Assembly (NCBI GenBank): GCA_017881265.1 | Contig: JADGRA010000015.1 | Span: 1-64,000, forward strand | Source: Myxococcaceae bacterium | GTDB lineage: Bacteria; Myxococcota; Myxococcia; Myxococcales; Myxococcaceae | Length of the DNA: 64,000 nt | Direction of reading: 5' to 3' | Part shown: positions 1 through 64,000 of the stretch, one piece after another | Numbering within the stretch: the first letter of the stretch is position 1 | Layout: every line of letters begins with the position of its first letter | Made by a program: the position numbers and the translations under genes | The notes under the pieces: generated by a model | Database searches by the model: none | Seen by the model: only the letters and a program-made list of their open reading frames with translations | Told to the model about the DNA's origin: nothing

Positions 1-201
1 GAGGGTTACGTCTGTACCTTCCGACCCTTCCCAATCCTGAATGGCTACCTGGGCACCGCTGTCTGGTATCACCAGGGCCCCGACTTCGCAGCTCTCCAGG
101 TAGTCTGGCCAGACCGCGAGCACCGGTTCCCCTGGCACACCGGAGTCTCGGAGGGTTTTCGCCGACAGCAGCCGGTACTAGTGCCCCCGGCGATGTCGTG
201 A
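1..201 (+). CDS. DUF4262 domain protein, C-terminal fragment (5' end outside window)
   Basis: Frame 1 from base 1 reads EGYVCTFRPFPILNGYLGTAVWYHQGPDFAALQVVWPDREHRFPWHTGVSEGFRRQQPVLVPPAMS then TGA at 199-201; the LQxVWPDxxxRFPW...QPVL pattern is DUF4262-like. Not in the ORF track because it has no start in the window. Confidence 0.7.
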   Translation, partial: EGYVCTFRPFPILNGYLGTAVWYHQGPDFAALQVVWPDREHRFPWHTGVSEGFRRQQPVLVPPAMS

Positions 202-247
202 TGGGTCATCACGACCGCAAAGGCGCCGCAGCCGGCCGCAATGTGCC

Positions 248-415
248 TCAGCGGTCTGATCTCTGACCTCGAGTGAAGGCCTCGACTTCGTTGAGTCGGA
301 TACGGATCGCGTTGCTCACGCGCACATGAGCGAGTTGGCCTCGCCGACAGAGGCCGTAGACGGTGAAGGGCGCCACCCCCGCAGTAGCTGCGCGGCTTCG
401 CGAACGCTCAAGAGT
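248..415 (-). pseudogene. HTH_17 / excisionase (Xis/MerR-like) DNA-binding domain, frameshifted
   Basis: Two overlapping minus-strand frames join to LLSVREAAQLLR | GVAPFTVYGLCRRGQLAHVRVSNAIRIRLNEVEAF, with the switch at a GGGGG run near 377. Confidence 0.65.
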
Positions 416-637
416 CGAGCCCGGTCGTCTGGAACGACAACCCTGAGACGCCTTCTGCCCTTGGGGCGAGCTCCGCCCTCGCTCGTACGTTCCCCCGACC
501 GCAGTGAACACCGGGTGAACAGAAAGGTCGTCCGGGGAGTCTTTGAGCGTCCAGTTTGTCCGGGGGGCCCTGCCTCACTCCCTGTACCTGTGAATGGTTG
601 GACGAGTGCGGACGATGGTGGACAGTCGATGGGGCTG

Positions 638-679
638 CCTCCGGAGCCGAAGTCCACTGGTTCGAGTCCAGTATCGCGC
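638..679 (+). repeat. 3' half of a tRNA-Arg(CCG)-like sequence (left copy; possible att site)
   Basis: CTCCGGA anticodon loop, GCCGA stem, AGTCC variable loop, ACTGG-TTCGAGT-CCAGT T-arm (5 bp stem, 7 nt loop), ATCGCGC acceptor strand. 37/42 identical to 3559-3600. No matching 5' half seen. Confidence 0.65.
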
Positions 680-919
680 GCAATTCCGAGGGGTTGCGCA
701 GCGGAATCACCTCCGCCAGGCCCCGTCCACAGTTCTGTCCACATTTAGGGGGACGAAGCCCGAGCTTCGAAGTGCATTCGGCTGACCTCCGGGCGGAGCT
801 GGTCGCTGTTCACCGGCCTGGAGATCGCGTGCATGAGTAGCGGGCGATGGCCTGTCTTGTGCCCAAGTAGCCGGAGAGGCTTGATTCAACATTTCGATAT
901 TGCTAGAAGGATAGAAACA

Positions 920-1282
920 TTGAAGACACAGCAAGCCATCAACGCACTCGGTGCTCTCGCTCAGGACACGCGGCTCGCAATCTACCGGTTGCTTGTTCAG
1001 ACGGGACCCGAAGGGCTCTCGGCCGGCGTCATCGGACAGAAGCTCGACGTCCCCGCCTCATCACTTTCGTTTCACCTGCACCAACTGATGCACGCGGGAC
1101 TCATCAACCAAGCGCGCGAGAGTCGGCAGCTGTTTTACGCCGCGAACTTCGACCAGATGAACGCCCTCGTCGGCTACCTCACCGAGAACTGCTGTGGTCT
1201 TGGGGCTGCGGCTTGCGCCCCGAGGCAGACCCAGCCACAAGGAGTCACCCGTGAAGCTTCTTCACGTCCACGTCGCCGTTGA
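920..1282 (+). CDS. arsR: ArsR family transcriptional regulator
   Basis: TTG start in frame; LKTQQAINALGALAQDTRLAIYRLLVQTGPEGLSAGVIGQKLDVPASSLSFHLHQLMHAGLI...NCCGL; winged HTH plus C-terminal Cys pair; next to ars genes. Confidence 0.88.
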   Translation: MKTQQAINALGALAQDTRLAIYRLLVQTGPEGLSAGVIGQKLDVPASSLSFHLHQLMHAGLINQARESRQLFYAANFDQMNALVGYLTENCCGLGAAACAPRQTQPQGVTREASSRPRRR

Positions 1283-1719
1283 GCAAATCGAACAGTCCGT
1301 CCGCTTCTACACCATCCTTTTCGGGGCATCGCCGAGCGTGCTCAAGAACGACTACGCGAAGTGGATGCTAGATGACCCCCGCGTCAATTTCGCGATTTCG
1401 TCTCGCGGCAGGAAGGCGGGCCTCGACCATCTCGGCATTCAGGTTGAGGACTCGGCCGAGCTGTCGGACGCGTATGGACGGCTCAAGGCGGCCGAGTGCC
1501 CCGTGCTCGACAGGGGGCCACGACGTGCTGCTACGCCAAGAGCGAGAAAGCGTGGATTCAGGACCCCTCAGGCATCGCCTGGGGGACCTCCTGACGAGGG
1601 GCGAGAATACAACGTATGGAGAGGATTCCGTGACGACATCGAAGAGCGAGGGTGCGTGTTGCACGCCTGAACTCGGCCGACTGCCAACCGCTGCTCCCGC
1701 GGAACCGGTCGGGCGTTAA
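1251..1719 (+). pseudogene. arsI: ArsI/CadI family glyoxalase-fold protein, two apparent frameshifts
   Basis: GTG start after AAGGAG: MKLLHVHVAVEQIEQSVRFYTILFGASPSVLKNDYAKWMLDDPRVNFAIS...GLDHLGIQVED. Continues in a second frame (QGATTCCYAKSEKAWIQDPSGIAWGTS) and a third (ENTTYGEDSVTTSKSEGACCTPEL). Confidence 0.75.
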
Positions 1720-1746
1720 CGCCACCACCAGCTGAGGACTCAGTCA

Positions 1747-2862
1747 ATGAAGACCCGTCCCAAGGGCAATCCACTCGTACGGCTGTCTCTCGTCGACCGA
1801 TTCCTCCCGCTGTGGATTCTCGCAGCCATCGGGTTAGGGCTTGTCCTCGGTCGAATGCTTCCGGGGCTCCCCCAAGCCCTCGACGCGTTCAAGGTCGGCG
1901 GGGTGTCGATCCCAATTGCGATTGGGCTCTTCTGGATGATGTACCCGGTGCTCGCGCGTGTCCGGTACGGCGAGCTGTCCCATTTTAGAAAGCGCGGGGG
2001 TCTCCTCGCCACGTCGCTCGTGCTCAACTGGTTCGTCGGGCCCGTCCTGATGTTTGCCTTGGCGTGGCTTCTCCTGCCAGACCTGCCGCACTACCGCACA
2101 GGACTCATCCTGATTGGCCTCGCGCGGTGCATTGCAATGGTCCTTGTCTGGAACATGCTTGCCCGCGGCAGCGGGGAGGTGGCAGCCGTGCTCGTCGCGC
2201 TCAACGCGCTCTTCCAAATCGCTTTCTATTCGCTCCTCGGGTGGCTCTTCATCAGCGTCGTGCCGACGTGGCTAGGTGCGAACGGCGCAGCGTTTCACGT
2301 GAGCGTTTGGACCATCGCCAAAAGCGTGCTCCTCTTCCTCGGCCTGCCCCTACTCGCTGGCGCGCTAACTCGCACTCTCGGCGAGCGCGCGCGTGGACGA
2401 ATTTGGTACGAGCAGAAGTTCCTGCCCCGGCTCGGGCCAACCGCGCTGCTCGCGTTGCTCTACACCATCGTCCTGATGTTCACGATGCAGGGGGACCGCC
2501 TCACCAGGCTTCCCGTGGACGTCGTCCGAATTGCGCTGCCCCTCGTCCTCTACTTCGCGCTCATGTTCGGCGGTTCGTTCCTCCTCGCTTGGCGCCTCGG
2601 GTTCTCGTACGAGGATACGGCCTCGCTGTCGTTTACGGCGGCTGGGAACAACTTCGAACTCGCCATTGCCGTAGCCATCGGGACATTTGGCATCTCATCA
2701 GGAGAGGCGCTTGCCGGCGTGGTTGGCCCACTCGTTGAAGTCCCGGCGCTCATCGCGCTCGTGTACCTCTCCCTCTGGTTGAAGGCACGACTCTTCCCCG
2801 AGGTGACAGAGGGGATGCCGGCCAATCGCGTGCTGACGCGTGCCCGTAACCCGCTGGTCTAG
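1747..2862 (+). CDS. acr3: ACR3 family arsenite efflux transporter
   Basis: 371 aa, multi-TM, GLILIGLARCIAMVLVWN (conserved Cys motif), LVALNALFQ; ars context. Confidence 0.93.
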   Translation: MKTRPKGNPLVRLSLVDRFLPLWILAAIGLGLVLGRMLPGLPQALDAFKVGGVSIPIAIGLFWMMYPVLARVRYGELSHFRKRGGLLATSLVLNWFVGPVLMFALAWLLLPDLPHYRTGLILIGLARCIAMVLVWNMLARGSGEVAAVLVALNALFQIAFYSLLGWLFISVVPTWLGANGAAFHVSVWTIAKSVLLFLGLPLLAGALTRTLGERARGRIWYEQKFLPRLGPTALLALLYTIVLMFTMQGDRLTRLPVDVVRIALPLVLYFALMFGGSFLLAWRLGFSYEDTASLSFTAAGNNFELAIAVAIGTFGISSGEALAGVVGPLVEVPALIALVYLSLWLKARLFPEVTEGMPANRVLTRARNPLV

Positions 2863-2877
2863 TTCCGAGGTGAGAGA

Positions 2878-3420
2878 GTGAATTCAGCCAAGCCCTTCAA
2901 GGTTCTCTTCTTGTGCACAGGCAACTCGGCTCGCAGCGTGATGGCAGAGTACTTCCTGAGACGGCTGGGTCGCGGCGCGTTCGAGGTGTACAGCGCCGGT
3001 GCTCAGCCGAAGGGCGTCGTCCACCCGCTCACACTCAAGACACTCCAGGAGAAATTCCACATCGACGCCTCGGACGCCCGCAGCAAGTCCTGGGACGAGT
3101 TCAAGGGCGTGGAGTTCGATTTCGTCATCACGGTCTGCGACAACGCGCGTGAGTCGTGCCCGGTTTGGCCTGGTCAGCCGATTATCGCGCACTGGGGGCT
3201 GGAAGACCCAGCCGCCTTTGTAGGGCCGGCGGAGGCAAAGGAACGCCTTTTCAATAGGGTCGCTCTCGAGGCGTACCGCCGAATTCAAATCCTGACCTCT
3301 CTCCCATTGGCGAAGTTGGATCGGCTCCGTGTCGAGCGGCTGGTCAAACGAATCGGGACGGAGCCAGAGGCCGTCGCTTCGGAAGCTGGCGCGACCTCCG
3401 ACGGGCGCCGTCTCGACTAG
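2878..3420 (+). CDS. arsC: Arsenate reductase, thioredoxin-coupled LMW-PTP type
   Basis: LFLCTGNSARSVMAEYFLRRLG P-loop and ITVCDNARESCPVWPG Cys pair. Confidence 0.92.
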   Translation: MNSAKPFKVLFLCTGNSARSVMAEYFLRRLGRGAFEVYSAGAQPKGVVHPLTLKTLQEKFHIDASDARSKSWDEFKGVEFDFVITVCDNARESCPVWPGQPIIAHWGLEDPAAFVGPAEAKERLFNRVALEAYRRIQILTSLPLAKLDRLRVERLVKRIGTEPEAVASEAGATSDGRRLD

Positions 3421-3558
3421 GTGGCAGGCTAAAGGTGAAACGCCGGTAGGCGTCCACGCAGCTCTCGAGGCGAAGGAAGCCTGGCCACCGTTCATCGAGC
3501 AGTAATGCCACCGGTCTGCGGTTGGCGCGCCATTGCCGTATTGCCACGACTTAGCGCA

Positions 3559-3600
3559 CCTCCGAAGCCGAAGCCCATTGGTTCGACTCCAGTCTCGCGC
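3559..3600 (+). repeat. 3' half of a tRNA-Arg(CCG)-like sequence (right copy; possible att site)
   Basis: CTCCGAA loop, GCCGA stem, AGCCC, ATTGG-TTCGACT-CCAGT T-arm, CTCGCGC acceptor strand; direct repeat of 638-679. Confidence 0.65.
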
Positions 3601-3650
3601 ATTGCCCGTTTGCGCCGCCGCCTACAGGGAGTTCAGCGGTCGTCCACGGT

Positions 3651-4304
3651 TCAGGTTGGCGTGAGACGGCCAAAGTCTGTGGTGGGCTGCGTGCTGTTGA
3701 GCCGAATCATTGCCCGGTCCTGAACACCTGAAAAAAGAACGAGTGCCAGGATGGCCCCCACCAGGGCTGTCGCCATATCTTCTTGAGTATCCCAGGGGTC
3801 GCCCTGTGTCCCTAAGAAGGCATCGGCACTCTGCCCTAGCCCGACCGCGGCTCGCCATTCCAGAAGCTCATACATCGCGCTTCCGGCAAGACAGACACAG
3901 ACCGTCAGGAAGAAGAGCCATCCGCCCCGCCGCAGCGGAGTAGCTCGGAGGAGGACTTCCCGCGTCACCAGCGCGGGAACGAATCCCTGGAAAAAGTGGC
4001 CGAGGCGGTCATAGTTGTTGCGTGTCCATCCAAAGGCGCTTTGAGCCCAGAAGCCCAACGGGACCTCGGCGTATGTGTAGTGGCCTCCTACGAAAAGCAC
4101 GCAGGCGTGTAATGCAATGAGTCCATATGCAAGGTTGGTGAGACGCATTCGCCGGTAGGTAAGGAGCAGCACGGGCAGAGCGACGAGAAAAGGAGCAACC
4201 TCGAGCCACCAAGTGAGCCGATCCTTCGGATGAATGCCAGATGCCACGAGCGCCACGGCATCGGTCAAAAGCAAGATGAGAGGGAATGCGTCGCGACGGT
4301 GCAT
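3651..4304 (-). CDS. DUF2238 (YjdF-like) integral membrane protein
   Basis: MHRRDAFPLILLLTDAVALVASG...GGHYTYAEVPLGFW...NNYDRLGHFFQGFVPALVTREVLLR...GQSADAFLGTQGDPWDTQEDM. Confidence 0.85.
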   Translation of the reverse strand: MHRRDAFPLILLLTDAVALVASGIHPKDRLTWWLEVAPFLVALPVLLLTYRRMRLTNLAYGLIALHACVLFVGGHYTYAEVPLGFWAQSAFGWTRNNYDRLGHFFQGFVPALVTREVLLRATPLRRGGWLFFLTVCVCLAGSAMYELLEWRAAVGLGQSADAFLGTQGDPWDTQEDMATALVGAILALVLFSGVQDRAMIRLNSTQPTTDFGRLTPT

Positions 4305-4336
4305 GGCAATGAGGTTCCCCGGAACGTCTTTGAAGG

Positions 4337-5047
4337 GTGTCTGGGACAATCGTAAGTCCAAAAGGTGTAGGACACGGACTACAGGGGGCCCACCGCGTGG
4401 CACACTGGTTACTGTCCCTGGTGGCGTGGGCGAGGCAGGCCGGGCCGGCCGGCGCGGCCGTCTACGGCCTTGGCTACGTGCTCGGGACGTTGCTGTTTGT
4501 TCCGGGCTCTGTGCTGACGCTACTCGCGGGCTTCCTTTATGGGCTCGCCGGAGGCCTGGCCGTGGTGGTGCCCAGCAGCCTCCTCGGGGCCCTGTTGGCG
4601 TTCCTCCTCGGCCGCACCGTGGCCCGCGCGCCGGTCTTGCGCCTGATTCAGCGCCACCGGCGCTTCCGCGCGGTGGACCAGGCCATCTCGGCCGAGGCTT
4701 TCCGGGTGGTGCTGCTGTTGCGCCTCTCGCCCGTCTTCCCCTTCAACCTCCTCAACTATGGCCTCGGGGTGACGGGGGTCAGCCTCCGTACCTACCTGCT
4801 CGGGACGGCGCTGGGCGTGCTTCCCGGGGCGGTGCTGTACGTCTACCTTGGTAGCCTCCTCACCACCGCCACGGAAGCCCTCGCGGGGCGTCCCTCCGCC
4901 GGCTGGGCGGGGAGGCTGCTTTTCGCCGCGGGCCTCGTCGCCACCGCGGCGGTGGTGGTGCTTGTCAGCCGGGCCGCCCGACGTGCCCTGGAGGCGAAGC
5001 TAGGGGAGGAGGCCCCGGGCGCGGGGCCGCCGTCATCGGGCGGGTGA
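4337..5047 (+). CDS. TVP38/TMEM64 family (VTT domain) membrane protein
   Basis: YVLGTLLFVPGSVLTLLAGFLYG...LLLRLSPVFPFNLLNYGLGVTGV; exact start uncertain. Confidence 0.85.
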   Translation: MSGTIVSPKGVGHGLQGAHRVAHWLLSLVAWARQAGPAGAAVYGLGYVLGTLLFVPGSVLTLLAGFLYGLAGGLAVVVPSSLLGALLAFLLGRTVARAPVLRLIQRHRRFRAVDQAISAEAFRVVLLLRLSPVFPFNLLNYGLGVTGVSLRTYLLGTALGVLPGAVLYVYLGSLLTTATEALAGRPSAGWAGRLLFAAGLVATAAVVVLVSRAARRALEAKLGEEAPGAGPPSSGG

Positions 5048-5971
5048 CGCGGACGCCCCGGCGTCGGCGCGCTGCGCGCGCAGCAGGTAGCCCTCCTGGG
5101 CGTCGCGCAGCTGCGCACACAGGCTGCGCCGGTGCGCGTCCTGCACCGCACCGCAGCCGAAGGGGCCGGTGCTGAAGACGGCCTGGTGCATGAGGCAGTC
5201 GTCCACCCAGGCGCCCTTGGTGCCCTCGCAGGGACGGGGCACCCACAGGAAGCGTTCGCAGAGCGCGACGTCCCCGAAGCAGGGGGGGAAGTGTCCGGCG
5301 GCCACCGCCGCGTCCACCTCGCAGCGGTGCTGGGCGGAGGCGTCCGGGGTGGCGGAGAAAATGGCGGCGCATTCCAGCGGGGCGCGGCGGGCGACCGCCA
5401 CGGCCACACCGCAACGCTGGACGGCTGGGACGTCCTTGCCCAGCCGGGTGCACAGCGCTGCGTCCCTTTGGCGCAGCGCCACGTCACCCAGGCACCAGCT
5501 GGCGAGCTCCCCCACCTCCAGCCGGGGGCAGGCGTCCGGCTGGCCGCGCGCCACCGCCTCGCACACGGCCCTTGTGGCCCCGCCCTGCCAGTGCACGTCG
5601 TCCAGCGCTTCGCATGCGGAAAGTCGTCCCGTCTCGGCGGCCACAGCCAGCACGCACTGCACCAACTCGCGGTCGGCCAGGGGCCGGCACGCCTCCACGC
5701 GGCCAGCCGTCCTGGCGGCGGCCTGCAGGCACGCGTTGCGGTCGGCGCCCGCCCCCTTCAGCTTGGCGCAGGCGGCGGCGTTGCCGGTGACGCGCGCCGC
5801 GGAGACGAGGCAGCTGTTGCGGGCGGCCCCTTGCGCCTCGCACCACTGGACGTACGGGGCCACCGCACGTTCTGCCGGCGACGGGGCCTCCTTCTGCGTG
5901 CACCCTGGGCCCAGCGCAAGCCAGGCCACCACAGTAGGCAACCAACGCAGGTGGAAGGTGCGGCGGGGCAC
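5033..5971 (-). CDS. Cys-repeat secreted protein, likely lipoprotein
   Basis: N-terminal hydrophobic segment ending LALGPGC; regularly spaced Cys in degenerate Ala-rich repeats. Convergent 15-bp overlap with the VTT gene. Confidence 0.65.
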   Translation of the reverse strand: MPRRTFHLRWLPTVVAWLALGPGCTQKEAPSPAERAVAPYVQWCEAQGAARNSCLVSAARVTGNAAACAKLKGAGADRNACLQAAARTAGRVEACRPLADRELVQCVLAVAAETGRLSACEALDDVHWQGGATRAVCEAVARGQPDACPRLEVGELASWCLGDVALRQRDAALCTRLGKDVPAVQRCGVAVAVARRAPLECAAIFSATPDASAQHRCEVDAAVAAGHFPPCFGDVALCERFLWVPRPCEGTKGAWVDDCLMHQAVFSTGPFGCGAVQDAHRRSLCAQLRDAQEGYLLRAQRADAGASASPAR

Positions 5972-6012
5972 GGGGGCTTGGCCGGGAATGCTACCCCCGG
6001 ACGGCGGTGGAG

Positions 6013-7938
6013 CTACTTCCCCACCACCGTCAGCACGCCGCCATTCATGGTGTAGGTGCGCCCCTGGCCGTCCACGGTGACGGGCGTGTAGGCAGCCCCC
6101 AGGGACTTCAGCAGGAAGCGACTCTGCGCCAGCGTGCCCCCCTGCAGAATGGCGTAGGCGCGCCCGTCCTCACTGTTGGCGTACACCGTCCCATTCTCAT
6201 CGACGGCCGCCGCGTTGACGCACCACTCGAAGCCGCTAGGGTGGTCCGAGACGCACGCCAGGTTGCCGCCCGCGTCGCGCGTGCAGGAGAAGGTGTTGGT
6301 GGCGGTGTAGCTCCACTGCTTCTGCAGGTTGCTGCCCAGCTGCGTCAGCGCGTAGGGGCCGACGGCGTTGCTGTACCAGCTGCCGTAGTGGTTGTCCTTG
6401 ACGAGGATGCTGTAGCTGCCCGCGTTGGGCCACACCGCCGGCGTCTGGTCCCAGCCGTCGTCGAAGGTGGCCACCAGCTTGCCGGTGGCGTCGAACTTCA
6501 CCAGGTGTCCCCGGTAGTTGTTGTAGTAGTTGAAGCCGCCGTAGAGGACGGCCCCGTCCGGGAGCACCACCGGCGAGGACGTCGACTGGTCGCTCACCTC
6601 CACCGAGGGCCGCTGCCCGGTGTACGGGTCGACGCCGCGCGGAGCGCCCACCCGGCAGTGGTTGTAGTCGGCGCCGCCGTCCGGCAGCGCCCCGTTGGGC
6701 GCGCTGTCGGCGGGGATGAGGACTCCGCAGCCGTCGTCGAGAATCTCCTGCAGCGAGGCGCTCCACTTGGGCGTCAGGTTCGGCTGCAGCGCCAGCAGCA
6801 CCCCGGCGTTGGGGGCGTTGTGGGGGAAGGCCACGGTGAAGATGGTGCCGTCCGGGCCCACCGCCGGGGCCACGTTGAGGCCGGGCCGGAGCGAGCCGCA
6901 GGTGACGGTGACGCGGTGGTCGTCCGCCGGCGGCCACGGGAAGGGCGACCCGCTCGAGCCCTCGTCGTAATAGCCGCCGAGGCAGCCGCCGTCCGCTGCC
7001 GGCGGGTTCTGCATCAGCGCCGGGTAGTCCACGAAGTCCACCGCGCCGGCCGGCGTGATGCGCACCAGCACGCCCTTCACGTCCGAGAGGTCCGGCGCGA
7101 CGTGGACGACGTTGTACAGAAGCGTGCCGTCCGCGGCGACGGTGAGGGGGCCGGCGACGAAGGTGTTGCCATCCACCGTGGAACCAAAGGGGTTGAATTG
7201 CGCCAGCTTGGCCATGCTGTGCCGGTCCACCTGGTACACCGTGCCGCCCGCGCCCGGCACCCACACCACGTTGCCGTCCAGCGCGGCGTGGAAGACGGGC
7301 TCCCAGAAGGCGAAGTTTCCGGGCACCGGCGTCCAGTCGCTCTCGAAGCTGGCCACCTGCACCAATGCGCCGGCCTGCCAGCGGTAGTACGTCTCCGCCC
7401 ATACCTGGGTGTCCCAGGCCTGGTAGCCGCAGGGGCCACCGTCGGGCGACGTGGCCGAGACGACGTTGCCGTTGCTGTCGGTGGTGATGTTGGTGCAGCG
7501 GGTATAGGTGCCGCCCTTCGTCTCCACGTAGACGTCATCGCCAGTGACGAGCGGCGCCTGGTAGTGCACGTTGAGGTCCCCCCGGCCGCTCTGCGCCTTC
7601 GCGTCGAGGATTTCCTCGCTGACGAAAGGGTCGACGGTGAGGCTGGCCAGCACCGAGGTGAAGCCCTGGGCCGGGGCACACGCCGTCCCGGTGTGCGCGG
7701 CGTTCTGTCCCAGCTGCGTCCAGCTGCAGTCGGCGTGTGTCGTGCCGCTGCCGGGAATGGGGGCGTTGACGACGAGGCCCGGGCCGCTGTCCGGCGGGCC
7801 GGCGTCGGCGGGGGTGGAGGTAGACGCGCAGCCGAGGCCACCGAGGACACCGAAAAGGACAGCCGTGGACAGGCGGATGCGCAGTCGTCCCGAGTCCGGG
7901 CTCGACGCAAGTCTTGGAAGTCGCACGAGGAAGTCCAC
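6013..7938 (-). CDS. Secreted lipoprotein, predicted beta-propeller (PQQ-like), paralog A
   Basis: LFGVLGGLGC lipobox; repeated VGPDGTIFTVAFPHN / [14 protein letters not shown] / VDGQGRTY motifs. Start codon uncertain. Confidence 0.7.
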   Translation of the reverse strand: MDFLVRLPRLASSPDSGRLRIRLSTAVLFGVLGGLGCASTSTPADAGPPDSGPGLVVNAPIPGSGTTHADCSWTQLGQNAAHTGTACAPAQGFTSVLASLTVDPFVSEEILDAKAQSGRGDLNVHYQAPLVTGDDVYVETKGGTYTRCTNITTDSNGNVVSATSPDGGPCGYQAWDTQVWAETYYRWQAGALVQVASFESDWTPVPGNFAFWEPVFHAALDGNVVWVPGAGGTVYQVDRHSMAKLAQFNPFGSTVDGNTFVAGPLTVAADGTLLYNVVHVAPDLSDVKGVLVRITPAGAVDFVDYPALMQNPPAADGGCLGGYYDEGSSGSPFPWPPADDHRVTVTCGSLRPGLNVAPAVGPDGTIFTVAFPHNAPNAGVLLALQPNLTPKWSASLQEILDDGCGVLIPADSAPNGALPDGGADYNHCRVGAPRGVDPYTGQRPSVEVSDQSTSSPVVLPDGAVLYGGFNYYNNYRGHLVKFDATGKLVATFDDGWDQTPAVWPNAGSYSILVKDNHYGSWYSNAVGPYALTQLGSNLQKQWSYTATNTFSCTRDAGGNLACVSDHPSGFEWCVNAAAVDENGTVYANSEDGRAYAILQGGTLAQSRFLLKSLGAAYTPVTVDGQGRTYTMNGGVLTVVGK

Positions 7939-8070
7939 AAGGCCCGAAGTGGCGGCCTGCCGTCAAGGCGCTGTTTGTCCTACAGCCACCCGCCCGGGGG
8001 ATGGGGCCGTTCCGGCAGTCCCCCGGCGCACGGCGCAAACTCGCGTCCCTGCCCGGCCTCCCCGGCTGGC

Positions 8071-9897
8071 CTACTGGCCCAACACCGTCAGCACTCCGCC
8101 ATTCTGGGTGTAGGTGCGCCCTTGGCCGTCGACGGTGACGGGGGTGTAGGCCGCCCCCAGCGACTGCTGGAGGAAGCGACTCTGCGCCAGCGTGGCGCCC
8201 TGGAGGATGGCGTACACGCGCCCATCCTCGCTGTTGGCATACACCGTCCCGTTGGCGTCGACGGCGGCGGCGTTGACGCACCACTCGAAGCCGGTTGGGT
8301 GGTCGGGCTCGCAAGCAAGCGCTCCTCCCGCGCCGGGAATGCAGGACTGGGTGTTGGTGGAGGTGAAGCTCCACTGCTTCACCATGGTGGCGTCCACCTG
8401 GGTGATGTCGAACGGGCCCGTCTGCGCATTGACGTAGTTGAAGTAGTGGTTGTCCTTCACGATGGCGGCGTAGCTGCCGCCGTTAACCCACACCGCGGGC
8501 GTCTGGTCCCACCCGTCGTCGTAGCTGGCGACGAAGCGGCCGGTGGCGTCGAACTTGAGCAGGTGCCCGCGGGCGCTGTTGTAGTCGTTGAGGGCGCCGT
8601 AGAGGACGCTTCCATCGGGAAGCGCGACGGGGGACGACGTGGACTGGTCGCTCACCAGCGCCGACGGCATCTGGCCCGTCTGCGGGTCAACGCCCTGGGG
8701 CGCACCCCGCCGGCAGTGGCTGTAGGGGCCCGTGGCGGAGGCGTCGGACGGGACGGTGACGCCGCAGCCGTCGTTCAGGATTTCCTGCATGGAGGTGCTC
8801 CACTTCGGGCTCAGGTCTGCGTGCGCGGCAATCATCACGCTGGCGTTGGGCGCATTGTGCGGGAACGCGGCGGTGTACACCGTGCCGTCGGCGCCCACCG
8901 CCGGCGCGAGGTTGATGCCGGGACGGAGCGAGCCGCAGGTCACGCTGACGCGGTGGTGGTCGGGCGGCGGCCACGGCAGCGGCGTCCCGTCGTCCTGGTA
9001 CGTGCCGAGGCAGCTGCCGGTTGGGCTCGGCGGATTCACCATCAGCGCGGAGTAGTCGACCGCGTGCACCGTCACGCCATCCGGCTCGATGCGGACCAGG
9101 ACTCCGCTTGCGTCCGACAGGTCCGGGAGCACGCGCAGGACGTTGTAGAAGACCGTGCCATCCGGGGCGACGGTGAGCGGGCCCGAAACGTAGGCATTCG
9201 GGTCGACTACGGCGCCGAAGGGGTTGACCTGGGAAAGCTTCTGCATGCTGAGACGGTCCACCCGGTACACCGTGCCGCCCGCGCCAGGCACCCACAGCAC
9301 CTTGCCGTCCAGCGCGGCGTGGAAGACGGGCTCCCAGTAGGCGAGGTCTCCCGGTTCCGGCTTCCAGTCGCTCTCGAAGATGGCCACCTGCACCAGGGCG
9401 CCCGACTGCCAGTGGTAATAGGCCTCGCTCCATACTTGGCTGTCCCAGGCCTGGTAGCCGCACGGGCCGCCGCTGGCCGAAGTCGCGGTGACGTTGCCAA
9501 ACGGGCCGGTGATGAATTTGGCGCAGCGGGTGTAGGTGCCGCCCTTCAGCTCCAAGTAGACGTCATCGCCGCTGACGAGTGCCGTCTGGTAGTGCGCGAA
9601 GAGGGCCGCCTCCCCATTCTGTGCCTTGCCGTCGAGCACCTCTTGCTCGACGAAGGGGTCGACGGTGAGGGTGGCCAGCACCGAGGCGAAGCCCTGGGCC
9701 GGCGCGCAGGCCGTCCCGGTATGCGCTGCATTCTGACCGAATTGCGCCCAGCTGCAGGCGGCGTTGGTGGTACCGCTGCCCGGGATGGGCGCGTTGATGG
9801 TGAGCAGGGAGCCGGCATCCCTCCCCGGGGTGGAGGAACTGGACGAGCAGCCCAGCCAGCCGAAGCAGACAAGCAGGGCGGCACAAGAAAATCGCAT
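8071..9897 (-). CDS. Secreted lipoprotein, predicted beta-propeller (PQQ-like), paralog B
   Basis: [21 protein letters not shown] lipobox; highly similar along its length to 6013-7938. Confidence 0.72.
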
Positions 9898-10136
9898 CGG
9901 CAGGGGTCCCTCCGTGGCAGCGCCCCTGCCATACGTGGGGGGCGCTGGCAAAGCAGCGCCGCACGACGCACGAAGTCCCCGCCCTGCGTCAAGGCGCAAG
10001 CCGCCGGCCCCCGCCGGGGGCCTGGCGCGCTTGGTCTCCCCCCAAAGGGCCTTCCCCGGCATGTGGGTGGCGGGCCGGCAACGCCGGCGGTAACGAGAAG
10101 GGGTGCCGGAGCGTCTTCCTGCCAAGGACACGAGTC

Positions 10137-11099
10137 ATGAGTCGCCTACTCCCCAGCTCTGAAATCACCCCCGAGCCACTCTTCCGGGGACGCCGAGAAT
10201 TCCTCAGGAATGCCGGGCTCTTCACCCTGACCGCCGCGGGCAGCGGGGGGGCGCTCCTGGCCCTCACCGGCGCGGCGCCCGAGAAGGCAGCCGTCCCGGC
10301 CCCGGAGCCCGCGCCCCTCAAGGTGCTTGGCCGCTACAGCACGGACGAGACGCCCACCGGCTACGCGGACGTCACGCACTACAACAACTTCTATGAATTC
10401 GGCACGGACAAGAGCGACCCGGCCCGCAACGCCGGCACGCTGAAGCCGCGGCCGTGGACGCTGTCAGTGGAGGGGCTGGTGAAGAAGCCCTTCAGCGTCG
10501 ACGTGGACACGCTGCTCAAGTGGTTCCCGCTGGAGGAGCGCATCTACCGCATGCGCTGCGTCGAGGCCTGGTCGATGGTCATCCCCTGGAACGGCTTCCC
10601 GCTGGCGGAGCTGGTGAAGCGGTGCGAGCCGCTCGGCAGCGCGAAGTACGTCGCCTTTCAGACGTTGATGGACCCGACGCAGATGCCCGAGGAGCGCACC
10701 CACCTGCTGGACTGGCCGTACGTGGAGGGGCTGCGCATGGACGAGGCGCTCCACCCGCTGTCCCTCATCGCCGTCGGCCTCTACGGCAAGACACTGCCCA
10801 ACCAGAATGGCGCACCACTGCGCCTGGTGGTGCCGTGGAAGTACGGCTTCAAGGGCATCAAGAGCATCGTCAAAATCCGCTTCGTCGAAGCGCAGCCGCA
10901 GACTACCTGGGCCCTGACGGGCCCCAGCGAGTACGGCTTCTACGCCAACGTCAACCCGGCGGTGGACCACCCGCGCTGGAGCCAGGCCACCGAGCGGCGC
11001 ATTGGCGAGTTCAGCCGGCGCAAGACGCTGCCCTTCAATGGCTACGCCGACGAGGTCGCCTCGCTGTACGCCGGCATGGACCCGAAGAAGCTGTACTAG
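10137..11099 (+). CDS. msrP: Protein-methionine-sulfoxide reductase catalytic subunit MsrP (YedY)
   Basis: Tat-type N-terminus [46 protein letters not shown]; adjacent msrQ. Confidence 0.93.
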
Positions 11100-11102
11100 C
11101 CC

Positions 11103-11741
11103 ATGGCCCCGCCGCGCCGCCTCCCCGTCCCCTGGCTGAAGCCCGGCGTCTTCGCCGGTGCCCTGGTGCCGCTGGTCGCCCTGGCCTGGCAGGGGCTGAA
11201 CGGAACGCTTGGCGCGGACCCGGTGGCCATCGCCCTCAACCGCTTCGGGCTTCTGGCGCTCATCTTCCTGCTCGCGTCGCTGGCGGCCACGCCGGCCAAG
11301 CTGCTCCTCGGCTGGACGTGGCCCCTGCGCCTTCGGCGCATGCTGGGCCTGTTCGCCTTCTTCTACGCCTGCGTGCACTTCGCCACCTACGTCGCGGTCG
11401 ACCAGCGCTTCGACTGGCCCGTGCTGTGGGCAGACGTCACCAAGCGCAAATTCATGGTGGTGGGCTTCGCCGCCTTCCTGCTGCTGCTGCCCCTGGCGCT
11501 GACGTCCACCGACGCCTCGGTGCGCCGCCTCGGCTTGCGGCGCTGGAAGGCGCTCCACCGGCTGGCCTACCTCGCCGGCGTGCTGGCCGCGGTGCACTTC
11601 CTGTGGCGGGTGAAGCTCGACATCCGCCAGCCCCTCCTCTACGCCCTCGTCCTGGGGGCCCTCCTCCTCGTCCGGGTGGTGGACGCCGTCCGCACCCGGC
11701 GGGCCAAGGCGCAGCGGCAGACCTCCGCCTCCGCCGCATAG
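11103..11741 (+). CDS. msrQ: Heme-binding membrane subunit MsrQ (YedZ)
   Basis: Multi-TM protein with LGLFAFFYACVHFATYVAVDQ and LRRWKALHRLAYLAGVLAAVHFLW; downstream of msrP. Confidence 0.9.
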   Translation: MAPPRRLPVPWLKPGVFAGALVPLVALAWQGLNGTLGADPVAIALNRFGLLALIFLLASLAATPAKLLLGWTWPLRLRRMLGLFAFFYACVHFATYVAVDQRFDWPVLWADVTKRKFMVVGFAAFLLLLPLALTSTDASVRRLGLRRWKALHRLAYLAGVLAAVHFLWRVKLDIRQPLLYALVLGALLLVRVVDAVRTRRAKAQRQTSASAA

Positions 11742-11888
11742 CCCCCAGCGCGCGGCGGGGGGGGCGCCCGGCTACAGTCCCCCGCACGCCCCGACCGGCA
11801 ATCGCTGCCGGTGCCGGCGCGTCTTGCCCGTGGAAGGGGAGGACGCTACCGGCCCAGGGCTTCTCTTTCGGAAGGACGGCTTCCCCGG

Positions 11889-12773
11889 TTGCACCTCTCC
11901 ATCCAAGGCGTCTGCAAGTCCTACCCGGGGCGCGGGCTCGCGCTCGACGCCTTCAGCCTGGAACTCTCCCCGGGCGTCCTCGGGCTGTTGGGCCCGAACG
12001 GCGCGGGCAAGTCCACGTTGATGCGCATTCTCGCCACCCTCACGCGGCCCTCGGCAGGCCGGGTGCTGTGGGACGGCGTGGACGTGGCCACCGCCCCGGA
12101 GGGGCTGCGCGCCGTGCTGGGGTACCTGCCGCAGGACTTCGGCGTGTACCCGCACCTGTCGGCGGTGGAATTCCTCGGCTACCTGGCGGCCCTCAAGGGA
12201 CTGCCGCCGCCAGCGGCGCGGCGGCGCATCGATGAGCTTCTCAATGCCCTCAACCTGTGGGAAGCGCGCGCGGTGCCCCTCGCTGAGTATTCGGGCGGCA
12301 TGCGCCAGCGGGTGGGCATCGCCCAGGCGCTGCTGAATGACCCGCGCCTCCTCATCATCGACGAGCCGACGGTGGGCCTGGACCCGGAGGAGCGCGCCCG
12401 CTTCCGCACCCTCATCGCCGAGCTCGCCGGAAACCGGATTGTCCTTTTGTCCACGCACATCGTCTCCGACGTGGAGGCCACCGCCGAGCGCATTGCCATC
12501 CTCCACCGCGGGAAGCTCGTGGCGGCGGCCACCCCGGACGTGCTGCTCGAGGCGGTGCAGGGCCGCGTCTTCGAGTGGGTGGTGCCGGCCGAGGAGGCGG
12601 CGCGACTGCGCACCCGCCTCCTCGTCACCAGCACCCTGCGCCGCGCCCAGGGCGTTCAGCTGCGGGTGGTGAGCAACGCGGCCCCCAGTCCTGAGGCGCG
12701 CGCGGTCGCGCCCAGCCTCGAGGACGCCTACCTGGAACTCGCCGCCGGAGGCCAGGCGGGTAGCGCCGCCTGA
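11889..12773 (+). CDS. ABC transporter ATP-binding protein (ABC-2 exporter type)
   Basis: Walker A GPNGAGKST, signature YSGGMRQRVGIA, Walker B LLIIDEPTVGLDP. TTG start assumed. Confidence 0.88.
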   Translation: MHLSIQGVCKSYPGRGLALDAFSLELSPGVLGLLGPNGAGKSTLMRILATLTRPSAGRVLWDGVDVATAPEGLRAVLGYLPQDFGVYPHLSAVEFLGYLAALKGLPPPAARRRIDELLNALNLWEARAVPLAEYSGGMRQRVGIAQALLNDPRLLIIDEPTVGLDPEERARFRTLIAELAGNRIVLLSTHIVSDVEATAERIAILHRGKLVAAATPDVLLEAVQGRVFEWVVPAEEAARLRTRLLVTSTLRRAQGVQLRVVSNAAPSPEARAVAPSLEDAYLELAAGGQAGSAA

Positions 12774-12783
12774 AGGCCCCCCC

Positions 12784-14334
12784 ATGCGCACCGTTGTGGC
12801 CATTGCCCGGGCGGACTTCCTGGAACGGGTGCGGCGCGCGAGCTTCCTCGTCCTTCTAGCGGGAACGGTGGCCGCGGCTTACGGCTTCGTCCCGGCGCGC
12901 TCGGCCGGCTACGTCACGATGAGTTTTGGCCACGCCGGCGGCCTCTACAACTCGGCGTGGATTGGGTCGCTGGTGGCGGTGCTGGACATGGTGGTGCTGT
13001 CGCTGGTCGGCTTCTACGTCGTCCGCGACGCGGTGGAGCGCGATGAGAGAACCGGGGTGGGGCAGATTCTGGCCACCACCCCCATGACGCGGGTGCAGTA
13101 CACGCTGGGCAAGTTCTGCAGTCACACGCTGCTGCTGGGCTGCGTGGGCGGTGTGACGCTGGTTATGGCGGCGGTGATGCAGGAGCTCCGCGCGGAGGTG
13201 ACGACCCTCGAGCCGCTGCAGCTGCTCTTGCCCTTTCTGCTTCTGGTGCTGCCCGGGGTGGCACTGGTGGCCAGCGTGGCCCTCCTCTTCGAGACGTTCC
13301 GCCCACTGCGTGGGGCGCGCGGAAGCGTCCTGTATTTCTTCCTGTGGATTGGCCTCCTCATGCTGCCGACGGCGCAGACCGCCGATGCTGCCCGCCCGCG
13401 GCCGTGGCTGGACCCGCTGGGTTGGGCGGCGCCCCTGCTGGCCATGAAGGCCGCGGTGGCGGCACATTTCCCGGACTACCGGGGCGCCGTCAACGTCGGC
13501 GTCACCGTCACCGACACGCCGCTGCACACCTTCCTCTGGCCGGGGATGGACTGGGGCAGGGTGGCGGGCTGGCGGCTGTTGTGGGCGGCGGTGGCGCTGG
13601 CGCTGGCGGCCCTCGCCGCGCTGCCCTTCCACCGGTTTGACCCGGAGAAGCTGCCGCGCCGCTCCGCAGACGCGCGCGTACAGACGGGGCGCACGCCGCG
13701 CCGCCCGTGGCCGCTGGCGTCCGCTGTCCAGCGTCTCGTCGGCCATTCGCGCGGGGCCACCGTGCTGTGGGCGGAGCTCGCGCTGTTGGTGCGCGAGCGG
13801 CGGCGCGGCTGGGCCCTCGTCGCCGCTGGGCTGTGGGTGGGCTGCCTGCTCGCGCCCACCGAGGTGGTGCGGCACTTCCTGCTTCCGGCGGCGTGGCTGT
13901 GGCCGCTGGCGGCGTGGGCCGGCATGGGCAGCCAGGAGGCTCGCCACCGGACGGAGGCCCTCGTCTTCGTCTGTCCGCACCCGCTGCGCCGGCAGCTTCC
14001 GGCGGCCTACGCGGCCGGCGTGCTCGTTACCGTCGCGGCCGGTTCCGGCGCGGCCCTGCGCTTCCTGGCCGCCCGGGCCTGGCCCGAGCTGCTGGCCTTC
14101 TCTGTGGCCAGCCTCTTCATCCCGGCGCTCGCGCTGGCCTGTGGCGTGCTGAGCCGAGGCCCCCGCCTCTTCGAAGTGACGTACCTGCTGGTCTGGTACC
14201 TGGGGCCCGTCAACGCGATGCCGCTGTTGGACTTCCTCTCTCCCACGGCGGCCGCCTCCCGGGGCTTTCTGCTCGCCACCGTTGCGCTTTGGGGCCTGGC
14301 CGGCTGGGGGCGAGGGCGGCGGCTGCGTGGCTGA
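12784..14334 (+). CDS. ABC-2 type transporter permease
   Basis: 516 aa, many TM segments, 10 bp downstream of the ATPase; RDAVERDERTGVGQILATTPM. Confidence 0.75.
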   Translation: MRTVVAIARADFLERVRRASFLVLLAGTVAAAYGFVPARSAGYVTMSFGHAGGLYNSAWIGSLVAVLDMVVLSLVGFYVVRDAVERDERTGVGQILATTPMTRVQYTLGKFCSHTLLLGCVGGVTLVMAAVMQELRAEVTTLEPLQLLLPFLLLVLPGVALVASVALLFETFRPLRGARGSVLYFFLWIGLLMLPTAQTADAARPRPWLDPLGWAAPLLAMKAAVAAHFPDYRGAVNVGVTVTDTPLHTFLWPGMDWGRVAGWRLLWAAVALALAALAALPFHRFDPEKLPRRSADARVQTGRTPRRPWPLASAVQRLVGHSRGATVLWAELALLVRERRRGWALVAAGLWVGCLLAPTEVVRHFLLPAAWLWPLAAWAGMGSQEARHRTEALVFVCPHPLRRQLPAAYAAGVLVTVAAGSGAALRFLAARAWPELLAFSVASLFIPALALACGVLSRGPRLFEVTYLLVWYLGPVNAMPLLDFLSPTAAASRGFLLATVALWGLAGWGRGRRLRG

Positions 14335-14442
14335 GGCGGGCCAGGGGCCCGGGCCCCGGTACCTTCCTCGAGGGCCGGGGGGCCAACCGAGGGCCTTCCC
14401 GCAGGCGCGGCAGTCTGAACAGGTGTACAGTCCGCGGCCCGT

Positions 14443-14853
14443 ATGGACCGCGACGCCCTGCTCGCCATGGTGCACCGGCTGGGGGAGGAGTTCCGCAGCC
14501 GCGACATGCGGACGCACCTGGCGCCCCTGCGCATCTACTGGCTCGCCCTGCGCCATGGCCTGGTGCAGGACGACGCGCACGCCCTACACCTGACGCTGTC
14601 CGAGGAGACGGTGGTGGAGTGGTTCAAGCTGCTCCGCCTTCCGCCCTACCAGAAGGCCTACCCGGTGCGCCCCACTGGGGCGCCGTGCCCGGCATGCGGG
14701 CCGCGCGCCGCCGCCGACGGCGAGCTCACCACCGAGCGGACGTTTCCCGGCGGGCGCAAAGTCGTCTGCCTGAGTTGCCGCAGCGCGTGGCTGGAGGTCG
14801 AGTCGGTCACCCGGCTTGGACGGGGTTCCGACGTTCCCGTCCCCCGCCGCTGA
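14443..14853 (+). CDS. Small protein with C-terminal zinc ribbon
   Basis: CPACG...CLSCRSAW near the C-terminus of a 136-aa ORF. Confidence 0.55.
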   Translation: MDRDALLAMVHRLGEEFRSRDMRTHLAPLRIYWLALRHGLVQDDAHALHLTLSEETVVEWFKLLRLPPYQKAYPVRPTGAPCPACGPRAAADGELTTERTFPGGRKVVCLSCRSAWLEVESVTRLGRGSDVPVPRR

Positions 14854-14920
14854 AGCGGGCCCGGCCTGCACGGGGCCCTTGCCCCTGTGGCGGCGCGTCT
14901 GCCAAACCCTCGGCCCCCCA

Positions 14921-16474
14921 GTGACGAGTCGGCGACACGACGTGGCGGTGGTGGGCAGCGGCCACAACGCCCTCATCTGCGCGTGCTACCTGCAGCGCGC
15001 CGGACACCGCGTCACCGTCTTCGAGCGTTCTCGGCAAGTGGGCGGCGCGGTGTGCACCGAAGAGCTGTACCCGGGCTTCCGCTACGACGTCGGTTCCAGC
15101 GCCCACATCATGATTCACACCACCCCGGTGGTGCAGGAGCTGGAGCTGCACCGCTTCGGCCTCGTCTACCTGGACCTGGACCCCTGGGCCTACTACCCGA
15201 CGCCGGAGGGGCCCCACTTGGCCTTCTACCGGGACCTGGACAGGACGTGCGCCTCCATCGCGCAGGTCAGCCCGGAGGACGCCGACGCTTACCGGCGCTT
15301 CATCAAGGACTGGGGGCCGCTCACCGAGGCCGTCTTCGCCCTCTTCCAGGAGGCGCCCACCCCGCTCGCCCTGTTGCGGCGCATGGTGGGGGTGCCGGGG
15401 CCGCGCCAGCCGGTGGCGGCCGGGCTGCAGGAGATTTTGCAGAGTTACGGCGACGTCATCCAGCGCCGCTTTCGCTCGGCCCCGGTGCGCGCCGCCCTGC
15501 TGTGGCTGGGCGCCCAGTCCGGCCCGGGCCCGGACGAGCGCGGCTCGGCGCCCTTCATCGGCTGGCACGCCGTGGTGCACCGCGTGGGTGCCAAGCACCC
15601 GCGCGGCGGCTCGGGCATGCTGACGCAGGCACTGGCGCAGCGCCTTCTTGCCGACGGCGGCGTCCTCCGCACCGAGGCAGAGGTGGCGTCCATCGAGGTG
15701 GCCGAGGCCCGGGTGCGCGCCGTGGTGCTGGCCAGCGGCGAACGCTTGCCGTGCAGTCGCGTCGTTTCCGGGGCGCACGTGCGCACCACGCTGCTCGAAC
15801 TGCTCGCGCCAGAGCACCTTCCCGCCGCCCTGCGCGAGGCGGTGGCCGCCACGCGGGTGGGGAACGGCTTCGGCATGGCCCTGCGGTGTGCCGCCGAGGA
15901 GCTTCCGCGCTACCGGGGTGCCCCCACCGGCGAACCCGGCGACATGCATGCGGGCCTGCAGCTCCTCGTCACGTCGGAGGACGCCGTGCGACGCGCGCAC
16001 GCGGAATTTCTCCTCGGCCAGAGCGCGTCACAGCCGCAAGTCATCGCCATGACCTTCAGCGCCATCGACGGCGAACTTGCCCCGCCGGGCAAGCACGTCA
16101 TCTACCTGTGGAGTCAGTACCACCCCTACGCGCTGGCTGACGGCGAGCGGTGGGACGACATTCGGGAGCGAGAGGCAGACCGCATCTGCGAGCAGCTGTA
16201 CCGCTTTGCGCCCAACATGCGGGGGAAGCTGCTGCATCGGCACATCCAGTCGCCGCTGGACCTCGAACGGCGCTTCGGCCTTCTGCGCGGCAACGTCATG
16301 CATCTGGAGATGTCGCTCGACCAGATGTTTGCCTTCCGCCCCACGCCGGCCCTGTCGCGCTACCGGACGCCCATCGCTGGGCTGTACCTCACCGGCGCCA
16401 GCACCCACCCGGGGGGAGGCGTCTTTGGCGCCAGCGGCTACGCCGCGGCGCGCGCCGTGCTGAAGGACGGCTGA
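14921..16474 (+). CDS. NAD(P)/FAD-dependent oxidoreductase (CrtI/PYROXD2-like)
   Basis: HDVAVVGSGHNALICACYLQRAGHRVTVFERSRQVGGAV Rossmann motif; C-terminal GLYLTGASTHPGGGVFGASGYAAA. GTG start. Confidence 0.85.
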   Translation: MTSRRHDVAVVGSGHNALICACYLQRAGHRVTVFERSRQVGGAVCTEELYPGFRYDVGSSAHIMIHTTPVVQELELHRFGLVYLDLDPWAYYPTPEGPHLAFYRDLDRTCASIAQVSPEDADAYRRFIKDWGPLTEAVFALFQEAPTPLALLRRMVGVPGPRQPVAAGLQEILQSYGDVIQRRFRSAPVRAALLWLGAQSGPGPDERGSAPFIGWHAVVHRVGAKHPRGGSGMLTQALAQRLLADGGVLRTEAEVASIEVAEARVRAVVLASGERLPCSRVVSGAHVRTTLLELLAPEHLPAALREAVAATRVGNGFGMALRCAAEELPRYRGAPTGEPGDMHAGLQLLVTSEDAVRRAHAEFLLGQSASQPQVIAMTFSAIDGELAPPGKHVIYLWSQYHPYALADGERWDDIREREADRICEQLYRFAPNMRGKLLHRHIQSPLDLERRFGLLRGNVMHLEMSLDQMFAFRPTPALSRYRTPIAGLYLTGASTHPGGGVFGASGYAAARAVLKDG

Positions 16475-16476
16475 GG

Positions 16477-17034
16477 TCAGGACAGAGAGGGACGGGCCTC
16501 GTCCGCGCCCGGAGGCGACAGCGGGAGTTCCGGCTCCAGCACGCCTTCGTGCGCCAGCAGCCAGGCCTTGCGCGACAGCCCCCCGCCGTAGCCGGTGAGG
16601 GCGCCGTCGGAACCGATGACGCGGTGGCAGGGGACGATGATGGCGACTGGGTTTTGTCCGTTGGCGTGCCCGACGGCGCGCACCGCGGTGGGGGCCCCGA
16701 CGGCACGCGCCAGCGTGGCGTAGCTCCAGCTGGACCCGCTGGGAATGCGGCGCAGCGTCTCCCAAACGCGCACCTGGAAACCCGTCCCGCGCAGCTTCAC
16801 CGGCACCAGCGAAAGGGCGTCCAGCTGGCCCGCCCAGTAGCGCTCCAAGGCCTGCGCCGCGCCGGCCGGGTTGGAGGTGGCGACGAAGGTGCTCGGCCCG
16901 AGGTGGCGCTCAATCCAGCCTCGCACGTGCGCCGCCGACTCCGCGAAGGAGAGGGCCACCAGCGCCCCGTCCTCTGCCGCGAGCAGAAGCGGGCCGAGCG
17001 GAGACTCTACGCACGCAATTTCCACCGTGGACAT
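16477..17034 (-). CDS. ogt: Methylated-DNA--protein-cysteine methyltransferase
   Basis: GTGFQVRVWETLRRIPSGSSWSYATLA...VIVPCHRVIGSDGALTGYGGGLSRKAWLL. Confidence 0.92.
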   Translation of the reverse strand: MSTVEIACVESPLGPLLLAAEDGALVALSFAESAAHVRGWIERHLGPSTFVATSNPAGAAQALERYWAGQLDALSLVPVKLRGTGFQVRVWETLRRIPSGSSWSYATLARAVGAPTAVRAVGHANGQNPVAIIVPCHRVIGSDGALTGYGGGLSRKAWLLAHEGVLEPELPLSPPGADEARPSLS

Positions 17035-17149
17035 GGCGCACCTCTCTCCCGAGTCGCGTTGTCGACAGTGAGGCAGTCTGCCCCACCGGGCTGACGCCTC
17101 GAACGGCCGTTCAGTGGGTCGGTGGATGCACCAGGAACGAATAGGGGGG

Positions 17150-18382
17150 TCAGCCGAAGAGGCCAACCCGCGAGCCGGAGAACCCGGGGAAGACGCTGGA
17201 GAGGTCCGGCGGGGCGAGGCTCGCCTGCAGGGCCTCGCCCAGCACCGAGCGCACGTCGACACGGATGGCCAAATCCCGGTCCTCGAACAGGCCCGGCCCG
17301 TCGAGGCCGCGCCAGCCGCCATAGACGCGGCCTCCCCGGACGCCGCCGCCCAGGGCCAGCATGACGGAGGCCGTCCCGTGGTCCGTGCCGCGGTTTCCAT
17401 TCTCGCGCACGGTGCGGCCGAACTCCGTCATCACCACCACCGTCACGTCGGCCAGCCGCGGCCCCAAGTCACGGGCGAAGGCGGAGAGGGCCTCGGCCAG
17501 CTCCCGCAACCGCGCGGCGAGTTGTCCGGTGGCGCCGCCTTCGCCGACATGGGTGTCCCAGCCGCCCATCTCGGTGGCCACCACCTCCAGGCCCACGCCC
17601 GCCCGCAGCAGCCGCGCCGTGTCCTGCAGGCGCCGGGCAAGCGGCGTCTTGCCGTAGACAGCGCCATTGTCCGGCGGACTGTTGCCGAGGTCTGCCGAAG
17701 CGGTGGCGCGCAGCGCCTCGAACGCTTCCTGGCCGGTGGTGCGCAGGGCCTGGTCGACCGCTCCGGCGTACAGGGCCTCGAAGCTGTCCAGCCCGCCCTT
17801 TCCGGAGAGGTGGAAGCTGCTGAGTCCGTCCAGGGCCACCGCCGGGGCCGCGCCCTGCAGCGAGCGGGGCAGCGTGCCCTGCAGTGCCACGGCGCGGAAG
17901 GCGCCCGCGCCCGGCTCCGGAAGCTGCTGGAGCGAGCGGTTGAGCCAGCCATCCGCCGTCGTCTTGAGACCGGGCGTGCCGGTTTCGCAGAAGTCCTGGG
18001 CGTCGAAGTGGGAACGGGTGGCGCCCTGCAGGCCGGCGGCCTGCACCACCGCCAGCGCGCCGTCCTGCCACAGCGGCAACAGCGGGCCGAGCGCCGGGTG
18101 AAGCCCAAAGGTGTCGTCCAGCCGGAGGGCGGCCCCTTCCGCGCCCGGCCGGCCGAGCGCCAGGGTGGGCCGGGCCGCGTAGTAGGCCGGGTCCCCCACC
18201 GGGGGGACGAAGGAGAGGCCGTCGGCCCCCCCGCGCAGAAAGACCAGGACGAGGGCGCGGCGATGGCGCGTCGTCTGCGCCACCGCGCGGGCGAGAAAGC
18301 CGGGGGCGAAGCCCAGCCCGAGGAAGGCCAGCCCGGTGGACTTGAGGAAGAGGCGGCGGTCGAAGGACAAGGCGGGCCTCAT
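17150..18382 (-). CDS. DUF1501 domain-containing protein
   Basis: DRRLFLKSTGLAFLGLGF (Tat-like), VLVFLRGGADGLSFVPP, VVVMTEFGRTVRENGNRGTDHGTASVMLALGG. Confidence 0.9.
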   Translation of the reverse strand: MRPALSFDRRLFLKSTGLAFLGLGFAPGFLARAVAQTTRHRRALVLVFLRGGADGLSFVPPVGDPAYYAARPTLALGRPGAEGAALRLDDTFGLHPALGPLLPLWQDGALAVVQAAGLQGATRSHFDAQDFCETGTPGLKTTADGWLNRSLQQLPEPGAGAFRAVALQGTLPRSLQGAAPAVALDGLSSFHLSGKGGLDSFEALYAGAVDQALRTTGQEAFEALRATASADLGNSPPDNGAVYGKTPLARRLQDTARLLRAGVGLEVVATEMGGWDTHVGEGGATGQLAARLRELAEALSAFARDLGPRLADVTVVVMTEFGRTVRENGNRGTDHGTASVMLALGGGVRGGRVYGGWRGLDGPGLFEDRDLAIRVDVRSVLGEALQASLAPPDLSSVFPGFSGSRVGLFG

Positions 18383-20025
18383 TGCTTTTGAAACTCCGGG
18401 CTTCCCAGAAGCAGCCCGGCCACCTTGGCCGAGTCGAGGGGCCGGCGTTCGCCGTCGGGCATGGCGTCGTTCTCGCCCTGGCCCACCGCGCGCAGCAGCG
18501 TGGCCCGCGTCGTCTCGCTGAGCGGCGTGTGCAGCACCCGGAGCGCCAAGCTGTCCACCTGGGCGCCCGGGCTGCTGCCGGCGGCTTCCGACGGCAGGAC
18601 GACTTGCGTCCCTGAAATGCGTCCTGCGGTGAGCGCGAGGGCGAAGTTGATGCGCGTCACCAGGGCCCCGGCATTCACCCACGGCGTGGCCACCTCCGGC
18701 CAACCGGTGGGCGGCTGCGCGCGGTACAGCGGCTCGCCCATGGCGTCCACCGCCTTCACCAGGGGCGCATCCCCGTAGGTGCTGCCGCCGAGGGCCCGCA
18801 CGGCCGAGACGGCGAATTCTAGGGGCGTCTTCGTCTTCCCGTCGAAGGCCTGCTCGCTCCAGAATTCCGGACTTGCGAAGAGGGCCAGGTAGACGCTGGA
18901 CAAGTCCCCGTGCGTGTCGAGGTAGGTGCGGGCCAGGCGCTCCACCAGGGCCGGGGGCGGCGCATCGGCGACGAACTTCTGCGCCAGCTTCCGCGCCAGG
19001 AAGTGGGCCGTGGCGGGGCTGGCGGCCAGAAGGTCCAGCACGCGCTCGCCGTCGTCCATGCCGCCGCCGGCGGGCACGGTGGTGCCCAGCACCTGCTTCT
19101 CGCCACCGTCGTGTGCCAGCGGGTGGAAGGCGAAGGTGCCCACCTGGCGCGGCCGGTCGATGCCCCAGCCGGTGAAGCAGCGGGCCACTTCGCGCACGTC
19201 GGCCTGCGTGTAGCCGCCGTCGACGCCCAGCGTGTGCAGCTCGAGCAGCTCCCGGGCGTAGTTCTCATTGAGGCCGAGCTTGCCCCCCTCGGCCAGCTTC
19301 TTCGGCACCGGGACGTTGGAGCGGCGGAGGGCGGCCAGGTCGAGGCCGTCCCGGGTGGACATCCAGTTGTCCAAATAGAAGAGCATCGCCGGGTGGTGCG
19401 CCACCGCGCCGAGCAGCGCGCGGAAGCTGCCAAAAAGATGCGGGCGAAGCGCCTCCCGCTCATAGGAGGCCAGCATCCAGCGCACCGCCCCCTTCTGCGC
19501 CGCCACGTTGAAGTGGTTGAACCAGAAGTCCAGCAGCACCTCCTGCAGCTGCCGGCGGCTCTCCGTGGCGCGGATAAGCTTGGCGGCCACCAGTTCCAAC
19601 CCCATCTGCCGGGGCATCGCGCCGAGCGGCATTTCCTCGAGAAGCTTCGCCCGGGCCTCGGGGTCCGTCAGGTCCACCCCGCGCTCCTTGGCCAGCTTTG
19701 CCTCCGGCTGGTAGGCGGACAGCCGCTCCGCGGTGGTCATCTGCAGCGAGCGGAAGTTGGAAAGCTTCGCCAGCACCGCGGCGTCCTCCAGGGTGTCCGG
19801 GTGCAGCTGGGCCCAAATCCACGCCTGAACGCCCATCGCCTGCACCTCGGCCAGCGAGGCCGGGGAGGGCCCGTAGGCGAGGCGGTTGAGGACGTGCACG
19901 GCCTGCTTCTCCTGGCTCCAGCCGGACGGCGGAAGGTGCACGGGCGGAGCCGCAGAGGCGGCCGAAGGAGTGGGCGCGCTGGCAAAGGCCAGGCACGCGG
20001 CGAGGAGGGCGTAGGGACGCGGCAT
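18379..20025 (-). CDS. DUF1800 domain-containing protein
   Basis: VLNRLAYGPSP...LLDFWFNHFNV...NENYARELLELHTLGVDGGYTQADVREVARCFTGWGI; ATGA overlap with the DUF1501 gene. Confidence 0.9.
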   Translation of the reverse strand: MPRPYALLAACLAFASAPTPSAASAAPPVHLPPSGWSQEKQAVHVLNRLAYGPSPASLAEVQAMGVQAWIWAQLHPDTLEDAAVLAKLSNFRSLQMTTAERLSAYQPEAKLAKERGVDLTDPEARAKLLEEMPLGAMPRQMGLELVAAKLIRATESRRQLQEVLLDFWFNHFNVAAQKGAVRWMLASYEREALRPHLFGSFRALLGAVAHHPAMLFYLDNWMSTRDGLDLAALRRSNVPVPKKLAEGGKLGLNENYARELLELHTLGVDGGYTQADVREVARCFTGWGIDRPRQVGTFAFHPLAHDGGEKQVLGTTVPAGGGMDDGERVLDLLAASPATAHFLARKLAQKFVADAPPPALVERLARTYLDTHGDLSSVYLALFASPEFWSEQAFDGKTKTPLEFAVSAVRALGGSTYGDAPLVKAVDAMGEPLYRAQPPTGWPEVATPWVNAGALVTRINFALALTAGRISGTQVVLPSEAAGSSPGAQVDSLALRVLHTPLSETTRATLLRAVGQGENDAMPDGERRPLDSAKVAGLLLGSPEFQKQ

Positions 20026-20104
20026 GGCTGCTGGGGAGAAACCCCGGTCGGGGCCAAAAGTTTGCCTCACCGGCCCCGCAGCAGTGGCGAAACGCGCCGC
20101 GTCA

Positions 20105-21427
20105 ATGCAACAGTTGGCGTCCATGATGCCTTCCGCCGGGCGTTTCTTGTGGGCAGCTGTCGCAGTGGCACTCCTTCCCCTGTCGGCACTGGCGCAAGCC
20201 AGCGAGGTGCACGCCGACACCGGCGACACGGCGTGGCTTCTCATCTCGGCGGCCCTCGTGCTGCTCATGACGCCGGGGCTGGCGCTCTTCTACGGCGGCA
20301 TGGTGCGGCGCAAAAACGTGCTCGCCACCCTCATGTACTCGCATTTCGCCCTGGCCCTGGTGACAGTGCAGTGGGTCGTCTTCGGCTACTCCATCACCTT
20401 CGGGAAGGACTTCCACGGCCTCATCGGCGGCACCAACTACCTCATGCTGGACAACATGGTGGGCAAGCTGAAGGGCAGCGTGCCCGAGCTGGCGTTCATG
20501 GTGTTCCAGCTGAAGTTCGCCATCATCACCCCGGCGCTCATCTCCGGGGCCTTCGTCGAGCGCATGAAGTTCTCCGCCTACATGGTCTTCACGCTGCTCT
20601 GGACCACCCTCGTCTATGACCCGGTGGCCCACTGGGTGTGGGGCGACGGCGGCTGGATTGGCACCTACGGCGCCTTGGACTTCGCCGGCGGCACGGTGGT
20701 CCACTGGACGGCGGGGCTGTCCGCCCTGGTGTGCGCGCTCTTCATCGGCAAGCGGCTCGGCTTCGGCAAGGAGCGCTTCATCCCGCATGACTTGCCGATG
20801 ACCATCACCGGCGCGGGCCTGTTGTGGTTCGGCTGGTTCGGCTTCAACGCCGGCAGTGCGCTCTCGGCTGGACAGACCGCCGCCCTCGCCTTCGTCACCA
20901 CCACCATCGCCGCCGCAACCGGGGCCATGGCGTGGGTGTTCGGTGAGTGGGCGAGCCGCGGCAAGCCCACCATGCTCGGCTTCGCCTCGGGCCTGGTGGC
21001 CGGGCTGGTGGCCATCACGCCGGCAGCCGGCTTCGTCTCGCCCGGAGCCTCGCTGCTCATCGGCGCCGCTGCGGGCCTCGTCTGCTACGCGGCGGTGGTG
21101 CTCAAGGAGAAGCGCTTCCACTACGACGACTCGCTCGACGCCTTCGGCATTCACGGGGTGGGCGGCATGCTCGGCGCGCTGCTGGTGGGCGTCTTCTCGC
21201 GCAAGGTGCTGAACCCAAGCGGCGGAGCGGACGGGTTGCTCGCCGGCGACCCCTCGCTTCTGGTGAAGCAGGCGGTGGGGCTGCTGGCGGCCGGCGCGTG
21301 GACGGTGGTGGTCACCCTGGCCATCCTCTTCGTGGTGGATAAGACCATGGGCCTGCGCGTCTCCGAGGATGACGAGCGCGAGGGCCTGGACGCCACCCAG
21401 CACGGCGAGGCGGCCTACACCTCCTGA
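20105..21427 (+). CDS. amt: Ammonium transporter
   Basis: DTAWLLISAALVLLMTPGLALFYGGMVRRKNVL; DFAGGTVVHWTAGLSALV; FHYDDSLDAFGIHGVGGMLGALL. Confidence 0.95.
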   Translation: MQQLASMMPSAGRFLWAAVAVALLPLSALAQASEVHADTGDTAWLLISAALVLLMTPGLALFYGGMVRRKNVLATLMYSHFALALVTVQWVVFGYSITFGKDFHGLIGGTNYLMLDNMVGKLKGSVPELAFMVFQLKFAIITPALISGAFVERMKFSAYMVFTLLWTTLVYDPVAHWVWGDGGWIGTYGALDFAGGTVVHWTAGLSALVCALFIGKRLGFGKERFIPHDLPMTITGAGLLWFGWFGFNAGSALSAGQTAALAFVTTTIAAATGAMAWVFGEWASRGKPTMLGFASGLVAGLVAITPAAGFVSPGASLLIGAAAGLVCYAAVVLKEKRFHYDDSLDAFGIHGVGGMLGALLVGVFSRKVLNPSGGADGLLAGDPSLLVKQAVGLLAAGAWTVVVTLAILFVVDKTMGLRVSEDDEREGLDATQHGEAAYTS

Positions 21428-21487
21428 GGCGCGTCGTCGGGCCTCCGGGGGAATTCCGCGCAGCCACGCCCTAGACTGCCGGACACT

Positions 21488-22363
21488 GTGGACGTCGCCC
21501 CGGGCTGTGCGCAGGCGCTGCTCTCCTCGGCCCCTCCCTGGCCCACCCGGGTGGTGTGCCTCACCGAGGAGACGACGGAGACGCTGTACCTTCTCGGGGC
21601 CGGGGAGAAGGTGGTGGGCGTCAGTGGCTTCACCGTCCGGCCGCCGGAGGCACGGCGCAAGCCGCGGGTGAGCTCCTTTCTGGACGCGGACTTCGAGAAG
21701 ATTCTGGCCCTCCGCCCGCACCTGGTACTCGGCTTCAGTGACCTGCAGGCGGACCTCGGCCGGGAGCTCTGCAAGCGCGGGGTCCCGGTATTTCTCTTCA
21801 ACCAGCGCAGCCTGGCGGAGATTCTTCAGGCCATCCGCCTCATCGGCGCCCTGGTGGGCCTGGCCGAGGCGGCGGACCGCCTCGCCCGGCAGCTTCAGGG
21901 CAACCTCGAGCGGCTGGCGGACCAGGCCACGCGGCTTCCCCGGCGCCCGCGGATGTTTTTCGAGGAGTGGCACGAGCCGCTCATCTCCGGCATTCGCTGG
22001 TGCTCGGAGCTGCTGGAGCTGGTCGGTGGAGAGGACGTGTGCGTCGAGTCCCGGGCCAGCCAGGGTGCCCAGGGCCGGATTTTCGCCCCCGAGGAAGTTG
22101 CCCGGCGCGACCCGGAGGGCGTGGTGGCGAGCTGGTGCGGCCGCAAGGCCAAGCCGGAGAAGATTCGCGCCCGGCCGGGCTGGGACCGGGTACGGGCGGT
22201 GCTGGACGACCAGCTGTATGAGGTGAAGAGTCCCCTGATTCTTCAGCCGGGGCCGGCCGCCCTCACCGAGGGGGCGGAGCAGCTGGCGCGGATTGTGGCG
22301 GCCGTCGCCCGGGGACAGCGGTTGGGCAACCCGAAACCAGGGGACTTGCGCTCGGCCGGCTGA
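21488..22363 (+). CDS. ABC substrate-binding / cobalamin-binding (BtuF-like) fold protein without obvious signal peptide
   Basis: RVVCLTEETTETLYLLGAGEKVVGVSGFTVRP...ILALRPHLVLGFSDLQ. Confidence 0.75.
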   Translation: MDVAPGCAQALLSSAPPWPTRVVCLTEETTETLYLLGAGEKVVGVSGFTVRPPEARRKPRVSSFLDADFEKILALRPHLVLGFSDLQADLGRELCKRGVPVFLFNQRSLAEILQAIRLIGALVGLAEAADRLARQLQGNLERLADQATRLPRRPRMFFEEWHEPLISGIRWCSELLELVGGEDVCVESRASQGAQGRIFAPEEVARRDPEGVVASWCGRKAKPEKIRARPGWDRVRAVLDDQLYEVKSPLILQPGPAALTEGAEQLARIVAAVARGQRLGNPKPGDLRSAG

Positions 22364-22415
22364 GGGCCGCAGCGTCGTCCACCCCCCAACGACTGCTTTG
22401 CAAAGGAGCAACGGC

Positions 22416-22880
22416 ATGCGCACCGCAGAGGCGTGGTTCAGCAGCTACGGCCGCGACCACCAGAACGCCACCAACCGCACCATCCACTGGGTCTGCGTCC
22501 CCCTCATCCTGTGGGCCGCCATCGCCGCGCTGTGGACGGTGCCCGTCCCGAGCGCCGTCGGCGTCCCTGGCGCCTGGTGCCTTTTGGCGATGGCCGCGGC
22601 CCTCGTCTTCTACGGGCGCATGTCCAAGGTCATCGGCGTCGGGATGCTCGCGGTCTTCGTCGTTTTCGGCGCCGCCACCCAAGTCCTCTTCGCAGGACTC
22701 GGGCCGACGCGCCTCCTCGGGGTCGCCGCCGCCGTCTTCGTCGTGGCCTGGGTGGGGCAATTCATCGGCCACAAGTTCGAGGGCAAGCGGCCCTCATTCC
22801 TGACGGACCTGTCCTACTTGCTGGTGGGCCCGGCGTGGCTCCTGGGAAAGGCCCTGCGGCGCGCCGGCCTCGCCTGGTAG
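22416..22880 (+). CDS. Mpo1/DUF962 family membrane protein
   Basis: AWFSSYGRDHQNATNRTIHWVCVPLILW...WVGQFIGHKFEGKRPSFLTDLSYLLVGPAWLL. Confidence 0.85.
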   Translation: MRTAEAWFSSYGRDHQNATNRTIHWVCVPLILWAAIAALWTVPVPSAVGVPGAWCLLAMAAALVFYGRMSKVIGVGMLAVFVVFGAATQVLFAGLGPTRLLGVAAAVFVVAWVGQFIGHKFEGKRPSFLTDLSYLLVGPAWLLGKALRRAGLAW

Positions 22881-22952
22881 CGGTGCTGTCCGCCGGCGGG
22901 CAACGGCATTGCGCGGGTGTCGTGTTGGGGCACCCTCCGCTGCGAGCGCACA

Positions 22953-24050
22953 TCAGCGGGCCAGGGCCGGAATCACATGTTCGACTAGGAGGGCCTCGGT
23001 CTGCTCGTGCATCCCCCGCGTGCCGTAGTTGGTGCTGGTGATGACGACAGCCGCATCGAGGTCGGGCAGCACCACCACCTTGTTGCCGCCGTTGCCGGAC
23101 ATGAAGAAGGCCGGGTGGCCGGCGAACGACTTTAGCCACCACAGGTAGCCGTACTCCGTCGTGTCGTCGATGCGGGCGCGGGGCTGGGTGGAGGCGCGCA
23201 CCCAGGCCGCCTCGAGGAGCTGCTGGCCGCGGAAGCGGCCGCCGTCGAGGGCAAGCTGGGCGAGGGCGAGAAGGTCGCGGCTGCGCAGGCGCAGGCCGCC
23301 GCCCGTCTGCGGGAGGCCCTGAGGAGAGAAGACCCACTGCTCGCCGGCAATGCCCAGCGGGGCGAAGAGCCGCTCCTGCGCGTAAAGGTCTACCCGCTTG
23401 CCGGTGGCTTGCTGCAGCACCTCGGCCAGCAGGGAGACCCCGGCTGTGCAGTAGCTGAAGAATCGGCCGTAGCGCGGCTCCTCGGGTTTCTCCCCCAGGT
23501 GCATCCGGCCGCGAAGCGGCAGCTCGAAGAAGAAGCGGCTCCAGTCCTCGATGAGGTACATCCGCTCCTCGTTTCCCCGGGAGGCGTCGTTCCAGTCGTC
23601 GCACTCGAGCGGCGAGGACATGGTGAGGAGTTCCTCCACCGTGATGGCGGCCTTGCGCGGCTCCACTGCAGCGAGGGCGCGCCGGTGCTCGGGGGTGAGC
23701 AGCGGCAGCACCCGGGCGGAGACCCCCGACAGTGCATGGTCGGCGATGGCCAGGCCCACCAGCATGCTGGTGACACTCTTGGTCGCCGAGCGGGTGTCGC
23801 GCGGCGTCTCCGCGTCGCCCGCGAAGTACTTCTCGTACAGCAGCTGTCCGTGTCGGGCCACCAGGACGCTGCCAATCTTCTTGAGCTCCCCTTTGGCCAC
23901 TGCCGCCTCAAGCGCGGAGAGCTGCAGGAGGAACGCCGGGCTGGCACCCGTGGTCGCGGGAGCTCCGCTTGCCGCCGGCGTCGCGGTCGCGGCGCAGGCG
24001 ACAGCGAGCAGCAGCGCCTGTTTTGTGAGCGCGCTTCGAGGGCGAGCCAT
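22953..24050 (-). CDS. Beta-lactamase family serine hydrolase (class C / penicillin-binding fold)
   Basis: RSATKSVTSMLVGLA (SxxK), YCTAGVSLLAEVLQ, signal peptide. Confidence 0.85.
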   Translation of the reverse strand: MARPRSALTKQALLLAVACAATATPAASGAPATTGASPAFLLQLSALEAAVAKGELKKIGSVLVARHGQLLYEKYFAGDAETPRDTRSATKSVTSMLVGLAIADHALSGVSARVLPLLTPEHRRALAAVEPRKAAITVEELLTMSSPLECDDWNDASRGNEERMYLIEDWSRFFFELPLRGRMHLGEKPEEPRYGRFFSYCTAGVSLLAEVLQQATGKRVDLYAQERLFAPLGIAGEQWVFSPQGLPQTGGGLRLRSRDLLALAQLALDGGRFRGQQLLEAAWVRASTQPRARIDDTTEYGYLWWLKSFAGHPAFFMSGNGGNKVVVLPDLDAAVVITSTNYGTRGMHEQTEALLVEHVIPALAR

Positions 24051-24128
24051 GCCTTGACTCCCTAGCCGTTCCATGCCCGCGCCGGCCGCCGTGACTCCCG
24101 GCTCACAACTGCGAGGGCGCGCTTCGCC

Positions 24129-25133
24129 TCACTGCGCCTGCAACGCCCAGCTCTCAAGATGTTCATCTTGAGAGGCGATGAAGACCCGCTTGCCGTCGGC
24201 GCTGATGGCCAGGGCCGCGATGCTGGTGCGGACCTGGACCAGCGCGCCCAGCGGATTACCGGTGGCAGCGTCGTGCAGCGCGAGATTGCCGCCCTGCTCG
24301 GCGCTCACGACCCGCCGACTGTCGGGAGTGAAGGCCAGTTGTCTGACGGTCCCGTGCACGAAGCTGACACCGTGGAAGGCGCCTCGGCTCAGCAGCAGTG
24401 GATGCGCGCCGGTGGCGGCGTCGATGAGATGCACCGAGGTATCCTGGCCAGCCACTGCCAGCCGGACGCCGTCCGGTGACAGGGCGAGGGCCGATACCCT
24501 GTCTCCGCTACGCTCGCCCATGATGACCTCGCCCTTCACCACCTTGAGCGGGCCGAGCAAAGACTTGCCACTCCTGACGTCGAAAACCTGCACGCCGCCG
24601 TCTTTGTAGCCGACGGCGGCCCGGGTTCCGTCGGCGCTGACGGCCAGAAAGCTGGGCTCGTTCGAAAGAGTCGCGACGCGGCGGGTCTTCTTCGACGGCC
24701 AATCCGCCAGCAGAAGCTCACCGGCCAACTGCGGCTCCCGGCTGCCGGACTTGTTGCTGCCGGGGACGGTGCCCCAGGTGGCGGCCATCAGACTAGCGCC
24801 GCGCGACAGGGGGACTTCGACGGCAGAGTCGGCGAGCAGGCCAGTGACCGGTGCGCTCAGGGGCTGGAAGGTGTTGGCGTCGAGGATCAGCACAGTGGCT
24901 CCGCTGTCGACGAAGAGCCGCTGGCCGTCGCTGGCAGCGGCGAGAGCGCTGATGCCGTCGTCCGCCTTCTCGACGTGCACCGGCTCGCCCACGCGTTGAA
25001 TCCACGGGGCGTCGGCCGCCGACGCGCCAGCCGAGGCAATCCACACCGCGGCGGCCAGCCCGCGGACAAGTTTGGGGCGGACGAGACTTGGCAGCGGTGC
25101 GAAAGGCGGACGGCAGAACGAAGTCCAGGGCAT
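24129..25133 (-). CDS. Secreted WD40-repeat protein
   Basis: Signal peptide; repeats LAVSADGTRAAVGYKDGGVQVFDVRSG, LALSPDGVRLAVAGQDTSVHLIDAATG, FTPDSRRVVSAEQGGNLALHDAATG. Confidence 0.8.
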   Translation of the reverse strand: MPWTSFCRPPFAPLPSLVRPKLVRGLAAAVWIASAGASAADAPWIQRVGEPVHVEKADDGISALAAASDGQRLFVDSGATVLILDANTFQPLSAPVTGLLADSAVEVPLSRGASLMAATWGTVPGSNKSGSREPQLAGELLLADWPSKKTRRVATLSNEPSFLAVSADGTRAAVGYKDGGVQVFDVRSGKSLLGPLKVVKGEVIMGERSGDRVSALALSPDGVRLAVAGQDTSVHLIDAATGAHPLLLSRGAFHGVSFVHGTVRQLAFTPDSRRVVSAEQGGNLALHDAATGNPLGALVQVRTSIAALAISADGKRVFIASQDEHLESWALQAQ

Positions 25134-25480
25134 TTCTGCGTCCCTCCTATGGGCGATGCGCCGAGCAGGGAGCGCAAGGCTGTCAGCCGGCTGGCGGACG
25201 GTCAAGCTCGGCGAGCCCGGTTTCACCCCCGTCAGTTCGAGCGAAGACTGCAGGGGCCTGCTGCCCTCTGCGCGCCTCGCGTTTGCTGCATGAGGTGAAC
25301 CAGGGCGAGGTCCCTCTCGTGACGCGGCAGGGCAGCTTCGGCTCCCCCCTGGGCGCTCTCGACATCAGGGAGGTCAGCCTTCGGCGTGGAGGCCATGCTG
25401 GCGCGAGGCGCCGCCGCGCCCTCCACCCGCCCGCGGGGACCGTCGCCCCTGGGGCGAGAAGGCTGAGGCGTCTGCAGGGT

Positions 25481-26107
25481 TCAGCCCGGCGTCGCCGCCG
25501 CGGCCAGCGCCGCCGGGTTGGGCTTTGCCGCCGCCACCCGCTTCAGCGTGTTGCTGTCCGTGTGGTGGAAGGGCTCCGGCCGGTCGGCAATCTGCAGCAC
25601 CGTGTCCTCTTCGTAGTGAAGCGTGTCCGCGCCCTCCAGGGTGATGGTGAGGGTGTAGGACAACGTCTTGAAATTCTCGTGCAGGAAAGGCGCGGAGACG
25701 ATGCCGGCGGTGGGCGAGCCCAAGGTGGCCTTCACCGTGAAGCGTCGCGCGTCCGGCTCGGCCGTCCCCGTCGCCATCGCCACCTGGCCGCGGGGGATGG
25801 CCAATGTCTGCAGCAGCGTCCGCGTCGCCGGCTCCCACAGCCAGTAGCCCACCTGGTCGTGGAAGGTCAGCACCTCGTCCAGCTTGTTGATGTGGGTGTG
25901 GTAGCGCAGGCCATACAGCAACTGGGGCCCATTGGTTTGCAGGTCGATGGGGTCAAGCACCATCCGCTCGCGGTAGGGCTCCTCCAGGCCGCCGTCGACC
26001 ACCGGGTGCGTGTCGCGCCCCTGGCCTTCCCAGACGCCGGCGAGTGCCGCCAGCGGGCCCAGGTTGCGCAGGGTGTCGAGCGAGCGGGGGCAGGTGGAAA
26101 CACTTGC
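25481..26107 (-). pseudogene. Heme-binding beta-barrel (nitrobindin/DUF1794-like) protein; start only reachable through a frameshift
   Basis: LDTLRNLGPLAALAGVWEGQGRDTHP...FHDQVGYWLWEPATRTLLQTLAIPRG. No ATG/GTG/TTG between the upstream stop and LDTLRN in frame; a GTG is in frame if one C is added to CCCCC. Confidence 0.6.
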
Positions 26108-26211
26108 CCCTGCCGCTAGCGCCGTGGACCAGCTTCACCGCATGGGCCCTCGAAGCCCCTGGGCCCGGGGAGCGGTCGCGCGAGAAGCGCAGCCCCCCCC
26201 AGGGCGGCTGC

Positions 26212-26748
26212 TCACGTCCGCGTCGCGGCGACGGCGCTCGCCGGACCACTGGTACGCGGCGCCGCGGCCCGGCGCCGCTGCAGCACGGCGTCGAGGGACC
26301 AGGGCCCGGGGCCAGCGGCCAACAGGAAGATGCACGACAGCAGCTGTGAATAGTCCGAGCGGGTCTCGTGCAGCACCGCCCACCAGCCCATCGTGGGCGG
26401 CGCTGCCGGCTTGGCCAGCGGCGAGGTGCCGTAATAGAGGCCAATCTTTGTGGAGAGGATGGCCACCACCATCTCGATGATGAAGGGCACGCTGATGAAG
26501 CGCGTCAGAAGACCGCTGATGAGTAACAGCCCTCCCCCAATCTCCAGGAGGGCGATGGCCGGCGCCAGCACGTCGGGCATGGGCATGCCCAGCTTGGTGA
26601 AGCGGCCGACGCCCTGGTTGACGTAGACGAACTTCAGGATGCCCTCCGAGAAGAAGACGCCACCCGCAAGCAGGCGGATGGCGAGCGTCGCCCGGGGGCC
26701 GGACGTCGGCGGGTGGGTGAAGAAGTGGGTGACGTCCTGAAGGCGCAT
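26212..26748 (-). CDS. DoxX family membrane protein
   Basis: RLLAGGVFFSEGILKFVYVNQGVGRFTKLGMP...LLEIGGGLLLISGLLTR. Confidence 0.85.
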   Translation of the reverse strand: MRLQDVTHFFTHPPTSGPRATLAIRLLAGGVFFSEGILKFVYVNQGVGRFTKLGMPMPDVLAPAIALLEIGGGLLLISGLLTRFISVPFIIEMVVAILSTKIGLYYGTSPLAKPAAPPTMGWWAVLHETRSDYSQLLSCIFLLAAGPGPWSLDAVLQRRRAAAPRTSGPASAVAATRT

Positions 26749-26897
26749 GGGGTGTCTCCGGGGTGTGCTGGGGCCGTCATGGGCGACGGCTTGCGCGGAC
26801 GAGATTCAAGGAGGGCTCCATCTATTCCCCCCCTCACGCGCGGTGCGGCCGGGTCCCCCCCCCAAGGGACGTCGCTCCCGTTTGCGGCTGCCCGGCC

Positions 26898-26915
26898 CGG
26901 GACGCTAGCGTCCCG
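26898..26915. promoter_or_regulatory. 18-bp perfect palindrome CGGGACGCTAGCGTCCCG just upstream of the DUF5829 gene
   Basis: Exact self-complementarity; ends 13 nt before the ATG at 26929. Confidence 0.4.
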
Positions 26916-26928
26916 CTCCAGCGTGCGG

Positions 26929-27816
26929 ATGTCCTCTCAACCCAGGGCAGGTGCCACCGGCGCGGCGCTCCCGTTTCTGTTGCTCGCTGCGGTGTCGTCC
27001 GCCGCCCCCGCCGCGGGACGGCCCGAGGTGTCCCTCAACCACCTCTCGGTGGTGCTGGATGCGGCCACCGTGCGGGACCTCGCGGCGAATGCCTTTCTCA
27101 AGGACAGCTTCGCCACGGTGTTTCAGAAGGCCAACGTCTCCAATGACGGCAAGCGATGGACCGGGACCTACCTCTACGGCGAGCGGACATACCTCGAGGT
27201 GTACGAGGCGGGCCCCGCGCAGGGAGAGCCTGGCAGCAGCGGCATCGCCCTCGCCGTGGAACATCCCGGGGATGTGACGCGTCTGGTGCTGCCGCTCGCC
27301 GACGCCGGGGCCGAGGCCACCATCGTGCTGCGCACGGCCCAGGGCCCGACTGGCGCCCAGGTCCCCTGGTTTTACCAGCTGCGCGCCTTCTACCGGACGG
27401 ACCCGCCGTCCAACACCAGCCGCTGGGTGATGGAGTACCAGAAGGATTTCCTGCGCACCGTCGAGCCCGGCAAGGACGGCATCAGCCGCGCGCAGCTCGC
27501 CGCGCGCTTTCAGCAGAAGGACCGGCTGGTGAAGGACATCATCGGCGCAACGGTGGCCCTCGCGGACAAGGAGATGGAGCGCTTCGTCAAGGAACTCGAG
27601 GTGTACGGCTGGACCGTGCGCCCGGACGGGGCGAGGCGCATCGCCTCCGGTGGGGGAATGACGCTGACGCTCATCCCGGTGGCCCCGGGCGTGCGCGGGC
27701 TCATCGAGGTGCGCTTCCAGCTAGGGAAGAAGGGCGTCCCCGCCCAGACGCTGCACTTTGGCCCGACGTCCGTCCTCTCCGTCGGCGCCGACGGCACGGC
27801 CGTCTGGACGCTGTGA
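26929..27816 (+). CDS. DUF5829-like secreted protein
   Basis: Signal peptide; VSLNHLSVVLDAATVRDLAANAFLKDSFATV and TYLEVYEAG. Confidence 0.65.
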   Translation: MSSQPRAGATGAALPFLLLAAVSSAAPAAGRPEVSLNHLSVVLDAATVRDLAANAFLKDSFATVFQKANVSNDGKRWTGTYLYGERTYLEVYEAGPAQGEPGSSGIALAVEHPGDVTRLVLPLADAGAEATIVLRTAQGPTGAQVPWFYQLRAFYRTDPPSNTSRWVMEYQKDFLRTVEPGKDGISRAQLAARFQQKDRLVKDIIGATVALADKEMERFVKELEVYGWTVRPDGARRIASGGGMTLTLIPVAPGVRGLIEVRFQLGKKGVPAQTLHFGPTSVLSVGADGTAVWTL

Positions 27817-27821
27817 CGGCC

Positions 27822-28493
27822 ATGGCCCTGGTCGCCTGTCCAGAGTGCGGCAAGCAAATCTCCTCCCAGGCGGCCACGTGCCCGCACTGCGGCATTTCCC
27901 TCGCTGGTGCCGCGGCCCCCCGCGGCCTCGGCGCCGCGCCCCCAGCAGCACCCCTCGCCGAGCAGACCCTGTGGGAGGCGAGCCCCTCGCTCCTTCTGCT
28001 TCTTGGAGAGACACTGGCCACCATCCTGGTGGTGCTGGCCGTCATCCTCCTGGTGGCGCTGGGGCTCCCGGCGGTGCTGTCCGCGCTGCCGGACGGCGGC
28101 CGCAGCACCTGGGTGGACCCGCACAAGGCGCCGCTCGTCCTCACCGTGGTGCTGGCCATCTACCTCGCGCTGCGGGGAAGCCGCATGGCGGTGCGTGCCG
28201 CACGGCTGCGCAGCACCCGCTACCGCCTCACCAACCAGCGCCTGCTGGTGGAGAGCGGGCTTCTGTCCCGCGGCATGCTGGAGGTCGACCTGCGCACCGT
28301 CGACGACCTGGTCTACCGCCAGGGCCTGGTGGACCGCCTCCTCAGCATTGGCACCATCAGCGTCGTGTCCTCGGACAGGACTAGCCCCCGCCTGCAGCTT
28401 CTGGGCGTGAAGGACCCGCGGGGCACCCGCGAGCTCATCCGCAGCCAGGCCTACGCCGCCACCCAGCGGCAGCTGTTCACCCGCTCGACATGA
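27822..28493 (+). CDS. Zinc-ribbon plus bacterial PH (DUF304) membrane protein
   Basis: CPECGKQISSQAATCPHCG; two TM segments; STRYRLTNQRLLVESGLLSRGMLEVDLRTVDDLVYRQGLVDRLL. Confidence 0.82.
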   Translation: MALVACPECGKQISSQAATCPHCGISLAGAAAPRGLGAAPPAAPLAEQTLWEASPSLLLLLGETLATILVVLAVILLVALGLPAVLSALPDGGRSTWVDPHKAPLVLTVVLAIYLALRGSRMAVRAARLRSTRYRLTNQRLLVESGLLSRGMLEVDLRTVDDLVYRQGLVDRLLSIGTISVVSSDRTSPRLQLLGVKDPRGTRELIRSQAYAATQRQLFTRST

Positions 28494-29179
28494 ATAAACC
28501 TCCGGCGCCGCGCTGGGCTTTCGGCAGCCGCGCCCAGCTGGCCCACGCGGTGCTGTTGGTGGTGCTCCTCACCGCGGTGTTTGCCGCGCTGCGGGGACTG
28601 GCGGTGCTGGTGCTGGGCCCAGACGTCGACATGGACGTCCCCTCCGTCGGACTTTTCGCGCTGCTGGCGCTGGCCGTCCTGGTGCAGGCCGGGGCCGTGG
28701 TGGGACTGGGCCTCGTGCGCTGGGGGCGCCTGCCGCTTCGGGCGCTGGGCTGGCACAGCACCAGCCCGCGCCGGGACTGCGCCGCCGGACTTCTGGGCTT
28801 CCTTGCCGTGGCCGCGGTGGTGCTCGGCCTACGGGCGGCCGAGGGCGGGCCGGTGCCGGAAACCCTCGGCCTGTGGCTGCACCAGCCACTGGGCGCCAGG
28901 GGCATTGCCCTGTGCATTGGGCTACTGGCCTCCTTCAACGAGGAGTCCCTCTTCCGCGGCTACCTGCAACCGGGGCTGGTGGCGCGTCTGGGTCCGGCCG
29001 CGGGCATCCTTTTGGGGGCCCTGGTCTTCGCGCTGTACCATGGCAACTTCGCGCCCATGGCGCTGCTCGGCAAAACCCTGTTGGGCCTCGTCTTCGGGCT
29101 TTTGGCCCTCCTTCGCCAAGGTCTCCTCCCGAGCGCCCTCGCCCACCTCCTCACCTGGGGGGTGATGGGCTTCAGCTGA
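28490..29179 (+). CDS. CPBP family intramembrane metalloprotease
   Basis: LLASFNEESLFRGYLQPGLVARLG...FALYHGNF; ATGA overlap with the upstream gene. Confidence 0.85.
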   Translation: MNKPPAPRWAFGSRAQLAHAVLLVVLLTAVFAALRGLAVLVLGPDVDMDVPSVGLFALLALAVLVQAGAVVGLGLVRWGRLPLRALGWHSTSPRRDCAAGLLGFLAVAAVVLGLRAAEGGPVPETLGLWLHQPLGARGIALCIGLLASFNEESLFRGYLQPGLVARLGPAAGILLGALVFALYHGNFAPMALLGKTLLGLVFGLLALLRQGLLPSALAHLLTWGVMGFS

Positions 29180-29192
29180 CGCCGCAGGCCCG

Positions 29193-30440
29193 TCAGGGCG
29201 TAGCGCCCGGGGCGGGGCGCGGGGCGGTGGCGCTGCGGGGCCGAGGCACCGCCCGGTTGATGGCAAGGCCCAGCCCGGCCGCCACCGCCGACAGCAGCGC
29301 CCACAGGCTGAGTTGTCCCTGGTCGATGAGGAAACCGGCTGACGCCGGCCCGAGGATTTGCGCGACGGAGAAGAGGGACTGGTTGAGTCCCAGCACCACG
29401 CCCTGCTCGTTGTTTTGCACTTGCTGGGTGATGAGGCTGGTGAGGGTGGGGCGCAGGACGCCGTTTCCGAAGGAGGAGAGGCTGCCCGCCACCAGCAGCA
29501 CGGGAATGCCGAAGGTGGCCGACAGCACCGCGTAGCCCGCCGTGACGGTGAGGAAGCCGGACGTCACCAGCGCCGTCTCGCCGAAGCGTCGCACCAGCCG
29601 GCCGATGAAACCGCCCTGGAGAATGACGCCGAGCAGCCCGGCGTAGGCGAAGACGTAGCCCACCTGCTCCGGCCCGAAGGGCCGGCCGTGCCAGGACAGC
29701 CGGCGCTCGCAGAAGAGGGCCAGCCCGCCGGTGAAGGCGGCGAAGGCGAAGCTGAAGAAGAAGAATTGCAGCAAAAGCGGCGTCAGCCCCGGCCGGCGGA
29801 AGTACTGGGCGTATTCCCCCCACGCCAGCAGCGACAGGCGCCGTCCCCCGGGGCCGGGGCCGGGGCCGTCCGCAGCGGCGCCGGCAGGCTGGGGCGGCTT
29901 GCCACCCGGCAGCAGAAACGCGGTTGCCAGAATGCTGGTGAGCGACAGTCCGGCGGCCACCAGGAAGGGCACGTGGTAGCCGTACTTGGACAGGAAGCCG
30001 GACATGGCCGGGCCCACCAGGAAGCCGAAGCCGAAGGCTATGCCGATGATGGCAAACGCCCGGGCGCGGTTTTTCGGCAGGGTGACGTCGGCGATGTAGG
30101 CCTGCGCCAGCGAGAGGTTCCCGGCGGTAAGCCCATCGATGATGCGCCCCAGGAAGGCCACCCACAGCACCTGGGCCCCGCCCAGGATGAGAAAGCCGGC
30201 CAGGGTCCCCACCTGGCTGAACAACAGCAGTGGCTTGCGGCCGACGCGGTCGCTCAGCCGGCCGAGCAGCGGTCCAGAGAAGAGCGAGCAGAGGGCGAAG
30301 ACGGAGATGAGGAGCCCGACCTGGGTGGGCGAGGCGCCCAGCCGCTGCGCGTAGAAAGGTAGCAGGGGCAGCACGATGGTGAGCCCCAGGACGTCGACCA
30401 CGACGATGAGAAAGATGGGGAGGAGGGGATGGCGCTTCAA
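29193..30440 (-). CDS. MFS transporter
   Basis: TM-rich; LLGRLSDRVGRKPLLLFSQVGTLAGFLILG MFS signature; TTG start assumed. Confidence 0.88.
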   Translation of the reverse strand: MKRHPLLPIFLIVVVDVLGLTIVLPLLPFYAQRLGASPTQVGLLISVFALCSLFSGPLLGRLSDRVGRKPLLLFSQVGTLAGFLILGGAQVLWVAFLGRIIDGLTAGNLSLAQAYIADVTLPKNRARAFAIIGIAFGFGFLVGPAMSGFLSKYGYHVPFLVAAGLSLTSILATAFLLPGGKPPQPAGAAADGPGPGPGGRRLSLLAWGEYAQYFRRPGLTPLLLQFFFFSFAFAAFTGGLALFCERRLSWHGRPFGPEQVGYVFAYAGLLGVILQGGFIGRLVRRFGETALVTSGFLTVTAGYAVLSATFGIPVLLVAGSLSSFGNGVLRPTLTSLITQQVQNNEQGVVLGLNQSLFSVAQILGPASAGFLIDQGQLSLWALLSAVAAGLGLAINRAVPRPRSATAPRPAPGATP

Positions 30441-30495
30441 GACGCGAGCAGCGCTAGCCCAAAGCCGCGACGGCGGCAATGCCTCCGCGCTGGCC

Positions 30496-31296
30496 CTAGG
30501 GCGGCCCAAACCCGAAGCGCGCGAAGGCGGCCTGCGCCGGCGGGGAGAGGAGGAATCGCAGGTAGGCCGCCGCCAGCGCAGGCTGCGCCGAGCGCAGCAC
30601 CGCCGCCATGGGGTACTGGGCGACGACGTTGATGTCAGCAGGGATGGGCACCAGCTGCACCTGGCCAAGGACGCTCTGGGCGTCGCTCTGGTACACAATC
30701 CCCGCGTCGGCCTCGCCCAGGACGACCTTGGTCAGCACTTGCTTCACGTTGAGTTCCCGGGACACCACCCGGGCCTGGACGCGGGCGCTGAAGTCCGCGC
30801 CCAGCACCTGGTTGGCCCGCTCCAGCAGTTCCAGCGTGTAGCGCCCGATGGGCACCTCCGGCGTGCCGATGACGAGCCGCTGCGCGGTGGGCAAGTCGGC
30901 GAAGCGCTGCAAGTGGCCCGGGTTGGTGCGGGGGACGACCAGGACCGGCACGTTGCTCAGGAACAGCTGCTCCCGCCCCACCACCGAGGCCTTCTGTGCC
31001 AATTCCATCTGGCGGCGGTCCGCGGACAGAAAGACGTCGGCTGGTGCCCCCTGCTCGAGTTGCGTCCGCAGCTCCTGGCTTCCGGCGAAGTTGAAGCGGA
31101 GGTGCACCCCCGGGTGGGCCTCTTCGAAGGGGGCCTGGAGCGCGGTGCAGGCCTCGCGGAGCGAGGCTGCGGCAAACACGACCAGCTCCGTCGGGGCCGC
31201 CGGGCTGGTGGCCTCGGCCGCTGGGCCGTTCAGGCTGACCCCCAGCAGCAACAGCGGCAACAGGCGACGTCCAGAAAGTCTTCGGGTGGTGTGCAC
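30496..31296 (-). CDS. modA: Molybdate ABC transporter substrate-binding protein
   Basis: ELVVFAAASLREACTAL...FNFAGSQELRTQLEQGAPADVFLSAD...GEADAGIVYQSDA. Confidence 0.92.
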   Translation of the reverse strand: MHTTRRLSGRRLLPLLLLGVSLNGPAAEATSPAAPTELVVFAAASLREACTALQAPFEEAHPGVHLRFNFAGSQELRTQLEQGAPADVFLSADRRQMELAQKASVVGREQLFLSNVPVLVVPRTNPGHLQRFADLPTAQRLVIGTPEVPIGRYTLELLERANQVLGADFSARVQARVVSRELNVKQVLTKVVLGEADAGIVYQSDAQSVLGQVQLVPIPADINVVAQYPMAAVLRSAQPALAAAYLRFLLSPPAQAAFARFGFGPP

Positions 31297-31657
31297 GCTT
31301 TCTCCCTCGCGGGGTCCATTCCCCCCAGTGGGGGTTTCCCCGGCCCCCGCCGGCCGGGCCCGAGGCGTTGGGCGTCCGCCGCAGAATTACTCCACTTGCG
31401 CTCATCGCACGAAGGGAACGGCCCGACCGCCTGACCCACCCTAGCCCCCGGCCGTCTGGTTGCTGATGGCGCGTGGCCCGGGCCTCGACGTAGCCCTCCT
31501 CCAGCTGAATCTCCGCCCCCAGCGCCGACGGGGTCGACATTGCCCGGAGGCTGGACCTAGCTTCCGGGCCCATGAGTGCACGGTGGTGTGGGAGGGACGA
31601 CCGCCACTTCGGGCGACTCGCGTGCCGGGACACCGCGACGTCCGGGACCAGGGCCGC

Positions 31658-32035
31658 GTGAGCGCGCAGGACGACGCGAGCGGCGTCGAGTGGATTGTGG
31701 AAGCCTTTGGCTGCCAGCCAGAGGCGCTGCGCTCCGAAGTGTCCTTGCGCTCCCTGTTCGAGCGGGCCGTTCGAGAACTTTCCCTGCGCCCACTTGCCCC
31801 GGCCAGCTTCCATCTCTTCCCACCGCCCGGCGGCATCACCGGCGTGCTCGTGCTTTCGGAGTCGCACCTCACCTGCCACACCTTCCCGGAGAGGGGGTAT
31901 GCCGCACTGAACCTGTACTGCTGTCGCCTGCGCCAGCGCTGGGACTTCGCCGCCCACTGCCGCGAGTTCCTCGGTGCCGAACGGACCGTGGTGATGGAAG
32001 TGCGGCGCGGTGGGCTGCCGAGGGACGCCGGGTGA
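31658..32035 (+). CDS. speD: S-adenosylmethionine decarboxylase proenzyme (SpeD/SpeH type)
   Basis: SASFHLFPPPGGITGVLVLSESHLTCHTFPERGYAALNLYCC; Ser, His (+5) and Cys (+20) spacing matches the pyruvoyl AdoMetDC active site. Confidence 0.88.
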   Translation: MSAQDDASGVEWIVEAFGCQPEALRSEVSLRSLFERAVRELSLRPLAPASFHLFPPPGGITGVLVLSESHLTCHTFPERGYAALNLYCCRLRQRWDFAAHCREFLGAERTVVMEVRRGGLPRDAG

Positions 32036-33927
32036 CCACCGGCGTCGCCTCCGCCTGCCCCCAGTGTGGCGCTCCGCTGCGCTTCGGCGGAGCCGCCAGC
32101 CTGGCCGCCGTCTGTGCCTACTGCCGCTTCGCCTCGCTGAGGACGGGCGCCAGGCTGGACGCTGCCGGGAAAGTGCCGGACCTGGTCGCCACCGACACGC
32201 GACTGTCCACTGGCACGGCGGGAAAGGTGGACGCTCGCACCTTCACCTTGCTTGGCCGGCTCCAGCTGTCCCAGGGCGAGGCCGTGTGGAACGAGTGGTA
32301 CGCCTGCTTCGACGACGGCAGCTGGGGCTGGGTGGCGGAGGCGCAGGGGCGTCTCTACGTCACCTTTCCCAAGGCAGCGCCCTCGGGGCTCCCGCCGCGG
32401 GGCGCGCTCAAGCCGGGGATGGAAGTCCGCCTGCCCGGGGTGGGGCGCGCGGTCGTGGACGAGGTGAACGAAGCGCGGCTGGTCTCGTTCGAGGGGGAGC
32501 TGCCCGTCCGGCCCGACCTCGGCGAGACGTGGCGCTACGCCGACTGCAGCACCGACAGCGGCGGCTTTGTCACGCTGGACTACGGCTCCGGCGGCGATGG
32601 CGTCCTCTACGCCGGGCGCGAGCTGACTTACGCCGAGGCCGGGCTGGCCGACTGTGCCCCGGTGGCTGCCCCCGCCCAAGTCGCGGCGCGGGGGCTGCGC
32701 TGCCCCAATTGCGGCGGGCCCATTGAGTTGCGTCGGCCCGACACCAAGGCCTTCGCCTGCCCAAGCTGCGGCGGCCTTCTCGACGTGAGCCGAGGACAAT
32801 TTCAAGTCCTGGGAATTCTCGACGCCCGCTCCAAGCCGCCCATCCCGCTCGGGACGCAAGGGACGCTGCTGGGCGAGACGCTGGAAGTCCTCGGCTTTCT
32901 CGTGCGCAGCATCACCGTGGACGGCGAGCGGTTTGCCTGGAAGGAGCTGCTCCTGCACGGACCGGGCGGCTACCGCTGGCTCTCCGTCTACAACGGCCAC
33001 TGGCTGTACCTGCGCCCCATTCCCGCGGGCAAGGTGGTGTCCGGCCTGACTGGCCGCCTGGCCACCTACGCGGGTCGCGGCTTCAAGCACTTCCAGGGGG
33101 GCCCGGCGCGGTACGACGAAATCCAGGGGGAATTTTACTGGGAGATTCGGGGCGGCGAGACGGTCCTGACGAATGACTACGTGGCGCCACCCGGGCTGCT
33201 CTCGTCCGAGAGCACCCAGACGGAGAGCTCCTGGAGCCTGGGCCAGTCGGTGACGGGCGCGGACGTCTGGAAAGCCTTCAAGCTTCCCGGCGCCCCTCCG
33301 CCCGCGGTGGGCGTCGGCGAGGCCGAGCCGAACCCCTTCCGGGCCCGCCTGGCCCCGGCGTGGAAGCTGGCCGGCGCAGCCCTGACCACCCTGTTTCTGC
33401 TGGCGGCCCTCTTCGCTGCACGCGCGCCGCGGCAAGAACTGATGGCGCTGGACGTCCCGCTTGCACCCGGGGACGTCACCCTGTCCGAGCCGTTCGACGT
33501 CGGCGGTGGACCGCAGGCCCTCGAAATCACCGCCGAGGCCGCGGTGGAGCAGGCCTGGGTGGGGCTGGACGTGGCCCTCATCGAGGAGGAGACGGGCGAG
33601 AGCGAGCTGGTGGGCTTCGAGCTGTCCTCCTTCTCCGGCGTGGAGGCCGGCGAGCGGTGGGCGGAGGGTTCGCGGCACGGGAGCGCCACGGTCGGCTCGG
33701 TCCACAGCGGACGCTACGTGCTGCGCGTCGAGCCGCAAGTCGAGCGCGGTCAAGGCCAGGTGCCTGCAACCGCCCACGTGCGTGTGGTGCGGGGCGTCTT
33801 TCTGGCGACGCCCCTGGTGCTGGCCCTCGTCTTGGTGGCAGCGTGGCCGCTGCTCGTCGTCCTGCGATTCGTGGCCTTCGAGCGGCGGCGCTGGCAAGAC
33901 AGCGACCACCCCTGGAGCAACGCGTGA
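32032..33927 (+). CDS. DUF4178 domain membrane protein with two zinc ribbons
   Basis: CPQCGAPLRFGG...CAYC; CPNCGGPIELRRPDTKAFACPSCGGLLDVS; EWYACFDDGSWGWVAEAQGRLYVTF; WKELLLHGPGGYRWLSVYNGHWLYL; two C-terminal TM segments. Confidence 0.8.
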   Translation: MTTGVASACPQCGAPLRFGGAASLAAVCAYCRFASLRTGARLDAAGKVPDLVATDTRLSTGTAGKVDARTFTLLGRLQLSQGEAVWNEWYACFDDGSWGWVAEAQGRLYVTFPKAAPSGLPPRGALKPGMEVRLPGVGRAVVDEVNEARLVSFEGELPVRPDLGETWRYADCSTDSGGFVTLDYGSGGDGVLYAGRELTYAEAGLADCAPVAAPAQVAARGLRCPNCGGPIELRRPDTKAFACPSCGGLLDVSRGQFQVLGILDARSKPPIPLGTQGTLLGETLEVLGFLVRSITVDGERFAWKELLLHGPGGYRWLSVYNGHWLYLRPIPAGKVVSGLTGRLATYAGRGFKHFQGGPARYDEIQGEFYWEIRGGETVLTNDYVAPPGLLSSESTQTESSWSLGQSVTGADVWKAFKLPGAPPPAVGVGEAEPNPFRARLAPAWKLAGAALTTLFLLAALFAARAPRQELMALDVPLAPGDVTLSEPFDVGGGPQALEITAEAAVEQAWVGLDVALIEEETGESELVGFELSSFSGVEAGERWAEGSRHGSATVGSVHSGRYVLRVEPQVERGQGQVPATAHVRVVRGVFLATPLVLALVLVAAWPLLVVLRFVAFERRRWQDSDHPWSNA

Positions 33928-33952
33928 GTGGCCGCGCCGGAAGGGACAGCGG

Positions 33953-34141
33953 ATGAGGACGGGGCCCTATGCCGTATTTTGCGCCGTCGTCTCCATCGCC
34001 TTTCTGGCGATGGAGGCCCGCGGCGTGAACCTGCTTCCCGAGTCGCGCCACATCAGTGTTCCGTCGTCGGTGCGCGGCGCGCCGGGTGGCTACCGAACGT
34101 ACCGCAGCTGGGGAGGCGGCGGATTCAGGGGAGGCAAGTGA
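33953..34141 (+). CDS. Small secreted/membrane Gly-rich protein (62 aa)
   Basis: MRTGPYAVFCAVVSIAFLAMEARGVNLLPESRHISVPSSVRGAPGGYRTYRSWGGGGFRGGK; stop overlaps the next start (TGATGG). Confidence 0.65.
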   Translation: MRTGPYAVFCAVVSIAFLAMEARGVNLLPESRHISVPSSVRGAPGGYRTYRSWGGGGFRGGK

Positions 34142-34353
34142 TGGACCTGTTCAACGTCAAGTCGCTGCTGGCGAGCATCATCTACTCGGCGCTCGGGGTG
34201 GTCATCTTCCTCATCGCCTTCAAGCTGCTCGAGCGCTTCATGCCTTTCAACGTCGACAAGGAGCTGGCCGAGGACCAAAACACGGCGGTGGGAATCGTCG
34301 TGGGCTCGGTGATGATTGGCCTCGCCATCATCATCGCCGCCGCCATTCACTAG
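34141..34353 (+). CDS. DUF350 (YjfL-like) membrane protein
   Basis: MDLFNVKSLLASIIYSALGVVIFLIAFKLLERFMPFNVDKELAEDQNTAVGIVVGSVMIGLAIIIAAAIH. Confidence 0.88.
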   Translation: MDLFNVKSLLASIIYSALGVVIFLIAFKLLERFMPFNVDKELAEDQNTAVGIVVGSVMIGLAIIIAAAIH

Positions 34354-34354
34354 G

Positions 34355-35902
34355 ATGGCCCGTGGCCCACGCGAGGCGGCCGGCGCCCGCGCAGCGACGG
34401 CGCGGACGACCGCCCTGTTCGTGGCGGTGCTGCTCGTCTCGACGTGCGGCCTCGTCTATGAATTGGGCGCCGGGGCGCTCGCCTCGTACGTGCTCGGCGA
34501 CTCGGTGACCCAGTTCTCCCTGGTCATTGGCATCTACCTCTCCGCCATGGGCCTCGGCGCCCACTTCTCCCGCTATCTCGAGCGGGGGCTGGCGAGGCGC
34601 TTCGTCGACCTGGAACTGGCCGTGGCGCTGGTGGGCGGCTTCTCGGTGCCGGTGCTCTTCCTCTGCTTCGGACGGGTCGCCCACTTTCGACCCATCCTCT
34701 ACGCCGTGGTGGCCCTGGTGGGCACGCTGGTGGGGGTGGAGATTCCGCTGTTTCTGCGCATCCTGCGGCGGCGCCTCGACTTCAAGGACCTCGTCGCCAA
34801 CGTGCTCTCGGTGGACTACCTGGGCGCGCTGCTCGCCTCGCTCCTCTTCCCGTTGCTGCTGGTGCCGCGCCTCGGCCTGGTGCGCACGTCTTTGGCGATG
34901 GGACTGGTGAATGGCCTGGTGGGCCTGTGGAGCACCTGGCTGCTCGCCGAGGAACTGCCGGCGCTTGGGTGGCTGCGGGTGCGGTGTGCGGGCGTCATCC
35001 TGGCCTGCGCGGCCGGCCTCGCGGGCGCCAACTGGATGACGTCGCTGGCCGAGGAGGCGCTTTTCTCGGACCCCATCATCTACTCGCGCCAGTCGGCCTA
35101 CCAGCGCATCGTCATCACCGCCGGGCGCGGCAGCTTTCAGCTCTTCCTCGACGGGAACCTCCAGTTCTCGTCGGTCGACGAGTACCGCTACCACGAGGGG
35201 CTGGTGCACCCGGCCTTCGCCGCCGCCGCCCGGCACGAGAACGTGCTGGTGCTGGGGGGCGGCGACGGCCTCGCCGTCCGGGAGATTCTGCGCTACCCGG
35301 ACGTGCACCGGGTGACGCTGGTGGACATCGACCCGGCAATGACGGCGCTGGCGGTGGACCTGCCCATGGTGCGGGAGCTCAACCGCAGTTCCCTCCTCGA
35401 CCGCCGGGTGCGGCTGGTGCACGAGGATGCGTTGGCCTGGCTCGCTGACCTCCCCCCGGAGGCACGCTTCGACGTGGCCATTGTGGACTTTCCCGACCCG
35501 AACAACTTCTCGCTGGGGAAGCTGTACACCACCCGCTTCTACCGTCTCCTCCGGGCCCACCTCGCCCCCGGGGGGGCGACCGCCGTGCAGAGCACCTCTC
35601 CTTTGCTGGCACGCACCTCCTTCTGGTGCATCGCCACCACCATGGAGGCCGCGGGCCTCTTCGTCCGCCCCCTGCACGTGGCCGTCCCTTCCTTCGGAGA
35701 ATGGGGCTTCGCGCTGGCTGAAGCCCAGCCCTTCGAGATTCCCGGCCACGTGCCGCCCGGGCTGCGCTTTCTCTCCGACGCGCTTTTGCCCGGCCTCTTC
35801 GTGTTCGGCCCAGACCTGGCCCGTGTCCCCGCCGAGGTGAACCGCTTGGATAATCAAATCCTGGTCCAGTACTACGAGGCCGAGTGGAGGCGCTTCGAAT
35901 GA
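34355..35902 (+). CDS. Membrane-embedded spermidine synthase-like protein (polyamine aminopropyltransferase)
   Basis: N-terminal multi-TM; IIYSRQSAYQRIVIT...LFLDGNLQFSSVDEYRYHEGLVHPA...VLVLGGGDGLAVREIL...VDIDPAM...DFPDPNNFSLGKLYTTRFY. Confidence 0.88.
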   Translation: MARGPREAAGARAATARTTALFVAVLLVSTCGLVYELGAGALASYVLGDSVTQFSLVIGIYLSAMGLGAHFSRYLERGLARRFVDLELAVALVGGFSVPVLFLCFGRVAHFRPILYAVVALVGTLVGVEIPLFLRILRRRLDFKDLVANVLSVDYLGALLASLLFPLLLVPRLGLVRTSLAMGLVNGLVGLWSTWLLAEELPALGWLRVRCAGVILACAAGLAGANWMTSLAEEALFSDPIIYSRQSAYQRIVITAGRGSFQLFLDGNLQFSSVDEYRYHEGLVHPAFAAAARHENVLVLGGGDGLAVREILRYPDVHRVTLVDIDPAMTALAVDLPMVRELNRSSLLDRRVRLVHEDALAWLADLPPEARFDVAIVDFPDPNNFSLGKLYTTRFYRLLRAHLAPGGATAVQSTSPLLARTSFWCIATTMEAAGLFVRPLHVAVPSFGEWGFALAEAQPFEIPGHVPPGLRFLSDALLPGLFVFGPDLARVPAEVNRLDNQILVQYYEAEWRRFE

Positions 35903-37518
35903 CGCGCTTCACTCGGCGCGACCTCCTCCTCGCGTTTCTGGGCCCAGCGGTGGCGACCGCCTGTCACGGCGGAAAGCCGCCCGCGCTGGCCTTCGAAGGC
36001 GCCATCCTCGGCGCCAACGACAGTCGCGGCCACCTGCTGCGGGCGGGTTTCAAGCCCACGCCCCAGGTGCAGACGCGGACGGCCGTCCTCATCATCGGCG
36101 GCGGCATCGCCGGCCTGTCTGCCGCCTGGCGCTTGTCGCGTGCCGGGGTGGAGGACTACCGCATCCTCGAGCTGGACGCGGAGCCCGGCGGCACGTCCCG
36201 GGCCGGCAGCAACGCCGTTACCCCCTTCCCCTGGGGCGCGCACTACCTGCCGTGTCCCCAGCCGCACGCCCGCTCCGTCGAGCTGCTGGCGTTGGAGATG
36301 GGCGCGGCCGAGCGGCGCAGCGACGGGCAGCTCGTCTTCGACGAGGCGCAGCTCTGCCGTGCGCCGCAGGAACGGCTGTTCATCGCCGACCGCTGGTACG
36401 AAGGGCTCTACCCGCGCGCCGGCGCCACGCTGCGCGACCTCGACGAATTCGCACGCTTTCAGGCCGAAGTCCGGCGCTTCTCGGCCCTGCGCGATGGCCA
36501 GGGCCGGCGCGCCTTCGCCGTTCCCATGGAGCACGGTTCGGACGACGCCGACATCGTCGCCCTCGACCGTCTCTCCATGTCCGATTGGCTCGAAGCCCAG
36601 GGCCTGCGCGGCGAACGCATCCGGTGGTTCGTCGAGTACGGCTGCCGCGACGACTATGGAACGACGCTTCAGGGCACGAGTGCCTGGGCGGGACTGCACT
36701 ACCACGCCTCACGCACCGACCACGGCGGCCCGGAGGACCTGCTCACCTGGCCCGAGGGGAACGGGCACATCGTCTCGCACCTGGCGCGCCGGGCCGGCCG
36801 GCGTCTGGAAACGGGGGTGGTGGTCACGGAGGTTCGGCCCCTGGAGCGAGGCGCCGAAGTGGTGGCCTTCCATGCCGACACGGGCCGCTGCGAGCGGGTG
36901 CTTACCGACCACGTGGTGCTGGCCATCCCGCGCGTGGCAGCAGCCCGCGTCTTTCCCCACCCCCGGCTGGTCGCCGAGGCCAGCGGCTTTCACGCCGGCG
37001 CCTGGCTGGTGGCCAACGCCACCCTGCGCCGGCGCCCTCTCTCCCGCGGCTTCCCGGAGGCCTGGGACAACGTCCTCTACGGTTCCGGCAGCCTGGGCTA
37101 CGTGGTGGCCACCCACCAGTCCGACCGCCACGGCGGTCCACCCGGCGCCACCGTCTTCACCTGGTACCTGTCGCTGACGCACGCCGACCCCGCGGAGGCG
37201 CACCGCTGGCTGTACGCCCTGTCCTGGCGCGACGCGGCCGAGTTGGTGGTGGCCGACCTGCGGCGGGCCCACCCGGACATCGAGTCCTGCATCGAGCGGC
37301 TCGACGTGTGGCGCTGGGGACACGCCATGATTCGCCCTCGCCCCGGCTTCGTCTTCTCCCCGGAGCGGCGTCGGGCCTCCCAGGCCCTGGGAGATGTCCA
37401 CTTCGCCCACACCGACCTCTCCGCGCTGTCGCTGATGGAGGAGGCGCAGTACCACGGCATCCGCGCCGGGGAGGAAATCCTGGCGCGGCTGGGCCGGCAA
37501 GTCGACAGCCTGCTGTGA
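35899..37518 (+). CDS. FAD-dependent oxidoreductase (amine oxidase family), Tat/lipobox N-terminus
   Basis: TRRDLLLAFLGPAVATAC; AVLIIGGGIAGLSAAWRLSRAGVEDYRILELDAEPGGTSRAG; ATGA overlap with the upstream gene. Confidence 0.82.
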   Translation: MTRFTRRDLLLAFLGPAVATACHGGKPPALAFEGAILGANDSRGHLLRAGFKPTPQVQTRTAVLIIGGGIAGLSAAWRLSRAGVEDYRILELDAEPGGTSRAGSNAVTPFPWGAHYLPCPQPHARSVELLALEMGAAERRSDGQLVFDEAQLCRAPQERLFIADRWYEGLYPRAGATLRDLDEFARFQAEVRRFSALRDGQGRRAFAVPMEHGSDDADIVALDRLSMSDWLEAQGLRGERIRWFVEYGCRDDYGTTLQGTSAWAGLHYHASRTDHGGPEDLLTWPEGNGHIVSHLARRAGRRLETGVVVTEVRPLERGAEVVAFHADTGRCERVLTDHVVLAIPRVAAARVFPHPRLVAEASGFHAGAWLVANATLRRRPLSRGFPEAWDNVLYGSGSLGYVVATHQSDRHGGPPGATVFTWYLSLTHADPAEAHRWLYALSWRDAAELVVADLRRAHPDIESCIERLDVWRWGHAMIRPRPGFVFSPERRRASQALGDVHFAHTDLSALSLMEEAQYHGIRAGEEILARLGRQVDSLL

Positions 37519-37533
37519 CTTGCCCTGGGGCCG

Positions 37534-38247
37534 CTATCCGTTGGTCCAGAAGGCGCGGGCAAAGGCCGAAGCCGGTGCGACGCGCAGCGCATCCACCTGC
37601 CCGCGCTCCGTCACACGGCCGCCCTCCAGCACCAGCATCTGTCCCCCCAGAGCGCGCGCGTCCTCCGCCTCGTGGGTGACGACGAGCGCGGGGACGGCCA
37701 GACGCCGCAGGTGCTCGGCCAGAAAGCCGCGGAAGCGGACCCGGCTGGGGGTGTCCAGCGCCGCCAGCGGCTCGTCCAAAAGCAGGGCATGCGGCTCCAT
37801 GGCCAGCGCCCGGGCCAGGGCGACGCGCTGTCGCTCGCCGCCGGAGAGGCCGCTTGGTAGCCGGTCTGCCAGCGCAGAAGCGCCCAGCTGGCTTAAGGCC
37901 GCCTCCACACGGGCCGCGCGAGCCGCCCGGTCCAGCCGGTGCAGGGCGAAACCGACATTGTCCCGCACCGAGAGGTGGGGGAAGAGGCCGGAGTCCTGTG
38001 GCACGTAGGCCACGCGGCGCTCCTCCACCGGCAGACACAGGCCCGAGGCTGCGTCGAAGAGGATGGCCCGGCCGAGCACCAGCCGCCCCGCGCTTGGACG
38101 CAGGGCCCCCAGCACCGCCAGCAGCAGCGTCGTCTTCCCGGCGCCGTTGGGCCCGGTGACGAGCAGCGGCCCGGGGCCCGCGGCAAACGCCACCGACAGG
38201 TGAAAGGTGCCCCGCCGGAGCTCAAGTCGCGCGTCGAGCACCCTCAC
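37534..38247 (-). CDS. modC: Molybdate ABC transporter ATP-binding protein
   Basis: [42 protein letters not shown]; adjacent modB. GTG start inferred. Confidence 0.85.
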
Positions 38248-39040
38248 CTCCGAGGAAGCCGTGCGCCCGCCGGCCCACCAGCAGGAGCAGGCCGAAGGCC
38301 ACCACCACCAGCACCAGCGCCATGGCCTTGGCGGCGCGGACGTCCGTCTCCAGGGCGGTGTAGATGGCCAGCGGCAGGGTCTGGGTGCGCCCGGTGAGGT
38401 TGCCGGCAAACATCAACGTGGCTCCAAACTCCCCCAGGGCCCGCGACCAGCTGAGCGCGGCGCCGGTGGCAAGCCCGGGCAGGGACAGGGGCAGGGCCAC
38501 GCGGAAAAAGGTGCGCGCCGGCCCGGCACCCAGCGAGCGGGCCACGAGCAGCAGTGCCGGGTCGAGTCGCCGGAAGGCGGCCGCGGCCGCCTGGACATAA
38601 AAGGGCGCAGACACGAAGACCTCGGCCAGCACCACCGCCGCGGTGGTGAAGGGCAGGCCGATGCCGACGCGCTCGAGCCACGGCCCCAGCAGCCCGCGGC
38701 GTCCGAAGGCCAGCAGCAGCGCCAGCCCCGAGACGGCCGGGGGGATGACGATGGGCAGCTGCACCAGCGTGTCCACGGCCCGCGGCAGGCGCCCTGTGCG
38801 ACGTGCCAGAAGCCAGGCCAGCGGCGTGCCGAGGAGCAACACCAGCGCGAGCGAGCAGCTGGTGGTGAGGAGGCTCAGGCCGAGCGCCGCCACGGCCAGG
38901 GGGTGGCGTAGGCCGGCCAGCGCCTCCCCGACGCCGGTGGACAGGACGAGGGCCACAAGCGGCGCCAGCAGGAAGGCGAGCAGAACGCCGGCCGCCAGCA
39001 CCGGCAGGACCACCTGCACGCGGCGGCTCCAGCCTCTCAT
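38222..39040 (-). CDS. modB: Molybdate ABC transporter permease
   Basis: [25 protein letters not shown]...[15 protein letters not shown]...[31 protein letters not shown]. Confidence 0.92.
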
Positions 39041-39292
39041 GGCACCTCAGCCAACCCGCCGCACCGGCCGGTGCCCGGCCTGCGTCCGGCACGCCTGGAC
39101 GCGGTGTCTGAAGGAGTCGGGGTCCACGTGGGGGGCCCCCGGGACTGTCAGGAAAGCCAGGCGGTGTGTCAAGCTTGCCAGCGGAGTTTGCCGTCCCGGA
39201 GGGAAACCTTTCCGGCTGCTCGGGGGTCTGTCTTCTGCAACTGCCTCCCCTTGGGCATGTCGCTTTGCCGTGCGCGGGGCGGGCAATTCGCT

Positions 39293-40789
39293 ATGTCGTT
39301 GGTACGTATGTCCCTCGTGCGGCCAGCCCTAACCTGTCTGGGCGCAGCGCTTCTGGTGGCCCTGCCGGCCTGCCGGGAAAGCCCTGCGCGGGCCGCCTCC
39401 GCGGAGCCGGCCGGCGAGGCGCGTGCGGCCCCCACCCCGCCCCCGGGCCCTCCGGTGCCGGTGGAGGTGCCGTCCCTCGCCCCGCTGGTCGAGCGCCTTC
39501 TGGCCACGGTGGTCAGCGTCGAGGTGGACCCCGGCCAAGCGCCGCTGTCCGCCGACGAGGAGGACGAAGGGGACCCGGAGACCGCCACGCCTCCCCTTCC
39601 GGAGGGACACCCACCGGTGCCGCACGGGGGCGGCCCGCGCGAGCGCGCCGGCGCGGGCGTCCTCCTTGGCGGGCGCGGCCTGGTCCTCACCAGCTTCCAC
39701 TTCCTCAGGGACGCCTCCGGCCTCCTGGTGCACCTGGCCGACGGCCGCGCCTACGAGGCCGAACTGGTGGGCCGCGACGCCCCCACGGACCTCGCCCTGT
39801 TGCGGCTGCGCAATGCGCCGAAAAGCCTCCCGGTGGCCCGGCTCGGCGACTCGCGGCGGCTGCGCGCCGGGGACTGGGTGCTGGCGGTGGGGAACCCCTT
39901 TGGCCTGTCCTCCAGCGTCTCGCTGGGCATCATCAGCGCGCTCGCCCGCCATCTCGGCGGCCCCTACGACGACTTTCTGCAGACAGACGCGGCCATTAAC
40001 CCGGGCAACTCCGGCGGCCCCCTCTTCGACTTGCGCGGCGAGGTGGTGGGCATCGCCACCGCCGTGCCGGTGGCGGCTGGCATCGGCTTCGCCGTGCCGT
40101 CCTCCGTTGTGCTGGAGCTGCTGCCCCAGCTGGAGCGGGAGGGCGGCGTGACGCGGGGCGCCCTGGGCGCCTTCTTCCAGGACATGACGCCGGCGCTCGG
40201 TCGGGCGCTGGGGGTGGAGTCCGGCCAGGGGGCGCTGTTAGGTAGCTTCACCGAAGACTCGGCCGCGCGCCGGGCCGGCCTGCAGCGGGATGACGTCGTG
40301 GTGGCCCTCGACGGCCAGCCGGTGGCCTCCCAGCGGGAGCTCATCCACCGCGTGGCGCTGCACTCGCCCGCCTCCCAGGTGAAGCTGACATTCGTCCGGA
40401 GCGGCAAGCCCCAGGACGTCCAGGTGACGCTGGGCGTGCGGACGGACCTCGACGGCACCGGCCCCCTCCCCCGCCCGCTGGCCGACGAGCGGCCGGCGCC
40501 GGATGAATCCGGCCTCGGACTGCAGCTCGCCGACCTCACCCGGGACGTGGCGGCGCGTCTGCAAATCCACAGCCCGGGCGCCGTGGTGGTGAGCGTCGCG
40601 CTGGGTGGGGCCGCGGATGCCGCAGGCTTCCTTCCGGGCGCCGTCATCATCGAAGTCGCCGGCGCGCCGGTGCGCAGTGCGCGCGACGCGGCCTTGGCGC
40701 TCAAGTCAGCCCATCCCGGCCGCACCGTCCTGGTGCGCACGCTGGCCCCTGGGGGCGCCCCCGCGCTGCGGGCCCTCGTCGTGCCCTAG
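39293..40789 (+). CDS. HtrA/DegP-like trypsin-family serine protease with PDZ domains
   Basis: Lipobox LLVALPAC; GAGVLLGGRGLVLTSFHFLRD (His), PTDLALL (Asp), AAINPGNSGGPLFD (Ser), two PDZ-like segments. Confidence 0.88.
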   Translation: MSLVRMSLVRPALTCLGAALLVALPACRESPARAASAEPAGEARAAPTPPPGPPVPVEVPSLAPLVERLLATVVSVEVDPGQAPLSADEEDEGDPETATPPLPEGHPPVPHGGGPRERAGAGVLLGGRGLVLTSFHFLRDASGLLVHLADGRAYEAELVGRDAPTDLALLRLRNAPKSLPVARLGDSRRLRAGDWVLAVGNPFGLSSSVSLGIISALARHLGGPYDDFLQTDAAINPGNSGGPLFDLRGEVVGIATAVPVAAGIGFAVPSSVVLELLPQLEREGGVTRGALGAFFQDMTPALGRALGVESGQGALLGSFTEDSAARRAGLQRDDVVVALDGQPVASQRELIHRVALHSPASQVKLTFVRSGKPQDVQVTLGVRTDLDGTGPLPRPLADERPAPDESGLGLQLADLTRDVAARLQIHSPGAVVVSVALGGAADAAGFLPGAVIIEVAGAPVRSARDAALALKSAHPGRTVLVRTLAPGGAPALRALVVP

Positions 40790-40817
40790 GACGGGGCAGC
40801 CCAGTCCCGGTCCAGCC

Positions 40818-41348
40818 TCAGTGCGCCACCGGCGGAAGTGGCCGCACCAGGCCCCCGAAGCCATCGGGGGCTTCGGCCACCGTGGTGCTGTTGTACTCGA
40901 TGACGCCGAAGCTGCCCTGCGGCCCCGGGGGCCGGCAGCTGAAGCGGAGGGCGAGTTCCTCCACCTCTCCCGTCCGGACGCGGCGCAGCCGGCGTTCCAA
41001 AAGGACGGGCACGCCGGCGTGCACCACCGCCGGCACCAGCCGCTCCGTCTGCAGTTCCGGCACCAGAACGTCCTCGGCCCCCCGCCCCCCGCGGGCGTCC
41101 AGCGCCACCCGTCCGTCGCGGCCCGGCAGGACGTTGGCGTGGACCACCGCCCCGCCCTCGGTGGCGGGCAGCAGTGTCCAGTCGAGCAGGGTGAGGCAGC
41201 CGGCCACGTCGGCCAGCCGCGCCGCGGCGCCGCGCTCCCGCGCCGCTGCCGCCTCGTGCATGCGTTGCCGGCGCACGCCCAGGACGCCCACCGCGGAGCC
41301 GAGGACGGCCGACACCACCAGCACCACGGCGGCCGTCGAATTGCGCAC
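40818..41348 (-). CDS. Hypothetical membrane-anchored protein
   Basis: N-terminal TM (TAAVVLVVSAVLGSAVGVLG); 176-aa uninterrupted ORF in an otherwise non-coding slot. Confidence 0.5.
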   Translation of the reverse strand: MRNSTAAVVLVVSAVLGSAVGVLGVRRQRMHEAAAARERGAAARLADVAGCLTLLDWTLLPATEGGAVVHANVLPGRDGRVALDARGGRGAEDVLVPELQTERLVPAVVHAGVPVLLERRLRRVRTGEVEELALRFSCRPPGPQGSFGVIEYNSTTVAEAPDGFGGLVRPLPPVAH

Positions 41349-41377
41349 GCTAGGCGAGGCTCCTGTTCGGGGCTGGC

Positions 41378-43651
41378 ATGCCCCTACAGGACCAGGCTAT
41401 TCCCACCGGGGCCCCCATGCTCGCCCCCATGCTCCTGAGTCTCCTCGCCTCCTCCCCCGTGCCTGCGGACGACGGTTTTCTCCGCCAGTACGCCCAAACC
41501 CGGTCCTTCACCAACGGCACGCCCAAGCAGGCACGGCCCACGCCCGACGGCCGCTGGGTCCTCTTCCTCCGTTCGGAGGCCACCTCCCCGGTGCAGTCGC
41601 TGTACGCCTTCGACGTCTCCACCGGGAAGACGGAGCAGGTGCTGACGGCCGAGGCGTTGCTGAAGGGGGCCGCGCAGCAGCTCAGCGTCGCGGAACGGGC
41701 GGAGCTCGAGCGCAAGCGCATCAGCGCGCGGGGCTTCACCGGCTTCGAATTGTCGCGGGACGGCAAGACGCTGGTGACGGTGCTGTCGGGCCGCGTCTAC
41801 CAAGTCGACGTCGGGGCCCTCACCGCCGGGAAGCCGGCGGCAACTTCTTCCCGGCCCCTGCCGGTGGAGGGGGTCCTCAGCCCCACCCTGTCGGCGGACG
41901 GTGCGCAGCTCGCCTACGTCAAGGGCGATGACCTTCACGTCCTGGACGTGGCGCGCGGGACCTCGCGCCAGCTCACCACCGGTGGGACGGAGCGGCTGAG
42001 CCACGGGCTGGCAGAATTCGTGGCCCAGGAGGAGATGCACCGCTTCGAGGGCTTCTGGTGGTCGCCCGACGGCAAGCAGCTGGCCTTCGAAGAGTCGGAC
42101 ACCCGAAAGGTGGAGACGTTCACCATCCAGGACCCGGCCCGTCCCGAAGAGCCGGCCAACGCCTTCCCCTACCCGCGCCCCGGCAAGGCCAACGCCAAGG
42201 TGCGCCTGGGCCTCGTCTCCACCGCGGGCGGCCCCACCACCTGGGTGGCGTGGGACACTGAGAAGTACCCCTACCTGGCCCGGGTGGTGTGGCCGAAGCA
42301 CGGGCCGCTCACCCTGTTGGTGCAGAACCGCCCCCAGACGGAGGAGCTGCTGCTGGCCGTCGAGGCGCAGACGGGTGCGACGCGCGTGCTGTTGAGAGAG
42401 ACCGACGCGGCCTGGCTCAACCTTCCGCCGGCCGAGCAGGTGCCCACCTGGCTGGAGGACGGCTCCGGCTTCTTCTGGCTCACCGAGCGCAGCGGAAACT
42501 GGGAAGTCGAGTTTCACGCCCCGGACGGGGCCCTTGTGGGCACCTGGCTGAAGGGGACGGACCACCTGGTGTCCCTCGTGGGCTACGACGCTGTCGAGAA
42601 GGCGCTGTACTTCCTGGCAGCCCCGCAGGCACCGGACACGGTGGTGATGCGGGTGCGGGCCGGGGGGAGCGCCGAGCGGCTGGTCCCGGGAACGAGCGAG
42701 CGCATCGCACAGTCTCTCAAACTGTCAGACGACGGCAGCCTGCGGCTGCTGACCACTTACGAGGCAACGGGCAGCATGCGCACCGAGGTGAAGGACCGCA
42801 GCGGCAAGACGCTGGGCGTGCTTCCCTCGGTGGCCCTGGCCCCTCCCTTCGTGCCGCGCGTCGAGTACCGCCAGGTGGGAGAGCGGGGCTTCTGGACGAC
42901 TGTCGTCCGGCCGCGCACGGCCGTGCCTGGCCAGAAGCTGCCGGTGCTGGTCGACTGCTACGGCGGGCCCCATGCCAACGTGGTGCAGGCCATGCCGCTG
43001 CGCTACCTGCTCGCCCAGTGGCACGCGGACCAGGGGTTCCTGGTGGTGAGCTTCGATGGGCGGGGGACGCCGCGGCGCGGCCGGGCATGGGAGCGGGCCA
43101 TCAAGGACGACTTCTCGGGCGTCATCCTCGATGACCAAGTGGCGGCGCTGCAGGCCCTGGCAGCCATCGTCCCGGAGATGGACCTCTCCCGGGTGGGCAT
43201 CGCCGGCTGGTCCTTCGGCGGTTACCTCGCCGCGCTGGCCGTCCTGAAGCGTCCCGACGTCTTCCACGCCTCGGTGGCCGGGGCGCCGGTGGTGGACTGG
43301 CTGGACTACGACTCCAACTACACCGAGCGCTACCTGGGCATTCCGCCCGCCGCGGACGCCGTCTACGCGCGCAATGGGCTGCTCGGCGAGGCGGCCAAGC
43401 TGCAGCGTCCGCTGCTGGTGCTGCACGGCACGTCGGACGACAACGTGTACTTCTTCCACTCGCTGAAGCTCATCAACGCCTTCTTCCGCGCCGGGCGGCA
43501 GCAGTTCGACTTCGTGCCGCTGTCCGGCTTCACCCACATGGTGGCCGACCCGGCGGTGACGGAGCGCGTGCAGCGCCTGGTGGTGGACTTCCTGAAGGCC
43601 CACCTGGCCGCGCCCGCCCCTGGGGTGCCAGCGCCCGTCACAGCCCGCTGA
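41378..43651 (+). CDS. S9B (DPP-IV family) prolyl oligopeptidase
   Basis: GLVEFVAQEEMHRFEGFWWSPD-type Glu motif (LAEFVAQEEMHRFEGFWWSPDG); GIAGWSFGGYLAAL; HGTSDDNVYFFHSL; GFTHMV. Confidence 0.92.
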   Translation: MPLQDQAIPTGAPMLAPMLLSLLASSPVPADDGFLRQYAQTRSFTNGTPKQARPTPDGRWVLFLRSEATSPVQSLYAFDVSTGKTEQVLTAEALLKGAAQQLSVAERAELERKRISARGFTGFELSRDGKTLVTVLSGRVYQVDVGALTAGKPAATSSRPLPVEGVLSPTLSADGAQLAYVKGDDLHVLDVARGTSRQLTTGGTERLSHGLAEFVAQEEMHRFEGFWWSPDGKQLAFEESDTRKVETFTIQDPARPEEPANAFPYPRPGKANAKVRLGLVSTAGGPTTWVAWDTEKYPYLARVVWPKHGPLTLLVQNRPQTEELLLAVEAQTGATRVLLRETDAAWLNLPPAEQVPTWLEDGSGFFWLTERSGNWEVEFHAPDGALVGTWLKGTDHLVSLVGYDAVEKALYFLAAPQAPDTVVMRVRAGGSAERLVPGTSERIAQSLKLSDDGSLRLLTTYEATGSMRTEVKDRSGKTLGVLPSVALAPPFVPRVEYRQVGERGFWTTVVRPRTAVPGQKLPVLVDCYGGPHANVVQAMPLRYLLAQWHADQGFLVVSFDGRGTPRRGRAWERAIKDDFSGVILDDQVAALQALAAIVPEMDLSRVGIAGWSFGGYLAALAVLKRPDVFHASVAGAPVVDWLDYDSNYTERYLGIPPAADAVYARNGLLGEAAKLQRPLLVLHGTSDDNVYFFHSLKLINAFFRAGRQQFDFVPLSGFTHMVADPAVTERVQRLVVDFLKAHLAAPAPGVPAPVTAR

Positions 43652-43774
43652 CGCCGGGGGGCGGCCGTGGCCGTGTCATTCCGACGTCCGCGCGCTAGTC
43701 TGTTTTCGTCAGGGGTTGGCGTGAATTGGCACCTGCGGTCCGGGGTGCCGCCGCTCGGGGGGGGGCCGCTTTTC

Positions 43775-44117
43775 GTGAAGTCGCTCTGCACAGCAATGGC
43801 GCTCCTTTTTGGGAGTGACGAACTCCGGGTGCTCATTCATCTTCACCAAGGGGCCCGAACCCGAGGTGCACCCCGCGCCCCCGTGCACCACCACCAATGA
43901 CGCGCCGGCGATGGACACCATTCTCGCCGTCCTGTCGCTTGGCCTTTTGGGACTCGGCATGGCGGCCGTGGTGGACGGCAGTGCCAAAAGCGCGCCCCCC
44001 ACACCTTGCGTCGACAACTGCGAAAGCGGATTGGAGGGTGCCGCCGGCGTGCTCGGTATGGCAGTGGGAGCGGCCCTGGTCGCTCTCTTCACCACCTCCG
44101 CCGTGGTGGGCTACTAG
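43775..44117 (+). pseudogene. Small lipoprotein, signal peptide in a different frame from the mature part
   Basis: VKSLCTAMALLF (frame of GTG 43775) joins GVTNSGCSFIFTKGPEPEVHPAPPCTTTNDAPAMDTILAVLSLGLLG if one G is removed near 43811-43814. Frameshift or assembly indel. Confidence 0.5.
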
Positions 44118-44269
44118 CGGACGGCGGCGTGTCGGGCCTTCGTCCAGCCGAAGGCCCCGCCTGTCCCCGTCTCCCAGCTGGAAGCCTGTGGCCCGCTGGC
44201 GGACGCGCCGCGGGCGTGCCCTGCGTCCGTCCTGCTGTTCGGGCAGCGCTGACGCCCCCCACCCAGGGC

Positions 44270-44491
44270 TTACTGTCCGGTGACGACGACGGCCGGCGGC
44301 GGCCGCGGTGGAACCACCACCTCCGGGCACACCCAGTGCCCGGCATGCCAGTGGCCGTAGGGGCCGTAGTGCCCCTGCACCCACGTCCCACCCGGACAGG
44401 GCGGGGCCCGGACGACGACGGCTTCCTGCGTCGCGCACCCCAGGGTGGTGGCCACCGTGACGGCGAGGACAGCGAGTCTCAGCTTCCGCAT
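44270..44491 (-). CDS. Small lipoprotein with Gly/His/Trp-rich (YXWGXW-like) tail
   Basis: MRKLRLAVLAVTVATTLGC lipobox; GTWVQGHYGPYGHWHAGHWVCPEVVVPPRPPPA. Confidence 0.65.
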   Translation of the reverse strand: MRKLRLAVLAVTVATTLGCATQEAVVVRAPPCPGGTWVQGHYGPYGHWHAGHWVCPEVVVPPRPPPAVVVTGQ

Positions 44492-44731
44492 AGCAGTGCG
44501 TGCTCCTTCTTCCCCGAAGGAATCGGGGAAGGGCGCACGGGTTGCGGGCAGGGCGCCCAGGCTCCGGGCGGGGGGCCGCAGAGACGACACGCCACCACAC
44601 CGCAGGAGGCGAGGGTTAGTTGCCTGACAGGGGCGGGGCTGGGGAACGCCTCCAGCCACCGGCGCCGCCCCCGTGCCGTCCCTTTTGCCGGGAGGCCAGA
44701 AGGGCGCGACGGCAGCGGCGGGGCACAAGAC

Positions 44732-44773
44732 GACGCCCCGGCTCCACCCTGCAGCTCGCGGAGCCGGGGCGTC
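44732..44773. terminator. 14-bp perfect inverted repeat, candidate terminator downstream of csp
   Basis: GACGCCCCGGCTCC (44732-44745) / GGAGCCGGGGCGTC (44760-44773), 14-nt loop; T-tract weak on both sides. Confidence 0.5.
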
Positions 44774-44802
44774 AGACCTTCTAAAGACCGCTAGACGGCT
44801 CC

Positions 44803-45006
44803 TTAAATGGGCTTGACGTTCTGCGCCTGCAGCCCCTTCGGGCCACGGGCGACGTCGAACTCCACCTTCTGACCCTCAGCCAGGGTGCGGAAGCCCTCTG
44901 ACTGGATGGCAGTGTGGTGGCAGAAAACGTCCTCCCCGCCCCCATCCTGCGTGATGAAACCAAACCCCTTCGCATCGTTGAACCACTTCACAGTACCAGT
45001 TGCCAT
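44803..45006 (-). CDS. csp: Cold-shock protein
   Basis: [67 protein letters not shown]. Confidence 0.97.
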
Positions 45007-45218
45007 CTCGTGTCTCTTATTCCTTCTCAACACCACGGCTGGAAGCGCCGCGCGTGGTCTCCACGGTCGGAGGACGCGCTTTTCTATGGAGACGAAAGGT
45101 TGAAGTAAAGCTCTCTCGACGTCCGTCCGTGCACACGTGCGCTCGACCGGTGTCCGACCCCCGCACAGCGCGGTGCGTCGTGACAACGCCTCGCGGCCAG
45201 CCGAGTCGAGGAGGTGGC

Positions 45219-45656
45219 TTGGGACCTGCCATCCACATTCGCAGGGCTGAAGCGCAGGACGCGCCCGTCCTCGTCGAGTTGTGCTGCCACCTTGGCTACC
45301 AGGTGACGCTCGCGCAAGTCCACCAGCACCTCGAACGCCATGGCCCGGAGGCCGGGCACTGCCTCCTCGTCGCCCTGCTGGAGGGAGCGGCGGTGGGGTG
45401 GCTCGAGGTCGCCCTGCGGGCCGCGCTGGAGAGTGGCACCTGGGCCGAAATCTCGGGCCTCGTGGTGCACCCCTCCCACCAGGGCAAGGGCGTGGGCAGG
45501 GCGCTTGTCCTGGAGGCCCGCGCTTGGGCGCGCAGCCAGGGGCTGGCCCGGCTCAGGGTCCGGACTCGGACCGAGCGAGAACGGACCTCTGGCTTCTACG
45601 AAGGCCTGGGCTTTCGACTGAGTAAGCAGCAGCGCATCTACGACCTCGACCTTTGA
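45219..45656 (+). CDS. GNAT family N-acetyltransferase
   Basis: [23 protein letters not shown]...[36 protein letters not shown] start with GAGG upstream. Confidence 0.82.
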
Positions 45657-45691
45657 GTGCAGCGGACTTATCGGGCGCCCTCGCAACAGCG

Positions 45692-46943
45692 CTACACCTC
45701 GAGCAGGAGCCGCTCCGGGTCCTCGATGCACTCCTTGATGCGGACGAGGAACTGCACCGCTTCCCGGCCGTCGATGAGGCGGTGGTCGTAGGACAGCGCC
45801 AGGTACATGACGGGCCGGATGACCACCTGGCCGTCCCGCGCTACGGGCCGGTCGACAATGTTGTGCATGCCGAGGATGGCCGTCTGCGGGGGGTTGAGGA
45901 TGGGCGTGCTCAGCATGGAGCCGAAGATGCCTCCGTTGCTTATGGTGAAGGTGCCCCCCTGCAGCTCGGCCAGGGTGAGCTTGTCGGAGCGGGCGCGGGC
46001 ACCGAGCTCGGCGATGCGCTTCTCGATGTCGCCCATGCTGAGGGTGTCGGCGTCGCGGAGGACGGGCACCACCAGTCCGCGGGTGCCGGAGACGGCCACG
46101 CCGATGTCGTAGTAGCGCTTGAAGACGACCTCGTCCCCGTCAATTTCCGAATTCACCAGCGGGAAGGCCTTCAGCGCGTCCACCACGGCCCGGACGAAGA
46201 AGCCCATGAAGCCGAGCTTGGTGCCGTGTCGGGCGAGGAAGCGCTCACCGTACGTCTTGCGGAGTGCCCCGACGGCGCCCATGTCCACCTCGTTGAAGGT
46301 GGTGAGGATGGCGGCGCTGGACTGCGCCTGAAGGAGGCGCTCGGCGACGCGCTTGCGCAAGGGCGTCATCTTCACCCGCTCCTCGCGGGCGGCATTCGTC
46401 CGCGGGCCGGCCGGGGCCGGGGCCGGGGCCACCGGCGCCGGTGTGGAGGACTTGCCGCCCTCCAGCACGGTGAGGACGTCGTCCTTCGTCACGCGGCCGG
46501 AGGCGCCGCTGCCGCGCAGGCTGCCCGGGTCCAGCCCGGCGTCCTCGACCATCTTCCGCGCCACCGGGGACAGCGGGGGCTGCCTTCCATTGCCTGACGG
46601 CGACGCCGCGGGGGCCATCTCCACAGCCGGGCGGACGCTGGCCGGAGCCGGAGCCGGAGCCGGAGCCGGGGGCGGGGCGGCGGAGGCGACCGCGGCCCGG
46701 GGAACTTCGGCGCCCGCGCCGCTGGCGATGGTGCCGAGCACGTCGCCGATTTTCACCCGGTCGCCCTCGGCGTGGGTGATGGCGGAGAGGGCGCCGGCCG
46801 CCGGTGCGGCGACATCGATGGTCACCTTGTCCGTCTCGAGCACCACCACCGGCTCGTCCATCTTCACCGCGTCGCCAACCTTCTTGTGCCATTTGCCCAC
46901 CACCGCCTCGGTGATGGATTCGCCCAGTGCCGGGACGGTGAGC

Positions 46944-46954
<11 letters not shown>
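45692..46954 (-). CDS. sucB: Dihydrolipoyllysine-residue succinyltransferase (2-oxoglutarate dehydrogenase E2)
   Basis: [22 protein letters not shown]...[15 protein letters not shown] lipoyl domain; [21 protein letters not shown] catalytic motif. Confidence 0.95.
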
Positions 46955-49817
<2,863 letters not shown>

Positions 49818-50059
49818 AGAAGAGGGTTTGCTGAAGTCTTAACGCCCAAACTCGGGACGAGGGCCAGTTTTCCGGCGCATGGCTGCCATGCCGCGCCGTC
49901 ACGTGCCCCAGGCTGCCCCGAGAAGGCGAATTCACCACCGCTGGCCGCGCAGCGCCAGAGGCTCCCCCGGGCGGCCAGCACGGCGGGGGGGGGCGGCTGC
50001 CACGCTGCCCTAGACGCCCCTACAGAGGCCTGGGCAGTGGTAAAGCAGCCCCCACCCTC

Positions 50060-50851
50060 ATGCTCCTACAAGGCAAGCGGTTGGTGGTGACCGGGGTGCT
50101 GACGCCGCAATCCCTCGCCTTCGGCATTGCCGAGCTCGCCCAGTCGCAAGGCGCCGAAGTGCTGCTGACCGGCTTCGGGCGAGCTCTCTCGCTCACCGAG
50201 CGCAGCGCCCGGCGGCTGTCGCCCGTCCCGGACGTGGTGGAGCTCGACGTCACCAACCCGGCGCACTTCTCGTCCCTCACCGAGACGCTGCGAAGGAAGT
50301 GGGGCGTGGTGCACGGCGCGCTGCATGCGGTGGCCTACGCGCCCGCCGACGCCCTTGGCGGGAATTTCCTCAACACGCCCTGGGAAAGCGTCCAGACGGC
50401 CTTCCGCATCTCCACCTTCTCCTTGAAGGAACTGGCCGTGGCCGTCGCCCCCCTCATGACGGAGGGCGGCAGCATCCTCACCTTGGACTTCGACAACCGC
50501 GTGGCCTGGCCCATCTACGACTGGATGGGCGTCTGCAAGGCGGGCCTCGAAGCTTGTGTCCGGTACTTGGCACGGGACCTCGGGCCCAAGCGCATCCGGG
50601 TGAATGCGCTCGCCGCCGGCCCGCTGGCCACCGTCGCCGCCAAGGGAATTCCCGGCTTCAAGCAGCTGGAGCGGGGCTGGGGGACGCAGGCCCCGCTCGG
50701 TTGGTCCTCGAAGGACGACCACGCCGCCGTCGCCAAGACGGCCGTGGCGCTGCTTTCGGACTGGTTTCCCTCCACCACCGGCGAGATGGTGCACGTCGAC
50801 GGGGGCTACCATGCCCTCGGTGCCCCGCCGGTGGACCCCTCCGCGGACTGA
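50060..50851 (+). CDS. fabI: Enoyl-ACP reductase (NADH), FabI/InhA-like
   Basis: GKRLVVTGVLTPQSLAFGIAELAQSQGAEVLLTGF; LTLDFDNRVAWPIYDWMGVCKAGLEACVRYLARDLGPKRIRVNALAAGPLATVAAKGI. Confidence 0.88.
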   Translation: MLLQGKRLVVTGVLTPQSLAFGIAELAQSQGAEVLLTGFGRALSLTERSARRLSPVPDVVELDVTNPAHFSSLTETLRRKWGVVHGALHAVAYAPADALGGNFLNTPWESVQTAFRISTFSLKELAVAVAPLMTEGGSILTLDFDNRVAWPIYDWMGVCKAGLEACVRYLARDLGPKRIRVNALAAGPLATVAAKGIPGFKQLERGWGTQAPLGWSSKDDHAAVAKTAVALLSDWFPSTTGEMVHVDGGYHALGAPPVDPSAD

Positions 50852-51016
50852 AAAGCGCCGCCCACCTTGGGGGCGTGGGTGACCCGCCCGGGCCGTGGGC
50901 CGGCGAAAGCGACTGCCGTGCGGCGTGCGCTTCTGGCGTGGCACGGCCGAGGGGCGTGAGGGTAGAGTCCGGCGGCGCGAAAGCTGCGCTGTGGCCTGAC
51001 GCGTTTTCTGGGCAAG

Positions 51017-52339
51017 ATGCGGACGGGGAAGGGGGAAGCCGTGGATGCGTTCCGAGTCGTCCTCGCCGTGACGCTCCTGACTGCAGGCGCCGCTCACGCC
51101 CAGGGGACCCCGAAGGCCCCGCCCCCGCCCGCGCCGCCTCCCGCCTCCACCAACGTCACCCCGGCGACGGTGAGTGCGCCGACCAAGTCCGCCGCGGCCG
51201 GCATCACCTCCTATGACGCCGCCGCCCAGGCCGCCCAGGCCCGTCCGCCCCTGTTGGTGCTGGACCTCGAGGCCCGGGGGGGCGGCGTCCCCGAAGCCCA
51301 GGCCGCCACCATCAACGTCGTCCGCGGCCTCCGGGACCTGGACGTCTTCCAGGTGCTCAGCGCCGACGACGTCCGGCAGCTGCTCGCACTCGAGCGCACG
51401 CGGCAGCTGTCCGGCACCAAGGGCGAGAGCGCCCTCGGGGAGCTGGGCAAGGCCCTCGGTGCCAACAACGCGGTGGTGGGCAGCGTCACGCGCGCCGGCG
51501 GCAAGTACCAGGTGGAAATCCGCCTCCTCGACGCCTCCACCCAGAGGGTGCTCAACCAGAAGACGCTGGGTCCGGTGAGCAGCGTCACGGAGATTGCCTC
51601 GGCGCTACCGGGCCTGTCCCAGGAATTGGTGGCGCCGCTGCTGAAGGACCAGCAGGGCTACCTTTTGGTGCGCACCCGCGAGGAGGGGGCCGAGGTCCTG
51701 GTCGACGACACCCTCATCGGTTCGACGCCGCAGAAGACGGCGGTGGCGCTGTCCCGCGGGCTGCACCGCGTGCAGATTCGCAAAGACGGCTTCATCGCCC
51801 AGACCCGCTCCGTCCGCATTGAACCGAACCAGACGCGCGTCGAGGACGTGGACCTCGTCCCGTCGCCGGACTACGCGGCCGCCTACCGGGACAAGAATTC
51901 GCGGCTGCGCATCGGCGCGTGGGTCTTCACCGGCGTGGCCGTGCTGGCCATCGGCGCCACCATCTGGCTCGAGGTGGACATCCACAACCAGTACAACAAC
52001 GAGTTCTACCCGTACCAGCAGTGGCTGGTGGGGGCCGCCGGCGGCACCCAAACCAAACCGCCCAACGTCGCCAACAACCCCACTGCCAGCGCCAACTGGG
52101 ACGCCTGCACCGCCAACGGCGTGAAGTACTGCACAACGCAGGCGAACAACTCCAAGAACAGCATCCAAACCCTGCAGTGGATTGCCGCCGGCACGGCCGT
52201 CGTCGGCCTTGCCGCCACCGGCGTCGCCGTCTGGCTGTGGGTGAGCGGCAAGGACCCCAACCGCTACACGGACCTGGTGGCCGGCGTCGGCCCCACGCCC
52301 CATGGCGGGATGGCCTTCGCCCTCGCCGGGCACTTCTAG
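51017..52339 (+). CDS. PEGA-domain protein with signal peptide and C-terminal TM segments
   Basis: GYLLVRTREEGAEVLVDDTLIGSTPQKTAVALSRGLHRVQIRKDGFI; alternative GTG start at 51041. Confidence 0.72.
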   Translation: MRTGKGEAVDAFRVVLAVTLLTAGAAHAQGTPKAPPPPAPPPASTNVTPATVSAPTKSAAAGITSYDAAAQAAQARPPLLVLDLEARGGGVPEAQAATINVVRGLRDLDVFQVLSADDVRQLLALERTRQLSGTKGESALGELGKALGANNAVVGSVTRAGGKYQVEIRLLDASTQRVLNQKTLGPVSSVTEIASALPGLSQELVAPLLKDQQGYLLVRTREEGAEVLVDDTLIGSTPQKTAVALSRGLHRVQIRKDGFIAQTRSVRIEPNQTRVEDVDLVPSPDYAAAYRDKNSRLRIGAWVFTGVAVLAIGATIWLEVDIHNQYNNEFYPYQQWLVGAAGGTQTKPPNVANNPTASANWDACTANGVKYCTTQANNSKNSIQTLQWIAAGTAVVGLAATGVAVWLWVSGKDPNRYTDLVAGVGPTPHGGMAFALAGHF

Positions 52340-52458
52340 CCCCGGCCCTCCGTCCTTTCTCCCAACCCCAAAGCCATGCGCGGCGCGGCTTCCCCGGGCC
52401 AGGAGGACTGTTGCCTGGCCGTCACTTCTGTCCAGGACGAAAATTTATGCTCGACCTG

Positions 52459-52488
52459 TTGACAGATATGGGTGGGTCCGTGTAAACA
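52459..52488 (+). promoter_or_regulatory. Candidate sigma70-type promoter
   Basis: Consensus -35 TTGACA (52459-52464) with TGTAAA/TAAACA 16-18 nt downstream, in an AT-richer pocket. Confidence 0.4.
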
Positions 52489-52540
52489 CCGGGGCAGTGT
52501 CGCCTTTGGCGGGGGGCTGGCTCCCGTCCTGGAGGGCACC

Positions 52541-52747
52541 ATGGCCGAGCAGCTGCCCCGCATGCCTCCTCCTCACCGAGCGCCGCTGGACCCCTGGCCC
52601 ACCCAGCAGCCGGCGGGGCCGGAGTCCGATGAGCCCTTTGGCCCGCGCGAGGCCGGGCCGGACGAGCCGCTCGAGGAGCGGCGGACGCCCGTCAGGCAGC
52701 CGGCAGCGGGAGCCCCTGGAAGTGAAGGCCGTCCTTCGTCTCGTTGA
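52541..52747 (+). CDS. Small Pro-rich protein (68 aa)
   Basis: ATG preceded by GGAGGG; MAEQLPRMPPPHRAPLDPWPTQQPAGPESDEPFGPREAGPDEPLEERRTPV...; overlaps the clpA 3' end by 56 bp on the opposite strand. Confidence 0.4.
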   Translation: MAEQLPRMPPPHRAPLDPWPTQQPAGPESDEPFGPREAGPDEPLEERRTPVRQPAAGAPGSEGRPSSR

Positions 52748-54974
52748 GGTCGAAGCGTGCGACGCCGCCCGCGCGGAGCTCCCCGAAGAGAAGTGCCTCG
52801 GCCAGCGCCTTCTTCAGCTGCTGGTCCACCAGCCGCCCCATGGGCCGTGCGCCGAAGTGCGGGTCATAGCCGTGCTCGGCCAGCCACCCGCGTGCGGCGG
52901 CGGACAGCTCCAGCGTCACCTTCTTCTCCAAAAGCTGGTCCTGCAGCAGCCGGATCTCCTTGTCCACCACCTGGAGGATGACCTCTGGGCTGAGGCCCGC
53001 GAAGAGAATCCACCCGTCCAGCCGGTTTCGGAACTCCGGCGTGAAGGTCCGTTCAATGGCCTTCTTGGCCTTGCTCGCGTCGGGGCCGGCGACTGAGTCG
53101 CTGAAGCCCACCGTCTTGGCACTCATCTCCCGAGCGCCGGCGTTGGTGGTGAGGATGAGCACCACGTTGCGGAAGTCCGCCTTCCGCCCGTTGTTGTCGG
53201 TGAGGGTGGCGTGGTCCATCACTTGGAGCAGGACGTTGAAGAGCTCCGGGTGGGCCTTCTCAATCTCGTCCAGCAGCAGCACCGAGTAGGGGTGCTTGCG
53301 GATGGCGTCCGTCAACAGCCCCCCCTGGTCGAAGCCCACGTACCCCGGCGGTGCCCCAATCAGCCGGCTCACCGTGTGCTGCTCGGAGTACTCGCTCATG
53401 TCGAAGCGGAGGAACTCCACGCCCAGCACCTTGGCCAGCTGCTTGGCCAGCTCCGTCTTCCCGACGCCGGTGGGGCCCGAGAAGAGGAAGCTGCCGATGG
53501 GCTTCTCCGGGCTGCGCAGCCCGGAGCGGGCGAGCTTGATGGCCGCCACCAACTCATGAATGGCCGGGTCCTGCCCGAAGATGACCGAGCGCAGCTGGGG
53601 TTCCAAGCTGGCGAGGGAGTCGCGCTCGCTGGCCGAGACGCTCTTCTCCGGCACCTTGGCCATCTTCGCCACCACCGCCTCCACGTCGTGCAGGGTGACG
53701 CGCCCGGTGCGCTGCTCCACCGGGCGGAGGCGGTCGGCGGCGCCGGCCTCGTCGATGACGTCGATGGCCTTGTCCGGCAGGAAGCGCTCGTTGATGTACT
53801 TGGCCGCCAGCTCCACCGCGCCGCGGATGGCCGCGTCGTCGTAGACCACCGAGTGGTGCTCCTCGTAGCGGGACTTCAGGCCCTGAAGAATCAGGACGCT
53901 GTCCTCCACCGAGGGCTCGCCGACCTCAATCTTCTGGAAGCGCCGGCCCAGCGCGCGGTCTCTTTCAAAGCTGGCCTTGTACTCCTGGTAGGTGGTGCTC
54001 CCGATGCAGCGCAGCCGCCCGGAGGCCAGCACCGGCTTCAGGATGTTGGAGGCCTCGATGCTGCCACCGCCGGTGGTGGCCCCGGCGCCGACGATGGTGT
54101 GGATTTCGTCGATGAAGAGGATGGCGTTGGGCTGCTTCTGCAGCGCCTTCAGCACGCCCTTCAGGCGCTCCTCGAATTGGCCGCGGAACTTCGTGCCGGC
54201 AAGGACCGCCCCCATGTCCAGCGAGTAGATGACGGCTCCCTTGAGCGCGTCCGGGACGTTCCCCTCGTGGATACGCAGGGCCAAACCCTCAGCGATGGCC
54301 GTCTTTCCGACGCCCGAGTCGCCGACGTAGATGGGGTTGTTCTTCCGGCGCCGGCAGAGCACCTGCAGCGTCCGCTCCAGCTCGCGCTGCCGGCCGATGA
54401 GGGGGTCGATGCGGCCCTCCTCGGCCTCCACCATGAGGTTGACGGCGAAGGACTTGAGGGGGTCCCGCACTGGGGCTCCCTCCTCCTCCGGCCCGCTCGG
54501 CTGCGCCTCGGCCTCCTCCTCCCCCTCGCCGCTCTTGGTGATGCCGTGCGAGAGGTAGTTGAGCAGGTCGAGCCGGGTGACGCCCTCCTGCTGCAACAGG
54601 TACAGGGCGTGGCTCTCCTCCTCGCGGAACATGGCCACCAGGACGTCCCCGCCTTCGATGACCTTCTGGTCGGCCGACAGCGCGTGGATGGCGGCGCGCT
54701 GCAGCACCCGCTCGATGCCGATGGTCTGCTGGGGCTCGGCGCTGACGCCCTCGGGAAGCTTTTCCACGGTGTCCTTGAGGAACGTCTCCAGCCGCTGGCG
54801 CAGCCGCTTCACCGAGGCGCCGCAGGCCGCCAGGACCTTCTGCGTCTTCGCTTCCTTACTGAGGGCGAGCAGCAGGTGCTCGAGCGTCAGGTACTCGTGG
54901 CGCATCGCCTTGGCATCCTGCAGTGCCTGGCGAAAGCTGGCTTGCAGCTCCTTGGCGATTAGGGGGGTGGCCAC
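52692..54974 (-). CDS. clpA: ATP-dependent Clp protease ATP-binding subunit ClpA
   Basis: Two AAA modules (GDSGVGKTAIAEGLA; GPTGVGKTELAKQLAK), Clp_N domain, adjacent clpS. Confidence 0.96.
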   Translation of the reverse strand: MATPLIAKELQASFRQALQDAKAMRHEYLTLEHLLLALSKEAKTQKVLAACGASVKRLRQRLETFLKDTVEKLPEGVSAEPQQTIGIERVLQRAAIHALSADQKVIEGGDVLVAMFREEESHALYLLQQEGVTRLDLLNYLSHGITKSGEGEEEAEAQPSGPEEEGAPVRDPLKSFAVNLMVEAEEGRIDPLIGRQRELERTLQVLCRRRKNNPIYVGDSGVGKTAIAEGLALRIHEGNVPDALKGAVIYSLDMGAVLAGTKFRGQFEERLKGVLKALQKQPNAILFIDEIHTIVGAGATTGGGSIEASNILKPVLASGRLRCIGSTTYQEYKASFERDRALGRRFQKIEVGEPSVEDSVLILQGLKSRYEEHHSVVYDDAAIRGAVELAAKYINERFLPDKAIDVIDEAGAADRLRPVEQRTGRVTLHDVEAVVAKMAKVPEKSVSASERDSLASLEPQLRSVIFGQDPAIHELVAAIKLARSGLRSPEKPIGSFLFSGPTGVGKTELAKQLAKVLGVEFLRFDMSEYSEQHTVSRLIGAPPGYVGFDQGGLLTDAIRKHPYSVLLLDEIEKAHPELFNVLLQVMDHATLTDNNGRKADFRNVVLILTTNAGAREMSAKTVGFSDSVAGPDASKAKKAIERTFTPEFRNRLDGWILFAGLSPEVILQVVDKEIRLLQDQLLEKKVTLELSAAARGWLAEHGYDPHFGARPMGRLVDQQLKKALAEALLFGELRAGGVARFDLNETKDGLHFQGLPLPAA

Positions 54975-54975
54975 G

Positions 54976-55308
54976 TCAAGTCTCCTCGGAGGTTTCAGTC
55001 GGTTCCATCGTCAGACGCAGGGGAAACTCGTTCTCCCGGGCCAGTTTCTCCACCATCTCGATTTTCGTTCGGGCCACGTCATAGGTATATACGCCGGCCA
55101 CGCCAATGCCTTGGTGATGCACGTGCAGCATGATGGCCACGGCATCCGACTCGCTCTTGTGGAACACCTCGCGCAGCACCGCCACCACGAAGTCCCGGGT
55201 GGTGTAGTTGTCGTTGTGAAAAAGGACCCGGTACAGCTGCGGCCGCTTCACCCGGCGCTCGGTCTTCACCTCCGGAACGGCCAGTGTCCCCGGTGCGCGC
55301 TCAGCCAC
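54976..55308 (-). CDS. clpS: ClpS adaptor protein
   Basis: RPQLYRVLFHNDNYTTRDFVVAVLREVFHKSESDAVAIMLHVHHQGIGVAGVYTYDVARTKI. GTG start. Confidence 0.95.
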   Translation of the reverse strand: MAERAPGTLAVPEVKTERRVKRPQLYRVLFHNDNYTTRDFVVAVLREVFHKSESDAVAIMLHVHHQGIGVAGVYTYDVARTKIEMVEKLARENEFPLRLTMEPTETSEET

Positions 55309-56482
55309 CGTCCACCTCGGCCTTCTTGAAACCCGTCTCGGCCCGCCAGGCGGGTAGGCCCTGGGCGATGGCTGCCCGCTCGTGCCCGAGAAACTCGCGC
55401 ACCGCCCGGTCGAGTGGGCCGTGGAAAATCCAGTGGGCGCTGTAGGTGACGGCCGGCAAGAAGCCGCGCACCAGCTTGTGTTCGCCGCCGGCGCCCGGTT
55501 CAAACCGCGCCAGCCCTCGCCTCACCGTCTCCTCCATGCCCTGGTAGACACAGACGTCGAAGTGCAGGAAGGGCACCTCCTCGAAGCACCCCCAGTAGCG
55601 GCCGTACAGGGCAGCGGGCCCGGCGACGTTGAAGGCGCCGGCCACCACTTGCCCGCCTCGCACCGCCTGCACCAGTTCCACCCGGTGGCGGAAATGCTTC
55701 AGCACCCGGGCGAAGAAGTCGGGCGTCAGGTACCGGCGCCCCCAGGCGAACTTGTCCACGGTACTGGCATACAGCCGGTACACTTCCTCCGCATCGACGT
55801 CCGCCAGGGCCTCACCCCGCACCGTCCGCAGCTGCAGGTGGTGTTCCGCCGTGGCGCGACGTTCACGCCGGATTTGGTTCCGGCGCTTGCTGGTGAAGCG
55901 CGCCAGCACGTCCTCGAAGCTGGAGTAGCCCTGGTTGAGGAAGTGGTACTGCACTCCGTGGCGGATGCCGAAGCCCTCCTCCTCCAGCAGCAGCGCCTCC
56001 TCCGCGGTGGGAAACAGCACGTGCAGCGAGGAGAGGCCCTCGCTGCGGGCGTATTCCAGGGCGGCCCGCATCAACTCCCGGGTGCGCGCCGGTCGGTCCT
56101 CGCCCTCGGCCACCAGCACGCGGCGCCCGGTGGCCGGGGTCAGCGGAGCGGCCAGGACGAACTTCGGGTAGTAGCGCAACCCCACCCGTTCGGCGGCCGT
56201 CGCCCAGGACCAGTCGAAGACGAATTCCCCGTGGCTGTCCTCCTTCAGGTAGGCCGGCGCGGCAGCCACCAGGTGGTTTCCTCGCCACAGGGTGAGGTGG
56301 CGCGGCCGCCAGCCGGTTGCCGCCTGCACGCTGCCACTGGACTCGAGTGCCTCCAGCCACCTCCACTCCAGAAAGGGCGCCGCCTCCGCGTCCACCAGCG
56401 CGTCCCAGGCGCTCTGGGGCACGTCGGCGATGGACTCGAGCAGCTTGACCTGGGTGGGGAGTGTTCCGGACATCGACAGCAC
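55301..56482 (-). CDS. COG3146/DUF482 (peptidogalycan biosynthesis, FemAB-like GNAT) protein
   Basis: PFLEWRWLEALESSGSVQAATGWRPRHLTLWRGNHLVAAAPAYLKEDSHGEFVFDWSWA...FTSKRRNQIRRERRA. Confidence 0.85.
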   Translation of the reverse strand: MLSMSGTLPTQVKLLESIADVPQSAWDALVDAEAAPFLEWRWLEALESSGSVQAATGWRPRHLTLWRGNHLVAAAPAYLKEDSHGEFVFDWSWATAAERVGLRYYPKFVLAAPLTPATGRRVLVAEGEDRPARTRELMRAALEYARSEGLSSLHVLFPTAEEALLLEEEGFGIRHGVQYHFLNQGYSSFEDVLARFTSKRRNQIRRERRATAEHHLQLRTVRGEALADVDAEEVYRLYASTVDKFAWGRRYLTPDFFARVLKHFRHRVELVQAVRGGQVVAGAFNVAGPAALYGRYWGCFEEVPFLHFDVCVYQGMEETVRRGLARFEPGAGGEHKLVRGFLPAVTYSAHWIFHGPLDRAVREFLGHERAAIAQGLPAWRAETGFKKAEVDGG

Positions 56483-56575
56483 GCTGCGGCAGGGCGAAAG
56501 CGCAACGGTATAACGGTGCGGGGGGGTCCCTGCCAGCGCGCGCCGAGGTGCCGGGGCGGGGGGGAGAGGCCGCCG

Positions 56576-57022
56576 CTAGCGCGTCAGCTCGCGGGCGAGG
56601 AAGGCGCCCACCTCGGCCAGGCCGGCGCGGGCCCGCACCTGGCCGGCGTCGCTCTCCATCAGCCGGCGGGCGGACTCGCTCGCCGTTCCCGCCGATAGGT
56701 CCGCCAGCACCAGGAAGGCGCTCCAGCCAGGGGTGGGTTCCACCGTGCGGCCGGGACGCAAGGGCCTGTCCTGCAACGACTTGGCGACCTTCTCGAGGAG
56801 GCCGTCGTCGGTGAGGCGCCTGGTGCCCCCCTGCAGCGCCACCCAGGTGGAGGCCAGCAGCTCCTCGAGGAGGCTCCCGGAGAGGGCCGCGTCCAGACGG
56901 GTCCGCGCCTCCTCGTCGTCGATGCTGTGCGCACTGGCGTAGGTGGGCAGCAGCTTGGCCACCACCACCGCGCGGGTGGCCAGGTGCGCGAGGCGGGGCG
57001 GGTAGCGCATGGGCAAGGACAC
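56576..57022 (-). CDS. Hypothetical protein
   Basis: 148-aa ORF filling the slot 2 bp upstream of the kinase stop; no family recognised. Confidence 0.5.
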   Translation of the reverse strand: MSLPMRYPPRLAHLATRAVVVAKLLPTYASAHSIDDEEARTRLDAALSGSLLEELLASTWVALQGGTRRLTDDGLLEKVAKSLQDRPLRPGRTVEPTPGWSAFLVLADLSAGTASESARRLMESDAGQVRARAGLAEVGAFLARELTR

Positions 57023-57023
57023 C

Positions 57024-58808
57024 CTAGCGCAGGTCGACGCCGTGCTTCTTGCAGTCCGTCACCACCTCGGCGCGCGCCGCCTTGCCGGTGACGTTGGTCA
57101 GCGCGGCGCGGGCATTGCCCAAGTCCCTCAGCTGGCAGTGCGCCCGGGCCTTGATGGCCCAGCCGGCACTTGTCTTCTTCGTGAAGAAGCTCTGGTCGGC
57201 CAGCCGCAGGGCCAGCTTCGGGTCGTCGTCGGCCAGCGCGTCATCGGCGTCGGACAGCAACTCCGCCACCTCGGGAGGCGTCGCGGCCGGGAGGCCCTCC
57301 GCTCTGGCGGCCTGTGCCTCGGCGGCAGCCTTCAGCTGCTGGGCCTTCTCCACCGCGGCCTTGGCCGTCTCCACGCCGTCGCTCTGGGCGTTGAGCGCCT
57401 CGCGGATGCCCTTCTTCACTTCCGCGAGGCCCTGCCTCAGCTGCTGCTTCACCTCCGCGGCCGTCTCGTCCGCCGCTGGGGGGGCCGGCGGGGCGGGGGG
57501 CACGGGAAGGCCCTTCACCACGCCGGCCAGGTCCGGGCGGACACTGCCGACGTCTGTGTGGCGGACGGCGCGGCGGAAGACGCCGATGGCGGACAGCACC
57601 ACCACGGCCAGGATGAGACCGCGCCGCACCTGGCGCGCCGGCCCGGGTGGACGGGGCACCAACGGACCGCCGGTCGCTGGCGCCAGCAACTCAGCCCGTG
57701 GGGCGCTCTGGCTGCTGAAGGGGGCCGGCCAGGCCGAGGGGGCAGGGGCCGCCGGCGCCGGCGTCGGCCAGGGGTGGGCCGGGGTGGACGGGGCCACCGC
57801 TTCCGTGCGGCGGGGCATGGGCACCGGCGTCGCCGGGGTGAAGGTGGCTGCGGTGTCCAGCTGACTCAAGGGAATGGGCTGCCCCGCCGGGCTGGCCAAC
57901 GTCGCGTCCAGGCCGCCCGGCTGGGGCGCGGAGGCCGGCACCGTCAGCGGCCGCCCCGTCAGTTCGGCGACGAAGGCGCTGACGTCCCCGGGCCGCAGTT
58001 TCGGGTCCTTCTGCAGGGCGCGGTCCACGGCGGAAAGAATGTTGAGGGGGAGGCCGGCGCGCAACTGCGCCAGCGGCTGGGGCTGGGCGTGCACCACCTT
58101 GTACACCACCTCGGCCAGGGAGCTCCCGCCGAAGGCCGGCGCCCCGCCCAGCATTTCATAGACAATGGCCCCCAGGGCGAAGACGTCCGTGCGGGCGTCG
58201 ATGGCCGTGTTTCTTCCGAGGGCCTGCTCAGGGGCCATGTACTGGGGCGTCCCCATCAGCACTGCATCCTGGGTGGCCACGGTTTGCGAGCCGCGGATTT
58301 TGGAAATGCCGAAATCCAGCACCTTAACGTTGGGGCCTGGCATCTCCTCCTGCGGCGCGCAGAGGAAGACGTTGTCCGGCTTGAGGTCCCGGTGGACCAC
58401 CCCGGCCCGGTGGGCCGCCTGCAGCGCGGAGCCCACCTGCCGCGCAATGGTGAGCGCCTCCTCCACGGGCAAGGGCCCGCGCTGCAGCCGCTGGGCGAGC
58501 GTCTCGCCGCGCAGCAGCTCCAGCACAATGTACGGCTCGCCCGTGGGCAGGGTGTGGAAGTCGAGGACCTGGACAATGTGCGGGTGGCCCAGTCGGGAGG
58601 CAATCTCGGCCTCGCGGCGGAAGCGGGCCAGCGCCTCTCCGGACGCCACGCCCGGGGTCAGCAGGACCTTGACTGCCACCTGGCGCCCTGGCAGCCGCAG
58701 ATGGTCGGCCGCCCACACGGCGCCCATGCCCCCGCGTCCAAGCAGGTGGGTGACACGGTACGTCTCCGCAACGACACCACCGACGGAAAGGGCGTCCTGG
58801 CTCGTCAT
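57024..58808 (-). CDS. Serine/threonine protein kinase with C-terminal TM and extracytoplasmic tail
   Basis: LLGRGGMGAVWAADH; GVVHRDLKPDNVFL; VLDFGISK; GTPQYMAPEQALG; TM LILAVVVLSAIGVF. Confidence 0.92.
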   Translation of the reverse strand: MTSQDALSVGGVVAETYRVTHLLGRGGMGAVWAADHLRLPGRQVAVKVLLTPGVASGEALARFRREAEIASRLGHPHIVQVLDFHTLPTGEPYIVLELLRGETLAQRLQRGPLPVEEALTIARQVGSALQAAHRAGVVHRDLKPDNVFLCAPQEEMPGPNVKVLDFGISKIRGSQTVATQDAVLMGTPQYMAPEQALGRNTAIDARTDVFALGAIVYEMLGGAPAFGGSSLAEVVYKVVHAQPQPLAQLRAGLPLNILSAVDRALQKDPKLRPGDVSAFVAELTGRPLTVPASAPQPGGLDATLASPAGQPIPLSQLDTAATFTPATPVPMPRRTEAVAPSTPAHPWPTPAPAAPAPSAWPAPFSSQSAPRAELLAPATGGPLVPRPPGPARQVRRGLILAVVVLSAIGVFRRAVRHTDVGSVRPDLAGVVKGLPVPPAPPAPPAADETAAEVKQQLRQGLAEVKKGIREALNAQSDGVETAKAAVEKAQQLKAAAEAQAARAEGLPAATPPEVAELLSDADDALADDDPKLALRLADQSFFTKKTSAGWAIKARAHCQLRDLGNARAALTNVTGKAARAEVVTDCKKHGVDLR

Positions 58809-58950
58809 GGAGGCAGAGAGTTTAGCAGGCAGCGGCGCCCGCAAAAGAAGCCTGGTGCTTTCCAAGAGCTTGATGCTCGCGACGGGCGGCCCCGGACCCC
58901 TTGAGCGCCGGCCGAGCGGGCTATACTGAATCTCCCTGCTCGGAGGCAGT

Positions 58951-59712
58951 TTGACCCTCGCGACGTCCCCGGCCGTCCTCACTCTGCTGTCCCTCCTGGC
59001 GGCCGCGACGCCGGCTGACAGTCTGGTCGACGTCACGGCAGTCAAGGCAGAGTTGCGCGTCTTCGATGATGGCAAAGGCCATTACCTGGTGCTCATTCCC
59101 TTCGGCGGCGACGTGTGGAACCACTTCTACTGGGGAGATGGCAAAACCTTCTGGGCGCAGCGCGTGTACGGCGGCCTCAGCGAGGAGAACGTTGCGTTCA
59201 GCAAGCTATTCTGGGAGCCGCGCGTCCCGCGGGGACAGGCCGGCTTCCGTCTCAAGGACGGCGTGTACAAGCTGGATTGTGGCGAGCGGATGACCCTCTT
59301 TCACCCCACGGCGGACGAGCGAGCCCACGCCCTGCTGGACTCGGCCAGCTTCAAGCCACCGCGCTGGACGCGACGCGCCTACGCCCTCGCCCGGGACGAG
59401 TCAGGAATCTACTACTACGTGGACCGGGCACGGGAGGAGACGGTGTTGGATTTCCGCCTCTGGGCAGGACCGAGGGGCCAGCTCAAGCCCCTGCACATGA
59501 CAAACGTGGTGAGCGACTCGGAGGGAGACGTCTTTGCGACGCGCTCGGGCGAGCTGCGCCTCGTGCTGGACAAGAAGGAGAGCGTCTGGGTGAAGGGCAA
59601 CCAGCGCACCCCGCTCCGGCTGTTGCCGTTGGAAGACAACGTGCGCCTCATTTATTCGGAGCTCGGCGTCTACGCCGGCGAGCCGCTAGGAACTCCTTGC
59701 GACGTGCTCTAG
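58951..59712 (+). CDS. Hypothetical secreted protein
   Basis: Signal peptide; 253-aa ORF, VDVTAVKAELRVFDDGKGHYLVLIPFGGDVWNHFYWGDGKTFWAQRVYGG. Confidence 0.6.
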   Translation: MTLATSPAVLTLLSLLAAATPADSLVDVTAVKAELRVFDDGKGHYLVLIPFGGDVWNHFYWGDGKTFWAQRVYGGLSEENVAFSKLFWEPRVPRGQAGFRLKDGVYKLDCGERMTLFHPTADERAHALLDSASFKPPRWTRRAYALARDESGIYYYVDRAREETVLDFRLWAGPRGQLKPLHMTNVVSDSEGDVFATRSGELRLVLDKKESVWVKGNQRTPLRLLPLEDNVRLIYSELGVYAGEPLGTPCDVL

Positions 59713-59759
59713 ACGCCCGCTGAGCGCGCCCAGCACCCGAGGTGACGGGTGAACCTTTG

Positions 59760-61376
59760 CTAGCGTCCGGGCCTGAGCGGGGCGTCGAGGGGGTTCGGCT
59801 CGGCCGCGGGATGCAGGGGCCCGCCGTTGTACTCCTCGAAGAAGCGCAGCACGGCGGCGACGTACTCGGGGGTTTCCCCATTCTTGGGCAAGGGAGCGAG
59901 GGGCTCCCGCGGCCGAGCATTGTAAGCCGTTAGCGCGCTGATGACATCCCCGTCGTAGTACTGGAGGAGCGCTGAGAGCAGCCGCGTCCCCCCGAGGATG
60001 TTCTTCTTGGGCACCCAGAGGTCGGAGACCCGCAGGCCGACCTTCTTCGCCGTGTAGGGCATCAGCTGCATCAGCCCAATTGCACCCACCTGCGAGAGGG
60101 CGTTGGGGTTGTAGTTGGACTCGCGGCGAATGACGGCCTTCACCAGCGCCGGCGGCACCGGGTAGATGCGGGCGACGTCTGCCACGGCGCTGGCGATGTC
60201 TGCGTCGTACGCCTCCGGCTTGAGCGAGGCGTCGGCCAACAGGCGCGGCCTTCCGTAGCGTTCCGCCAGAAGCGCGTCGATGTTCTTCCCATGGTTCTTG
60301 GTGGACGCCGGCACGTCGGCGCCGGCCGGCGCGATGGCTTCCCATCGTTTGAGCGCCAGCGCGGCCGTCTCGCCGTCGGCGGGCGGCGCGTCGAGCCGAA
60401 GCACGTCCACGGCTGGTCCCTTGGTGTCGACCGCCGGCCGGTCCAGAGTTGCCCGGTCGAAGGTCGGCTGTGGCGGTGGACGGCGTGCGGTGTCCGGGGG
60501 CGCCGTCGCGGCGAGGTAGGCCGACACCACCACCACCACCAGCAGCACTCCGGCGGCGGCTCCGGCGAGCACCATCGGCCGCCGGCGCAGCCAGGCGATT
60601 GCGGCTGCCGTGGCACCCGCGGTGGCGCTCTCCTTGGCGCTGGGAGGAGCCGCGTCATTGCTCTGCTGGGATGGCGGAGCGCCATGTTGGGGCTTCCCCT
60701 TTGTCCGGTCCGCCGGTGGGGGCGCTGGCTTCGCCGAGCTGCCGTTGCGCCGCCCGGGCGGCGGTCGCCTGGCCTCCGGGGGACGGCGTTCCGGACGCGG
60801 CAAGGTGTACGCCGGGCGTTCTGGGCGGGGGGCGGGCGGTGTCGGGCGCCCTGCAGCAGGTGGGGAGGCGAGGGGAACCTCGGCTGGCGGCGGCACGACG
60901 GGAAGCCCAGGGGTGCCGAGCGAAGCGCGGAAGGCGGACTCGCCGCGGCCCCGGGTGGGGGCAAACAGTTGATCGGCCAGCCCACGAAAAGAGGGCGGAG
61001 GGCCCGCGTCGCGCGTCTCCTGTATGAGGCGAATCGCAGCGCCCACCACATACTCGGGAAGCGTCACCTCCACGGGGCCCTCGGGCTGCTCCCAGCGCAC
61101 GTACGCCGCGGCGGCCGTCACCTGGTCCATCGTTTCCGGGTCGAGCGCAATCTCTAGAATCTCGGCCGGGAATTCGGACTCCGGCCGAGGGCCCCAGCCC
61201 GGCTCACGCCGCACCGAGGAACTGGCCATCTTTCGGAAGCCACACAGTCGGGCGAAGGCCACCGCGGCGGCGGCCACGACCTTCTCCGGGGGCAGCGCGA
61301 GGACGTCGGCCGCTTCGCGCAGCGAGCGACTCTCCTCGGCCGACAGCGCTACCGTGACGCTCGACGGGGGCGGCAT
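59760..61376 (-). CDS. TM-anchored lytic transglycosylase (SLT domain)
   Basis: YPVPPALVKAVIRRESNYNPNALSQVGAIGLMQLMPYTAKKVG...LLSALLQYYDGDVISALTAYNA; internal TM LAGAAAGVLLVVVVVSAYLAA. Confidence 0.85.
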   Translation of the reverse strand: MPPPSSVTVALSAEESRSLREAADVLALPPEKVVAAAAVAFARLCGFRKMASSSVRREPGWGPRPESEFPAEILEIALDPETMDQVTAAAAYVRWEQPEGPVEVTLPEYVVGAAIRLIQETRDAGPPPSFRGLADQLFAPTRGRGESAFRASLGTPGLPVVPPPAEVPLASPPAAGRPTPPAPRPERPAYTLPRPERRPPEARRPPPGRRNGSSAKPAPPPADRTKGKPQHGAPPSQQSNDAAPPSAKESATAGATAAAIAWLRRRPMVLAGAAAGVLLVVVVVSAYLAATAPPDTARRPPPQPTFDRATLDRPAVDTKGPAVDVLRLDAPPADGETAALALKRWEAIAPAGADVPASTKNHGKNIDALLAERYGRPRLLADASLKPEAYDADIASAVADVARIYPVPPALVKAVIRRESNYNPNALSQVGAIGLMQLMPYTAKKVGLRVSDLWVPKKNILGGTRLLSALLQYYDGDVISALTAYNARPREPLAPLPKNGETPEYVAAVLRFFEEYNGGPLHPAAEPNPLDAPLRPGR

Positions 61377-61420
61377 GGTGGCAGCAGTCTATCCCGACGG
61401 CCGAGGGGAAGGGCTGGCCC

Positions 61421-62311
61421 TCAGCGGGCGTCCGAGAACTCCGACAGCCGGGCCCACAGGGACGGCTTGTCGACGGCCAGCGCCTGCGCGCTGGCGGTGA
61501 CGAGCCTGTCATCCTGAGCGCTTCGGTACAGGCGTGCCGGCGCCGCCGGCTGGCGGGGGTCGCGGTCCCGGACGAAAAGCTGCTCGTGGACCGTGAGTCC
61601 GAGCGGAGAGAACGCGAGCGTGCTCTCCAACTCGAAGATGCGCCGCAGGCCGGAGGGCAGTGGCTGCTCCTTCTGTCGTTTGATGGCGAACGCGGCCGGT
61701 CCGGCGCAGCTGCCGTCGGGGAGACGCAACGGCTCCGGGATGAAGCGGCGACCTCGTTGGGGGACGAGCCGGGCGAAGCGCTCACAATTGGCACCCTCGC
61801 ACCGGTCGCCTTCGAGGACTGCCACCTCCACGCCGTTGAGGGGCTCGAGCCTCAGCCGGCTGTGTTCGGCTGGCGCCCGGGCCGAGCCCGTCGCCAGCAC
61901 CACCAGGGCGTTCTCCCGCACCTGGACCCGCGCCACCGGACCGACGGCGTCCCCGTCCGGGTACCGCAGTGCCTGCACCCACACCAGACGGGTGGAGTCA
62001 GCCAGGCTGGCCACCACCACCGCGCTCGGACCCAGTTTACTCGCTGGAGGCGCGGTCTCCGTGCGCGCCACGCAGTGCTCGTCGAGCTCTGTCCAAGCCA
62101 CCGGCGTCCCGGTGCAGTCGAGCGGCGCCCCCAGCACTTGCCCGCTCTTGGCGTCGTAGCCGTGGAGGAGCAACCTGAGCCAAGCGTCCGCTGGGATGTC
62201 CTCTTCGGCACCGCGCGCACGCTCGAGGCGGCACACACCCTCGGGCGCTGGAGGTGCGCTTGCGCATGCCGCGCAGAGAAGAAGCCCGACCGCCCGCCAG
62301 ACTGGCCTCAT
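61421..62311 (-). CDS. Lipoprotein in T6SS-associated gene cluster
   Basis: LLLCAACASAPPAP lipobox; ATGA overlap with the FHA gene. Confidence 0.6.
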   Translation of the reverse strand: MRPVWRAVGLLLCAACASAPPAPEGVCRLERARGAEEDIPADAWLRLLLHGYDAKSGQVLGAPLDCTGTPVAWTELDEHCVARTETAPPASKLGPSAVVVASLADSTRLVWVQALRYPDGDAVGPVARVQVRENALVVLATGSARAPAEHSRLRLEPLNGVEVAVLEGDRCEGANCERFARLVPQRGRRFIPEPLRLPDGSCAGPAAFAIKRQKEQPLPSGLRRIFELESTLAFSPLGLTVHEQLFVRDRDPRQPAAPARLYRSAQDDRLVTASAQALAVDKPSLWARLSEFSDAR

Positions 62312-63852
62312 GGCGGCTCCCCGCGAGGTTTGGACGTTTTCCCGGAAATGCGCCCCGGGACGCCGCCGCTCCCGGTGGCCGTGGCGCCATGGCCTCCCAT
62401 CACCATGGCGTAACTCCGGGCGAATTCTGGGCCGAAGACCACCTGCACCGCGCGCTCTTCCTCGGCCAGGGCGTTCCAGGCGCTCTCGAAGCGCTGCCAG
62501 CGCAGCCAGAGGCGAGCAGGCCAGCGCAGCGGACTCTGAAGCTTCTTCGGGTCGAGCCGGTCCAGCAGGGCCCGGATGCCGCGCCGGGTCGCTCCCAGCA
62601 TGGCCACCTGGTGAATCATCACTTCGCCGAAGCCCCCCGTCAGGTCGTCAATCCGTGCTCCGCCGTCCGCTGCCGGGTCGAGCAGCCACCGCAAGAGTTC
62701 CTGCGGCGAGCGCGCTCGGCGCAGAGGCGTGTCGGCCGTCACGGTGCGGACGGCGATGCCCTCGCCGAATTCCGCCTGGCCCTTGCGCAACTCTAGGAAC
62801 GCCGTGCCGAAGGCTTCCAGCACCTCAGACACCCGCTCCAAGAGGCGCTCCAACTCGGCGTCCGAGGTCACCTCGGTGCCTCCCGCGTAGGTACGGGCAA
62901 ACACCTGAAGCAGGCTCCGTTGCTCGGCAGAGGGGGGGACGACCGCCGCAGCGGTGGGTGCGGCTTGGACTTCCAGCTCCGTGGGGGAGGAGTCCGGTGC
63001 CTCCGGGGGCATGCCGGTGAAGGCGCGGAACTGCTCCTCCTGGTACAGCGCCGGCATCCGAGCGTCCAAGAGGGAAGCGAGCTGCAGTCTCTCGGCCCGG
63101 CCAAGCCCGTTGGACTTGGAGAGAATCGTGTCATGGACCCGCCGCCAGCTCTGGCGGTACTCGACGTAGAGAGGAAACACCAGGTCGACGGCAGCCTTGA
63201 GCTCGGCGTCCCTCGGCGCCAGGGCCGCCTCGGCGCCGGCCGCCGCCGGCGACCCGCTTAAATTCAGGACCTCCACCTTGGCCCCGGGGGCCCCGGCCCC
63301 CGCCCGCATCGGTGTTGGCGCAGAAGGGGCGACAGTGGGCCCGGCCGGAGATGCCTCCGGGCTGGCCAAGGTGAAGGTGCCGGCGGCCGGAGAAAGAGAG
63401 GTCCGGGGAGCAGGACTGCGGAGCTCGGGCGGCAGACGGATGCCGTGGGGTGCCGGGGTGAGCCGAATCTCCTCGGTGGCTCGCCGGAATTGCGTCTGTT
63501 CCCGAGCTGGAGGAGCGGCCGCACTCGGTCCGCGGCCGAAGTGAAAGCGAAGGGAGCCAATCCGAACGTCGGACTGGGGCGTCACGGGCACCGGGACGTT
63601 GGCCTCCACCCGCTTGCCCTCCACCAGCACGCCGTTGGTGGAGCCGAGGTCGATGACTTCGGTGCGCTCAGCGTCGAAGCGCAGCACGGCATGCGAGAGC
63701 GAAACGAACGGCGACTGCAGTGTCAGCTCGTTGAGGGCGTTTCGACCGACTCGCACCGGCGAACGGCGGAAGACGTGCTCGCTCGACGTGCCCGTCTCGA
63801 GGTCCTCGACGCGGACGATGAGCGGAAACGCCGTGGAAACCGAGGGGCTCAC
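62308..63852 (-). CDS. FHA-domain protein, T6SS TagH/ImpI-like
   Basis: VRVGRNALNELTLQSPFVSLSHAVLRFDAERTEVIDLGSTNGVLVEGKRV; C-terminal ELRKGQAEFGEGIAVR...RWQRFESAWNALAEEERAVQVVFGPEFARSYAMVM. Confidence 0.8.
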   Translation of the reverse strand: MSPSVSTAFPLIVRVEDLETGTSSEHVFRRSPVRVGRNALNELTLQSPFVSLSHAVLRFDAERTEVIDLGSTNGVLVEGKRVEANVPVPVTPQSDVRIGSLRFHFGRGPSAAAPPAREQTQFRRATEEIRLTPAPHGIRLPPELRSPAPRTSLSPAAGTFTLASPEASPAGPTVAPSAPTPMRAGAGAPGAKVEVLNLSGSPAAAGAEAALAPRDAELKAAVDLVFPLYVEYRQSWRRVHDTILSKSNGLGRAERLQLASLLDARMPALYQEEQFRAFTGMPPEAPDSSPTELEVQAAPTAAAVVPPSAEQRSLLQVFARTYAGGTEVTSDAELERLLERVSEVLEAFGTAFLELRKGQAEFGEGIAVRTVTADTPLRRARSPQELLRWLLDPAADGGARIDDLTGGFGEVMIHQVAMLGATRRGIRALLDRLDPKKLQSPLRWPARLWLRWQRFESAWNALAEEERAVQVVFGPEFARSYAMVMGGHGATATGSGGVPGRISGKTSKPRGEPP

Positions 63853-64000
63853 GCGAAGGCGAAGTTCCAGGCGCCCTTGTCAGTGAGCTTGACGTCGAGC
63901 TTTCGGGGAAGGGTGCCGCTGGCCATGCGCCCGAGGAGCTCGCGCGCCAGCTCCGGCAGCAGCGAATTGCGCAGGGTCTGGTCGACGGCACGGGCCCCGG
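63849..64000 (-). CDS. C-terminal fragment of TssH/ClpV-like AAA ATPase (runs off window)
   Basis: Minus-strand frame reads GARAVDQTLRNSLLPELARELLGRMASGTLPRKLDVKLTDKGAWNFAFA then TGA; overlaps the FHA gene start. Not in the ORF track. Confidence 0.65.
   Translation of the reverse strand, partial: GARAVDQTLRNSLLPELARELLGRMASGTLPRKLDVKLTDKGAWNFAFA

Follow-up and report, generated by a model that had tools for sequence, protein, structure and literature searches.

An arsenic-resistance islet between two displaced tRNA-Arg(CCG) 3' halves in a myxobacterial genome, and a likely family of tRNA-targeted islands with a split integrase gene

Genomic islands located at the ssrA gene of Dehalococcoides occur in tandem, and 15 of them have no integration module (PMC3146451). 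Cis-mobilizable elements (CIMEs) are formed by decay and accretion (PMC5704250). Islands of the Islander type, which occupy tRNA genes (tDNA), have the restored tRNA gene at one end and a displaced 3' fragment at the other, and their main subsites include an anticodon-centred one (PMC4383910). As for phages, attP of Mx8 lies within the integrase gene, int, and integration exchanges the last 112 residues of the integrase for 13 others; attP-based integration of the same kind has been reported for Mx9 (PMC6070905, PMC4701971).

In the present work, a locus combining arsenic-resistance (ars) genes with displaced tRNA sequences was analyzed in the first 64 kb (hereafter, the window) of a 173.7-kb contig, C33. 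The source genome (4.44 Mb, 81 contigs, approximately 96% complete) has its relatives among the myxobacteria. C33 begins at base 1 of the window, so that only 637 bases are retained upstream of position 638.

Displaced tRNA halves and the genes between them

Two direct repeats, designated scar 1 and scar 2 (Table 1), have the same orientation, are alike at 37 of 42 positions, and both correspond to tRNA-Arg(CCG) from its anticodon loop through its acceptor strand. The chance that a single random pair reaches at least 37/42 is 2e-15, which corresponds to about 1e-5 across all pairs in the window, and no third site within 16 mismatches of the 41-nt repeat core was found in the 64 kb. A covariance model, R1, was constructed from 23 intact tRNA-Arg(CCG) 3' halves of relatives, with the source-genome sequences left out. 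R1 matched positions 639–679 and 3560–3600 (scores in Table 1; E-values for 300 kb), and its third-best match in the window reached only 13.4 bits (E 0.24). Neither ARAGORN nor the full-length tRNA model of Rfam called a tRNA at either repeat, as expected for half genes, which are too short for the latter model. Because the R1 scores lie far above the next match in the window, the repeats are, on the basis of sequence, genuine displaced tRNA-Arg(CCG) 3' halves and not chance similarities. The initial annotation had described two repeats in one orientation, had assigned them to the 3' half of this tRNA, and had noted that neither has a 5' half; these three statements are confirmed.

Table 1. 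Features of the ars locus and its flanks (window coordinates)
Feature	Position	Strand	Details
Decayed HTH_17 (excisionase-family) domain, frameshifted	266..391	-	247 nt left of scar 1
Scar 1, displaced tRNA-Arg(CCG) 3' half	638..679	+	T-stem ACTGG/CCAGT; R1 62.2 bits, E 6e-15
Assembly fork, 100 bases identical to C29 end	847..946	+	Second upstream context of arsR
arsR	920..1282	+	ArsR/SmtB family 53 bits, just below NCBIfam cut-off 55; HTH_20
arsI, frameshifted	1250..1594	+	NF041414 (ArsI_CadI) 72 bits, partial; two frames
acr3, arsenite efflux transporter	1747..2862	+	TIGR00832 410 bits, above cut-off
arsC, arsenate reductase of low-molecular-weight-phosphatase type	2878..3420	+	LMWPc; TIGR02691 90 bits, below cut-off
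Scar 2, displaced tRNA-Arg(CCG) 3' half, diverged further	3559..3600	+	R1 51.8 bits, E 5e-12
DUF2238 membrane protein gene	3651..4403	-	60% G+C; outside scar 2, within low-G+C tract

The interval between the scars, referred to below as the ars islet, contains only arsR, arsI, acr3 and arsC; neither integration nor conjugation genes are present, and the integrase searches agreed with the earlier statement that no integrase lies within it. The previously proposed gene list is likewise supported by profile matches, except that arsI is not intact. The C-terminal part of ArsI, CCYAKSEKAWIQDPSGIAWGTS, is located in a different frame, and this frameshift indicates a pseudogene or a sequencing error; judged from the reading frames, ArsI is probably dead. 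For arsR, a TTG codon at position 920 is the likely start, while the mechanical ORF opens at 833. Arsenate would be reduced by ArsC and the resulting arsenite exported by Acr3, with ArsR as the regulator. Between arsI and acr3, at 1615–1735, there is also a short ORF that contains a CC motif (TTSKSEGACCTPELGRLPTAAPAEPVGR). The window showed no int relic on the right side of scar 1, nor did an HTH relic appear on the left side of scar 2. None of the 80 nearest acr3 loci in named genomes has a tRNA-Arg scar nearby.

The G+C content of the islet is 62.3% versus 70.2% for the window. The islet is not alone in its low G+C content: the low-G+C tract spans base 1 to approximately 4,400 and extends beyond scar 2. 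To the left of scar 1, the HTH_17 relic was detected when the genome was searched at the protein level (E 3.6e-13) and reached 25.6 bits with the Pfam HTH_17 model, just below the cut-off of 27; its N-terminal part, LLSVREAAQLLRG, is in a different frame. The DNA to the right of scar 1 shows no likeness to that to the right of scar 2 beyond the 42 bases, and self-comparison of C33 gave, apart from the repeats, short matches only elsewhere. Further along the window (6013–10131, minus strand), two neighbouring large genes share 77% DNA identity over 1.77 kb and represent a tandem gene duplication.

The fork listed in Table 1 concerns the arsR promoter region, which it joins 168 nt to the right of scar 1. 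The shared bases correspond to C29:17915–18014, the last 100 bases of C29, and this identity means that arsR has two different upstream contexts in the assembly, that is, two copies or two strains. Beside the shared bases, C29 contains a short reverse ORF with no Pfam match, which we take, by eye, to encode the C-terminus of a type II NADH dehydrogenase. In an overlap search of scar-bearing contig ends, this fork was the only informative join.

Origin of the scars and of the ars islet

The intact tRNA-Arg(CCG) gene that the initial annotation had proposed to look for was found at C70:19525–19598, and its 3' half is similar to the scars. A fragment of a tyrosine-integrase gene (int) is located on the opposite strand, 194 nt from the 3' end of the tRNA gene. 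In the related genome G011, a complete element occupies the same tRNA, and the fragment shares 60% identity with its int over 145 aa; the match holds a stop. The fragment is cut at the contig end by a transposase-like sequence, of which C4 and C5 carry copies of approximately 90% identity; from reading of the protein, this sequence is presumably of the IS256 type. To the left of the tRNA gene, synteny with the relatives G006 and G026 is conserved for two genes, one for a kinase and one for a cupin. The intact tRNA and the displaced halves both occur in the genome, on separate contigs, and C70 and C33 are unjoined in the assembly.

Further scars of the same tRNA half were found on C35, C37, C79 and C31, and a weak candidate at C29:15265. 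C79 also has an HTH_17 relic, 145 nt inward from its scar and in the same geometry as at C33. The T-stem of the well-kept scars, ACTGG/CCAGT, is that of the intact tRNA of G026, whereas the intact tRNA of the source genome itself has ATCGG/CCGAT. Such a mismatch is predicted by serial integration, in which each new element restores the tRNA gene with the 3' half that it carries and displaces the half that was there before. The assignment of all scars to one locus was considered and rejected: most copies lie no more than 3.2 kb from contig ends, but that at C31:142142 is internal. The location of the dispersed scars near contig ends suggests that the assembly broke within a variable region.

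Other traces of the same kind were observed in the source genome. Near an opposite-strand tRNA gene (Gly, His, Phe, Arg) lie four of the six integrase-family matches above cut-off, on C6, C49, C52 and C70. More HTH_17 relics of the same family are clustered at C39:2638–4344, C12:9776–10052 and C79:25174–31332, with a weak tRNA-like match among those on C39.

Many of the 145 genomes of the order carry two or three tRNA-Arg(CCG) 3' halves on one contig and strand, at distances of 1.4–56 kb. A complete 8.7-kb element in G042 has the order tRNA, int, ..., HTH_17, displaced half. In G011, two elements are arranged in tandem: the tRNA gene is followed by element A and a second half, then by the int ... 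HTH_17 of element B and a third half. The order tRNA-int...HTH-half is common to G042, G011 and G041, and is found in decayed form in G043. The interval between halves in G026 (3.9 kb) contains a kinase gene only and no integrase, and the 1.4-kb pairs in G139 and G103 resemble tandem duplications. The G011 and G026 arrangements show that tandem accretion and integrase-less intervals both occur at tRNA-Arg(CCG) in this order. Thus, the tandem array suggested earlier for this site is matched by recurrent, sometimes tandem, integration at the same tRNA in relatives. The repeat pair of the ars locus was found at this locus in none of the relatives examined, and none of them provided the empty, ars-free site; nor could this site be rebuilt, because the G006 genes to the right of tRNA-Arg have no DNA match in the source genome.

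Taken together, it appears moderately probable that the scars are attachment scars of tyrosine-integrase elements and that the ars islet is an older, CIME-like leftover of tandem accretion between them. According to this account, an element would bring along a tRNA 3' half of its own; integration would restore the tRNA gene with that half and move the host half to the far end. C33 and C70 match the geometry of the complete elements of relatives, although on two contigs: HTH_17 lies just inside the far scar, int lies just inside the near attachment site, and each is antisense to the tRNA. Since the HTH_17 relic lies to the left of scar 1, in the order seen in the 6–13 kb elements of relatives, scar 1 would be a far scar and the ars islet would lie outside the element. 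The near end of this element would be the tRNA gene of C70 with its int fragment, which presupposes a physical link between C70 and C33. The element ending at scar 1 would have arrived after the ars islet, and the islet may represent an older unit, extending from scar 1 to the more diverged scar 2, with no integrase or HTH end of its own. Less certain than the other steps is that the ars genes may have been the cargo of the element that produced scar 2. The islet has att-like tRNA halves on both sides in direct orientation, as in a CIME, and what lies next to it of an element using the same site is only the decayed HTH_17 end, the contig stopping 637 bases upstream.

Against the accretion account stand the unjoined state of C70 and C33, the low G+C content past scar 2, the second context of arsR, the missing empty site and the absence of int and HTH relics from the islet. 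The proposal of the initial annotation that an ars cassette was delivered or trapped at a tRNA-Arg site is upheld as regards the integration site; its delivery as one unit bounded by the repeats is unproven, given that the low-G+C tract continues beyond scar 2, that C29 offers arsR another upstream context, and that no relative with the empty site was found. Several of these observations would fit a later insertion, in which the scars are real and the ars operon entered between or across them by homologous or illegitimate recombination or through insertion sequences; its borders would then lie near positions 847 and 4,400. The fork at 847, the low-G+C tract that scar 2 does not bound and the islet free of int and HTH relics all agree with such an event; however, the ars genes occupy nearly the whole scar-to-scar interval, and integrase-less scar intervals are known at the same tRNA in G026, which leaves a later insertion rather unlikely.

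A tandem duplication of a segment with one scar, followed by divergence, would resemble the 1.4-kb pairs of G139 and G103, which look like such products; the right flanks of scars 1 and 2, however, are unlike beyond 42 bases, and we give this explanation very little weight. Finally, a chance likeness to a tRNA half, or a repeat unrelated to tRNA, would agree with the silence of the full-length Rfam model, but it is refuted by the independent R1 model, since the Infernal-type scoring named beforehand as able to expose chance matches gave E-values of 6e-15 and 5e-12, so that its probability is negligible.

Elements with a probable split int-HTH_17 gene

To interpret the HTH relic beside scar 1, a sample of 40 integrase loci of the order was analyzed. 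In 22 of these loci, a direct repeat of 18–93 nt between the integrase-side flank and the interior was taken as candidate borders. An HTH_17 domain is located 133–283 nt inside the far repeat in 20 of the 22 bounded elements; in G028 and G019, the border repeat is present with no HTH_17 match beside it. When the circular attP was rebuilt, int and HTH_17 formed one open frame in all 20 cases (20/20), with a stop just after HTH_17. These 20 include the G042 element (L226) and element B of G011 (L224), both found earlier, the others being among L236–L275; the tRNA-Arg element of G041 (L066/L067) is a 21st with in-frame int-HTH_17. As for the decayed pairs at tRNA-Arg, int and HTH_17 are not in frame in G043 or in C70/C33. 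The frame of the C70/C33 pair is no longer informative, because the HTH relic is frameshifted and the int match contains a stop.

The reading frame of the core varies among elements with different tRNA targets, so that the in-frame int-HTH_17 arrangement is not forced by one tRNA sequence. By our own count and estimate, agreement of frame by chance would have a probability of roughly (1/3)^14 for about 14 distinct core groups, some of the elements being close kin. The integrase of phage Mx9, in its unintegrated form, consists of a tyrosine recombinase with a C-terminal HTH_17 at residues 489–537 of 548 aa.

We consider it likely that these elements constitute an order-wide family of compact tRNA-targeted islands, with attP inside one int-HTH_17 gene that is cut at each integration, and that this arrangement is a general built-in switch of integrase form; the HTH relic together with scar 1 would then be one severed end. 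After integration, Int would stay at the tRNA, its tail now being encoded by the antisense strand of the tRNA gene, and the C-terminal HTH would be left at the far scar. The Mx8/Mx9 case is known; what seems to be new is that a split int-HTH_17 gene would be the norm in a large family of tRNA-targeted islands of 6–13 kb. No published description of a split int-HTH_17 gene in such islands was found in a literature search that covered mostly papers accessible without subscription.

The possibility that HTH_17 is itself the excisionase was also considered and found less likely, as the domain is fused to the integrase in Mx9. A separate excisionase-family gene is located beside int in the two elements checked for it; this favours viewing HTH_17 as a C-terminal Int domain that can be detached. 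A search for the integrase in viral contigs and plasmids revealed no close relative. In many of these elements (L263, L264, L260, L267, L268, L269 and L275), a second direct repeat of 19–24 nt was observed approximately 110–150 nt inside both attachment sites; these short repeats are possibly arm-type binding sites of the integrase.

Significance and comparison with known systems

The ars islet represents resistance genes held between integration scars without an enzyme of their own, and island finders that require an integrase would miss such intervals. The by-product of the analysis, the split integrase, may matter more than the islet. As a rule, a displaced tRNA half probably marks the far end of a split-integrase element if HTH_17 lies a few hundred bases inward from it, and this combination can be used to map mobile DNA in myxobacteria. 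In addition, the idea of an integrase switch, formulated for Mx8, becomes testable on many small natural elements.

The locus appears to have features in common with the Dehalococcoides ssrA islands: several islands follow one another at a single RNA gene, copies of the 3' end of that gene delimit each of them, and some of the intervals carry adaptive genes and no integrase. The Dehalococcoides islands use ssrA and a serine integrase, whereas the site here is tRNA-Arg(CCG) and the enzyme a tyrosine integrase. Like a CIME, the ars islet has an att-like site on both sides, contains no integration or transfer genes, and lies beside what appear to be relics of another element using the same site. 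It differs from a CIME in that no live neighbouring element was seen at the islet and the att-like sites are putative. With the Islander-type islands, the elements described here share the restored tRNA and the displaced 3' fragment at their ends as well as the anticodon-centred site; the Islander method would reject the ars islet because it requires an integrase in the interval. The scar-making elements also resemble Mx8 and Mx9 (PMC6070905, PMC4701971) in having an int of the same family (37% identity over 282 aa between Mx9 Int and the int of the element family) that is cut by integration, with the C-terminal HTH_17 beyond the crossover. Mx8 and Mx9 are 50-kb phages, whereas the elements considered here are compact islands of 6–13 kb at many tRNA genes, the copies in the source genome being decayed.

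Follow-up and report, generated by a model that had tools for sequence, protein, structure and literature searches.

A lysine-ended membrane peptide as candidate aminopropyl acceptor in a myxobacterial operon with a membrane-fused aminopropyltransferase

The genes at positions 31658–37518 of the window (the whole stretch of 64,000 nucleotides analysed here) form a six-gene operon encoding a membrane-fused aminopropyltransferase and, as its candidate acceptor, a small peptide that ends in lysine; this candidate is the novel contribution of our analysis. With moderate confidence, we favour a reading in which the operon aminopropylates the C-terminal lysine of this membrane-anchored peptide, forming a polyamine-like tail. 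We infer both the acceptor chemistry and the topology of the enzyme. An earlier note on this DNA had described six tightly packed genes on the + strand, all of which are present as judged by reading frames and family matches. Its picture of a membrane-associated, co-conserved system making and using decarboxylated AdoMet, together with an exported oxidoreductase, is borne out, while the acceptor role of the small peptide had been missed.

All genes are read from the + strand. The speD frame (31658–32035, GTG start) overlaps by 4 nt the DUF4178 gene (32032–33927, GTG start), which is followed by the frame of the 62-aa Gly-rich tail peptide (33953–34141, ATG start). The latter shares one nucleotide, within TGATG, with the DUF350 gene (34141–34353, ATG start). 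Downstream lie the gene of the TM-aminopropyltransferase (34355–35902, 515 aa), for which ATG 34355 is the most likely start and replaces an initially assigned TTG at 34316, and, with a 4-nt ATGA overlap, the gene of the FAD protein (35899–37518, ATG start). Scanning for promoters and terminators gave nothing over shuffles, using a sigma-70 consensus that is unsuitable for this GC-rich genome. The operon is real: gene-neighbourhood comparison found its six-gene order in dozens of genomes, far above chance, so the lack of co-conservation by which the earlier note could have failed does not occur. M. xanthus also has the operon. Loci with a lone synthase were considered as counter-examples and dropped, since all 7 genomes checked hold a DUF4178-tail cassette at another locus, each with a GGK tail; split operons thus retain the association.

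The tail peptide, previously described only as Gly-rich, is more precisely a 62-aa protein with one TM helix and the terminus ..SWGGGGFRGGK-stop, and profile searches (including Pfam and NCBIfam) gave no family match for it. Its last sense codon (34136–34138, +), directly before the stop at 34139–34141, encodes the lysine proposed to be modified. Homologues are found at 91 loci with conserved gene order, and every one of the 73 non-identical family members ends in lysine, 70 of them in GGK, compared with 11/439 among the products of the remaining five genes. Because lysine-ended ORFs near DUF350 had been sought first, we ran a test on the DUF4178–DUF350 gaps that ignored the last residue: a lysine-ended sense ORF is present in 89/89 distinct gaps, being the longest ORF in 81, while 2/50 antisense ORFs of these gaps end in lysine. 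A broader collection of tails ends in lysine in 139/139 cases, and never in arginine, but this list was chosen for lysine ends and the unbiased counts are those of the family and of the gaps.

Tail homologues or positional equivalents ending exactly in lysine, usually Gly-Gly-Lys, occur in five phyla. The terminal lysine is also found in tails without detectable similarity apart from the tail end, with unrelated examples in Novosphingobium (..GPSHK), Tritonibacter (..SNRVK) and Ensifer (..PESGK). Further cases are an Alteromonas lipoprotein tail (..SSGK), a Burkholderia tail (..GSHK) and planctomycete tail ORFs of 239–511 aa (..GGFGK, ..SRGGK and ..FGGGK). Since its C-terminal lysine is invariant, the 62-aa peptide is, from sequence comparison, the best candidate acceptor, and since this lysine is never swapped for arginine, amine chemistry rather than charge is suggested.

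A second line of evidence comes from sister DUF350 operons, in which an ATP-grasp ligase of the YjfC/YgiC type, named peptide--spermidine ligase in RefSeq, takes the place of the spermidine synthase. There, in a small set of 12, the equivalent lipoprotein ends in Gly-Gly in 10 cases and in lysine in none, so that lysine-ended tails track the aminopropyltransferase. PMC12568646 and PMC10948618 cite Pederick et al. 2023 for the ligases of E. coli yjfIJKLMC and ygiBC, and no report of an in vivo substrate was found in the literature on these ligases covered here. The yjf and ygi systems resemble the present operon in a DUF350 protein (in yjf), a Gly/Ser/Arg-rich lipoprotein with conserved C-terminus and a polyamine-attaching enzyme. 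However, they use an ATP-grasp ligase where SpeD and a spermidine synthase stand here, their tail ends in GG rather than GGK, and the expected chemistry is an amide on the C-terminal carboxyl instead of lysine alkylation. Profile searches of the six operon genes gave no match to PF03738, the GspS-like ATP-grasp family, or to DUF1190, the family of the GG-ended lipoprotein. PF03738 matches also turned up in planctomycetes. By analogy, then, the two systems would share a working principle only.

The enzymes needed for the proposed chemistry are both recognisable. SpeD matches PF02675 (AdoMet_dc, E 6e-26) and, above the NCBIfam cut-off, the AdoMet decarboxylase model TIGR03330. It aligns with T. 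maritima AdoMetDC (1tlu) across the active-site stretch SESHLT.HT.PE...C, including SESHLTCHTFPE...YCC, and so combines the family profile with the self-cleaving Ser, His and Cys stretch of class 1b AdoMet decarboxylases. The aminopropyltransferase joins a domain of 7 TM helices to a spermidine-synthase-fold domain (AF2 pLDDT 90.8); it matches PF01564 (Spermine_synth, E 2e-28) and, above cut-off, the NCBIfam equivalog NF002956 for polyamine aminopropyltransferase, and its best Foldseek match is the T. thermophilus aminopropyltransferase 1uir (E 2.8e-16). It has the superfamily's Rossmann-like fold, GGGDG, acidic residue after beta2 and DxxDP catalytic loop. Among homologues GGGDG is found in 106/108 and a DFPDP-type motif in nearly all; DxDP and the two Asp residues of DFPDP are, like GGGDG, near-invariant.

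Mechanistically, cytosolic SpeD, judged by homology and its conserved active site, would make decarboxylated AdoMet. The donor would then reach the membrane enzyme, whose 7-TM domain may carry it across the membrane, and the spermidine-synthase-fold domain would move the 3-aminopropyl group onto the epsilon-amine of the C-terminal lysine of the tail (..GGK-COOH). The lysine side chain would substitute for putrescine or cadaverine, giving N6-(3-aminopropyl)lysine. Such a Gly-Gly-(carboxylated triamine) end would mimic the Gly-Gly-spermidine amide that is itself a predicted product of YjfC/YgiC on the GG-ended lipoproteins of the sister operons, and two enzymes with no relation to each other would converge on one type of cationic tail. 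The FAD lipoprotein, exported by Tat to the side where the catalytic domain is expected, might perhaps trim or mature the tail, and the DUF350 and DUF4178 proteins would be membrane partners binding or reading it. We consider the odds even for the wider claim of an undescribed modification, a C-terminal N6-(3-aminopropyl)lysine on membrane or lipoprotein tails. In this claim an aminopropyltransferase fused to a transporter would make it extracytoplasmically, the chemistry would converge on that of the predicted YjfC/YgiC peptide-spermidine tails, and DUF350 would be the common partner.

The side of the membrane on which the reaction occurs follows from two predictions, the positive-inside rule and the count of seven TM helices. 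Loops on the N-terminal side carry 8.8 K+R against 2.0 on the other, a bias seen in 108/108 homologues, so the catalytic domain probably faces outward (N-in/C-out), which would require decarboxylated AdoMet to be exported by a putative route. The same modification could instead be made by a cytosolic synthase domain (N-out) before export of the tail. Decarboxylated AdoMet is made in the cytosol and the analogous YjfC, as an ATP-grasp enzyme, needs ATP and should work there; yet the charge bias and helix number favour N-in throughout the homologues, and we regard this variant, whose share overlaps that of the main model, as improbable.

A free polyamine acceptor fits the enzyme too, because the spermidine-synthase acceptor-site signature (DEYRYHE, DFPDP) is retained with the catalytic motifs and the equivalog model names a polyamine aminopropyltransferase. 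The speD and aminopropyltransferase genes are the sole PF02675 and PF01564 matches found in the genome, which also encodes PF02784-fold decarboxylases, one of which may be LysA. The product would then be spermidine, aminopropylcadaverine or similar, sensed or transported by an unmodified tail, DUF350 and DUF4178. This would leave unexplained both the invariant lysine in unrelated proteins and the switch between GG and GGK with the partner enzyme, and fusions studied by Li and colleagues in 2019 reportedly fail to complement a spermidine synthase mutant, with spermidine absent; we think it unlikely. Alternatively, the lysine could be a docking signal to DUF350/DUF4178 or a protease or chaperone, as C-terminal residues frequently are, the acceptor being, for instance, a lipid or another protein. 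DUF4178, tail and DUF350 are indeed the tightest-linked trio, kept also without a neighbouring synthase. Against such a role speak the strict use of lysine over arginine and its restriction to tails partnered by the aminopropyltransferase rather than the ligase, and we give it slightly less weight still. As to the aminopropylated lipid of the earlier note, nothing in the neighbourhood or folds favours it.

The general polyamine link, as the earlier note suspected, is already published: the class combining AdoMet decarboxylase, membrane-fused spermidine synthase, DUF350 and DUF4178 was described in 2019–2024 (PMC11237479, which cites Li et al. 2019). Ravi et al. 2024 (PMC11237479) report operons of CesT/Tir-PspA, 7TM-spermidine synthase, DUF350, a lipoprotein (Ctha_1186) and DUF4178, with variants carrying AdoMetDC and polyamine oxidase and others lacking the CesT/Tir-PspA dyad; aminopropylation of other substrates is discussed in general terms, and the passages considered here do not name a C-terminal lysine acceptor. 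The present operon shares the 7TM-fused synthase, DUF350, DUF4178, AdoMetDC, an oxidase and a small or lipoprotein partner, here a one-TM peptide rather than a lipoprotein. The dyad is absent within 31658–37518, the single PspA of the genome lying on another contig.

Another precedent for extending a lysine epsilon-amine with an aminoalkyl group from polyamine metabolism is deoxyhypusine/hypusine on eIF5A, although deoxyhypusine synthase, an unrelated enzyme with another donor, moves aminobutyl from spermidine to an internal lysine. Li and colleagues reportedly described AdoMetDC/MFS-spermidine-synthase fusion clusters with DUF350, resembling the present arrangement, and proposed an acceptor other than putrescine; no specific acceptor is said to have been given, whereas a tail peptide and an outward domain are proposed here. 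Membrane-fused spermidine synthases are widespread, and the adjacent lysine-ended protein makes the acceptor question addressable by one mass-spectrometry experiment. If true, the proposal would add a new protein modification and the substrate of an orphan enzyme, explain AdoMet decarboxylase next to synthases that may not make spermidine, suggest why two enzyme types (GG with ligase, GGK with aminopropyltransferase) have a DUF350 context in common, and open a way into DUF350, DUF4178 and the envelope stress systems linked to PSP.

Of the putative partners, the DUF4178 protein (two copies of PF13785, E 1e-26, plus CxxC zinc ribbons; AF2 pLDDT 87.5) is laid out as zinc ribbons, two DUF4178 beta domains, TM 437–464, a beta-sandwich and TM 592–621, and a fold search against the PDB returned generic beta-sandwich/jelly-roll matches only. 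The two-TM DUF350 protein matches PF03994 (E 1.4e-14) over about half of the Pfam profile. The FAD protein matches PF01593 (Amino_oxidase, E 1.7e-14), a broad family, while its closest NCBIfam models are not amine oxidases and no PDB relative was found at 1e-6; as an amine oxidase it is putative. By its sequence motifs it is a Tat-exported lipoprotein, with a twin-arginine signal and lipobox-like Cys (TRRDLL...ATAC), the twin arginine being kept in 70/73 homologues and both features in 57/73.

The earlier note had described six tightly packed forward-strand genes at 31658-37518, and the reading frames bear this out: speD, a DUF4178 gene, the gene for a 62-residue Gly-rich peptide ending in GGK, a DUF350 gene, the gene for a 7-TM aminopropyltransferase (here the synthase) and that for an FAD protein follow one another, and neighbouring genes overlap at three of five boundaries (by 4 nt, 1 nt and 4 nt). 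Pfam matches among the products are AdoMet_dc, DUF4178, DUF350, Spermine_synth and Amino_oxidase, the DUF4178 protein carrying two DUF4178 domains and CxxC zinc ribbons, while SpeD and the synthase exceed curated NCBIfam cut-offs. In the source genome (4.4 Mb, 81 contigs) SpeD and Spermine_synth have a single match each, inside the operon, and PspA has a single match, on another contig. The relatives found are mostly myxobacterial.

Li et al. in 2019 reportedly treated clusters of AdoMetDC, membrane SpdSyn (spermidine synthase) and DUF350, with an acceptor other than putrescine. Ravi et al. 2024 (PMC11237479), who cite that paper, describe operons in which a 7TM-fused spermine/spermidine-synthase domain occurs with DUF350, DUF4178 and a new lipoprotein, variants of which have AdoMet decarboxylase and polyamine oxidase; they suggest monitoring of polyamine levels or of aminopropylation of other substrates. 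The general idea of the earlier note is thus already known; the operon is real and belongs to a known, unsolved class.

The comparative survey drew on 80 loci from Myxococcota, Acidobacteriota and Planctomycetota located through SpdSyn, on 30 further loci in relatives from a DUF4178 search, and on regions fetched from planctomycete and other genomes. Profiles made from the window genes had matches at 75 loci for SpeD, 95 for DUF4178, 91 for the small peptide, 83 for DUF350, 94 for the synthase and 65 for the FAD protein, many loci being cut by contig ends, and the gene order of the operon was kept almost always. A myxobacterial synthase subclade stands alone (loci L036, L039, L041, L060, L062, L066, L091, L098 and L107). 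Of the genomes with a lone synthase, 7 were checked, and in all 7 the DUF4178-peptide cassette lies elsewhere in that genome; in the subclade the operon is naturally split, the synthase lying apart from the DUF4178-tail-DUF350 cassette in the genomes checked.

The tail peptide, encoded between DUF4178 and DUF350, is a candidate acceptor. Among 73 non-identical C-ends of complete family members, all have Lys immediately before the stop codon and 70 end in GGK; among the five remaining operon proteins at these loci, 11 of 439 are K-ended. Because the pattern was first noticed by looking for K-ended ORFs, the test was repeated blind to the last residue: across 89 distinct DUF4178-DUF350 gaps, 81 had a K-ended longest sense ORF and the other 8 a second sense ORF that was K-ended, and antisense ORFs within these stretches were K-ended in 2 of 50 cases. 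These and the family counts are the unbiased figures, as the list of 139 collected tails (forming 96 clusters at 90% identity and 37 at 40%, and containing some overlapping fetches of a shared region) was selected for K ends; in it position -1 is always Lys and never Arg, -2 is Gly in 135, and -5 is mostly aromatic. The terminal Lys is kept even in proteins that do not detectably resemble the window peptide: a 48-residue Novosphingobium peptide (..GPSHK), a 510-residue Alteromonas lipoprotein (..SSGK), tails of Ensifer (..PESGK), Tritonibacter (..SNRVK) and Burkholderia (..GSHK), and K-ended Ser/Arg/Gly-rich planctomycete ORFs of up to 511 residues. In two operons with K-ended tails, the place held by PspA in other operons is occupied by an SPFH/band-7-SHOCT protein (Novosphingobium, L113:3586-4581) and by a toxic anion resistance protein (Alteromonas, L118:9506-10612).

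In E. coli, yjfL (DUF350) shares an operon with yjfC and the lipoprotein gene yjfM, to which ygiBC forms a paralogous pair. Both YjfC and YgiC carry the annotation peptide--spermidine ligase (Pederick et al. 2023, as cited in PMC12568646 and PMC10948618). YjfM ends ..GHWGG and YgiB ..RSMGG, and 10 more systems, all on plasmids, have a YjfC/YgiC homologue beside a tail protein that ends in GG (8) or in CG or GS (2). Thus none of 12 tails beside such a ligase is K-ended, whereas those of SpeD-aminopropyltransferase systems end in GGK: the tail differs according to the partner enzyme. The carboxyl group of a C-terminal Gly can receive spermidine from a ligase; an aminopropyltransferase requires an amine, which the Lys side chain offers on a four-carbon, putrescine-like arm. 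Gly-Gly-N6-aminopropyl-Lys and Gly-Gly-spermidine would then be close chemical mimics. Taken together, we lean towards the C-terminal Lys of the tail as the aminopropyl acceptor, a new, specific and testable proposal beyond the published general link, as judged on limited literature.

Two plasmid loci of the ligase type deserve mention. In Arthrobacter (L208:4092-4766, forward strand) an ORF that precedes a GspS-like ligase and overlaps a gene annotated as tRNA-dihydrouridine synthase ends ..GGGGHGG, which makes it probable that the tail protein of a spermidine ligase has been misannotated here. In Rhizobium (L200:2251-3306) an ion-channel gene lies inside a DUF350/spermidine-ligase operon; speculatively, a polyamine-tailed peptide might act on the channel.

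The AF2 model of the 515-residue synthase (pLDDT 90.8) shows seven TM helices, and its C-terminal domain matches solved aminopropyltransferases (1uir, E 2.8e-16). GGGDG, VD[LI]DP, DFPDP and DEYRYHE are nearly invariant among homologues of the synthase, so it is probably active. Lys and Arg are more frequent in N-terminal-side loops than in other loops in 108 of 108 homologues (mean 8.8 vs 2.0), which, with the seven predicted helices, would place the catalytic domain outside. Given the tail Lys as acceptor, we hold this orientation to be likely, both estimates being matters of judgement. It would fit lipoprotein-type tails (e.g. ..LQSC at locus L157) and the export signal of the FAD protein, and would require the donor to cross the membrane; E36, E129, R135 and D154, conserved charged residues inside the TM domain, are candidates for donor handling.

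Of 73 homologues of the FAD protein, which belongs to the broad PF01593 superfamily, 70 carry a twin-Arg signal and 57 both this signal and a lipobox. The protein is accessory, being absent from several of the proteobacterial and planctomycete loci examined; as a guess, it may remove or mature the aminopropyl group. In the AF2 model of the DUF4178 protein, zinc ribbons and beta domains are followed by one TM helix, a beta-sandwich and another TM helix; a fold search with this model gave no informative match.

Just downstream of the operon, an HtrA/DegP-like protease gene (Trypsin_2 and PDZ domains; 39071-40789, forward strand) bears no sign of membership in it. On the reverse strand, a ModA-like solute-binding protein (30496-31296) flanks the operon on one side and a modC/modB-like ABC ATPase and permease (37534-39040) on the other, so that the six forward-strand genes sit as if inserted into a molybdate-type modBCA cluster.
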